In this document: positions 1-36,029 of the stretch, piece by piece
Position numbering within the stretch: the first letter of the stretch is position 1
Layout: each line of letters opens with the position of its first letter
From: Chitinophaga pinensis
GTDB taxonomy: Bacteria > Bacteroidota > Bacteroidia > UKL13-3
Reading direction: 5' to 3'
DNA length: 36,029 bases
NCBI GenBank assembly: GCA_945898275.1
Contig: CAMDHZ010000028.1
Span: 1 to 36,029 of the forward strand
Translations under genes and position numbers: made by a program
Notes under the pieces: model-generated
The model's input: only the letters and a program-made list of their open reading frames with translations
The model's database searches: none
Told to the model about the DNA's origin: nothing

Positions 1-1242
1 AACCTTAACAAGTCGTTTTTTAATGATATGTTAAGGGTAGACAATTTTTCTGTTGCCTTTAGTGGGTTAGCTATTTTTACTAGTTTATTGGTTTTAATTA
101 TGTCTGGTGATTATTATCAAAAAGAACAAGGCTATATCAGTGATTTTACCGCAATTCTAGTTTTTATTCTTGTAGGAGGATTAATGATGTTGTCTTTTGC
201 AAATCTTACCATGCTATTTTTAGGGGTTGAAACACTTTCAATTGCTTTATACGTAATGGCTGGAAGCAGAAGATTTGATATTCGTTCTAATGAAGCTGGA
301 TTTAAGTATTTTTTAATGGGATCATTCGCTTCTGCCTTTTTGTTATTTGGAATTGCACTCATTTTTGGAACAAGCGGCAGTTTTAATATTTACACCATTG
401 CAGAATATACGGCAAATTCGCAAGGAAACATATCTCCTTTGTTTTATACTGGAATGGTTATGGTAATCTTTGCAATGTTGTTTAAGGTTTCGGCCGCTCC
501 TTTTCATTTTTGGGCACCTGATGTTTACGAAGGTGCTCCTGCTTTAATTACCGCTTACATGAGCACCCTTGTTAAGGTTGTTGGCTTTGCTGCTTTATAT
601 AAATTACTTACTGTTGTTTTCTATTATACTTCTGTAAAAACAGGTTTAATATTAAATTTTGTAGCAATTGCAACACTTATTGTTGGTAATTTAATGGCAT
701 TGGCCCAAGAAAATTTCAAAAGGCTATTAGCCTATTCTGGAATTTCCCATGCCGGATACCTTATGCTGCTAATGATGGCTTCCCATGAACTCCCTACAGG
801 CGCACTTTTATTTTATGGTTTAGGATACGTTTTAAGCACATTAGCCGCTTTTGCTATTGCAATTCCTGTTTTTGAAGCAGAAGGCTCAGAAAATATAAGT
901 GCATTTAATGGTTTAGGAAAGAAAAATCCAATTTTGGCAGCCGGCTTATCAATGGCTATGCTTGGACTTGCAGGGATCCCACCATTTATTGGATTTTTGG
1001 GTAAGTACTATATCTTTACTGAATCTTTACAAGCTGGATTTTTTTATACCACCCTTGTCGCAATAATATGCTCTATAATAGGGGTTTACTATTATTTCAA
1101 AGTGATTATTGCCATGTATGGTAAACCTGGAAATGACCAAAAAGTAAGTGTTTCCTTTACTTATGCGCTGGTTTTAGGGTTAACATTGGCTTTAAGTCTG
1201 TATTTAGGGGTTAAACCTGGTGCTATTATTAACATATTTTAA
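1..1242 (+). CDS. nuoN: NADH-quinone oxidoreductase subunit N (5' partial)
   Basis: This is a membrane subunit of respiratory complex I (proton-pumping NADH:quinone oxidoreductase), of the antiporter-like Mrp/ND2 family. The frame is open from base 1, reading NLNKSFFNDM before the ATG at 28. That ATG is therefore internal and the gene starts upstream of the window. About 410 residues are visible; family members are usually about 460-490. Many hydrophobic helices are present, with the conserved FKVSAAPFHFWAPDVYEGAP segment (visible at 484-543), the AQENFKRLLAYSGISHAGY segment with its conserved Lys near 718, and GIPPFIGFLGKYYIF near 973. This fits the last gene of a nuo operon. The next gene starts 124 bases later and belongs to a different functional unit. 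Confidence 0.95.
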   Translation, partial: NLNKSFFNDMLRVDNFSVAFSGLAIFTSLLVLIMSGDYYQKEQGYISDFTAILVFILVGGLMMLSFANLTMLFLGVETLSIALYVMAGSRRFDIRSNEAGFKYFLMGSFASAFLLFGIALIFGTSGSFNIYTIAEYTANSQGNISPLFYTGMVMVIFAMLFKVSAAPFHFWAPDVYEGAPALITAYMSTLVKVVGFAALYKLLTVVFYYTSVKTGLILNFVAIATLIVGNLMALAQENFKRLLAYSGISHAGYLMLLMMASHELPTGALLFYGLGYVLSTLAAFAIAIPVFEAEGSENISAFNGLGKKNPILAAGLSMAMLGLAGIPPFIGFLGKYYIFTESLQAGFFYTTLVAIICSIIGVYYYFKVIIAMYGKPGNDQKVSVSFTYALVLGLTLALSLYLGVKPGAIINIF

Positions 1243-1366
1243 GCTTAATAGCGTTAAGTTTGATATCAATTAAAATGGTAACATTAAATTAATGGTATAT
1301 GCAACTTGTATATTCATAAAATATGACTTTTTTTGTAACAATCTAAACATATAAATAGTTAAACAC

Positions 1367-2194
1367 ATGAACAAGGTAGCTTCACCTAAACAAGAAAGCG
1401 GATTTAAGAAAAACTTTGCCGCATTCACTATTCCAATCCTAGTAATTACAGGTATTCTTATTTACAAATTTGTATTGGGTAATCCTTCAAATTTTGAAGG
1501 AAACGATTCTAACAATCACCCAGTAGCAGAGGGTGTACAGCATGTACTTGGCTTAATTTACAAAGGAGGATTTATTGTACCTATTCTTTTATCTTTAGTT
1601 TTAATGAGTATCACTTTTTCGATTGAGCGTTTTTTAACAATTGGTAAAGCTCAAGGAAAAGGTAGTGCTGAACAATTTGTGCGCAGAGTAATGGGTCATT
1701 TAAATACCAATAATACAGATGCCGCAATTGCTGAGTGCGACAAACAACAAGGTTCAGTAGCAAATATTGTTAGAAGTGCTTTAACAAAATACAAAGCTAT
1801 GGAAACAGCTGAAGGAATGGATAAAGACCAAAAAATTCTAGCCATCCAAAAAGAAATAGAAGAAGCAACAACATTAGAATTGCCAATGCTTGAGAAAAAC
1901 TTAGTAATTATTGCTACAATGGCTTCTGTTTCTACTTTGATTGCACTTTTAGGAACGGTAATCGGTATGATCAAGGCGTTTTCGGCCTTAGGTACTGGTG
2001 GTGCACCAGATTCAGTTGGTTTGGCAAATGGTATTTCTGAGGCGCTTATTAATACAGCCCTTGGTATTGGTAATTCAGCTGTAGCAATTATTATGTATAA
2101 TGTTTTCACCACTAAAATTGATAAAATTACTTTTACAATTGATGAGGCTGGTTATAGCATTATCCAAACTTTTGCAGAAAAGCATTCAAAATAG
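1367..2194 (+). CDS. exbB: ExbB/TolQ/MotA-family proton channel protein
   Basis: This is the inner-membrane proton channel subunit that, with ExbD, powers TonB-dependent outer-membrane transport. The protein has 275 aa. Hydrophobic helices lie at about 18-35, 67-86, 178-203 and 224-247. The third carries the family signature LLGTVIGMIKAF (194-205) and the fourth the NTALGIGNSAVAIIMYN segment. The extra N-terminal helix before the canonical three is common in Bacteroidota versions. It is the first gene of an exbB-exbD-exbD-tonB cluster. The 124-base gap after nuoN suggests its own promoter, but I could not assign one convincingly: TAAGTTTG at 1255-1262 lacks a well-spaced upstream element. Confidence 0.93.
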   Translation: MNKVASPKQESGFKKNFAAFTIPILVITGILIYKFVLGNPSNFEGNDSNNHPVAEGVQHVLGLIYKGGFIVPILLSLVLMSITFSIERFLTIGKAQGKGSAEQFVRRVMGHLNTNNTDAAIAECDKQQGSVANIVRSALTKYKAMETAEGMDKDQKILAIQKEIEEATTLELPMLEKNLVIIATMASVSTLIALLGTVIGMIKAFSALGTGGAPDSVGLANGISEALINTALGIGNSAVAIIMYNVFTTKIDKITFTIDEAGYSIIQTFAEKHSK

Positions 2195-2201
2195 TTTAGT
2201 T

Positions 2202-2215
2202 TCGGTTTGAACCGA
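2202..2215. repeat. Perfect copy of an iterated near-palindrome (GGTTTGAACC)
   Basis: The exbB-exbD gap holds TCGGTTTGAACCGA, a 14-bp inverted repeat apart from its two central bases. The inner 10-mer GGTTTGAACC, or its reverse complement GGTTCAAACC, occurs exactly at 2204-2213, 7630-7639, 15685-15694, 16257-16266, 18825-18834, 22892-22901, 24456-24465 and 27950-27959. This is the only copy outside a gene. In the genes it lies in different reading phases, coding for VQT, GLN, GSN or RFEP, so protein sequence does not explain it. Function unknown. Confidence 0.8.
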
Positions 2216-2251
2216 TCCATAATTTCAATCAGGTTTTAAAAACAAAGCAAT

Positions 2252-2854
2252 ATGCCTAAAGTAAAAGTACCACGCAAAAGTACGTCAGTAGATATGACAG
2301 CCATGACAGATGTGGCTTTCCTCCTGCTAACGTTCTTTATGTTGGCAACTCAGTTCAAGCCTGATGAACCCGTAAGTGTTAATGCTCCTTCTTCTGTGGC
2401 AGAAGTGCCACTCCCAGAAACAGACATCATGACCATCACCATTAGTGAAGATGGCCGAGTGTACTTTTCCATGGAAGGTCAGCAATACAAAGCAACATTA
2501 CTTGAGAAAATGAGTACAGTAAAAGGTGTAAAATTTACACCAGAAGAAATACAAAATTTCTCTTTAATGTCAAGTTTTGGGGTTCCATTCAATGAACTGC
2601 GTTCCGTAATAAATACAAAGGTAGAAGATAGGGGTAAGCTTAATCAAAGCGGCATTCCTAGTGATTCTACAAACAATGAACTGGCCGACTGGATATGGCA
2701 AGCACGTTTAACCAATAACATGGTACGTGTAGCTATTAAAGGAGATCAGAATGCCAACTTCCCTGTAGTGAAGCAAGTAATTGCCACCTTACAAGAAAAG
2801 AAGGTTAACAGATTTAATTTTATTACCAACCTAACAACCGAATCGGCTGAATAA
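2252..2854 (+). CDS. exbD: ExbD/TolR-family biopolymer transport protein (first copy)
   Basis: This is the stator-like partner of ExbB in the TonB energising complex. It has 200 aa with one N-terminal membrane helix at about 17-35 (AMTDVAFLLLTFFMLATQF). Asp20 in the MTDV motif is the expected proton-carrying residue. A periplasmic domain follows. The gene lies 57 bases after exbB, in a gap that contains the palindrome at 2202-2215, and 12 bases before a second exbD paralogue. Paired exbD genes are normal in Bacteroidota, where two different ExbD chains are thought to serve one ExbB; which chain does what cannot be told from the sequence. Confidence 0.92.
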   Translation: MPKVKVPRKSTSVDMTAMTDVAFLLLTFFMLATQFKPDEPVSVNAPSSVAEVPLPETDIMTITISEDGRVYFSMEGQQYKATLLEKMSTVKGVKFTPEEIQNFSLMSSFGVPFNELRSVINTKVEDRGKLNQSGIPSDSTNNELADWIWQARLTNNMVRVAIKGDQNANFPVVKQVIATLQEKKVNRFNFITNLTTESAE

Positions 2855-2866
2855 TTATATAAGAAT

Positions 2867-3532
2867 ATGGCAGAAATAGAAGGCGGCGGTGGCGGTGGTC
2901 ATAAAAAAGGAGGAAAAAAACCAAAAGGTAAAAAAATGTCCACTCGCGTGGATTTTACCCCAATGGTAGATTTAGGATTTTTGTTAATCACCTTCTTTAT
3001 GTTAACCACCTCCATGAATAAGCCCAAAACCATGGAAATTAACATGCCTGTTAAAACTGATAATCAGGAAGAAATTACAAAGGTTAAAGCTTCTCAAGCA
3101 ATCACTTTGCTGCTTGCTGAGAACGATAAAATTGTTTATTATTTTATTAATGATAAAACAGGTGAACCAGAAACCCCAGTGATAACTGATTTTAGTAAAG
3201 GCGGGATTAGAGCAACAATTCTCAATAAGAATAAAGAGTTACTCGACAGAGCAAATGCTAATAACTATGATTCTATTCCAATCTTGAAAGAGATGTATAG
3301 ACTCAATCAAATTCCTGAGGATGAAATGAAGAAAAGAATTTCAGGGATTAAGGCAAATAAGGAAGCTTTAATTGTTGTAATTAAAGCTGATGATAAAGCT
3401 AAATTTAAAAACTTAGTTGATATCCTTGATGAAATGCTAATCTGTAATATTGGAAGGTATGCTATTGTAGAAATTACGCCAATTGAGCAAGATTTAATTA
3501 AGACCGCAATGACAACCATTAATGCAAATTAA
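2867..3532 (+). CDS. exbD: ExbD/TolR-family biopolymer transport protein (second copy)
   Basis: This is the second ExbD paralogue of the cluster, 221 aa. It starts with a glycine- and lysine-rich cytoplasmic tail (six glycines, then a run of lysines up to residue 23). A single membrane helix follows at about 32-48 (PMVDLGFLLITFFMLTT), with Asp35 as the conserved charged residue. The remainder is a periplasmic domain. The long basic tail distinguishes it from the first copy and is typical of the second ExbD in Bacteroidota operons. Its stop codon is two bases before the tonB ATG, so the two genes are almost certainly translated from one message. Confidence 0.92.
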   Translation: MAEIEGGGGGGHKKGGKKPKGKKMSTRVDFTPMVDLGFLLITFFMLTTSMNKPKTMEINMPVKTDNQEEITKVKASQAITLLLAENDKIVYYFINDKTGEPETPVITDFSKGGIRATILNKNKELLDRANANNYDSIPILKEMYRLNQIPEDEMKKRISGIKANKEALIVVIKADDKAKFKNLVDILDEMLICNIGRYAIVEITPIEQDLIKTAMTTINAN

Positions 3533-3534
3533 CT

Positions 3535-4338
3535 ATGGCAGCTAAAACAGATATATTTGATAGCAAATGGGTTGACCTTGTTTTCACTGGCAGAAATCAG
3601 AAGTATGGAGCTTATGAGCTCCGCAAAAATGGTGATGGAAATACAATTAAAGGGATTGTTTTATCAATCGTTCTTTTTACTGCAGCTATTTCAGCGCCTG
3701 TAGTTCTGAATTACTTGAAATCACAATTGCCTGAAGAAAATGTTGTAAAAGTTGATGATGTTACAACATTGGAAGAGCCACCACCAATTGATAAAAACGA
3801 ACCACCACCTCCTCCAACAGAACCACCACCCCCTTTAAAGAGTACTGTGAAATTTACTCCTCCTGAAATTAAACCTGATGAAGAAGTTCCAGAAGACGAA
3901 GAACCTCCAATTCAAGAAGAAATGAAGGATAAAGATGCTGGTGTAACTACTGTAGAAGGTGACCCAAATGGTGTTGACGCTTCACTTACTGAAGGGGGAG
4001 ACGGAGATGGCGAAGCTCCAGAAATTTTAACCTTTGCTGAGCAAATGCCAGAATTCCCAGGAGGTGTTGAAGAACTTTACAAATATTTAGGTAAAAATAT
4101 ACAGTATCCTCAAATGGCGAGAGAAAATAGCATTGAAGGTAAGGTAGTTCTAACCTTTGTAGTTGATAAAGATGGAAAAATCTCTAGCATTGAATCTGCT
4201 GGAAAAAAATTAGGCTGGGGTTGTGATGAAGAAGCTGTGCGAGTTGTAAAAAGCATGCCAGCATGGACGCCTGGAAAACAAAATGGAAAAGCTGTAATTG
4301 TTAAATATACTTTACCGATTCGCTTCCAATTAAATTAA
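3535..4338 (+). CDS. tonB: TonB-family energy transducer protein
   Basis: TonB links the ExbBD proton motor to TonB-dependent receptors in the outer membrane (for example SusC-type). It has 267 aa. The cytoplasmic N-terminus contains the Bacteroidota hallmark KWVDLVFTGRNQKYGAYELR (11-30). A membrane helix lies at about 40-58. A proline- and acid-rich periplasmic spacer follows at about 80-130 (PPP runs at 82-84, 90-94 and 97-100). The C-terminal TonB domain spans about 175-267, with IQYPQMARENSIEGKVVLTF (189-208) and the MPAWTPGKQNGKAV turn. It is last in the exbB-exbD-exbD-tonB operon and is followed directly by a strong terminator. Confidence 0.95.
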   Translation: MAAKTDIFDSKWVDLVFTGRNQKYGAYELRKNGDGNTIKGIVLSIVLFTAAISAPVVLNYLKSQLPEENVVKVDDVTTLEEPPPIDKNEPPPPPTEPPPPLKSTVKFTPPEIKPDEEVPEDEEPPIQEEMKDKDAGVTTVEGDPNGVDASLTEGGDGDGEAPEILTFAEQMPEFPGGVEELYKYLGKNIQYPQMARENSIEGKVVLTFVVDKDGKISSIESAGKKLGWGCDEEAVRVVKSMPAWTPGKQNGKAVIVKYTLPIRFQLN

Positions 4339-4344
4339 TAATAG

Positions 4345-4401
4345 GCCTGAATCAATTGTATTTTTGAATAATCTATTCAAAACCAATTGGTTCAGGCTTT
4401 T
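4345..4401 (+). terminator. Two-tier intrinsic terminator after tonB
   Basis: The arms GCCTGAATCAATTG (4345-4358) and CAATTGGTTCAGGC (4384-4397) pair over 14 bp with a single G-U. TTTT follows at 4398-4401. The apical loop contains a second perfect hairpin, TTGAATA/TATTCAA (4364-4370 and 4374-4380, 3-nt loop). It closes the exb-tonB operon. A TTG at 4364 that could be read as the start of the next gene lies inside this hairpin and is unlikely to be used. Confidence 0.85.
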
Positions 4402-4414
4402 GCTTGCATTGAAT

Positions 4415-4636
4415 ATGAATAATGAAACTAATAGTTCGGAGGATTTAAGACAAAATAAGATTAATGGTTTTATGAAGTATTTTCATATAGCCATGGGAAT
4501 TCTATACATGATTCTAGGAGTGGTTTTTTATTTTTATCCTTTTATTGAAGGTGCAGATAAATGGGTTACTATTGGAATATCACTTTTATTAATAGCTTAT
4601 GGCTTTATAAGATTATGGCGCGTTACTACTCGTTAA
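4415..4636 (+). CDS. Small two-helix membrane protein
   Basis: This is a 73-aa protein of unknown function. It has a polar N-terminus (MNNETNSSEDLRQNKING) and two membrane helices, at about 22-42 (FHIAMGILYMILGVVFYFYPF) and about 49-67 (KWVTIGISLLLIAYGFIRLW). I chose the ATG at 4415 because the in-frame TTG at 4364 sits inside the tonB terminator. Small proteins of this kind between tonB and a PstS-like gene recur in Bacteroidota, but I know no assigned role. Its last 22 bases overlap the start of the next gene, suggesting translational coupling. Confidence 0.7.
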   Translation: MNNETNSSEDLRQNKINGFMKYFHIAMGILYMILGVVFYFYPFIEGADKWVTIGISLLLIAYGFIRLWRVTTR

Positions 4637-5550
4637 TAGCATTTTTATTTTTATTATCGGCTTGTGCTGAATCTCCGGTAAATACGCCTTTAGATACACC
4701 AACTTCTGGAAAAATAACAGTAAGTTGTGACGAAAGCTTAAAGCCTATTGTTGAGGCTGAAATTGCTGTATTTCAAATGCAACATACTAATGCCAAAGTG
4801 AATGCCATTTATACCAGTGAGTTCGATGCCATTCAGTTAATGCTAAAGGATAGCGCAAGATTGGCTATTGTTACTAGAGAATTGAATACAAAAGAATTAG
4901 ATGTTCTTAAATCCCAAAATATTAGTAGGGCTAGGGTTTTTAAGATTGGCTATGATGCTATTGCTTTCATTCTAAACAACCAAAACAAGGATACTAGTTT
5001 TTCTTTAGCTCAAGTAAAAGGTCTTTTGACTGGAGAGTTGAAAAATTGGAAGCAAATTTCAACTAATAGCAAGCTGGGTGAAATTAAGGTGGTTTTTGAC
5101 CATGCGAAATCTGGTGCAATTAGATTATTAGAGGACTCTGTCTTATTAGGGTCAAAATTGGGTAGTAATTGTTTCGCTTTAAATACTAATCCAGAAGTAA
5201 TTAAATATGTCCAAGATAACCCTAATGCCATTGGTATTATTGGCGTTAGCTGGATTAGTGATTTAGATGATGCCCAATCAAAATTTTTCTTAGATAATAT
5301 TAAGGTTGCTGAGATTGAGCCCATTTTGTTGAGGGTTTCAGGTATTACAAATAAACCAATCCAAGGAAATATAGCATTAAAGCAATATCCTTATTGGCGC
5401 CCAATTAAGGTTTTAAGCAGGGAACTTAGAACTGGACTTGGCACAGGGTTTGCTAGTTTTTTAGAAAGTGAGCCTGGACAAAAAATTATTTTAAAAGGAG
5501 GTTTAGTGCCTCACCGTTCTTCAATTAGAACTATTAACATTACAAATTAA
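4615..5550 (+). CDS. PstS-like phosphate-binding-family lipoprotein
   Basis: This is a periplasmic substrate-binding protein of the PstS/PBP-like family, 311 aa from the ATG at 4615. That start gives a textbook lipoprotein signal: MARYYSLIAFLFLLSAC with the lipobox LSAC and lipidated Cys17. The longer frame from 4561 would bury the signal sequence. Mature residues about 30-80 (KITVSCDESLKPIVEAEIAV, then the TSEFDAIQLMLKDSARLAIV stretch) match the first lobe of PstS-like domains. No permease or ATPase genes of a Pst transporter are nearby. Bacteroidota often place such an orphan binding protein directly after the tonB operon, so a role in phosphate uptake is unproven. Confidence 0.75.
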   Translation: MARYYSLIAFLFLLSACAESPVNTPLDTPTSGKITVSCDESLKPIVEAEIAVFQMQHTNAKVNAIYTSEFDAIQLMLKDSARLAIVTRELNTKELDVLKSQNISRARVFKIGYDAIAFILNNQNKDTSFSLAQVKGLLTGELKNWKQISTNSKLGEIKVVFDHAKSGAIRLLEDSVLLGSKLGSNCFALNTNPEVIKYVQDNPNAIGIIGVSWISDLDDAQSKFFLDNIKVAEIEPILLRVSGITNKPIQGNIALKQYPYWRPIKVLSRELRTGLGTGFASFLESEPGQKIILKGGLVPHRSSIRTINITN

Positions 5551-5551
5551 T

Positions 5552-7189
5552 ATGAAAAGAAGTATTTTAAGCTTAGTGTTTGTTTCTCTTGCTTTTTTTA
5601 ATGCAATGAGTCAGAGTCTCGAACAAGGTATGAGAGATCTCGATTTTGAAAAGTATGAGTCAGCTAGAACTGTATTTAAAAGTTTAGTTTTTAAAGAACC
5701 TACTAACGGTGATTACTGGTACTTTTTGGGTCAAACCTATACCAACCTTTTAAATTTGGATTCTGCAGCTTTTTGCTATAAGCAAGGTTCAATGATTGCA
5801 CCAACAAATCCTGCAAATTATGCAGGTTTAGGTGAGTTGGAACTTATGTCCGATGATAAAGTAAAAGCAAAAGAGTATTTTGATAAAGCTCTTTCTTTTA
5901 GTAAAAATCGGGCTGGAATTTATACAGACATTCGCGCATTAACTTTGGTTGCTACTAGTATGGTTAATAATGCAAATTCAAAATTAATCGATGATGCCGA
6001 GAAGTTAATTTTGATGGGTTATGAACAAGATAAAAAGAATTATGATTTATTAGTGGCTGGAGGAGATGTTTATCTAGAAAGAAATGATGGAGGAAACTCT
6101 GCAACCTTTTATGAACGTGCAATCGGAATCAACCCTAAAAACCCAAAAGCCTATACCCGTGTTTCTGAGATTTGGAAACGAGTTAAAAACTTCGAACAAG
6201 CTCAAACTGATTTAAACAGAGCATTTGATAAAGATCCAAATTATGCGCCAGCTTGGAAACTTCAGGCAGAGGTATTCTACTCGCAAAGAAAATTTGAAGA
6301 TGCAAAAAAAGCTTATAGCAGCTATTTAAATAATTCTGAACCAAGTATTGCAAATCAAATTCGTTTCGCAAGAATTCTCTTCTTAAGCAAAGAATTCCAA
6401 GAAGCCTTAGTGAAAATAGATGAAATCCAAAAAACAGATAAAGCCAACTTGTTACTTTATCGTTTAAGAGGATTTTCTGTATGTGAGGTTACAGACGCCA
6501 AAGCAGATTTAGAATTAGCAAAAAGTGGACTAGCATCACTTGAGTTCTACATCAGTAAGACAGAAGAAAAGAAATTAACGGTTACTGATTATGAGTATTT
6601 GGCAAAATTAGAAGCCAAAGTAGGAGGTAAGGATTCTATCGCTATTATTCATATGAATAAAGCCATTGAAATGAATCCTTACAATACAGACCTTATTTCA
6701 GATTTGGCAAAGTTGTACAATAAAATGAAGCGATTCTCAGAGGCTACTTCAACCTTTGAATTGTATTTATCAAAAGCAAAAAAGGTTAATGCTGCAGATT
6801 ATTTCCTTTATGGTAAGGCAGCCTATTTTGCAAAAGACTTTAGAAAAGCAGATTCAGCATTTACAAAGGTTTCTGAAATGAAAGCGGATTACCCAGATGC
6901 CTATTTGTGGAGAGGAAATAGCAATTCGTCCTTAGATCCAGATTTTGAATCTGATTTGCCTAAGCAGTTTTATGAGAAATACATTAGCTTGCTAACAGCT
7001 GACCCAGAAAAATTTGAATCTACTTTAAAAATGAAAAATAAAGCAGGTTTGATAAATGCTTACGGTTACCTCGGGTTTTATTATTATAACCTTGATAAGA
7101 AAGCCGAGGCAAAGAATTATTACAAGTTAGTAATAGAGCTTGATCCTAATAACACAAAGGCCCAAACTGTATTGGCAGAACTCAAATAG
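5552..7189 (+). CDS. Secreted tetratricopeptide-repeat protein
   Basis: This 545-aa protein has a cleavable signal peptide (MKRSILSLVFVSLAFFNAMSQS, cleavage likely after Gln). It is built almost entirely of TPR-like helical hairpins. Recognisable repeats include AIGINPKNPKAYTRVSEIWK, AFDKDPNYAPAWKLQAEVFY, AIEMNPYNTDLISDLAKLYN and VIELDPNNTKAQTVLAEL. The start codon is one base after the stop of the PstS-like gene, so the two are co-transcribed. It probably scaffolds protein interactions in the periplasm; no enzymatic domain is visible. It ends 2 bases before a convergent gene. Confidence 0.85.
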   Translation: MKRSILSLVFVSLAFFNAMSQSLEQGMRDLDFEKYESARTVFKSLVFKEPTNGDYWYFLGQTYTNLLNLDSAAFCYKQGSMIAPTNPANYAGLGELELMSDDKVKAKEYFDKALSFSKNRAGIYTDIRALTLVATSMVNNANSKLIDDAEKLILMGYEQDKKNYDLLVAGGDVYLERNDGGNSATFYERAIGINPKNPKAYTRVSEIWKRVKNFEQAQTDLNRAFDKDPNYAPAWKLQAEVFYSQRKFEDAKKAYSSYLNNSEPSIANQIRFARILFLSKEFQEALVKIDEIQKTDKANLLLYRLRGFSVCEVTDAKADLELAKSGLASLEFYISKTEEKKLTVTDYEYLAKLEAKVGGKDSIAIIHMNKAIEMNPYNTDLISDLAKLYNKMKRFSEATSTFELYLSKAKKVNAADYFLYGKAAYFAKDFRKADSAFTKVSEMKADYPDAYLWRGNSNSSLDPDFESDLPKQFYEKYISLLTADPEKFESTLKMKNKAGLINAYGYLGFYYYNLDKKAEAKNYYKLVIELDPNNTKAQTVLAELK

Positions 7190-7191
7190 TC

Positions 7192-7743
7192 TTATAGTTT
7201 AAGAGGCCTTACTCTTACTGCCTTCACATAACGGTTTTTATAATAGGGAGAATCCAAATAGTCAACTCTAACACCGCTACTGGTGCTCGAGTGAATAAAC
7301 TGAATGGGTTCTCCCTTTTTTGATATCACAATTCCAACATGTCCTATTCCTTTTCGGCGGCTATTTCTGCCTCTAAACAGTATTAAATCTCCTTTTTCAA
7401 TTTGCTTTTTAGGTATAATAATACCAATTAATCCTTGAGCTGCTGAAGAATGCGGTAATTTAACTCCAAATTTTTTGTAAACAATCATCGTAAACCCGCT
7501 GCAATCAAAACCATTCACAGTTGTGCCACCTCTTTTGTATCTTTTTCCTTTAAATGAAAAGGCGAAGTTAATAACTGAATCTACCGAGAATGGAACACTG
7601 CTTATAGTTAATGAATCATGGTAGGTTTCGGTTTGAACCAATTGATTTTGCAAGTTAATAATCGAGTCAACTTGAGCAAATGAAGAAGTGTAAGTTGCTA
7701 AATAGCAAACAATCAATGCGATATGTTTTGATAGCCTAGACAA
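7192..7743 (-). CDS. NlpC/P60-family cell-wall hydrolase
   Basis: This is a papain-like peptidase of the NlpC/P60 family, which cuts peptide cross-links in peptidoglycan. It has 183 aa with an N-terminal signal peptide (hydrophobic to about residue 24, ending SFAQ). The catalytic domain covers about 55-180: Cys81 in NGFDCSGFTMIVY, His135 in GIGHVGIVI and His151 in QFIHSS form the expected triad. No ATG lies in frame near the N-terminus, so a TTG at 7743 is the best start. It converges with the TPR gene and diverges from bamD. One GGTTTGAACC copy (7630-7639) lies in its coding sequence. Confidence 0.88.
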   Translation of the reverse strand: MSRLSKHIALIVCYLATYTSSFAQVDSIINLQNQLVQTETYHDSLTISSVPFSVDSVINFAFSFKGKRYKRGGTTVNGFDCSGFTMIVYKKFGVKLPHSSAAQGLIGIIIPKKQIEKGDLILFRGRNSRRKGIGHVGIVISKKGEPIQFIHSSTSSGVRVDYLDSPYYKNRYVKAVRVRPLKL

Positions 7744-7759
7744 TGAAGCGTGAAAATAG

Positions 7760-7791
7760 TTGAAATTGCTGAAATAAAAATTGTATGTTTG
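7760..7791 (+). promoter_or_regulatory. Bacteroidota-type promoter for bamD
   Basis: TTG (7760-7762), a 21-base spacer and TATGTTTG (7784-7791) match the Bacteroidota consensus TTG ... TAnnTTTG. The expected start of transcription is a few bases before the bamD ATG at 7805. Confidence 0.6.
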
Positions 7792-7804
7792 CAGTTAGCT
7801 AGGT

Positions 7805-8620
7805 ATGAGGAATATTACTTTTTTAATAGTTATACTGCTTCTGTTTGGAGCATGTGCCAATTCTTACCAAAAGGCACTTAAAAATCCTGATAATAGAGCG
7901 AAGCTAGAAATGGCTGATACTTATTATAAAAAAAAGGATTTTGCTAGAGCAATTAGTTTATATGAAATGGTAGAGGATGCCTTCAATGGAACACCCTCTG
8001 CAGAGAAAATTTTATACAACAGTGCCCAATGTAATTTTGCGTTAAAACAATATGCCTTAGCTGGATTTCAGTTTAAAACATATTTTGAAAACTTCCCATC
8101 CGCAGAACATGCTGAGGAAGGGCTCTACATGAATGCATATTGTTCATATTTAGAATCCTATGAATCAGAGTTGGATCAAGCCGATACTTACAAAGCGATT
8201 GAGACATTTAAAATATTTTTGAATGTTTATCCAGAAAGTAAGTACATTTCTGAATGTAATAACTATTTGGACAAATTAAGGGGTAAACTAAGCTTAAAAG
8301 CATACAATACCGCTAAATTGTACTTTAACATGGGCGAATATAAAAGTGCTATCATTTCCTTAAAAAATGCCTCTAATGATTTCCCAGAAATGGTTCAAAA
8401 GGAAGAAGTTGATTTTTTAATTGTTAAATCCAATTTTTTATTAGCTAAAAATAGTATAGAAACCAAGCAGGAAGAACGCTTTCATAATACTTTAAGAGCT
8501 TTTGAAGATTTTTCAGAACAATATTTAGAATCCTCAAAATACATGCGAGAGGCAAGAGATATTCATGTTAAATCTCTTGCAGCATTGAAGAAAATTGAGT
8601 CTAATAAAATAAAAAGCTAA
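7805..8620 (+). CDS. bamD: Outer-membrane assembly lipoprotein BamD
   Basis: BamD is the essential lipoprotein of the BAM complex that inserts beta-barrel proteins into the outer membrane. It has 271 aa. The lipoprotein signal MRNITFLIVILLLFGAC has lipidated Cys17, followed by TPR-like repeats (KLEMADTYYKKKDFARAISL at about 34-53, KILYNSAQCNFALKQYALAG, then AYNTAKLYFNMGEYKSAIIS). This is the YfiO/BamD pattern at normal length. It heads a tightly packed operon; the next ATG begins on the base after its stop codon. Confidence 0.92.
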   Translation: MRNITFLIVILLLFGACANSYQKALKNPDNRAKLEMADTYYKKKDFARAISLYEMVEDAFNGTPSAEKILYNSAQCNFALKQYALAGFQFKTYFENFPSAEHAEEGLYMNAYCSYLESYESELDQADTYKAIETFKIFLNVYPESKYISECNNYLDKLRGKLSLKAYNTAKLYFNMGEYKSAIISLKNASNDFPEMVQKEEVDFLIVKSNFLLAKNSIETKQEERFHNTLRAFEDFSEQYLESSKYMREARDIHVKSLAALKKIESNKIKS

Positions 8621-9004
8621 ATGAAGAATATACTTTGGATTTTATTGGGGGTAGTTGGGTTAGTAATTTTAATATTTCTTACTAGGGAAGACAATGTTGT
8701 ACCACATTCAACTACATCTATAGATACAATTGATTATAAAGCTGGTATTCCTGTTGAAGAAAGCGGAGAAGTAGTATTTCCTGAGTATATTCCACAAAGT
8801 TATACCCGTAAACCTAGCGAAGACTTTTTAGGTAAGCCCTTTGTGAAATGTTTAGAAATGGTATATGAATGGTCAGACGGCCAATTATATGAGGCCAATG
8901 ATGGAGACGGAAGTATTGCAAATATGGAATTCGTTGTAAATGGTCGCCACCATCACTTGTTTTTTTTAGATGATAAATGTGTAGAAGACAATATAATAAA
9001 GTAA
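8621..9004 (+). CDS. Single-helix anchored protein of unknown function
   Basis: This 127-aa protein has one N-terminal membrane helix (ILWILLGVVGLVILIFL, about 4-20) and a polar, acidic remainder probably facing the periplasm. Two cysteines (in PFVKCLEMVY and DDKCVED) could form a disulfide, and there is a GRHHHLFFL stretch. I recognise no family. It starts directly at the bamD stop codon and ends 9 bases before rpoZ, so it is made in the same transcript. The position suggests an envelope role, but that is only context. Confidence 0.65.
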   Translation: MKNILWILLGVVGLVILIFLTREDNVVPHSTTSIDTIDYKAGIPVEESGEVVFPEYIPQSYTRKPSEDFLGKPFVKCLEMVYEWSDGQLYEANDGDGSIANMEFVVNGRHHHLFFLDDKCVEDNIIK

Positions 9005-9013
9005 TAATAAACC

Positions 9014-9355
9014 ATGGCAAATAATTATCAGAACATCACCAACACAACTATTGCAAGAGATTTTAACGCCCTTGAAAAAGGAACAGATAATATCTACGAG
9101 TCAATTGCAATTATTTCAAAGCGTGCTAATCAAATTTCTGCTCAACTTAAAGAAGAATTGCATGCTAAACTTGATGAGTTTAACAATGACAGTGATACTT
9201 TAGAAGAAGTATTTGAAAACCGTGAACAAATAGAAATTAGTATGGCCTACGAGCGTTTGCCTAAGCCTACACTAATAGCAACTGAAGAGTTTTTAGCTGG
9301 AAAAGTATACCATCGTAATCCTGAAAGGGAAAAACGTTTGGCAGAAGGAAACTAA
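9014..9355 (+). CDS. rpoZ: RNA polymerase omega subunit (Bacteroidota type)
   Basis: This small subunit of RNA polymerase helps assemble the beta' chain. It has 113 aa. The central KGTDNIYESIAIISKRANQI segment (22-41) matches the conserved omega core (normally around RYxLVxxAxKRAxQL), and the downstream KPTLIATEEFLAGKVYHR stretch is typical of Bacteroidota omega. Placement immediately before coaBC is also conserved in many bacteria (rpoZ-coaBC), which strengthens the call. Confidence 0.85.
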   Translation: MANNYQNITNTTIARDFNALEKGTDNIYESIAIISKRANQISAQLKEELHAKLDEFNNDSDTLEEVFENREQIEISMAYERLPKPTLIATEEFLAGKVYHRNPEREKRLAEGN

Positions 9356-9372
9356 TTTGTAATTTGCCTCCA

Positions 9373-10575
9373 ATGTTGGAAGGTAAAAAAATAATAATTG
9401 GAATAAGCGGGAGTATTGCAGCATATAAAACAGCTGCTTTAACCCGCTTATTTGTTAAAGCCGGCGCAGAAGTCAAAATCATAATGACTCGCGCCGCCAT
9501 GGATTTTGTAACGCCTATTACACTAGCCACTTTAAGTAAAAATCCTGTTCATTCAAATTTTATAAAGAATGAATTGGGTGAATGGGTAAACCATGTTGAA
9601 TTGGGATTATGGGCCGATGCAATGCTTATCGCACCAGCTTCTGCAAATACCATTGCAAAAATGGCAAACGGCATTTGTGACAACCTACTTTTAGCTACCT
9701 ATCTTAGTGCTAGATGTTCAGTATTTATAGCTCCTGCCATGGATTTAGATATGCTGGCTCACCCTTCTACTCAGGCTAACCTGAAGAAATTAGGTGATTT
9801 TGGTAATTATATAATTGATGCTAAAGATGGAGAATTAGCGAGTGGTTTAGAAGGCAAAGGCAGAATGGCTGAACCAACTGAACTGCTTTCTGAAATTGAA
9901 GAATTTTTTAGTAAATCTAAGCCACTCTCTGGTAAAAGAGTTTTGGTTACAGCCGGACCAACTTATGAACACATTGACCCTGTTAGGTTTATTGGAAACC
10001 ATAGTAGTGGCAAAATGGGTTATGCTATTGCTAATGAGCTTGATGCTCAGGGTGCAGAAGTGGTTTTAATAACTGGGCCAACATCCTTAAATGTTGGTTC
10101 AAACAGAATTAAAAGAATAAGTGTAACAAGTGCAGCTGAAATGTTCGAGGCAACGATCTCTGAGTTTGTAAAGATGGATATTGCTGTTTTAAGTGCTGCT
10201 GTTGCTGATTATGCGCCTCAACATAGAAGTGAACAAAAGATTAAAAAGGCAGGTGATGAACTAACTATCCAACTTGCTAAAACTAAGGATATTCTTAAAA
10301 AATTGGGAGAGCTCAAAACCGATGATCAACTTTTGCTTGGTTTTGCTTTGGAAACTGAGAATGAGGTATCAAATGCCCTAAAAAAATTAAAAGAAAAAAA
10401 TCTTGATGCAATAGTGCTCAATTCATTACAAGACAAAGGTGCTGGTTTTGGTCATGATACTAATAAAATTGACATGCTATTTAAAGATGGAAGACATCAA
10501 AAATTTGGATTGAAAACTAAACAAGAAGTTGCAAAAGATATCGTTGAGGAAATAATAAAATTAATACATGCCTAA
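9373..10575 (+). CDS. coaBC: Bifunctional phosphopantothenoylcysteine synthetase/decarboxylase
   Basis: CoaBC carries out two steps of coenzyme A synthesis: joining cysteine to phosphopantothenate (CoaB) and decarboxylating the product with FMN (CoaC). It has 400 aa from the ATG at 9373; a TTG three codons upstream is less likely. The CoaC half (about 1-180) shows the FMN-binding GISGSIAAYK (10-19), catalytic His74 in WVNHVELG and PAMDLDM. The CoaB half (about 190-400) shows KRVLVTAGPTYEHIDPVRFI and NHSSGKMGYAIA. The flap motif reads GELASGLEGKGRM, where the E. coli enzyme has ACG with catalytic Cys158; Ser replaces that Cys, as in other Bacteroidota sequences I recall. The next gene overlaps its end by 8 bases. 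Confidence 0.94.
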   Translation: MLEGKKIIIGISGSIAAYKTAALTRLFVKAGAEVKIIMTRAAMDFVTPITLATLSKNPVHSNFIKNELGEWVNHVELGLWADAMLIAPASANTIAKMANGICDNLLLATYLSARCSVFIAPAMDLDMLAHPSTQANLKKLGDFGNYIIDAKDGELASGLEGKGRMAEPTELLSEIEEFFSKSKPLSGKRVLVTAGPTYEHIDPVRFIGNHSSGKMGYAIANELDAQGAEVVLITGPTSLNVGSNRIKRISVTSAAEMFEATISEFVKMDIAVLSAAVADYAPQHRSEQKIKKAGDELTIQLAKTKDILKKLGELKTDDQLLLGFALETENEVSNALKKLKEKNLDAIVLNSLQDKGAGFGHDTNKIDMLFKDGRHQKFGLKTKQEVAKDIVEEIIKLIHA

Positions 10576-11473
10576 ATTAGTCGTTTTATGGTTTGTGCTC
10601 TTTGTAGCACAACAATTACCTGCACAAGAGCTAAGTTGCAAAGTTAGAATCAATGATGTTCAGGTTCAAATTTCTGATAAAAGTATATTTCGAAGTTTAG
10701 AACAACGCTTAACTGAGTTTGTAAATAACACTAAATGGACAACTGAAACTTTTTCCAACCAAGAAAAAATTGACTTAAATATTGAAATTATCCTAGGTGG
10801 ATATGATCAAAACACTTATGAATACAAGGCTTCTGCAATTATTCAAAGCAGGAGACCTGTATTTGGTAGTAGTTACAATACCACCTTGTTTTCATTCAAT
10901 GATGATAATTTCGACTTTAAATACCAAGACCAGGATAGAATGGATTATCAGGAAGGGGTGTTTACCAATGATGTAGTTTCTTATCTATCATTTTATGTGA
11001 ATTTTGTGTTGGGGATGGACTTCGATTCCTTTGGGCAAGAAGGAGGAACTATATTTTTTAATAGAGCTTTTCAAATTGCGAACATTGCACAACAAACAAG
11101 TGTTAAAGCAGGTTGGAAGCCATTTGAACGAACTTTAAGGACAAGATATAACCTTATAGATAATATGCTAAATCCTCGTTTTGCACCCATGAGACAGGCT
11201 ATTTATTTGTATCATCGTAAAGGTTTAGACCAAATGGTAAAAGACCCATTTGCTGCCAGAAAGCAAATAATGCTTTCTTTAACGGAGGTTAAAAAAGTAT
11301 TCAAGATTGCGCCAAATACTGTTGGATTGCTTATTTTCTTTGAAGCCAAAAGTGATGAATTAGTTAGTATTTATAAAGGTGCTGATGATATTGAAAAACC
11401 CAAAGCTGTTGAAATTCTAAGTGAAATCAACGTAAGTAACCTAAACAAATACGAAAAAATACGAGGTGGCTAG
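10568..11473 (+). CDS. porD: DUF4835 / PorD-type protein linked to type IX secretion
   Basis: This 301-aa protein has a signal peptide (MPKLVVLWFVLFVAQQLPAQE). It matches the DUF4835 family, which current annotation often names PorD, a periplasmic protein linked to the type IX secretion system of Bacteroidota. Characteristic segments are QELSCKVRINDVQVQISDKS near the mature start, SRRPVFGSSYNTTLFSFNDD, and FVLGMDFDSFGQEGGTIFF. The gene overlaps coaBC by 8 bases, the usual arrangement in this phylum. It meets the PorE-like gene tail to tail with interlocked stop codons. Family membership is fairly certain; the secretion role comes from the literature name and is less so. Confidence 0.8.
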   Translation: MPKLVVLWFVLFVAQQLPAQELSCKVRINDVQVQISDKSIFRSLEQRLTEFVNNTKWTTETFSNQEKIDLNIEIILGGYDQNTYEYKASAIIQSRRPVFGSSYNTTLFSFNDDNFDFKYQDQDRMDYQEGVFTNDVVSYLSFYVNFVLGMDFDSFGQEGGTIFFNRAFQIANIAQQTSVKAGWKPFERTLRTRYNLIDNMLNPRFAPMRQAIYLYHRKGLDQMVKDPFAARKQIMLSLTEVKKVFKIAPNTVGLLIFFEAKSDELVSIYKGADDIEKPKAVEILSEINVSNLNKYEKIRGG

Positions 11474-13368
11474 TTTGTTGATATCAACTTGATCTCTGTT
11501 CTTCTATTTTGAGCTTTTCCTTCAGCCGTTTGATTATCTGCTAATGGTTGGGTTGCAGCATATCCTTTAGAAGTTAAGCGATCTGCCTTAATGCCATTTG
11601 CTACTAAATAACTTAAAACGGCTTTTGCTCTATTGGTTGATAAGGTTGTATTTTTGCTAGCATCGCCTGAATTATCAGTATGTCCGCCAATTTCAATCTT
11701 TACAGTTGGGTTAATTGTTAAAAACTGTATTAACTTTTTCAACTCAACTTTAGATTCTTCTTTTAACTCAAATTTATCTACATCAAAAAAGATGTTTTTC
11801 AATACAATTTTGGCTCCATCCGTTAATGGTTGTAATGGAACATCCAATTGCAATGGTTTTAAGGCAGATTCTGTTTTTATCTCGAAGTTCTCTGAATAAA
11901 ATAAATATCCTTTTTGGTCTACATTTAAGGCATAATTCTTATTAGCTTGTAAACAAACTAGGAATTCTCCAGAAGTTTTATTGCTAAATGCTTCTACGAC
12001 AACTTTGCCAGTGGCTAAGTCTATCAATTCTATTTTTGCTGTAATTTTTTTACGTGTTGCTGCATCATAAACTATTCCTTTGACGTATGCCGTTTTCTGA
12101 GGTCTAGCCTTATCATATAGTTCAAATTTATAAATGTCTAATCCTCCTTTGGAGTCAATACCATCTCTTGCAATGTAAGCATCTATTCCATTTGAAGCGA
12201 TTACCAAGCAGGTTTCATCCTTCATGCTATTTATTGGATAACCTAAGTTTTCTGGTTTGATCCAACGCCCGCTCACTTTCCTCGAAATATATAAGTCAAC
12301 TCCTCCCATGCCTGGATGGCCATTGCTATTGAAATAAAGCGTTTGATCATCTTTAGCAATATGTGGTGATTGCTCATCTCCACTAGTATTAACATCTGGC
12401 CCCATATTAATTGGAGGTGTCCATCGTCCTTCTTTATAGGTAGTGTACCAAATATCACTTTTGCCATATCCTCCTGGTCGGTTGCTACTAAAATATAGTG
12501 TTTTACCATCGAAACTTAGGCTAGGTTGACTTTCCCAAGCAATTGTGTTAATTGGTGGACCAAGGTTTATGGGTTCAGCCCAAGTGTTACCATCTAATCT
12601 AGATAAGTAAATATCGCAACTGCCATAAGCACCTTCGCGATTACAAGCAGTATAAAAAATGTATTGACCATCTGCTGATAAAGAAATGGTACCTTCATTG
12701 CCATCTGTGTTAATAGGGAAACCCATATTGGCCGCAAATGAATACTTATCTCCTTGTTTTTTACTAATGTAGAAATCTTCATTTCTGCCATTAATGAGCC
12801 TAGTGAAGATTAAGGTTTGGTCATCTGCTGGAATCCCAGGAAAATATTCATTATCTGGGGAGTTTATCATGTTTCCTAGGTTAATAGGATTAAATGGAAC
12901 TGGAGTTTTTATTGCATTTCTTCCAAACTCAGCATTTTGTTTAATTTTATTGATAATGTCTTTTTTACCGTAATAATCTGGGTAGGTCAGAAATTTTTCT
13001 GCGGCTGCTAAGCTTGCTTCATAATTTCCATTCGCATAATAAACTTTGGAAATTCCATAGTAGCTCATAGGAAAATCTGGGTTAATACCTTTTATCTTCT
13101 CGTAAATCGCGATGGCTTCAGGATAATTTTCATCCATGGATTTCATTTCTGCTTTCAACATCCAAGCGTCAATAAAATTTGGGTCTAACACAACTGCTTT
13201 GTCTATCCATTGAGAGGCTCTTTGGAAGTCTTGCGTTTGAAATGTCTTTAAGGCTTCACCAAAATAGTAATCAGCTTTTTTATCCTTTGTACCACTAAAT
13301 GGTAATTCTTGACCAAAGCCAAGCGTTGAAATTAAGCAAATTAGAAGTAATAATATTGTTCTTATCAT
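11470..13368 (-). CDS. PorE-like OmpA-family protein (TPR, beta-propeller, CRD, OmpA)
   Basis: This 632-aa exported protein has a signal peptide (MIRTILLLLICLISTLGFGQ). TPR repeats lie at about 25-140 (AVVLDPNFIDAWMLKAEM). Five WD40-like/PD40 blades follow at about 175-415 (IPADDQTLIFTR, LSADGQYIFYT, LSFDGKTLYFSSNRPGGYG, IAKDDQTLYFNSNGHPGMGG, and an IASNG...DGIDSKGGLDIY blade). A carboxypeptidase-regulatory-like domain lies at about 428-500. The C-terminus is an OmpA peptidoglycan-binding domain (about 515-630; IGGHTDNSGDASKNTTLSTN, then NRRTEI). This is the order described for PorE of the type IX secretion system. Unlike PorE of Porphyromonas gingivalis, no lipobox Cys is seen, so it may be a soluble periplasmic paralogue. 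It lies tail to tail with porD. Confidence 0.82.
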   Translation of the reverse strand: MIRTILLLLICLISTLGFGQELPFSGTKDKKADYYFGEALKTFQTQDFQRASQWIDKAVVLDPNFIDAWMLKAEMKSMDENYPEAIAIYEKIKGINPDFPMSYYGISKVYYANGNYEASLAAAEKFLTYPDYYGKKDIINKIKQNAEFGRNAIKTPVPFNPINLGNMINSPDNEYFPGIPADDQTLIFTRLINGRNEDFYISKKQGDKYSFAANMGFPINTDGNEGTISLSADGQYIFYTACNREGAYGSCDIYLSRLDGNTWAEPINLGPPINTIAWESQPSLSFDGKTLYFSSNRPGGYGKSDIWYTTYKEGRWTPPINMGPDVNTSGDEQSPHIAKDDQTLYFNSNGHPGMGGVDLYISRKVSGRWIKPENLGYPINSMKDETCLVIASNGIDAYIARDGIDSKGGLDIYKFELYDKARPQKTAYVKGIVYDAATRKKITAKIELIDLATGKVVVEAFSNKTSGEFLVCLQANKNYALNVDQKGYLFYSENFEIKTESALKPLQLDVPLQPLTDGAKIVLKNIFFDVDKFELKEESKVELKKLIQFLTINPTVKIEIGGHTDNSGDASKNTTLSTNRAKAVLSYLVANGIKADRLTSKGYAATQPLADNQTAEGKAQNRRTEIKLISTN

Positions 13369-13434
13369 AATTAAAAATGGTATCCTGCAAACTTTGCAAG
13401 CAGTTTAAAATGTTTAAGTAGGCAATGATTATGC

Positions 13435-13935
13435 CTAAATTATTGATTTGTGTTTAGGACTTATGGTAAGTTCTAATTTACCTTTTTGTTGTTGCACCAA
13501 TTGCCAAGTATCAACCTTAAGCGAAATAACTGATAAACCAGAGGTTGGTGTATGTTCTATAAAACTAGGCGTTAGCATTCCAACAAGGCTTGTGATAGAT
13601 GGATTATGGCCAATCAAAAGAACAGTTTTATAATGATCATCTAATTCTCTAATTACATGCATTAAATCCTTAATTTGAGCTTCATAAATAGAAGATTCAA
13701 AAAGTAATTTGTCCTTTTTCAGTTTTAGTTCTAATAAAGCAATTTCTGCTGTTTTAAGGGTTCTTTTTGCAGGACTTGCAACAATAAGTTCTGGAATATA
13801 TTTAGTTTTACTTAAGGTTTGAATTACATCTGCCACATCGGTTTTGCCTCTTTCTTCAAGGCCTCTATCATAATCTACGCCACTTGCAACTTCTTTTATG
13901 GCTTTGCCATGTCGCATCAAAATTATTGTCTTCAC
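13435..13935 (-). CDS. sixA: SixA-like phosphohistidine phosphatase
   Basis: This is a histidine-phosphatase-superfamily protein of the SixA type, which removes phosphate from phosphohistidine on signalling proteins. It has 166 aa with the N-terminal MRHGK motif (His9 is the phospho-acceptor), Arg58 in SPAKRTLKTAE, and His110 in LLIGHNPSI. It has no extra domains, as expected for SixA. The start is a GTG, because a stop codon lies immediately upstream in frame. It lies 66 bases from the PorE-like gene on the same strand. The substrate is unknown, and general small-molecule phosphatase activity is possible. Confidence 0.85.
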   Translation of the reverse strand: MKTIILMRHGKAIKEVASGVDYDRGLEERGKTDVADVIQTLSKTKYIPELIVASPAKRTLKTAEIALLELKLKKDKLLFESSIYEAQIKDLMHVIRELDDHYKTVLLIGHNPSITSLVGMLTPSFIEHTPTSGLSVISLKVDTWQLVQQQKGKLELTISPKHKSII

Positions 13936-14230
13936 TTATTTAGAATTCAGTAGGGTTAAACATTAGCCAAAACAGCCTTTAAAAATATACAAAACTTAGT
14001 GTATTCAAATCAAATTTCTTAAATATTAGCCTAATTATTTAATCTCCTATCAATTTAGAATAAAAATGAATAAATACTAAAATTAATTATCAATGATTTC
14101 GCATAATGCTTTTTTAAATAGAAATTTAGTTTTGTTCAAATTTTAGATAAGTCTTCGAAAATATTTTTTTCAAGTTTTGTAATAAAAGATTTTCTTTATA
14201 CCATTGTTATAGAAGTTAAGCACTTCAATT
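13936..14230. promoter_or_regulatory. AT-rich divergent intergenic region with a glycosyltransferase promoter
   Basis: This 295-base spacer separates sixA (leftward) from the glycosyltransferase gene (rightward). For the rightward gene, TTTG (14176-14179), a 19-base spacer and TACCATTG (14199-14206) fit the Bacteroidota promoter with one mismatch in the downstream element. Apart from that I see no small gene, tRNA or strong hairpin. Confidence 0.5.
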
Positions 14231-15406
14231 ATGTTAAAAGGTGAAGATATCATTTGCATTGCAAATACCAGCTTGTTTGGTAATTACATTAAAGCAGTTG
14301 TTCAGTTAATAGAGCCTCTCGCAGATAACAATCGTGTTTTGTTTATAGAATATCCCTACACTATTAAAGATGTTTTTGCAACTTCAAAAGGAAAACAAAA
14401 AGCGCCAGTTGCAAGAATGTTAGGTTTTGAGAAGCGCTTACAAGAAGTTCAATGCAGCAGCGGTTCAAAAATATTTCATTTGGTGATGCCTCCAGGTTTG
14501 CCATTGCGTTTTCTAAAAAGTGAGTTCTTGTTTAATTTGTTGTTTCCGATTAATGTATTGATTTATAAATTAACTCTTAAACGTGTAATGAAGCAAATAG
14601 GCTTCACTAAACCAATAGTGGTTAATGCCTATAATCCAATTTATGGAGTTGCTTTGCTTAGAAAATTGAATGAAAAGAAACACATCTATTTTTGTTATGA
14701 TGGATATGATGTAAATTACTACGGAAAGCGTATTCTTTCATTTGATAAAACCTTTTCAGAAAATGTAGATGCCGTCATAACCACTTCAGATTATTTAAGA
14801 AATGAGAAATTAGTGTTTAATAAAGCGAGTTTTGTGGTAAAAAATGGAGTAGATTTTCCAATATTCTCACCATTTTCTAAAAAAGAAGTTGCCAGTAGAG
14901 ATAGAAAAATAGTAGGCTATATAGGTAGTTTAGATTCTCGCATTGACATTGATACCCTTGCTTTTGCCATAAAGAGTTTACCTCAATTTGATTTTGAATT
15001 TACTGGTGAATTAAGATATACCTTGATAAAAGAAACACTTGAAAAATTTTCCAATGTGAAGTTTTATAGTCCTATCAAATCAAATGAGGTTCCAGCAAAA
15101 TTAGCTACCTATGATGTAGGTATTATCCCTTACCTCGCCATTGACATTAACAAGAATATATATCCTTTAAAGATTAATGAATATCTAGCAGTTGGTGTTC
15201 CTATTGTAATGAATAATTTCGCCTTTTTACCAGAATTCAATGGAGTTGTTTCTGTTGCAAGTACAAAAGAGGAATTTACTCAAATGCTGGTTTCGGAGTT
15301 AGAATCAGATACAATTGAAAAGATAAAAGCAAGAATTTTACATGCTTCCAAGAATTCATGGGAAGCCAGAAGTGAAGATTTTGGAAACATTATTAGTAAT
15401 GTTTAA
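14231..15406 (+). CDS. GT-B glycosyltransferase (family 1/4-like)
   Basis: This is a cytoplasmic glycosyltransferase of the GT-B fold, 391 aa, probably building surface or lipid-linked polysaccharide. The N-terminal half includes EDIICIANTSLFGNYIKAVV and the domain linker VITTSDYLRNEKLVF with KNGVDFPIFSPF, as in GT4-type enzymes. The C-terminal half has GYIGSLDSRIDIDTLAFAI, DVGIIPYLAIDINKNIYPLK and the nucleotide-sugar-binding KINEYLAVGVPIVMNN, with the expected Glu. There is no signal peptide or membrane helix. It stands alone, so the product cannot be inferred from neighbours. Confidence 0.82.
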   Translation: MLKGEDIICIANTSLFGNYIKAVVQLIEPLADNNRVLFIEYPYTIKDVFATSKGKQKAPVARMLGFEKRLQEVQCSSGSKIFHLVMPPGLPLRFLKSEFLFNLLFPINVLIYKLTLKRVMKQIGFTKPIVVNAYNPIYGVALLRKLNEKKHIYFCYDGYDVNYYGKRILSFDKTFSENVDAVITTSDYLRNEKLVFNKASFVVKNGVDFPIFSPFSKKEVASRDRKIVGYIGSLDSRIDIDTLAFAIKSLPQFDFEFTGELRYTLIKETLEKFSNVKFYSPIKSNEVPAKLATYDVGIIPYLAIDINKNIYPLKINEYLAVGVPIVMNNFAFLPEFNGVVSVASTKEEFTQMLVSELESDTIEKIKARILHASKNSWEARSEDFGNIISNV

Positions 15407-15468
15407 TGGTATTTATTTTATAAATTAAGGATAAACTGATCCTGCTATTATCTTTCTTAGACTTTTAC

Positions 15469-16479
15469 TTAGAACCTAGCCAAAGGAGCTGTATTTAAAT
15501 CTTCAAATTGATTTTCTAAAAATTTATAATGTGCCGTGATACCAACCATTGCTGCATTATCTGTGCAAAATTCAAAAGGGGGTATAAATGTGCTCCATTG
15601 GCTCTTTAATCCTTCGGTTTCAATCGCATTTCTTAATCCACTGTTTGCAGAAACGCCACCAGCTAAGGCTATATTTTTTATTCCGGTTTGAACCGACGCC
15701 AATTTCAGTTTTTTCATGAGATGATTGATAATTGCGTCTTGAATTGACGCACATATATCATTAATGTTATCCTTTATAAAATCTTCATTTTCTTTAACCT
15801 GTTTTTGCAAAAAATAAAGAATGTTTGTTTTTAAGCCACTAAAGCTAAAGTCTAGTTCATTAATTTGAGGTTGAGAAAACTTAAAAGCCACTTTTCCTTC
15901 TTTAGCGTATTTGTCAATTAAGGGCCCTCCTGGATAAGGTAATCCTAAAAGTTTAGCAGATTTATCAAAAGCTTCACCGGCAGCATCATCAATGGTTTTC
16001 CCAATTACCTCAAATGAGAAATAGTCGTCCATTCTTACAATTTGCGTGTGTCCGCCACTAACAGTTAGGCACAAAAAAGGAAAGTTTGGTTTGTTTTCAG
16101 GAATAAAATGTGCCAAAACATGTGCTTCCATATGGTGCACACCAATTAAAGGAAGACTTAAGGCATAGGCAAGAGACTTTGCAAAGCTGCTGCCAACCAT
16201 TAAAGAACCAATCAACCCTGGACCCTTGGTAAAAGCGATTGCACTTAAATCTGTTAGGTTCAAACCGGATTTTTTAATTGCTAAATCTACTACTGGCACA
16301 ATGCTCTGTTGATGCGCTCTGCTGGCCAATTCTGGTACAACACCACCATATAATTCATGAATATGCTGGGAGGAAACAACATTACTAAGTACCTTACCAT
16401 TACTTAAAACAGAAGCTGCCGTATCATCGCAAGAGGATTCAATGGCAAGAATATTGATTGACTGAGTTTGATTGGACAA
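15469..16479 (-). CDS. tsaD: tRNA N6-adenosine threonylcarbamoyltransferase TsaD
   Basis: TsaD transfers the threonylcarbamoyl group to A37 of ANN-decoding tRNAs (t6A), working with TsaB and TsaE. It has 336 aa, the normal length. Motifs are ILAIESSCDDTAASV (10-24), metal-binding His116 and His120 in HHMEAHVLAH, CLTVSGGHTQIVRM, and the C-terminal ALAGGVSANSGLR and TDNAAMVGITA. No ATG is available near the N-terminus, so a TTG at 16479 is taken as the start. A well-spaced promoter just upstream (16502-16532, minus strand) supports it. The gene carries two GGTTTGAACC-type sites (15685 and 16257). Confidence 0.95.
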   Translation of the reverse strand: MSNQTQSINILAIESSCDDTAASVLSNGKVLSNVVSSQHIHELYGGVVPELASRAHQQSIVPVVDLAIKKSGLNLTDLSAIAFTKGPGLIGSLMVGSSFAKSLAYALSLPLIGVHHMEAHVLAHFIPENKPNFPFLCLTVSGGHTQIVRMDDYFSFEVIGKTIDDAAGEAFDKSAKLLGLPYPGGPLIDKYAKEGKVAFKFSQPQINELDFSFSGLKTNILYFLQKQVKENEDFIKDNINDICASIQDAIINHLMKKLKLASVQTGIKNIALAGGVSANSGLRNAIETEGLKSQWSTFIPPFEFCTDNAAMVGITAHYKFLENQFEDLNTAPLARF

Positions 16480-16498
16480 TTTTATTTATTTATCTTCC
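16467..16498 (+). promoter_or_regulatory. Possible tamB promoter inside the tsaD start region
   Basis: TTTG (16467-16470), 20 bases, then TATCTTCC (16491-16498) is an imperfect Bacteroidota promoter (the last two bases differ from TAnnTTTG). It would start transcription a few bases before the tamB TTG at 16512. Confidence 0.35.
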
Positions 16499-16501
16499 CC
16501 G

Positions 16502-16532
16502 CAAAACTACATTGCTTAAAAGGTTTATCAAA
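16502..16532 (-). promoter_or_regulatory. Bacteroidota-type promoter for tsaD
   Basis: On the minus strand, TTTG (16532-16529), 19 bases, then TAGTTTTG (16509-16502) match TTTG ... TAnnTTTG exactly. Transcription would begin about 15 bases before the tsaD TTG start. It overlaps the first codons of the divergent tamB gene. Confidence 0.6.
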
Positions 16533-19500
16533 ATATCCTATGTATTATTAGCCAGTTTTATTGGCTTATTAATGCTCCTATATTTACTTTTTAGTAGTTA
16601 TAGATTTCAGAATTATATAGTTAATAAGACTTGTGAGTATGTTAATGAAACATACAAGACCCACATCAGTATTGGAGAAATTAGCTATGATGGTTGGACT
16701 TATTTCAGTCTGAGACGAGTTTTTTTAGGTGATCAAAAGCAGGATACCATGGCTTACGTTGGCAGGTTGCAATTTAATATTGCAGGTATTTCTAGCGATT
16801 CGGGTAAATTTACTTTAAGAGATGTTACCCTTGATGAAGGTGTTTGTAAAGTAACTACTTATAAAGATGGAACTTATTCACTGGATGTTGTAAATCTATT
16901 TTCCAATCCAAATGATACGATAAAAGACACTACAGCTCAGCCTTTTTGGCTAGAACTCAAAAATCTTGAAGTAATGAGTACTCGATTTTTATTGGTTGAT
17001 AGTACTTCAAAATTTGTTACAGAAGGATTTGACCCTTCAAATATGAATTTTAATGAGGTTAATTTTAGATCTAAAAAGTTTACCTTAATTGAGGATTCCC
17101 TCATTTTTGACGTTAAAAATTTTAGTTGTAAAGAAAAATGTGGCTTTGAAATAACCCGAATGAAAACTTTCGCTACGGTTTCGGCAAGTATTATTGAACT
17201 TAAAGACCTAGAGCTGGTAACGCCAAATAGTAAACTTAGAAACTACTTTAGTCTTAAATCTAAAGGTTGGGAGGCTTATGGAGATTTTATTTCTGATGTT
17301 AAGCTATCTGCTAAGCTTCGTCAAAGTGAGTTGGATATGCGTGACATTGCATTTTTTGCACCTCAGGTTAAAGAATATGCCTATAAAGCAAGAATAAGCG
17401 CAGATATAAATGGGTCTGTGGATAGACTTTCTGCTAAAAATGTACTTGCACTAGTAGGCAAGGAAACTAGGTTTACAGGAAATATTATGTTGAATGGGTT
17501 ACCCAACATTGAGGAGACCTTTATGGAAATTGGTGTTGATTACGCTTCATCAAACAAAGAAGAATTGTCTAAGATCATTGCAATGGAATTGCCAGATAAG
17601 ATTGCTGATTTAGGTACAATGGTTTATAAGGGAAAATTCACAGGATTTTATAAAGATTTTGTTACCTATGGGAATTTTGAAACTGCTTTTGGAAATGCCG
17701 AAACAGATTTAAACATGAAGCTTTCAGAAGAAACTATGCAATCTGCTTATTCGGGTAAACTTAAATTGATTGGGTTTAATTTAGGTGATTTACTAAATAT
17801 AAATCAAATGGGAAAAGTGAGCCTAACTGCTGAAATGATTGGAGAGGGCTTTTATTTGAACAGTGTTCAAACAAAGCTAACTGCTAACTTACAAAGCCTA
17901 GAACTTAATCATTACAATTATCATAATGCAGAATTAGTTGGAAACATTAGTAAAGGTGATGTGAACATGAACCTTAACCTAAATGATACCAATTTAGTCT
18001 TAAATAGTACTTTTCATTTGAACCTAAATAAGCCCTTTACACAAATACAAGGTGCAGGTTCTTTTAAACAAGCCAATTTAAAAGCATTAGGATTTACTGA
18101 TACTAAAATAAAAATGCAGACTGACTTTAATATTGATTTTAATTTCAAAGATTTAGATAATCATTATGGAGAAATGTCTTTAGATAATTTTCAATATGAA
18201 AAATCAGGATACACCTTTAGGGTAAATCAAATAAAATTAGAAAGTGAGAATGAGGACGGCGAAGTGATTAAGATAAACAGCGATTTTTTAAAAGCTGTTG
18301 TGAAGGGACAGGTTAATTTATCTGAGCTGCCAACTCAAATTAGTAATTGGTCAAAAACGTTCCTGTCCGATTTTATAAAACCAGAATTATATTTAAACAA
18401 AGAACAAGAATTTGAATTTAGTTTGAGCCTATTAAGCACAGCTAGCTTGTCTCCTTTGTTTTTTCCAGGATATAACTTAAGTAATTTAGAATTAGAAGGT
18501 AGTGTAAGCAGTAAAAATAAATCCTTTGAATTGGCAGGTTATGCTGGAAATATAAATTTAGAAGGTTACGTTTTGAACCAACTCACCTTTAGTTTAAATG
18601 AGGAATCTTTAACTAAAAGTGAAATGTTGCTTGGGTTTAACAGTTTTGGTAAACCAGATACTTTATTAATTGGTGATTTTGGCTTAAAGGCTGTGGCTTC
18701 GCCAAATCATTGGGATTTGCAATACTACATACGAGATAGTTTAAGTTTACTGCAAGGTGAATTTAAACATCAAATAGATTTCGAAAATGGAAGTGCCAAC
18801 ATTAATTTTATGGATTGTTGGGTTGGTTCAAACCAAAAAAAATGGGATATAAAAGAAGGCAAACACCTAAATATACAATTGGATAAAATCGAAGCCCAAA
18901 ACTTAGTCATATCAAAAGGCATGCAAAGTTTGACAATAGACGGCTTTTATGATTATTCAGGAAATAACAAAAACTTAAGCTGTAAACTAAATGATTTTAA
19001 TCTAAACTCTTTGAATGATTTTATAAAAGAGTTAGGTGTAGAATTTGGCGGAAATGCTGATGGTTATGTGGTTTATAAAAATTTTGGTGCACGTGATGTA
19101 GTTATCAGCGACCTTGATTTAAAAAACTTGTCACTTGATAAGGATACCTTGGGAGATTACAAACTAAGCATTGCATACAAAGAAGATGGTGAAGATTTAT
19201 TGATAGACTTAAAAGGCCTAAGTGGAAAAATTGCAAATCTAAAAGCCGTTGGTACCTATGATATTCCTGGAAATTACCTAAACTTAAAATGTGAATTTGA
19301 CCAATCTAAAATTGTGGCATTCCAAGCTTTTGTAAAGGATTATGTAAAACTATATAATGGGGAGGCTAGTTTAAATGCAATTTTAGAGGGCCCACTTGAT
19401 GATTTAAAACTAAATGGTTATTTAGACTTAAAAAATGTTGGGTTTCGGGTTGAATATTTAATGACCCAATACAAATTTGATATTGCAAAATTAATTCTAG

Positions 19501-20861
19501 ATAACAATCAGATAAAGATTTTACCTTTTAATATTACTGATGAAAAAGGTTCGGTTGCAAAGACTTCTGGTACAATTTCGCATGTAGGATTTAGTGATAT
19601 TAAATACCAAATTAAAGTTGGACAGTTTAAAAACTTTCAGGTGTTAAATACTACTCCAAAAGACAATGAATTATTTCATGGTTCGGCTTATGCAAGTGGA
19701 AGTTTCGAACTAAAGGGCGCTGATGATGATGTCTCCATGTACATTAAAGCAAGTGCAGAAAAAGGCACTAAGATTATCATAAATCCTTTTGGTGCGAGCA
19801 CAGAAACAGGTGAGTCATATTTGCATTTTGTTTCTTATGATACCATTCAAGCATTCACGGGAAGAAGTATTTCTCAAAAATATGGTGTGGGTGTTTATAT
19901 GGATATTACTGCAAATACAAATGCAGAAATTCAAGTAATTTTTGATGCGCAATCTGATGATAAAATTCGCGCAAAAGGAATTGGTAATATAAAAATGGAT
20001 TACCTGCCTGATGGTAATTTTACAATGAAAGGTGAATATACTTTAACAGAAGGAGAATATAGGTTTAGCGCACTAAATGTAGTGGCTAAAAAATTTGACC
20101 TTCAAATGGGAAGTTCTATTCTTTGGACTGGCGATCCTTTAAAAGGACGATTAAACATAACAGGGATTTATAAACTAAAGGCTACGGTTAATACTATTAT
20201 TAATATGAACTCGGCTTCTGATCCAAATGTTAGGGTGCCAGTAGATTGTTTGATTAAAATAAAGGGTCTTGTTGAGAAACCGGAAATAACCTTTGATATG
20301 GCCTTCCCTGAATTGCAAATTAATATTACTGGGGCAGCGGCCTCCGAGTTAAATGCAGTTGTGGCAAGTTTTAGAAAGGAGCCTGAAATGATGAACCAGC
20401 AAATGTTATTCTTATTAATATCAGGAAGCTTTGTTCCCATCAATAACTCAAATAACTCAAATGCTTCGAGTATAGGCAATCAAACCCTTTCTGATTTGAT
20501 AAGCAAGCAAGCTGCAAATTTATTGGGTAAAGCAATTCCTAATTTAGATGTTAGCATGGATGTTTTAACTGCTAGTGACCCTTCTAGAGGCCGAACGTAT
20601 GTGCTTTCTGCCACTAAAAGATTTTTAGATAATAGGTTAGAATTGCAAACAAGTCATGCACTTGATAATACCCAATACAATTATAGTTTAACCTACCAAG
20701 TGAAGAAAACAAGTCCAACCCGATTGAAATTATTTAATAAAACAGGATTTGACGCTATCTATAATCGAAATGTTGTTACTTCTGGATTTGGTCTTTATTA
20801 CAGAAGAGAATTTGATACCTTTCATGATTTTTTAAAACCAAGAAGTAGATTTATTTATTAG
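16512..20861 (+). CDS. tamB: TamB-family translocation and assembly module protein
   Basis: This very large AsmA/TamB-type protein spans the periplasm. The family moves lipid or helps insert outer-membrane proteins together with a BamA/TamA-type barrel. It has 1449 aa from the TTG at 16512. A longer frame from the TTG at 16458 overlaps tsaD and seems less likely. One N-terminal membrane helix (about 4-27, ISYVLLASFIGLLMLLYLLF) is followed by long beta-rich repeats, then the conserved C-terminal TamB (DUF490) domain. That domain includes MKGEYTLTEGEYRFSALNVV, ILWTGDPLKGRLNITGIYKL, PVDCLIKIKGLVEKPEITFD and QQMLFLLISGSFVPI. One GGTTCAAACC copy lies at 18825. Confidence 0.9.
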   Translation: MLKRFIKISYVLLASFIGLLMLLYLLFSSYRFQNYIVNKTCEYVNETYKTHISIGEISYDGWTYFSLRRVFLGDQKQDTMAYVGRLQFNIAGISSDSGKFTLRDVTLDEGVCKVTTYKDGTYSLDVVNLFSNPNDTIKDTTAQPFWLELKNLEVMSTRFLLVDSTSKFVTEGFDPSNMNFNEVNFRSKKFTLIEDSLIFDVKNFSCKEKCGFEITRMKTFATVSASIIELKDLELVTPNSKLRNYFSLKSKGWEAYGDFISDVKLSAKLRQSELDMRDIAFFAPQVKEYAYKARISADINGSVDRLSAKNVLALVGKETRFTGNIMLNGLPNIEETFMEIGVDYASSNKEELSKIIAMELPDKIADLGTMVYKGKFTGFYKDFVTYGNFETAFGNAETDLNMKLSEETMQSAYSGKLKLIGFNLGDLLNINQMGKVSLTAEMIGEGFYLNSVQTKLTANLQSLELNHYNYHNAELVGNISKGDVNMNLNLNDTNLVLNSTFHLNLNKPFTQIQGAGSFKQANLKALGFTDTKIKMQTDFNIDFNFKDLDNHYGEMSLDNFQYEKSGYTFRVNQIKLESENEDGEVIKINSDFLKAVVKGQVNLSELPTQISNWSKTFLSDFIKPELYLNKEQEFEFSLSLLSTASLSPLFFPGYNLSNLELEGSVSSKNKSFELAGYAGNINLEGYVLNQLTFSLNEESLTKSEMLLGFNSFGKPDTLLIGDFGLKAVASPNHWDLQYYIRDSLSLLQGEFKHQIDFENGSANINFMDCWVGSNQKKWDIKEGKHLNIQLDKIEAQNLVISKGMQSLTIDGFYDYSGNNKNLSCKLNDFNLNSLNDFIKELGVEFGGNADGYVVYKNFGARDVVISDLDLKNLSLDKDTLGDYKLSIAYKEDGEDLLIDLKGLSGKIANLKAVGTYDIPGNYLNLKCEFDQSKIVAFQAFVKDYVKLYNGEASLNAILEGPLDDLKLNGYLDLKNVGFRVEYLMTQYKFDIAKLILDNNQIKILPFNITDEKGSVAKTSGTISHVGFSDIKYQIKVGQFKNFQVLNTTPKDNELFHGSAYASGSFELKGADDDVSMYIKASAEKGTKIIINPFGASTETGESYLHFVSYDTIQAFTGRSISQKYGVGVYMDITANTNAEIQVIFDAQSDDKIRAKGIGNIKMDYLPDGNFTMKGEYTLTEGEYRFSALNVVAKKFDLQMGSSILWTGDPLKGRLNITGIYKLKATVNTIINMNSASDPNVRVPVDCLIKIKGLVEKPEITFDMAFPELQINITGAAASELNAVVASFRKEPEMMNQQMLFLLISGSFVPINNSNNSNASSIGNQTLSDLISKQAANLLGKAIPNLDVSMDVLTASDPSRGRTYVLSATKRFLDNRLELQTSHALDNTQYNYSLTYQVKKTSPTRLKLFNKTGFDAIYNRNVVTSGFGLYYRREFDTFHDFLKPRSRFIY

Positions 20862-20879
20862 TATTTAACCCTTTTACTT

Positions 20880-21821
20880 ATGATACCATCAGTAGATTTA
20901 GCCGACTTTTTAAACAATGATCCAATAAGGAAAAATGCATTTGTAAATGCCTTAGGTGCTGCCTATTCGGATATTGGATTTGTGGCTGTAAAAGGGCACT
21001 TGTTGACAGAAGACACGAATGAGAAGTTATATGCAGCTTGTCAAACTTTTTTTGCGTTACCTATTGATACGAAGTTAAAATATGAAATTCCAGGATTAGC
21101 TGGCCAAAGGGGTTATACCAGCTTTGGTAAAGAACATGCCAAAGGCAGAAATGAAGGAGATTTAAAAGAGTTTTGGCATTTTGGTCAAACCGTTATAGAT
21201 AAAGATCCAATAGGAGAGGAGTACCCTCAAAATGTGTTTGTAGAGGAGGTTCCCTCCTTTAATGAATTTGGTTTAAAAGCTTACCAACAATTAGAAGAAA
21301 CTGGAAGGTATATGTTAAGAGCAATTGCCTTGCATTTGGGTTTAGATGAATTTTTCTTTGATGATAAAATAAAGAATGGAAATAGCATCTTACGTCCAAT
21401 TCATTACCCGCCAATTACTGCTGAACCTAAAAGCGCCGTGAGGGCAGCAGAGCATGAGGATATAAACTTAATCACTTTACTGATGGGTGCAAGTGCTGAA
21501 GGATTGCAGGTACTGAATAAACAAAATGATTGGGTTAATATAACTGCCTTGCCTGATCAATTGGTGGTAAATGTAGGAGATATGTTACAGCGCCTTACAA
21601 ACAATGTTTTAAAAAGCACCACACATAGAGTAATTAATCCTCCTCGCGAAAAATGGCAAAGTTCTAGGTTTTCAATTCCGTTCTTTTTACATCCGCGCAG
21701 TGATATGAAATTAAATGTTTTGCCTAGTTGTGTTAGCGAAATCAATCCACCACAATATTTAGATATAACTGCTGGAGAATATTTGCAAGAAAGATTAAGA
21801 GAGATTGGTTTAAGCAAATAG
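20880..21821 (+). CDS. 2-oxoglutarate/Fe(II)-dependent oxygenase (isopenicillin N synthase-like)
   Basis: This is a 313-aa non-haem iron oxygenase of the isopenicillin-N-synthase-like family. The N-terminal DIOX_N-type region (about 2-120) includes DIGFVAVKGH and RGYTSFGKEHAKGRNEGDLK. The catalytic jelly-roll shows the iron triad His192-x-Asp194 (AAEHEDINLITLL) and His249 (STTHRVINPP). Arg263-Phe-Ser265 (RFSIPFF) is the 2-oxoglutarate-binding RxS motif. The substrate is unknown; relatives act on diverse metabolites. It lies 18 bases after tamB and 6 bases before a membrane-protein gene, so it may be co-transcribed with both. Confidence 0.88.
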   Translation: MIPSVDLADFLNNDPIRKNAFVNALGAAYSDIGFVAVKGHLLTEDTNEKLYAACQTFFALPIDTKLKYEIPGLAGQRGYTSFGKEHAKGRNEGDLKEFWHFGQTVIDKDPIGEEYPQNVFVEEVPSFNEFGLKAYQQLEETGRYMLRAIALHLGLDEFFFDDKIKNGNSILRPIHYPPITAEPKSAVRAAEHEDINLITLLMGASAEGLQVLNKQNDWVNITALPDQLVVNVGDMLQRLTNNVLKSTTHRVINPPREKWQSSRFSIPFFLHPRSDMKLNVLPSCVSEINPPQYLDITAGEYLQERLREIGLSK

Positions 21822-21827
21822 GAAATC

Positions 21828-23261
21828 ATGCGTTTCATACATTTACTTTTTTTCCTATTGTATGGAATGGTGTCTATTCTAAATCATTACTTTCTACGAA
21901 GTGCAGGTCTAGATTATGGATTATCAAATCAGGCCTTATACTTATATGCACATGCAAAGTCTCCAATGGTTACCATGCTTTTGGGAGAGCAGCAAGTTTA
22001 CCATTACATGGGATTGCATGTAAGTATTTGGGTGCCCTTATTGTCTCAATTCTATTGGATTTTTGGCTCCTATACCTTGTTAATTTTCCAAAATATATTC
22101 TTGATTTTTGGAGCTGTAGGGTTGGGTAAAACAGCTGCCTTATTTAAGTATAATTCTATTGAACAAACCTTGGTTCAAATCCATTACTATGTTTTTTTTG
22201 GCATTTATGCCGCACTTGCAAACGATTATCACGATAATGTGATTGCTGCAAGCTTTTTGCCTTGGTTAATTTTTGGGTATTTAAAACCCAATAAACCCAT
22301 TTTTTGGATAGCCTTTTTTGCCATGCTTTTCTCCAAAGAGAACATATCCATTTGGTTAATTGCCATAGCTTTTGGATTAATCATTTTACGAATTGAAAAA
22401 GATAGATTTCAAAAGTTTTTACCGATTTGGATGATTGCGATTAGCGTAATTTGGTTCATAACTTGTTCCTATTGGATAATGCCGCACTTTAGCCATACGG
22501 GTAAATTTGAGCAATTGAACCGTTTTTCGCATCTAGGAAAAAGTCTGCCAGAAATAGTTAAACATGTTTTTTCCAATCCTTTAAAAATGTTGAGCATGTT
22601 TTTTAAAAGTCATGTTTCACCAGACGCTGAAGAGGTTATTAAGCAAGAGTTTCTATTGGCATTGTTGGTTTCTGGCGCTTGGTTATGCATTTTAAGGCCT
22701 GCTTTTTTAGTAATGGCTTTACCATTGCTCATGCAAAAACTTTGGAATAAAGAAACAGCATTTTGGGGAGTAACCTACCATTATCAAGTAGAGTTTGCGG
22801 CACTTATTTCATTGGCATTGATTATTGCATTAAAGGCCGTATCTCCAAAATATAGAGTTTGGTTGATTGCAATTATTTGCAGCTGTGCTTTGGTTCAAAC
22901 CGTAACCCTAATTCAAAAAAGAATGGCTTTTTTTGAACCCAAAAAAGAGAATTTGTTTGACCCAAACCATTACAAACCTGAAATTAATACCCACAAGGTA
23001 AGAGCATTTTTAACCCAAATAGATGAGAAGGAAAAGGTTTGTGCTCAAGCCAACTTCTTGCCACATTTAGCCAACAGAGAAGAAGCCTATCATTTTCCTT
23101 ATTTCGAAAAGGCAAATCTCATCATTATGAGTAAAAATGCAGGTAGTTATTATCCATGTTCCCCAGAAAAGGGAATGCACTTATTAGATTCTTTGAAAGA
23201 TTCAAAAGGATGGGAAATTATTCCCAATCCTAATGAGTTAATTATCTTAAGAAGGAAGTGA
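21828..23261 (+). CDS. DUF2079-family polytopic membrane protein
   Basis: This 477-aa integral membrane protein has about nine to eleven hydrophobic helices through residue about 350 and a soluble C-terminal tail. The N-terminal LRSAGLDYGLSNQALYLYAH, the YHYMGLHVSIWVPLLSQFYW segment and the FAMLFSKENISIWLIAI segment match DUF2079, a family distantly related to GT-C type glycosyltransferases/mannosyltransferases. The conserved acidic Asp in GLDYGL and Glu in SKEN would fit a GT-C active site, but activity is unproven. Its last 15 bases overlap the end of the convergent kinase gene. It contains a GGTTCAAACC copy at 22892. Confidence 0.8.
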   Translation: MRFIHLLFFLLYGMVSILNHYFLRSAGLDYGLSNQALYLYAHAKSPMVTMLLGEQQVYHYMGLHVSIWVPLLSQFYWIFGSYTLLIFQNIFLIFGAVGLGKTAALFKYNSIEQTLVQIHYYVFFGIYAALANDYHDNVIAASFLPWLIFGYLKPNKPIFWIAFFAMLFSKENISIWLIAIAFGLIILRIEKDRFQKFLPIWMIAISVIWFITCSYWIMPHFSHTGKFEQLNRFSHLGKSLPEIVKHVFSNPLKMLSMFFKSHVSPDAEEVIKQEFLLALLVSGAWLCILRPAFLVMALPLLMQKLWNKETAFWGVTYHYQVEFAALISLALIIALKAVSPKYRVWLIAIICSCALVQTVTLIQKRMAFFEPKKENLFDPNHYKPEINTHKVRAFLTQIDEKEKVCAQANFLPHLANREEAYHFPYFEKANLIIMSKNAGSYYPCSPEKGMHLLDSLKDSKGWEIIPNPNELIILRRK

Positions 23262-24116
23262 ATTTGATTCTTTAAGGTGAAAGTTTACTAAATCTTCTAG
23301 TGGAGATTTAATAACCTTGCCCACATGCATGTCATAGCTTAAAGCAACTTCTTCTAATATTTCCTTGAAAATAAAGCCAACTGAGCCCACACAATTAAAT
23401 TTATAATTTTTGTAATCAGGGTATTTAATAACCAAGTTTTTAAAGAAATCTCTAAAAGAATCTCTTACTTTATTTTTGATATAAGGATGGGTTACATATT
23501 CATCTGCGAATTTGCAAAAATTGGCTAAATAACGATTTGGAAATTGAGTTGTATAAAGGGTGTGAAATATTTGTTCGTTATCAATAATTTGAAATCGCTC
23601 ACTAAACCTTGCAGCTAATTCTGGCTCTAATCTACCGCGCATAAAGTCACGTACAATTTTTTTTCCAATGTATGAACCTGAACCTTCATCTCCTAGTAAA
23701 TAACCTAAGGAATCTATGTTTAAGGATACATCATTCCCGTCATACAAACAAGTATTTGTGCCTGTTCCAAGAATGGCAGCAAAGCCAGTAGCATTGCCTA
23801 ATAAGGCACGGGCAGAAGCCAATAAATCATGACCTACAAATAGTATATCTGTTTTTGGGAATGAACGCAAAAGTGCCTTTCTAACAATTTCTTTCTTTTC
23901 TGGTGTGCTGCAACCTGCGCCATAAAAATGAACCTCACTTACAGCACTTGCGTCTAAATCTTTTAATAAATTTTCTGATAATGAATAATAGATTGCTTCT
24001 GTATCTATGAAATAGGGATTATATCCAATGGTGTGAAATATTTTTTTATCAGACCCATCTTTATGCACCAAGCACCAATCTGTTTTCGTTGAACCACTAT
24101 CTGCAATTAATAACAT
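23247..24116 (-). CDS. BadF/BadG-type ATPase, N-acetylglucosamine kinase-like
   Basis: This is an ASKHA-fold sugar kinase of the BadF/BadG/BcrA/BcrD family, 289 aa, most like eukaryotic-type N-acetylglucosamine kinases. The phosphate-1 loop ADSGSTKTDWCLV lies at the extreme N-terminus (5-17). ILGTGTNTCLYDG (phosphate-2 or sugar site) and GYLLGDEGSGSYIGKK follow. The likely role is phosphorylating N-acetylglucosamine or another amino sugar during cell-wall recycling; the substrate is inferred from the family. The ATG at 24116 is well supported. The 3' end overlaps the convergent DUF2079 gene by 15 bases. Confidence 0.84.
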   Translation of the reverse strand: MLLIADSGSTKTDWCLVHKDGSDKKIFHTIGYNPYFIDTEAIYYSLSENLLKDLDASAVSEVHFYGAGCSTPEKKEIVRKALLRSFPKTDILFVGHDLLASARALLGNATGFAAILGTGTNTCLYDGNDVSLNIDSLGYLLGDEGSGSYIGKKIVRDFMRGRLEPELAARFSERFQIIDNEQIFHTLYTTQFPNRYLANFCKFADEYVTHPYIKNKVRDSFRDFFKNLVIKYPDYKNYKFNCVGSVGFIFKEILEEVALSYDMHVGKVIKSPLEDLVNFHLKESNSLPS

Positions 24117-24232
24117 AATTTGATTTTATTTACACGAGTATATTAAAATGGATTTGATTGCCCAAATGATAAATGTATTCAAGTTAAAAAAAAGATTAAA
24201 AGTCACGAAGTCAAAGTATTATAAAAATGTCA

Positions 24233-24263
24233 TTGAAATTAGATTTTTCAATACTTATCATTG
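24233..24263 (+). promoter_or_regulatory. Probable promoter of the aminotransferase gene
   Basis: TTG (24233-24235), 20 bases, then TATCATTG (24256-24263) fits the Bacteroidota promoter with one mismatch. The in-frame TTG at 24261 lies inside this element, which favours the ATG at 24285 as the true start. The rest of the 168-base divergent gap shows no gene. Confidence 0.5.
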
Positions 24264-24284
24264 ATTTTCGTAAGCCTACACACT

Positions 24285-25439
24285 ATGATTTTTTCCGGAA
24301 CAGTTAAGAGCAAATTACCCAATACAGGAACTACTATATTCTCTGTTATGACTGCACTTGCTCAAGAACACAAATCTATTAATTTAGCGCAAGGTTTCCC
24401 TGACTTTGCATGCAGTAAAGAATTGATTTCACTTGTTAATAAGTATATGGTTAAAGGTTTGAACCAATATGCTCCAATGCCGGGTGTTATGAAACTGCGC
24501 GAAAGAATTGCAGAAAAAACAGAAAAGCTTTATGGTGCTAAATTTGACCCAGACAAAGAAATTACAATTACCCCAGGAGGAACTCATGCAATTTATGCCG
24601 CAATTAGCGCGGTAGTAGGAGAGGGCGATGAAGTTGTAGTTTTAGAACCATGTTATGATAGTTATGTGCCTGCCATTTCCTTAAATGGAGCAAAAGCAGT
24701 TTTCTATGAACTAAAATATCCAGATTACAAAGTGGATTGGGAAGAGGTTAAAAAGTTGATTAATTTCAAAACCCGCATGATTATGATTAATACTCCTCAT
24801 AATCCTACAGGTGCTATTTTAACTGATCAGGATATGTTAAAGCTTCAAAAAATATTAGACAATACAGATGTAATTGTATTGAGTGATGAAGTATATGAAC
24901 ACATTATTTTTGATAAACAAATCCATCAAAGTGTGGCTAGGTTTCCTAAATTATCGGAACGAAGTATCATTATAAGTAGTTTTGGAAAGACCTATCACAC
25001 TACAGGCTGGAAAATGGGGTATGTATTAGCTCCAGAAAATATTACCAAAGAAATAAGGAAGGTACATCAATTTATGGCCTTTAGTGCCAATACGCCTATT
25101 CAATATGCTTTGGCAGATTATTTAGAAAATGAAGCTGCATATTTATCACTTGGGCAGTTTTATGAAGAAAAACGAAACTACTTTCAAAAGCTGGTTCGAG
25201 GTTCAAATTTTAAAATTTTGCCTTGTCATGGTAGTTATTTTCAATTGCTAAATTATGCTAAAATTACCCAAGAACGGGATATAGAATTTGCCGCTCGCTT
25301 AACCAAAGAACATAAAATTGCTAGTATTCCTACCTCGGTTTTTTACCATAAAAACAATGACAATAATGTTTTGAGGTTTTGTTTTGCTAAGGAAAACGAA
25401 ACTTTGGAAAAGGCAGCAGAACAATTGATGAAAGTTTAG
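24285..25439 (+). CDS. PLP-dependent aminotransferase (methionine/kynurenine type)
   Basis: This is a class I/II fold-type-I aminotransferase, 384 aa from the ATG at 24285. The motif INLAQGFPDF marks the methionine aminotransferase/kynurenine aminotransferase group (E. coli YbdL-like). Visible cofactor residues are Asn173 in NTPHNPTG, Asp201 in LSDEVYEH, and the Schiff-base Lys235 in SFGKTYHTTGWKMGY. The C-terminal Arg in NNVLRFCFAK fits carboxylate binding. It probably transaminates methionine or aromatic amino acids; the exact substrate is not readable. A GGTTTGAACC copy (24456) falls within GLNQYAP. Confidence 0.88.
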   Translation: MIFSGTVKSKLPNTGTTIFSVMTALAQEHKSINLAQGFPDFACSKELISLVNKYMVKGLNQYAPMPGVMKLRERIAEKTEKLYGAKFDPDKEITITPGGTHAIYAAISAVVGEGDEVVVLEPCYDSYVPAISLNGAKAVFYELKYPDYKVDWEEVKKLINFKTRMIMINTPHNPTGAILTDQDMLKLQKILDNTDVIVLSDEVYEHIIFDKQIHQSVARFPKLSERSIIISSFGKTYHTTGWKMGYVLAPENITKEIRKVHQFMAFSANTPIQYALADYLENEAAYLSLGQFYEEKRNYFQKLVRGSNFKILPCHGSYFQLLNYAKITQERDIEFAARLTKEHKIASIPTSVFYHKNNDNNVLRFCFAKENETLEKAAEQLMKV

Positions 25440-25478
25440 CTTGCTGATTTTATTCAGTTATTTAATTGACTGTCATCA

Positions 25479-25509
25479 TTGAATCTAGTTTTAGTCTGGT
25501 TTAAGTTTG
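25479..25509 (+). promoter_or_regulatory. Bacteroidota-type promoter of the CBS-domain gene
   Basis: TTG (25479-25481), 20 bases, then TAAGTTTG (25502-25509) match the TTG ... TAnnTTTG consensus exactly. Transcription would start about 10 bases before the ATG at 25527. The TTG at 25479 that opens the longest frame is thus the upstream promoter element and not a start codon. Confidence 0.65.
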
Positions 25510-25526
25510 AGTATAAATTTCAAACA

Positions 25527-25991
25527 ATGACCCAAGCACGAGTTAAATCAATCATGACTGATGAAAACATTATTGTTGCATCAGTTAACAACACAATCAG
25601 TGAAGCAATTCACTTTTTTGCAAACAAACATTTACAACATCTTCCAGTTTTAGATGGAGAAAATTTGATTGGAATCATAAGTGTTAATGATGTTGTTCAC
25701 CTTACTGCCCAAATGCTGGCAAATGGCGAATTTATCAGCAAAGAGGTACTCAATAATAAGTATGCTCTAAAAGATATTATGACACCTAATCCAGTTTGGG
25801 TTGCACCAGAAACTAGTATTGCTGATGCTTTAAGTATTTTGGTTAAAGGAAACATCCAATGCTTGCCAATTTGTGTAGAGAACAAATTAGTGGGAATACT
25901 TAGCAGCAAAGATTTAATCAAATTATATGCTAGAGAAGAGAATCCTCCTCATACAAATTTTGAAATTAGTACACCCGGCTTTGGAATATAA
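25527..25991 (+). CDS. Protein with two CBS domains
   Basis: This is a small stand-alone Bateman module of 154 aa. Two CBS domains cover about 5-60 (SIMTDENIIVASVNNTISEA, LQHLPVLDGENLIGIISVND) and about 82-138 (DIMTPNPVWVAPETSIADAL, IQCLPICVENKLVGILSSKD). Paired CBS domains bind adenosine nucleotides such as AMP, ATP or NAD and usually act as sensors. No effector domain is attached, so the partner is unknown. The start is set at the ATG at 25527 because the promoter occupies 25479-25509. It converges on accA with a 37-base gap and no obvious terminator. Confidence 0.85.
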   Translation: MTQARVKSIMTDENIIVASVNNTISEAIHFFANKHLQHLPVLDGENLIGIISVNDVVHLTAQMLANGEFISKEVLNNKYALKDIMTPNPVWVAPETSIADALSILVKGNIQCLPICVENKLVGILSSKDLIKLYAREENPPHTNFEISTPGFGI

Positions 25992-26028
25992 AGCAGAATG
26001 TACTAATTCCTTTAAGAGTTTGCTTAAT

Positions 26029-26982
26029 TTAACCTTCAATAAATTCTCCCATTTGGGCGAATTTATTGATGCGTTCAGCAATTAAGGTTTCAATAGGTTT
26101 AGCCTTTAATACTTCAAGTTCTATACTCAACGTATCCTTTATGGTTTGGTAAGTGCTACTTGTATCAAAATGCGCTCCACCAAGCGGTTCAGGGATTACA
26201 CCATCAATTAGTTTATTGGCCAACATATCTATGGCAGTTAGTTTTAAAGCTTCTGCAGCCTTTTCTTTATTCTCCCAAGTTCTCCATAGAATAGAAGAAC
26301 AAGACTCAGGAGAGATTACAGAATACCATGTATTCTCCATCATTAGAACCCTGTCGCCAACGCCAATTCCTAAAGCACCTCCACTAGCACCTTCTCCTAT
26401 GATGATGCAAATAATTGGAACTTTTAAAACACTCATCTCATAAAGGTTTCTAGCAATTGCTTCTCCTTGGCCTCTTTCTTCTGCTTCGAGACCTGGTGAT
26501 GCGCCAGGCGTGTCAATCATGCAAATTACTGGGATATCAAAGCGTTCTGCCATTTTCATCAAGCGTAAAGCTTTTCTGTAACCCTCAGGGTTTGGCATTC
26601 CAAAATTTCTAAACTGGCGTTGCTTGGTGTTTCTTCCTTTTTGTTGACCGATAATCATAACACTTTGGCCATTGAAAGTTGCCAAGCCACCAACCATAGC
26701 CTTATCATCCTTCACAGTTCTATCCCCATGCAATTCAATAAAGTTTTCGAAGCAATTCTCCACATAATCTAAGGTATAAGGACGATCTGGATGTCTGCTA
26801 ATTTGAACCCTTTGCCAACCATTTAAATTACCATATATTTCTTTTTTGGTTTCTAGAATTTTCTGTTCGAGTTCAGTTATTTTAGCACTCATATCTACCT
26901 TACCTTTTTCGTGAACTTTACCAAGTTCAGCCAATTGGTCTTCTAGGTCTTGTATAGGTTTTTCAAAGTCGAAATGTGACAT
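26029..26982 (-). CDS. accA: Acetyl-CoA carboxylase carboxyltransferase subunit alpha
   Basis: AccA, with AccD, transfers carboxyl from biotin to acetyl-CoA to form malonyl-CoA, the first committed step of fatty-acid synthesis. It has 317 aa, the normal length. It begins with a coiled-coil region ([20 protein letters not shown]). The crotonase-like carboxyltransferase core follows: [19 protein letters not shown], then [20 protein letters not shown], the oxyanion-hole region [20 protein letters not shown] and [34 protein letters not shown] is also typical. The gene stands alone on the minus strand, with accD elsewhere, and is the last core protein gene before the tRNA-Asp insertion locus. Confidence 0.96.
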
Positions 26983-27062
26983 ATTATATATTTGTGATTT
27001 TGCTTTTAAGCAGCAGCAAGTTTAATAAAATGCTAGCTTTTTCAAAAATTTTAAAAAAGGAC

Positions 27063-27092
27063 TTGATTTCTTAAAATAGATTTCTATATTTG
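27063..27092 (+). promoter_or_regulatory. Strong Bacteroidota promoter for tRNA-Asp
   Basis: TTG (27063-27065), 19 bases, then TATATTTG (27085-27092) is a perfect consensus promoter. Transcription would start roughly 13-15 bases before the mature tRNA 5' end at 27113. Confidence 0.7.
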
Positions 27093-27112
27093 CACTCCCC
27101 AAAAGGAACACT

Positions 27113-27186
27113 GGTGTGGTAGTTCAGCTGGTTAGAATACCTGCCTGTCACGCAGGGGGTCGCGGGTTCGAGTCCCGTCCGCACCG
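27113..27186 (+). tRNA. tRNA-Asp (anticodon GUC)
   Basis: The cloverleaf can be drawn by eye. The acceptor arm GGTGTGG pairs with CCGCACC (one G-U), followed by discriminator G. The D loop reads AGCTGGTTAGA. The anticodon stem CCTGC/GCAGG holds GTC at 27147-27149. The T arm CGGG/CCCG encloses the TTCGAGT loop. CCA is not encoded. It has its own promoter and is followed by a terminator. Its 3' half is the likely attachment site of the island that begins here. Confidence 0.97.
27160..27186 (+). other. Presumed left attachment site (3' end of tRNA-Asp)
   Basis: Tyrosine integrases of this kind commonly recombine at the T arm and acceptor 3' end of a tRNA gene. Here an integrase gene reading away from the tRNA starts 145 bases after its 3' end. 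The T-arm/acceptor segment is thus the natural candidate for att. No second copy lies in the window, so the boundary is inferred and not demonstrated. Confidence 0.35.
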
Positions 27187-27210
27187 CAAGAAAAATTTAG
27201 AAAAATTTTA

Positions 27211-27244
27211 AACCCTTCAAAATCAACGTTTTGAAGGGTTTTTT
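27211..27244 (+). terminator. Intrinsic terminator after tRNA-Asp
   Basis: A perfect 12-bp stem, AACCCTTCAAAA (27211-27222) with TTTTGAAGGGTT (27229-27240), has a 6-nt loop and runs into a T tract ending at 27244. It ends the tRNA transcript and insulates it from the integrase gene. Confidence 0.9.
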
Positions 27245-27245
27245 G

Positions 27246-27271
27246 TTTCATTTCGTTTCATAAAATTTCAT
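27246..27271 (+). repeat. Three TTTCAT repeats at exact 10-bp spacing
   Basis: TTTCAT occurs at 27246-27251, 27256-27261 and 27266-27271, so every copy is on the same face of the helix. The array lies between the tRNA terminator and the integrase start. That position suits an arm-type integrase/excisionase site or an operator for the integrase gene. The function is inferred from position only. Confidence 0.5.
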
Positions 27272-27280
27272 TCTAGCTCG

Positions 27281-27315
27281 GTTTTTGTTTCCCTCATGTT
27301 TTCCCCGACAAAAAC
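27281..27315. repeat. Inverted repeat just upstream of the integrase gene
   Basis: GTTTTTGT (27281-27288) and ACAAAAAC (27308-27315) are perfect 8-bp inverted arms spaced 19 bp apart. They end 15 bases before the integrase ATG. TTGTTTCCC occurs beside both arms. This may be a protein-binding site; a weak RNA hairpin at the integrase leader is also possible. Confidence 0.4.
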
Positions 27316-27330
27316 TTGTTTCCCCCACGA

Positions 27331-28506
27331 ATGAAAAAGAACATTTCTACTAAGTTTTATCTAAACACCGAAAAAGGCAATGGCCCTAAATATCCATTGT
27401 ACCTTAGGTTTACCATAGACAGAGCCAGTACAAAACGCTCTCTTGGCTTTTCACTTACACCCAAAGAATGGAATGCAGAAAAGGAAGAATCCAAACTATT
27501 ACCGGTAAATCAAAAGATAAATGCCATAAAGTCAAAATTACTGGAAATTCAATACGAGCTTCAAAAGAATGATAAAGAGATTGATTCCAAGGAATTGGCC
27601 GACTTGGTATTTGGTACAAAAACATTAGAAGTCTATTTGGTTAAGTTTTTTGAGGAGTTTGCCACCCATGCCTTGGATACAAAGAAAATTAACAAAGGCA
27701 CATACCAGCAATATTTAACCTGCTTAACAGCACTAAAAGGATTTATACTATCTAATACTAAAAAAACTGATATAGATATTTCTGTGCCAGATTTGAGCTT
27801 TGTTGAAGCCTTCGATGCTTATTTGCATCAAAAGGATATTGGACTAAACACTATAGGCAACAAGTACCATAAAAAGCTTAAGACAGTTTTTCATTCGGCC
27901 CATCTTAAGGGCTTAATCAAAATCAATCCATACGCACTTTTTAAAATTCGGTTTGAACCAACCCACCGTCAATACCTCACTGAACAAGAACTTAAAAAGA
28001 TTAGGCAAGCAGATTTGCAAGAAAATGTGAGCTTGGAGAAGGTGAGGGATATGTTTTTGTTTTCTTGCTACACTGGTTTGCGGTTTAGTGATGCCATGGA
28101 TTTAGAGATTGGCCAGATTAATTTTAATGATGGCAATTATTCAATCTATAGACCTCAAAATAAAACAGGCGAAACCCTTTCTATACCGCTTATTCCTGAG
28201 GCTGTTGAAATTATAGAAGCTTATGATGGTACTGAAAGACTCATTACAAAAAAGGTGTTTCCAAAAATTAGTAACCAAAAATTCAATGTTTACCTAAAGG
28301 CAATTGCCAATTTGGCTAATATCCAGAAGGAGCTAACTCACCACATAGCCAGACATACTTGTGCTACCACTTTGCTCAATAGAGGGGTTAATTTAGATAT
28401 AGTATCAAAGTTTCTTGGGCATACCAGCACAAAACCCACTCGAATCTATGCTAAGATGCAAGATGAAACCATGAAGAAGGAGATTTATAAAGCGTTTAAA
28501 ATTTAA
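27331..28506 (+). CDS. Tyrosine recombinase/integrase of the island
   Basis: This site-specific recombinase, 391 aa from the ATG at 27331, presumably integrates the island at tRNA-Asp. The N-terminal arm-binding domain covers about 1-85 (KNISTKFYLNTEKGNGPKYP, YLRFTIDRASTKRSLGFSLT). A SAM-like core-binding domain lies at about 100-205. The catalytic domain has Arg251 in CYTGLRFSDA, Lys278 near RPQNKTGE, His338 and Arg341 in HHIARHTCATTLLNRG, His364 in FLGHTS and nucleophile Tyr373 in TRIYAKM, so the active site looks intact. The longer frame starting at TTG 27316 adds only five residues. It carries the last GGTTTGAACC copy (27950). The next gene follows after 10 bases. Confidence 0.93.
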   Translation: MKKNISTKFYLNTEKGNGPKYPLYLRFTIDRASTKRSLGFSLTPKEWNAEKEESKLLPVNQKINAIKSKLLEIQYELQKNDKEIDSKELADLVFGTKTLEVYLVKFFEEFATHALDTKKINKGTYQQYLTCLTALKGFILSNTKKTDIDISVPDLSFVEAFDAYLHQKDIGLNTIGNKYHKKLKTVFHSAHLKGLIKINPYALFKIRFEPTHRQYLTEQELKKIRQADLQENVSLEKVRDMFLFSCYTGLRFSDAMDLEIGQINFNDGNYSIYRPQNKTGETLSIPLIPEAVEIIEAYDGTERLITKKVFPKISNQKFNVYLKAIANLANIQKELTHHIARHTCATTLLNRGVNLDIVSKFLGHTSTKPTRIYAKMQDETMKKEIYKAFKI

Positions 28507-28516
28507 GAAAAGTAAA

Positions 28517-29530
28517 ATGAATAAAAAGAAAAAGGAAAGTTTTGATAAAGTCTTAGATGAATTGATTCAATCCATCGAAATGAAAAAAATTTCTATCGAA
28601 GATGCTATAAAAGTTCTAAATGAATCTGAACAAAGAACTCTTTCTGAGGTGGAATATTTAAGATTTTGGTTAAGACTTTCAATACCAAAAACATTCTATA
28701 AAAACTCAATTTTGGCTGAAGATGCCTATGTTTATAATAGATTATTTGAATATTTAAAGATTTTAGCTACAAATGAATCGCTTAAATTAGAAGTAAAAAA
28801 AATTGAAAGTGTTTTTGTTATAAATGATTTTTTGAGTGATGACAAATTGCATCAGTACTATTTTGAAAACATTAAATTAATTACCGATAAAAATTTTCCA
28901 AAGTTTAAAGACTCATTTGATTATGAACTAGTATTTGGGAAATTTTTTGATTATTTGATAGTAAGGCATATAGTTGAAGCTTATGAAGAATTTGACTCAT
29001 CTATAAAAACTGAATATACTAATTTATTTAAAACGATTGAGGTAGCAATAAATAATCTGATTCAAGGTTGGGATGGAATAAATGAAGAAGAACTAATATT
29101 TAAAAAAACGCACACTTTTAGAGGTAAGCATGATTTTTTCGAGTTTCATCTAACAGAAAGTATGATAGAGTCATTTAAAGAATCTTTGAGAAATTCGAAG
29201 GAGACATTAAATGAAATTAACCTGAATATTATTGAAGGTATTGGTAAAAAGCAGGTTGAGATGTTCTATAAATTAGTTAAATTATTCAATTTTAATGATT
29301 TTTTAAATAAGCCATTAGAAAATCTTGCAGAGGTTTTTCCGAAAGATTTAAAAGAAACAAAAGTGAAAAAAGCACTTTATATAAATGATTTATTGGTTTT
29401 GTTCAAACACCCAGAAGCCTATGATGATAAAAAAATCTCGTTTTTATTAAAAGGAGAAACTATCAATAATTATGCTGTTGATACCTATATTAAGAGAATG
29501 GTTGTTTCAATAGTAAAGAATTTAAAATAA
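28517..29530 (+). CDS. Island protein of unknown function, 337 aa
   Basis: I do not recognise a family. The protein is rich in Lys, Glu, Phe, Ile and Asn, has no signal peptide or membrane helix, and looks mostly helical. Segments include ESFDKVLDELIQSIEMKKIS, YLRFWLRLSIPKTFYKNS, FDYELVFGKFFDYLIVRHIV and a basic C-terminus, YAVDTYIKRMVVSIVKNLK. It starts 10 bases after the integrase stop and probably shares its transcript. The DNA is more AT-rich by eye than the integrase gene. A regulator or an element-maintenance protein is possible from position alone. Confidence 0.7.
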   Translation: MNKKKKESFDKVLDELIQSIEMKKISIEDAIKVLNESEQRTLSEVEYLRFWLRLSIPKTFYKNSILAEDAYVYNRLFEYLKILATNESLKLEVKKIESVFVINDFLSDDKLHQYYFENIKLITDKNFPKFKDSFDYELVFGKFFDYLIVRHIVEAYEEFDSSIKTEYTNLFKTIEVAINNLIQGWDGINEEELIFKKTHTFRGKHDFFEFHLTESMIESFKESLRNSKETLNEINLNIIEGIGKKQVEMFYKLVKLFNFNDFLNKPLENLAEVFPKDLKETKVKKALYINDLLVLFKHPEAYDDKKISFLLKGETINNYAVDTYIKRMVVSIVKNLK

Positions 29531-29572
29531 TTTAGACAATTTTTTTTCAACCTTCAATTTTTTCTGTCTAAA
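29531..29572. repeat. Inverted repeat upstream of the HTH gene
   Basis: TTTAGACA (29531-29538) and TGTCTAAA (29565-29572) are perfect 8-bp inverted arms 26 bp apart. They fill the gap before the HTH-protein gene at 29621. No T tract follows the second arm, so an operator is more likely than a terminator. Confidence 0.45.
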
Positions 29573-29620
29573 TCACATTTTAAAACATACTCAATTTGTA
29601 TTCATAAAATATAATAAAGT

Positions 29621-29932
29621 ATGAAAGATTTTGGTTCAAATCAAAAAAACAGTGCAGGGTATTTAATAGTACCTCATGAAATCTTGGAGTCAATCGAGAA
29701 AAATCAGATTGAAATTTTAAATCTTCTAAAAGGGAAGGGGAAACCTGAAACAGAAGCCTTAAACTATGTAGATGAAAAAAAGGCCATTGAACTGGTAGGA
29801 AAAAAGGCTACTTGGTTCTGGCAAATGCGCAAAGCAGGCCTTCTCAATTATACCAAGGTAGGTGCTAAAGTGTACTATTCACTTGATGAAATAAGGAATT
29901 TATTGTCAAACGGTATCAAACCCCAGAAGTAG
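29621..29932 (+). CDS. Excisionase-type helix-turn-helix protein
   Basis: This small DNA-binding protein has 103 aa. The C-terminal half (about 48-97, YVDEKKAIELVGKKATWFWQ, then KAGLLNYTKVGAKVYYSLDEI) matches the MerR-like HTH_17/excisionase fold common in Bacteroidota integrative elements. The N-terminal half (LIVPHEILESIEKNQIEILN) is a predicted helix or coiled coil. Such proteins act as excisionases or as repressors of element genes. It precedes a small gene by 3 bases and the RepA-like ATPase after that, a typical order for these elements. The inverted repeat at 29531-29572 is a candidate binding site. Confidence 0.8.
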   Translation: MKDFGSNQKNSAGYLIVPHEILESIEKNQIEILNLLKGKGKPETEALNYVDEKKAIELVGKKATWFWQMRKAGLLNYTKVGAKVYYSLDEIRNLLSNGIKPQK

Positions 29933-29935
29933 GCT

Positions 29936-30286
29936 ATGGTTATTAATAAAGCTTTTAATGACCCTATAATCGAAGGGTGTCAAATGTTAGATGAGTATTT
30001 AAATAATAAAATTAAAAATCTAACATATTATGCTAGACGCAATAATGCCAGTGATTTCCATATTAATAATATTAATTCAGAAATTAAAGTCCTTACGGAT
30101 GTCTTGAACAAAATACAACCCCTTGAAAAGCAAGATTTATGGCGTGGTATTGACTATTCAGTGATTAGGGCTTACGATAGGGATAAATCTCTTTGCGGTT
30201 TTAGGATTGAGGTAATAGAAAAGCCATTTAATAATAAGTTTTCATTTCTTAGATTAGACCTTAGCCAAGCCAATGAAAACTTTTAA
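29936..30286 (+). CDS. Small island protein of unknown function, 116 aa
   Basis: No family is recognised. The protein is soluble-looking and mainly helical in its first half (EGCQMLDEYLNNKIKNLTYY), then has a beta-like stretch (SLCGFRIEVIEKPFNNKFSF). Its start is 3 bases after the HTH gene stop and its end overlaps the ATPase gene by 14 bases, so the three are one translation-coupled unit. A role in element replication or regulation would fit this position, but nothing in the sequence proves it. Confidence 0.65.
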   Translation: MVINKAFNDPIIEGCQMLDEYLNNKIKNLTYYARRNNASDFHINNINSEIKVLTDVLNKIQPLEKQDLWRGIDYSVIRAYDRDKSLCGFRIEVIEKPFNNKFSFLRLDLSQANENF

Positions 30287-31304
30287 GCCAATCACAAAAG
30301 AAAACGCCCATAATTATCAAATAGAGCCTAATAACCTAGAGGCAAAACCTGAGTTCTTTATCATTCAGAGTGCCAATGCCTGTATAGATGAAGCTAAACT
30401 GTTAGGTAGGCCCAAGCGTTTATTTTCAGAGTTTTGGCATGAAGGGGAGCTTTGTATCTTGTTTGCAGATACCAATGTGGGTAAGTCTATTCTTGGGGTG
30501 CAAATTGCTGATGCCATAAGCAGAGGATATAGTTACCCAGGATTTATAACAGAATCTAGCCCTCAAGTTGTGCTTTTATTTGATTTTGAATTAAGTAATA
30601 AGCAGTTTGAAAAGCGGTATTCTAATGATTTTACAAATCATTATGTGTTTCATCGAAACTTGATGCGGGCTTATATCAATCCTGATAATTTGAGTTTTGA
30701 AGATTTTGAAAAGCTGCTTTTGGATGAACTGGAAAAAGCCATAACCAAAACAGGAGCCAAAGTGATCATCATTGACAATATCACCTACTTGAAAACCCAA
30801 TCCACAGAAACGGCTAAGGAGGCATTGCCTTTAATGAAAACCCTAAAGCACATTAAATACAAATACGACCTTTCTATTCTTGCTTTGGCTCATACCCCTA
30901 AGAGAAATATGTGCAACCCCATTACCGTAAATGATTTAGCGGGAAGTAAACATTTAGCCAACTTTGTGGACAGCGTTTTTGCTATTGGTGTCAGCCAAAA
31001 AGACAAATCTATTCGGTATTTGAAGCAAATAAAAGCAAGGGCCACCGAGAAAATTTATGACCACGATAATGTGGTGGTGTGTGAAATATGTAATCCCTTA
31101 AATTTTTTAGGTTTTATTTTTTTAGAGTTTAGCAAAGAATATGACCATTTAAAGCAGCCAAACCAAAAGGAGTCGGATGAACTAGAATCTGCAATATTGG
31201 CCATGAAAATGGGGGATAACAGGCTTTCCTTAAGAGAAATTGCCAATGCCCTAGATACAAATCCCATGAAAGTTAAGCGGGTTTTGGGTAGAAATGGATT
31301 TTGA
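30273..31304 (+). CDS. RepA-like RecA-fold ATPase with C-terminal HTH
   Basis: This 343-aa P-loop ATPase of the RecA/DnaB-like fold resembles the RepA helicase/AAA proteins of Bacteroidota plasmids and integrative elements. Walker A is ADTNVGKS (65-72, Ala in the first position, allowed by the A/G-x4-GKS/T rule). Asp104 lies in LLFDFE. Walker B is VIIIDN (164-169). LALAHTPKR (203-211) resembles the sensor/Q-loop region. The last 26 residues (LSLREIANALDTNPMKVKRV) form a helix-turn-helix. A likely role is loading or driving replication of the excised element. An iteron-like palindromic cluster lies 18-68 bases after the stop codon. Confidence 0.8.
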   Translation: MKTFKPITKENAHNYQIEPNNLEAKPEFFIIQSANACIDEAKLLGRPKRLFSEFWHEGELCILFADTNVGKSILGVQIADAISRGYSYPGFITESSPQVVLLFDFELSNKQFEKRYSNDFTNHYVFHRNLMRAYINPDNLSFEDFEKLLLDELEKAITKTGAKVIIIDNITYLKTQSTETAKEALPLMKTLKHIKYKYDLSILALAHTPKRNMCNPITVNDLAGSKHLANFVDSVFAIGVSQKDKSIRYLKQIKARATEKIYDHDNVVVCEICNPLNFLGFIFLEFSKEYDHLKQPNQKESDELESAILAMKMGDNRLSLREIANALDTNPMKVKRVLGRNGF

Positions 31305-31321
31305 GTTCTTTATTTATAGAA

Positions 31322-31372
31322 ATTACCGGTAATTATTACCGGTAATGAAAATGGGGTTACTGGTAATTATTA
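31322..31372. repeat. Iteron-like palindromic cluster (ATTACCGGTAAT)
   Basis: The 12-bp palindrome ATTACCGGTAAT occurs at 31322-31333 and again at 31335-31346, separated by one base. The 25-bp block is therefore a palindrome made of palindromes. A third unit, TTACTGGTAATTATTA (31357-31372), repeats TTACCGGTAATTATTA (31323-31338) with one mismatch, 34 bp downstream. No T tract follows, so it is not a terminator. Its place just after a RepA-like gene suggests a replication origin iteron or an operator. Confidence 0.65.
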
Positions 31373-31426
31373 GGCTTAATTCTTTTATTTTTGAGGGTTA
31401 AACTTTTATACTTAAGACCAAGTCCT

Positions 31427-31434
31427 TAAATTTG
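31427..31434 (+). promoter_or_regulatory. Possible -7 element for the Cys-rich protein gene
   Basis: TAAATTTG matches TAnnTTTG and lies 19 bases before the ATG at 31454. No TTG is present at the expected upstream distance, so the promoter is only tentative. Confidence 0.35.
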
Positions 31435-31453
31435 ATTTCACATTAGCCTAATT

Positions 31454-31675
31454 ATGGAAGAAATATTTATTGATAACAAAAAAAGCTATTTATTAGCTAA
31501 CAGCCCTTTTCTTGAAATCCCTGAATTAGTTGAAAAAAGGCGTTGCCTTCATTGTGACGAAGTTTTTAAAATTGAAGACTATAAAGTTTTCAAAGACATT
31601 GCAGGTGATGAATTTATTTGTTGTCCAAATGCACCTGATTGTGACGGTACTATAATCGATTGGGTTAGGGAATGA
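31454..31675 (+). CDS. Small cysteine-rich, probably zinc-binding protein
   Basis: This 73-aa protein has five cysteines: Cys31 and Cys34 (CLHC), Cys56 and Cys57 (ICCPNAP) and Cys63 (PDCDG). The spacing suggests a zinc ribbon formed by CxxC and CC/x5/C. The remainder is acidic with no membrane segment. It is a single gene flanked on both sides by repeat clusters. It may be a transcription- or DNA-associated accessory factor of the island, but I know no named family. Confidence 0.6.
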   Translation: MEEIFIDNKKSYLLANSPFLEIPELVEKRRCLHCDEVFKIEDYKVFKDIAGDEFICCPNAPDCDGTIIDWVRE

Positions 31676-31699
31676 ATTGTTCTCTGTTTCGTTTTTAAA

Positions 31700-31743
31700 C
31701 TGTAACAGTGTAACACTTGTAACAGCTGTTAATGTTGTTACAG
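31700..31743. repeat. Cluster of TGTAACA repeats
   Basis: TGTAACA occurs at 31701-31707, 31709-31715 and 31718-31724, and inverted (TGTTACA) at 31736-31742. CTGTAACAG at 31700-31708 is itself a palindrome around one base. Four copies within 44 bases in a 263-base non-coding gap look like a repressor or replication-protein binding array. The rest of the gap (31744-31938) is very AT-rich and shows no clear gene. Confidence 0.6.
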
Positions 31744-31938
31744 TTCATTTTTAGCGAAGTTTAATTATTTTAAACTATTAATTGTGAGTTAAATATACTT
31801 TTTTGAGATGTTTATAGGTTGTTATGAAAAATGAAATTTGTTTTGATTTAGAAATGAATTTCATGTATTTTTTGATAAACCTAGTTGCAAAGAATTAAAT
31901 GTGTATTTTTTTTCTCATTTTTTATTGCAAAAAGTAAA

Positions 31939-32781
31939 ATGACTAAAATGAAAAAAACAAAGGTTTTTAATAGGAATCAATTAGAAGAAATCATTAAAAA
32001 GTTGGGTGAGTATCCCTTAACTAAATCTGGACATGGTTTCCGCGAAGGTATAAGGGAAAGTATTTTTGAATCAGCCACAAAATCAATTAAAAATTATACG
32101 GATTTATCCAAAAAAAAGCCTGCCCTAGGACTAATTTCTGTGGTATTAGCTGCAAATAGAAATTATAATAGGGTTGTTGAACCTAATTTAATTAATATTG
32201 AACGTGATTGTCCTAAATTATCTTTTTTCTCAGAGCTAAAAGAAATGATAAATAAAATAGGTGATGAAAAGTTTTATGAGCTTTGGGGACATAAGGATAA
32301 GAAGAAATTAGATACATTAAAAGAGATATTAGATATTATCTTTAAATTAAAGGAAAAAGATACGAACCTTTCTGACTTTGAAGTAATGAATAAATGGGCT
32401 AATAAGGCAAATTTCGAAGAAGACCCAATTTCAAAGATTAAAAACGTTGGTTTGGCAACATTTCAGCATTTAAGGATGGTTTTTGGTGCAAATACAATTA
32501 AACCAGATTTGCGTGTAAAACAGGTTCTCGAGTTTGAATTTGGTATTAATGGATTAAATGACTTTGATGTAATAAAAAAGGTTGAGGAGTTTTCTCGAAT
32601 CCTTAATTTGGAAGTTTTATTTTTAGACCAAATTTTCGTAAAATACGGTTCAAGTTATTTCATAGGTAAAGAAATGAATTCTATTTTTAAAATTGCTAAG
32701 GTTCTTAAGTTAAGAAATGTCGAATTTGAAATAATTTCAGAGGCAACTGGGTTAAATCAATATCAAATAGAAAAATTATAA
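31939..32781 (+). CDS. HhH-GPD-like protein next to the type I RM genes
   Basis: This 280-aa protein (ATG at 31939; another ATG at 31948 is equally possible; the frame from TTG 31885 is unlikely) has features of the helix-hairpin-helix DNA glycosylase superfamily. The stretch IKNVGLATFQHLRMVFGANT (167-186) followed by IKPDLRVKQVL (187-197) resembles the HhH motif plus the catalytic-Asp segment (Asp190). The Lys of bifunctional endonuclease III types is absent, as is any FeS cysteine cluster. The C-terminal ISEATGLNQYQIEKL resembles a short helix-turn-helix. It ends 33 bases before hsdM. Function unknown; base recognition or damage repair is an inference. Confidence 0.55.
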   Translation: MTKMKKTKVFNRNQLEEIIKKLGEYPLTKSGHGFREGIRESIFESATKSIKNYTDLSKKKPALGLISVVLAANRNYNRVVEPNLINIERDCPKLSFFSELKEMINKIGDEKFYELWGHKDKKKLDTLKEILDIIFKLKEKDTNLSDFEVMNKWANKANFEEDPISKIKNVGLATFQHLRMVFGANTIKPDLRVKQVLEFEFGINGLNDFDVIKKVEEFSRILNLEVLFLDQIFVKYGSSYFIGKEMNSIFKIAKVLKLRNVEFEIISEATGLNQYQIEKL

Positions 32782-32814
32782 TTAAATTAATAATTACAGT
32801 TTACCAAAAAGTAA

Positions 32815-34602
32815 ATGAGCATAAATACCCAATCTTTACAACCCGTTATTAACTTCCTTTGGACAGTTGCGGATGATGTTTTGGTAAATACCTACCAAAA
32901 AGGAAAATACAAAGATGTTATCCTGCCAATGGTAGTTATTCGAAGACTGGACTTGCTTTTAGAACCAACGAAAGAACAGGTTTTAAAGACTTTCAACGAA
33001 TATAAAACCAAACTCCAAAACTTGGACAGCTTGCTGACTAACAATAAACACGGTTCGGGCTTAGCATTTTATAATACTTCAAAGTTTACTTTAAAAAAAT
33101 TGCTTGACGACCCGAAAAACCTAAGAAGCAATTTTGAAAACTATTTGAACGGTTTTTCGGAAAATGTGCAGGATATCATCAAACAATTCAAATTCAGAAA
33201 TGAAATTGAAACCTTGGACGAAGCAGAAATTCTGTTTTCACTCATTGAAAAGTTCTGTTCACCGAAAGTGGAATTGCATCCCGACAAGTTGCCACCGTTG
33301 GCAATGGGCTATGTGTATGAAGATTTGGTAAGAAGATTTAACGAAGAAAACAATGAAGAAGCAGGAGAACACTTTACGCCAAGGGAAATCATTGATTTAA
33401 TGACGCACCTTGTTTTTCTTCCTGTGAAAGACAAAATTAAGCAAGGAACTTATTTGATTTACGACCCTTGTGTGGGTAGCGGTGGAATGCTCACGATTGC
33501 CAAAAACTTTTTGCTCAATCCCGATGGTTTGATTAAAAGTAATGCCACCGTTCATCTATACGGACAGGAGAGCACGCCTTTCATTTATGCTACTTGCAAA
33601 AGTGATATGCTGATAAAAGGCGAAGATCCTGACAAAATCGCTTATGGCAGCACATTAAGTGCTTATGGATTTGATAAAGATTTGAAGTTTGACTTCATGC
33701 TTACCAATCCGCCTTATGGTAAAACTTGGGCTCCTGATAAGAAAGCTTTAGGAGTTGGACCAAAAGGAGCTATCACCGATAAACGCTTTATGCTGAAAGG
33801 TAGCTACAAAGAAGAAGCCGTTACCAGCCGTGTAAATGACGGACAGTTGATGTTTGTATTACACATGCTTAGTAAAATGAAAGATACCGAACTAGGAAGT
33901 CGAATTGCTTCGGTGCATAATGGTTCGGCTTTGTTTACAGGTGATGCAGGGCAAGGTGAAAGCGAAATTCGAAAACATATTATTGAAAACGATTTACTTG
34001 AAGCCATTGTAGCATTGCCTAATGATATGTTTTATAACACAGGCATCCCGACTTACATTTTCCTTTTCACCAACCGAAAAGCGATAAACCGAAAAGGCAA
34101 AGTACAAATGATAAATACAATTTCCGAAAACTTTTATAACAGAATGCGAAAGTCATTAGGTAAAAAAAGAGTGGAGTTTTTACCCGAACACATTGATTCA
34201 ATTGAAAAAACCTTTCTGAATTTTGAAGAAAACGAATACAGCAAAATATTTGACAATGACGATTTCGGTTATGCTCAAATAACCGTAAACAGACCTTTGA
34301 AAGACGAGAAAGGCAAAATTGTAACCGACAGCAAAGGCAAACCTAAGCCTGATCCACAACTAAAAGACACCGAAAACATTCCATTGAAAGAAGATATTCA
34401 GGATTTTTTTGAACGTGAAGTTTTGCCTTTTGCTTCTGATGCTTGGTGGGATAAGAAAGATACCAAAATTGGCTATGAAATAAACTTTGCCAAATACTTC
34501 TACAAACACCAACCGCCAAGAGCTTTGATGGAAATTGCCAAAGATATTTTTGCCATAGAGCAGGAAACAGACGGTTTACTAAAAGAGATTATTGAAGTAT
34601 GA
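32815..34602 (+). CDS. hsdM: Type I restriction-modification methyltransferase subunit
   Basis: HsdM methylates adenine at the recognition site set by HsdS. It has 595 aa. The HsdM N-terminal helical domain covers about 8-150 (LQPVINFLWTVADDVLVNTY, then VVIRRLDLLLEP). The catalytic domain begins at AGEHFTPREIIDLM (183-196). The S-adenosylmethionine motif DPCVGSGGML lies at 217-226 and the catalytic NPPY at 298-301, typical of N6-adenine enzymes. The codon and base make-up looks less AT-rich than the genes just upstream, suggesting separate acquisition of the RM cassette. It overlaps hsdS by 4 bases (ATGA). Unusually, no hsdR lies upstream. Confidence 0.95.
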   Translation: MSINTQSLQPVINFLWTVADDVLVNTYQKGKYKDVILPMVVIRRLDLLLEPTKEQVLKTFNEYKTKLQNLDSLLTNNKHGSGLAFYNTSKFTLKKLLDDPKNLRSNFENYLNGFSENVQDIIKQFKFRNEIETLDEAEILFSLIEKFCSPKVELHPDKLPPLAMGYVYEDLVRRFNEENNEEAGEHFTPREIIDLMTHLVFLPVKDKIKQGTYLIYDPCVGSGGMLTIAKNFLLNPDGLIKSNATVHLYGQESTPFIYATCKSDMLIKGEDPDKIAYGSTLSAYGFDKDLKFDFMLTNPPYGKTWAPDKKALGVGPKGAITDKRFMLKGSYKEEAVTSRVNDGQLMFVLHMLSKMKDTELGSRIASVHNGSALFTGDAGQGESEIRKHIIENDLLEAIVALPNDMFYNTGIPTYIFLFTNRKAINRKGKVQMINTISENFYNRMRKSLGKKRVEFLPEHIDSIEKTFLNFEENEYSKIFDNDDFGYAQITVNRPLKDEKGKIVTDSKGKPKPDPQLKDTENIPLKEDIQDFFEREVLPFASDAWWDKKDTKIGYEINFAKYFYKHQPPRALMEIAKDIFAIEQETDGLLKEIIEV

Positions 34603-35825
34603 TAGCAACAGCACTTTCATATAAAGGAACTGGATTTAATTGGATGCCTGTCATTCCTGAGAATTGGGAAACAAGAAGAGCTAAAGCTATATTTCAGGAA
34701 CGTTCAATAAAGGGGTTTCCTAATGAACCGCTTTTAGCGGCTTCACAAAAACAAGGTGTTGTTTTAAAAGAACTGCTTGAGCAACGAAGCATGGAGGCTG
34801 TTCAAAATTTTGAAAGTTTCAAACTTGTTGAGAAAGATGATTTTGTGATTAGCCTTCGTTCATTTGAAGGCGGGATTGAATTAGCGTATTACAGAGGTAT
34901 TATTAGTCCAGTCTATTCGATATTTTATTTCAGAGAAAATAAACATAACCGAGACTTCTTTAAATATCTGTTCAAGTCTAGGATGTTCATTCAAGAGTTG
35001 AATGTTTACAAGAAAGGAATTAGAGATGGGCAATCGATAAGTTATAGCGAGTTTGCAAATATTTATCTTCCAGTACCCGCCAAAGAGGAGCAAGACGGAA
35101 TTGTGCAATACATCAAAGCACAGGAAGAAAAGATAAACTTGTTTATACAAAAGAAGCTAAGGTTTATTGAGTTGTTGAAGGAGCAGAGGCAGAGTGTTAT
35201 CAATGATAAACTTCAATTAAACGCAAAAAAAATGCGATTGAAGTTTTGTGTTTCTAAGGTCGGAAGTGGTGTAACTCCAAGAGGAGGAGCAGAAGTCTAT
35301 CAAGATGAAGGGATAATATTTTTAAGAAGTCAGAATGTTCACAATGATGGATTAAGGCTTGATAATGTATCATACATATCTGAAGAAATAAACTCTGAAA
35401 TGAAAGGCTCAGAAGTTCATTTCAATGATGTATTGATAAATGTTACAGGTGCTTCAATTGGCAGATGCTTTGTTTTCAATATAGATGCACCTGCAAACGT
35501 TAATCAACATGTTTGCATATTGCGACCAATTCAAGAAACTATCAGTTCTGAATTTTTAATGCTTCAACTCCAATCTGAAAAAATTCAAACCATTATCAAC
35601 ATGGTTGAAGGAGCATCTCGTGAAGGATTGACAAATAAGGATATTAAAAACTTTCCATTGTTTGTACCACCACTTGAAGAACAAAAACAAATCGTATCAC
35701 ACATAAAAACAGAAACCGCCACCATAGACGCAGCCATATCCAAAGCCAAACGGGAAATTGAACTTATTCGGGAATACAAAGAGGCCATGATTGCAGAAGC
35801 GGTGATGGGGAAAAGAAGAATTTAA
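34599..35825 (+). CDS. hsdS: Type I restriction-modification specificity subunit
   Basis: HsdS chooses the DNA target of the type I complex. It has 408 aa with the classic two-half design. TRD1 covers about 1-160. A central coiled-coil conserved region covers about 161-205 (AKEEQDGIVQYIKAQEEKIN, then LLKEQRQSVINDKL). TRD2 covers about 212-355 (SKVGSGVTPRGGAEVYQDEG, LINVTGASIGRCFVF). A distal conserved region covers about 356-408 (PPLEEQKQIVSHIKTETATI, EAVMGKRRI). Both TRDs appear complete, so a bipartite target is expected. The start codon overlaps the hsdM stop (ATGA), giving translational coupling. Confidence 0.94.
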   Translation: MIATALSYKGTGFNWMPVIPENWETRRAKAIFQERSIKGFPNEPLLAASQKQGVVLKELLEQRSMEAVQNFESFKLVEKDDFVISLRSFEGGIELAYYRGIISPVYSIFYFRENKHNRDFFKYLFKSRMFIQELNVYKKGIRDGQSISYSEFANIYLPVPAKEEQDGIVQYIKAQEEKINLFIQKKLRFIELLKEQRQSVINDKLQLNAKKMRLKFCVSKVGSGVTPRGGAEVYQDEGIIFLRSQNVHNDGLRLDNVSYISEEINSEMKGSEVHFNDVLINVTGASIGRCFVFNIDAPANVNQHVCILRPIQETISSEFLMLQLQSEKIQTIINMVEGASREGLTNKDIKNFPLFVPPLEEQKQIVSHIKTETATIDAAISKAKREIELIREYKEAMIAEAVMGKRRI

Positions 35826-35836
35826 CTTTTTTGATT

Positions 35837-36029
35837 ATGGGAATAACTAGTTTAATAAGCAACATTGGTTCACAAATCTGGGCGATTACAGAAGTAATTC
35901 CAGCAATTGCATCATACCGTTTGGAAAAGAAAAAAGTTGAGAATGCAGCAGTTGCCTCAATGAGAAAAGCACTAAATAGAACTAGAATCTTTTTACGTGA
36001 TCCTGATTTCTCAAATACAGAAAAACTAA
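35837..36029 (+). CDS. Unknown gene after hsdS (3' partial)
   Basis: The frame opens with ATG 11 bases after the hsdS stop and runs 64 codons to the window edge without a stop. The visible part starts MGITSLISNIGSQIWAITEV, then has VIPAIASYRLEKKKVENAAV and an Arg-rich stretch with RDPDFSNTEKL. A possible weak hydrophobic segment lies at about 14-26, followed by basic residues. This is not the start of HsdR that I would expect. It may be an accessory or defence gene inserted within the RM operon; I recognise no family. Confidence 0.6.
   Translation, partial: MGITSLISNIGSQIWAITEVIPAIASYRLEKKKVENAAVASMRKALNRTRIFLRDPDFSNTEKL

Follow-up and report, generated by a model that had tools for sequence, protein, structure and literature searches.

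Mig.MthI is a T/G mismatch glycosylase of the HhH-GPD type which adjoins a methyltransferase, and it belongs to an Fe-S cluster family. A four-cysteine Fe-S loop is present in Mig, MutY and Nth. The queuosine enzyme DUF2419/Qng1 acts on a nucleotide substrate, and the amino-acid:DNA transferases form an HhH-derived family. The UDG fold is alpha/beta, and PabI has a half-pipe beta fold. The OGG family of PADLOC (PDLC00910) is linked to CBASS. According to PMC11078745 and PMC13160076, Brig1 and Brig3 are uracil-DNA glycosylase-like proteins that defend by base excision, in which non-standard phage bases are removed and abasic sites are left. PMC10273834 describes a PabI-type restriction glycosylase linked to a methyltransferase gene.

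The window analysed here is a whole contig of 36,029 nucleotides, and the subject is a small gene located before a type I methyltransferase gene (hsdM). As in the PabI case, a putative glycosylase gene lies alongside a methyltransferase gene. However, PabI works with its own methyltransferase, whereas the window gene is not fixed to hsdM. As for Brig1 and Brig3, excision of non-standard bases is proposed, but the window model is a helical HhH-GPD structure. No strand of at least three residues is present in the model, which therefore fits neither the alpha/beta fold of the Brig-type UDG nor the half-pipe beta fold of PabI. Unlike Mig.MthI, the window protein has a single cysteine (C91), and the four-cysteine loop is absent. 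The closest structure of the window model is MagIII, the 3-methyladenine glycosylase of Helicobacter pylori (1pu7), within 1 Z of archaeal-type Ogg structures; however, the identity is 15% and the window gene is in a mobile context. Like OGG, the window protein is small and single-domain, with a KPD motif and without the lyase Lys. Unlike OGG, it gives no match to PDLC00910 at E ≤ 1, no cyclase (CD-NTase) was detected by PADLOC among the scanned window neighbours, and it has its own signature, GxATFQHLR...TxKPDxRV.

The subject gene and its neighbourhood

The features of the window are as follows.

27113..27187, + strand: tRNA-Asp(gtc) (ARAGORN), directly before the integrase; presumed attachment site of the element
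27316..28506, + strand: tyrosine integrase of the element (Pfam Phage_integrase, 1.4e-26; Phage_int_SAM_5; Arm-DNA-bind_5)
29621..29932, + strand: small protein, perhaps helix-turn-helix and excisionase-like (Pfam HTH_17, E 0.011, below the cut-off)
30273..31304, + strand: AAA_25 ATPase of the element, DnaB/RepA-like (Pfam AAA_25, 5e-19; PHROG DnaB-like helicase, 7.4e-15)
31454..31675, + strand: 73-aa protein with zinc-ribbon-like cysteines (Pfam Zn_ribbon_bTOP1, E 0.0086, below the cut-off)
31698..31745, no strand: TGTAACA repeat cluster, three direct and one inverted (repeat search); 31717-31743 is also terminator-like
31939..32781, + strand: subject gene, DNA-glycosylase-like protein of predicted HhH-GPD fold, 280 aa
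32155..32163, + strand: codons of N73-R74-N75, candidate fillers of the flipped-base gap
32437..32487, + strand: putative helix-hairpin-helix segment, residues 167-183 (IKNVGLATFQHLRMVFG), with Ala173 at the lyase-lysine position (alignment; sequence register by eye)
32506..32508, + strand: codon of D190, the Asp of IKPD and predicted GPD catalytic aspartate (family alignment)
32815..34602, + strand: hsdM, type I methyltransferase (Pfam N6_Mtase, 1.5e-55; HsdM_N, 9.9e-22; PADLOC MTase_I, 4.6e-233)
34599..35825, + strand: hsdS, type I specificity subunit (Pfam Methylase_S, 8.2e-22)
35831..36028, + strand: further ORF, start only, cut by the contig end (ORF listing)

The subject ORF is intact, with the ATG at 31939 and the stop codon ending at 32781. 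The longest frame begins with a TTG at 31885 and gives 298 aa. Between the stop codon and the hsdM start on the same strand there are 33 bases, and the preliminary description of a 280-aa ORF at this distance 5' of a type I methyltransferase gene is confirmed by the ORF listing, with hsdM identified by Pfam and PADLOC. The TGTAACA cluster is located between the element core and the cargo, and is a candidate operator, iteron or terminator. The Bacteroidota-type promoter pattern matched three times in the window (2.67 expected), with no match before the subject gene, and 14 sigma-70 patterns were observed (16.1 expected). Within its own genome, the DNA of the ORF at 35831..36028 matches only itself.

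Neither the subject gene nor hsdM has a match in the stretches compared of four elements that carry a relative of the AAA_25 gene; one of these elements (L072) ends early at its contig end. A general defence slot before hsdM is thus not demonstrated, and only G072, a genome with a related integrase, speaks for one.

Family loci and kinship with OGG

The searches with the protein or the family profile covered some 1,260 genome entries, overlaps included, and one contig scan was performed with a peptide pattern. Six independent family loci are known (window, L004, L005, L007, L011/L012 and L013), two of which are viral contigs. L012 is counted with L011 as one lineage, and L014, L031 and L060 are repeats of L013 and L011. 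The weak or broken matches L019, L030 and L038 are excluded from the counts, and the broader relatives L008, L018/L034, L015 and L016 are outside the six core loci. The ORF is conserved at the protein level: the window protein shows 41–42% identity to the homologue of an Alteromonadaceae MAG and 40–41% to that of a phage contig. A tblastn search of phages gave no match to the subject protein, and further viral scans gave either no match or solely the loci already known. Among plasmids, tblastn detected three Arthrobacter/Paenarthrobacter records (E 1e-3 to 2e-3), one protein of which was later backed by an hhalign score of 52.8; the other plasmid runs gave none.

The family context is mobile and partly defence-linked. 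At L004, an integrase is located upstream with one small ORF between, and Drt3a and Drt3b (3.5e-107 and 6.5e-221) lie 7–10 kb upstream, past the integrase. Since the integrase stands between them, the family gene and DRT3 may sit in different islands. At L005, two DNA methyltransferases are directly upstream, and on the viral contig L013 a methyltransferase is convergent with the family gene. The L011/L012 gene is moron-like, with 43% GC in phage contigs of 57–59% GC. At L007 the family gene is split over two frames, and the four neighbours scanned match only PDC-S01 candidate models. The preliminary description had raised the question of whether homologues repeatedly adjoin hsdM or other defence genes. 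No hsdM was found among the neighbours examined at the five other loci. The wider idea of a modification-dependent defence factor may still hold: two homologues adjoin other DNA methyltransferases, one has an integrase nearby with DRT3 beyond, and some are located in viral contigs.

The family profile of five members was compared with six PADLOC OGG proteins, taken from six of the eight OGG places (L038 and L039 were left out). The hhalign score is 52.1 (Prob 91.8), whereas 200 column shuffles score at most 23.0. This comparison points to common descent with OGG. The profile of window, L004 and L011 scores 38.8. The window sequence alone (22.3) and the pair of L005 and L013 (22.2) are at background, as 19 window ORFs reach 23.2 against OGG. 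Therefore, the link depends on the family profile. In the same comparison, Nth and MutY of the host, both identified by eye, reach 17 and 13. PDLC00910 itself matches L011 (E 0.014), L008 (4.1e-5) and L018 (6.1e-71), and it matches neither L005 nor L013 at E ≤ 0.1. The OGG member of L018/L034 adjoins a CBASS-type cyclase and a 2TM effector. In the literature listings, no tested function of OGG was found, and the QueC papers there do not mention OGG.

The copies in two viral-contig lineages (L011/L012 and L013) bear on another reading, in which the protein serves the phage in counter-defence or in base hypermodification, is akin to the HhH-derived amino-acid:DNA transferases and is spread by mobile elements. 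A phage-borne copy could serve counter-defence or repair, and a mycobacteriophage amino acid:DNA transferase ranks 14th (E 2.3) among weak viral fold matches. However, no Pfam match was obtained at E ≤ 1, and the ORFs of at least 150 aa of phage M6 (39 kb), among which the transferase was not singled out, reach an hhalign score of at most 18.4. We regard this reading as very unlikely.

Predicted fold and active site

No credible match for the subject protein was found in Pfam, NCBIfam, PADLOC or PHROGs, and the Pfam models, including HhH-GPD, gave no match at E ≤ 1. In a sequence search of the PDB, the best hit was a Rho GTPase (E 1.1), and with the family profile it was a designed repeat protein (E 1.8). 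Because no Pfam model matches, the HhH-GPD fold rests on structure prediction and profile comparison. The AF2 model shows a pLDDT of 84.9 and a pTM of 0.76. According to VIA-align, the best match is MagIII, with 196 residues aligned at 3.4 Å and a Z of 13.3, where mostly helical models may score about 13–14 by chance. All 50 matches listed are HhH-GPD DNA glycosylases, and a chance-level Z alone would not give such uniformity. Foldseek against the PDB gave weak E-values (best 4.3e-2) with a probability of 1.00. In a second model, that of the distant member L013, MagIII is matched with a Z of 12.1 (185 residues, 4.1 Å), and 45 of the 50 matches listed belong to the HhH-GPD superfamily. The structure prediction agrees with the HhH-GPD guess of the preliminary description, and the results support a predicted HhH-GPD DNA glycosylase fold of monofunctional type.

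The putative helix-hairpin-helix segment is followed by D190, as placed by sequence register; the register with the classic HhH motif was set by eye. The catalytic Asp is present in five of the six loci (window, L004, L007, L011 and L013), and Glu is found in L005. The lyase-lysine position is occupied by Ala173, as in monofunctional glycosylases. N73-R74-N75 is invariant in the window, L004 and L011, and is not conserved in L013 and L005. Its gap-filling role is presumed by analogy with the residues that act as a plug in OGG1 and endonuclease III. The Glu of L005 would suit a reader of modified bases that binds a flipped or altered base without catalysis and recruits or triggers another protein, and one of the structural matches is Mag2, a homologue of glycosylases with a solved structure on abasic DNA. 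However, the Asp is conserved in the five other loci, and such a reader seems quite unlikely.

Five of the 50 matches listed for the L013 model are DUF2419/Qng1 (Z 7.9–8.4, rmsd about 6 Å), proteins larger than the window protein. The 50 matches listed for the window model include neither DUF2419 nor the UDG fold, an absence that carries no weight in either direction. The DUF2419 entries would suit a 7-deazaguanine glycosidase, whose target would be a deazapurine, either as a base in DNA or as a nucleotide, like that of DUF2419/Qng1, and which would partner deazaguanine enzymes in some hosts. In line with this, a related protein of another genome (G119) adjoins a QueC gene (Pfam QueC, 3.9e-34), QueC-like ORFs (by eye) are located 5' of OGG in L032, L036 and L037, and a neighbour at L005 is weakly DpdA-like (NCBIfam E 0.0082, far below the cut-off). 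No deazaguanine gene was found in the nine window ORFs scanned, and we consider this activity unlikely for the subject protein.

Relation to the type I genes and proposed action

The closest relative of the window hsdM is in genome G046, with 95–96% amino acid identity and the gene order hsdM-hsdS-three genes-hsdR. The DNA identity between the window and G046 begins 10 nt 5' of hsdM. The subject gene is absent from the 593 bases before the G046 hsdM, which are all the upstream DNA there, and the G046 genome (84% complete) gives no match to the subject protein at E ≤ 0.001. In another relative, an AbiE pair occupies the place of the subject gene. At E ≤ 1e-100, relatives of hsdM occur at 14 places in 11 of 98 related genomes (own included); the HhH gene occurs in two of the 98, and both genes together only in the genome of the window. 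No hsdR was seen in the window, where the contig ends at 36029. On other contigs of the genome there are eight HSDR_N matches, none joinable to the locus.

An integral type I component, for example a restriction glycosylase that replaces or aids HsdR, would agree with the position 33 bases 5' of hsdM on the same strand, but the idea of a type I system with such a component, raised by the preliminary description, is not supported. The near-identical hsdM of G046 has its own hsdR and lacks the gene in the 593 upstream bases of that 84% complete genome, no hsdM is present among the neighbours examined at the five other loci, and HsdR-type matches are found elsewhere in the own genome. Within this scope, a fixed type I component is rejected, the integral role is highly improbable, and the gene is only weakly tied to type I restriction. 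In a literature set with few subscription papers, titles and abstract openings show no HhH-GPD protein linked to a type I system.

The window, L005 and L013 have methyltransferase neighbours, which, together with the fold of a repair glycosylase, would also suit a methylation-linked repair enzyme that clears damaged or deaminated bases from methylated sites, as Mig.MthI is reported to do. Against this, no methyltransferase is present in the scanned neighbours of L004, L007 and L011 (the upstream neighbour of L011 was left out), the protein, with its single cysteine, lacks the Fe-S cluster found in Mig, MutY and Nth, and the hsdM of 95–96% identity stands without the gene. Type I enzymes make m6A, which to our knowledge is not a mutation hotspot. 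This kind of repair is improbable here. A housekeeping glycosylase was also rejected: the Pfam HhH-GPD profile finds only two other proteins in the own genome (Nth and MutY by eye), so the subject gene comes on top of these two housekeeping genes.

The reading we favour, to which we give slightly less than an even chance, is that the subject protein is a small HhH-GPD glycosylase of monofunctional type, from an unnamed family sister to OGG, which is carried as independent cargo and excises non-standard bases against an invader. The gene would be cargo of the integrative element at tRNA-Asp, with the element genes on one side and a distinct type I system on the other. The protein would bind duplex DNA through the hairpin and flip out a non-standard base, either a phage hypermodified base or the product of a modification enzyme. 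Water activated by D190 would then hydrolyse the N-glycosidic bond, and the abasic site may block replication of the invader. Because the lyase lysine is absent, the strand would not be nicked by the protein itself.

Proximity to hsdM is not membership of a restriction system, and a tempting error is thus corrected. The defence glycosylases described in PMC11078745 and PMC13160076 (Brig1 and Brig3) are uracil-glycosylase-like. A wider reading, which is possible but doubtful, is that the rare, unnamed HhH-GPD family, sister to OGG, forms a second class of anti-phage glycosylases, distinct in fold, with Brig-like action and a separate origin. Its carriers would be integrative elements, phages and archaea, its genes would in part adjoin methyltransferases, and a deazapurine or a hypermodified base may be the substrate. 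As the subject gene is small and stands alone, its activity and protection are directly testable. If true, an HhH-GPD defence class would offer a way into the OGG proteins listed by PADLOC, and it would show that immunity by base excision has more than one origin.

Gene, predicted fold and active site

The 3.52-Mb genome is divided into 106 contigs, and the window is the entire contig C28. The preliminary description placed an HhH-GPD-like gene immediately before a type I methyltransferase gene. The 280-residue frame and the 33-base spacing to a confirmed hsdM were both found as described.

27113–27187, tRNA-Asp, upstream of the glycosylase gene
31698–31745, three direct TGTAACA repeats and one inverted, between element core and cargo (repeat search; listed as terminator-like too)
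31939–32781, + strand, glycosylase gene, 280-aa open reading frame; stop 33 bases 5' of hsdM
32815–34602, + strand, hsdM (Pfam, PADLOC)
34599–35825, + strand, hsdS (Pfam, PADLOC); the contig ends at 36029

No credible match to the protein was obtained from Pfam, NCBIfam, PADLOC or PHROGs, all listed matches having E-values of at least 0.05. The AlphaFold2 model, built from the five-sequence family alignment A4, shows a pLDDT of 84.9 and a pTM of 0.76, and none of its strands is longer than two residues. In the Foldseek search of the PDB, 8-oxoguanine glycosylases are on top (probability 1.00, weak E-value of 4.3e-2). According to VIA-align of the Foldseek candidates, MagIII (Z 13.3, 196 residues, 3.4 Å) is tied with the Ogg proteins of M. 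jannaschii (Z 12.9) and T. maritima (Z 12.5), which lie within 1 of it, and the tool warns that a Z of such size can arise by chance for helical models. All 50 of the 50 listed matches, however, are HhH-GPD DNA glycosylases, and this single superfamily argues against chance. The model of a distant member (26% identity) from the viral contig L013 also matches MagIII (Z 12.1, 185 residues, 4.1 Å); its 50 listed matches comprise 45 HhH-GPD glycosylases and five DUF2419 queuosine enzymes. The two models are not fully independent because they have alignment members in common. The initial guess of an HhH-GPD-like protein was right as a predicted fold.

Aligned by eye to the classic motif, residues 167–183 make up the hairpin, Asp190 is the catalytic GPD aspartate, and Ala173 occupies the position of the lyase lysine of bifunctional enzymes. 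The GPD position is Asp in the window, the Alteromonadaceae MAG (L004), the locus L007 and the viral contigs L011 and L013, and Glu in the Lokiarchaeota MAG (L005). As Cys91 is the sole cysteine, the Fe-S loop is absent. We infer catalysis, and the sequence suggests a monofunctional glycosylase.

Putative integrative element and relation to hsdM

The tRNA-Asp, a tyrosine integrase, a possible small HTH protein, an AAA_25 ATPase and a small zinc-ribbon-like protein are encoded upstream of the glycosylase gene. This layout is that of a putative integrative element with cargo on the far side. The 263-base gap following the zinc-ribbon-like gene contains the three TGTAACA repeats and the inverted copy, possibly an operator, iteron or terminator. 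The GC contents of the glycosylase gene (28.5%), the element core (31.8%) and hsdM (37.1%) are a weak hint of separate origins.

Relatives of hsdM at E<=1e-100 are present in 11 of 98 related genomes, its own counted, at 14 places. The closest, in G046, shows 95–96% protein identity within the order hsdM–hsdS–three genes–hsdR. Local DNA identity with the window starts at 32805, 10 bases 5' of hsdM. The glycosylase gene is absent from the 593 bases upstream of the G046 hsdM (to the contig edge), and the protein has no match in that genome (84% complete). In G072, whose element integrase and hsdM are 30% and 46–50% identical to those of the window, the slot before hsdM is occupied by an AbiEi/AbiEii pair (AbiEii 6.6e-43; AbiEi 0.001, just below the cut-off). 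Given the absence in G046 and the AbiE pair in G072, the best reading of the glycosylase gene is cargo that lies next to the type I system. The proposed tie to the restriction system is probably wrong, since the gene is missing beside a near-identical hsdM. In the window, the two genes may be co-transcribed. No paper linking an HhH-GPD protein to a type I system turned up in titles and abstract openings, among which subscription journals are sparsely covered.

In the G046 locus, the three extra genes between hsdS and hsdR lie at L057 3670–6767 (reverse-complement coordinates), and the second is AAA-type ATPase-like by eye. The window genome has eight HsdR N-terminal matches (C35, C42, C48, C52, C60, C66, C78 and C104, several of them short contigs). 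In a 3.5-Mb genome, these are many type I systems or remnants.

Relatives and their neighbours

The glycosylase gene is rare. The single-protein search found a relative in one of 97 other related genomes (98 including its own), namely G041, where the gene is split across two frames, and one weak match (G119, E 8.8e-4) in the rest of the 395-genome phylum sample. Using profile A4, matches at E<=0.01 were detected in 4 of 395 genomes of the window's class, its own counted, and 369 genomes of the Alteromonadaceae MAG's class gave that MAG and one weak match. Scans of genome contigs gave L004 and L005, and scans of viral contigs gave L011, L012 and L013. These searches yield six independent core loci: the window, L004, L005, L007, L011/L012 and L013.

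In L004, an integrase lies upstream with one small frame in between (GIY-YIG-like by eye; no Pfam match at E<=0.1), and Drt3a and Drt3b are located 7–10 kb upstream, beyond the integrase. In L005, two N6/N4 methyltransferase genes immediately precede the family gene in the same orientation, with a spacing of 21 bases. In L013, a convergent methyltransferase gene (PADLOC 9.3e-109) overlaps the family gene by 19 bases at the ends. The L011/L012 gene stands alone amid phage head/tail-like frames (by eye), with 43% GC against 57–59% for the contig. In L007 the family gene is broken, and four scanned neighbours gave PDC-S01 candidate models only, about 3–4 kb off. In raw, small counts from the five loci outside the window, hsdM was among the examined neighbours at 0/5, another DNA methyltransferase at 2/5, and a named defence system within 10 kb at 1/5. 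Separately, L005 encodes a weakly DpdA-like protein at 11430–12704, two genes from the homologue (NCBIfam E 0.0082; 15 bits, where the cut-off is 200).

Kinship with OGG and possible defence

In G411, the profile weakly matched a gene (L018) that adjoins those for a cyclase and a 2TM effector. PADLOC called it OGG (PDLC00910, 6.1e-71) and also identified the cyclase (2.5e-69) and the effector (9e-27). Within the phylum sample, OGG was detected in 8 of 395 genomes. Its alignment, from six of eight places, was compared with the five-member family profile, giving a score of 52.1 (Prob 91.8) over window residues 162–242. The controls were lower: 200 column shuffles (<=23.0), the reversed alignment (11.4), host Nth and MutY (17.5), 19 other window frames (<=23.2) and frames of phage M6 (<=18.4). 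The window, L004 and L011 together scored 38.8. The link depends on the pooled profile, as the window alone (22.3) and L005 with L013 (22.2) are at background. The wider group also includes the QueC-linked protein of G119 (58.5) and one from an Arthrobacter plasmid (52.8).

In L018 and L034 of G411, cyclase, 2TM effector and OGG stand in a row, so that the locus resembles CBASS with OGG as an accessory protein; L033 is similar by eye. In L008 (9675–12307), an OGG-like gene adjoins genes for QueC (Pfam 3.9e-34) and a nucleoside 2-deoxyribosyltransferase domain. QueC-like frames also lie upstream of OGG in L032, L036 and L037 (by eye), and the four loci are possibly a deazaguanine-related module. 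A distant relative, compared by hhalign as the L015 protein, is found on actinobacterial conjugative plasmids (L015 9578–10240, annotated as heme peroxidase; L016 5578–6240, hypothetical). In L016 it is convergent with a GIY-YIG nuclease gene, and a zeta-toxin-family gene is directly upstream.

Glycosylases can defend by excision of phage bases, as described for Brig1 and Brig3, which their papers liken to uracil-DNA glycosylases (PMC11078745, PMC13160076). A review covers PabI-type restriction glycosylases (PMC10273834). QueC proteins have PfkB-deoxyribosyltransferase partners (PMC13329287), and deazaguanylation is reported for type IV CBASS (PMC11996544). The words OGG and glycosylase do not occur in the searchable text of PMC13329287 or PMC13279940, and that of PMC13092281 mentions glycosylase once, where a figure legend deals with predicted systems.

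We infer the substrate and any protection. The best-supported reading is that the gene is independent and mobile and encodes an HhH-GPD glycosylase from an unnamed family, perhaps with a role in defence.
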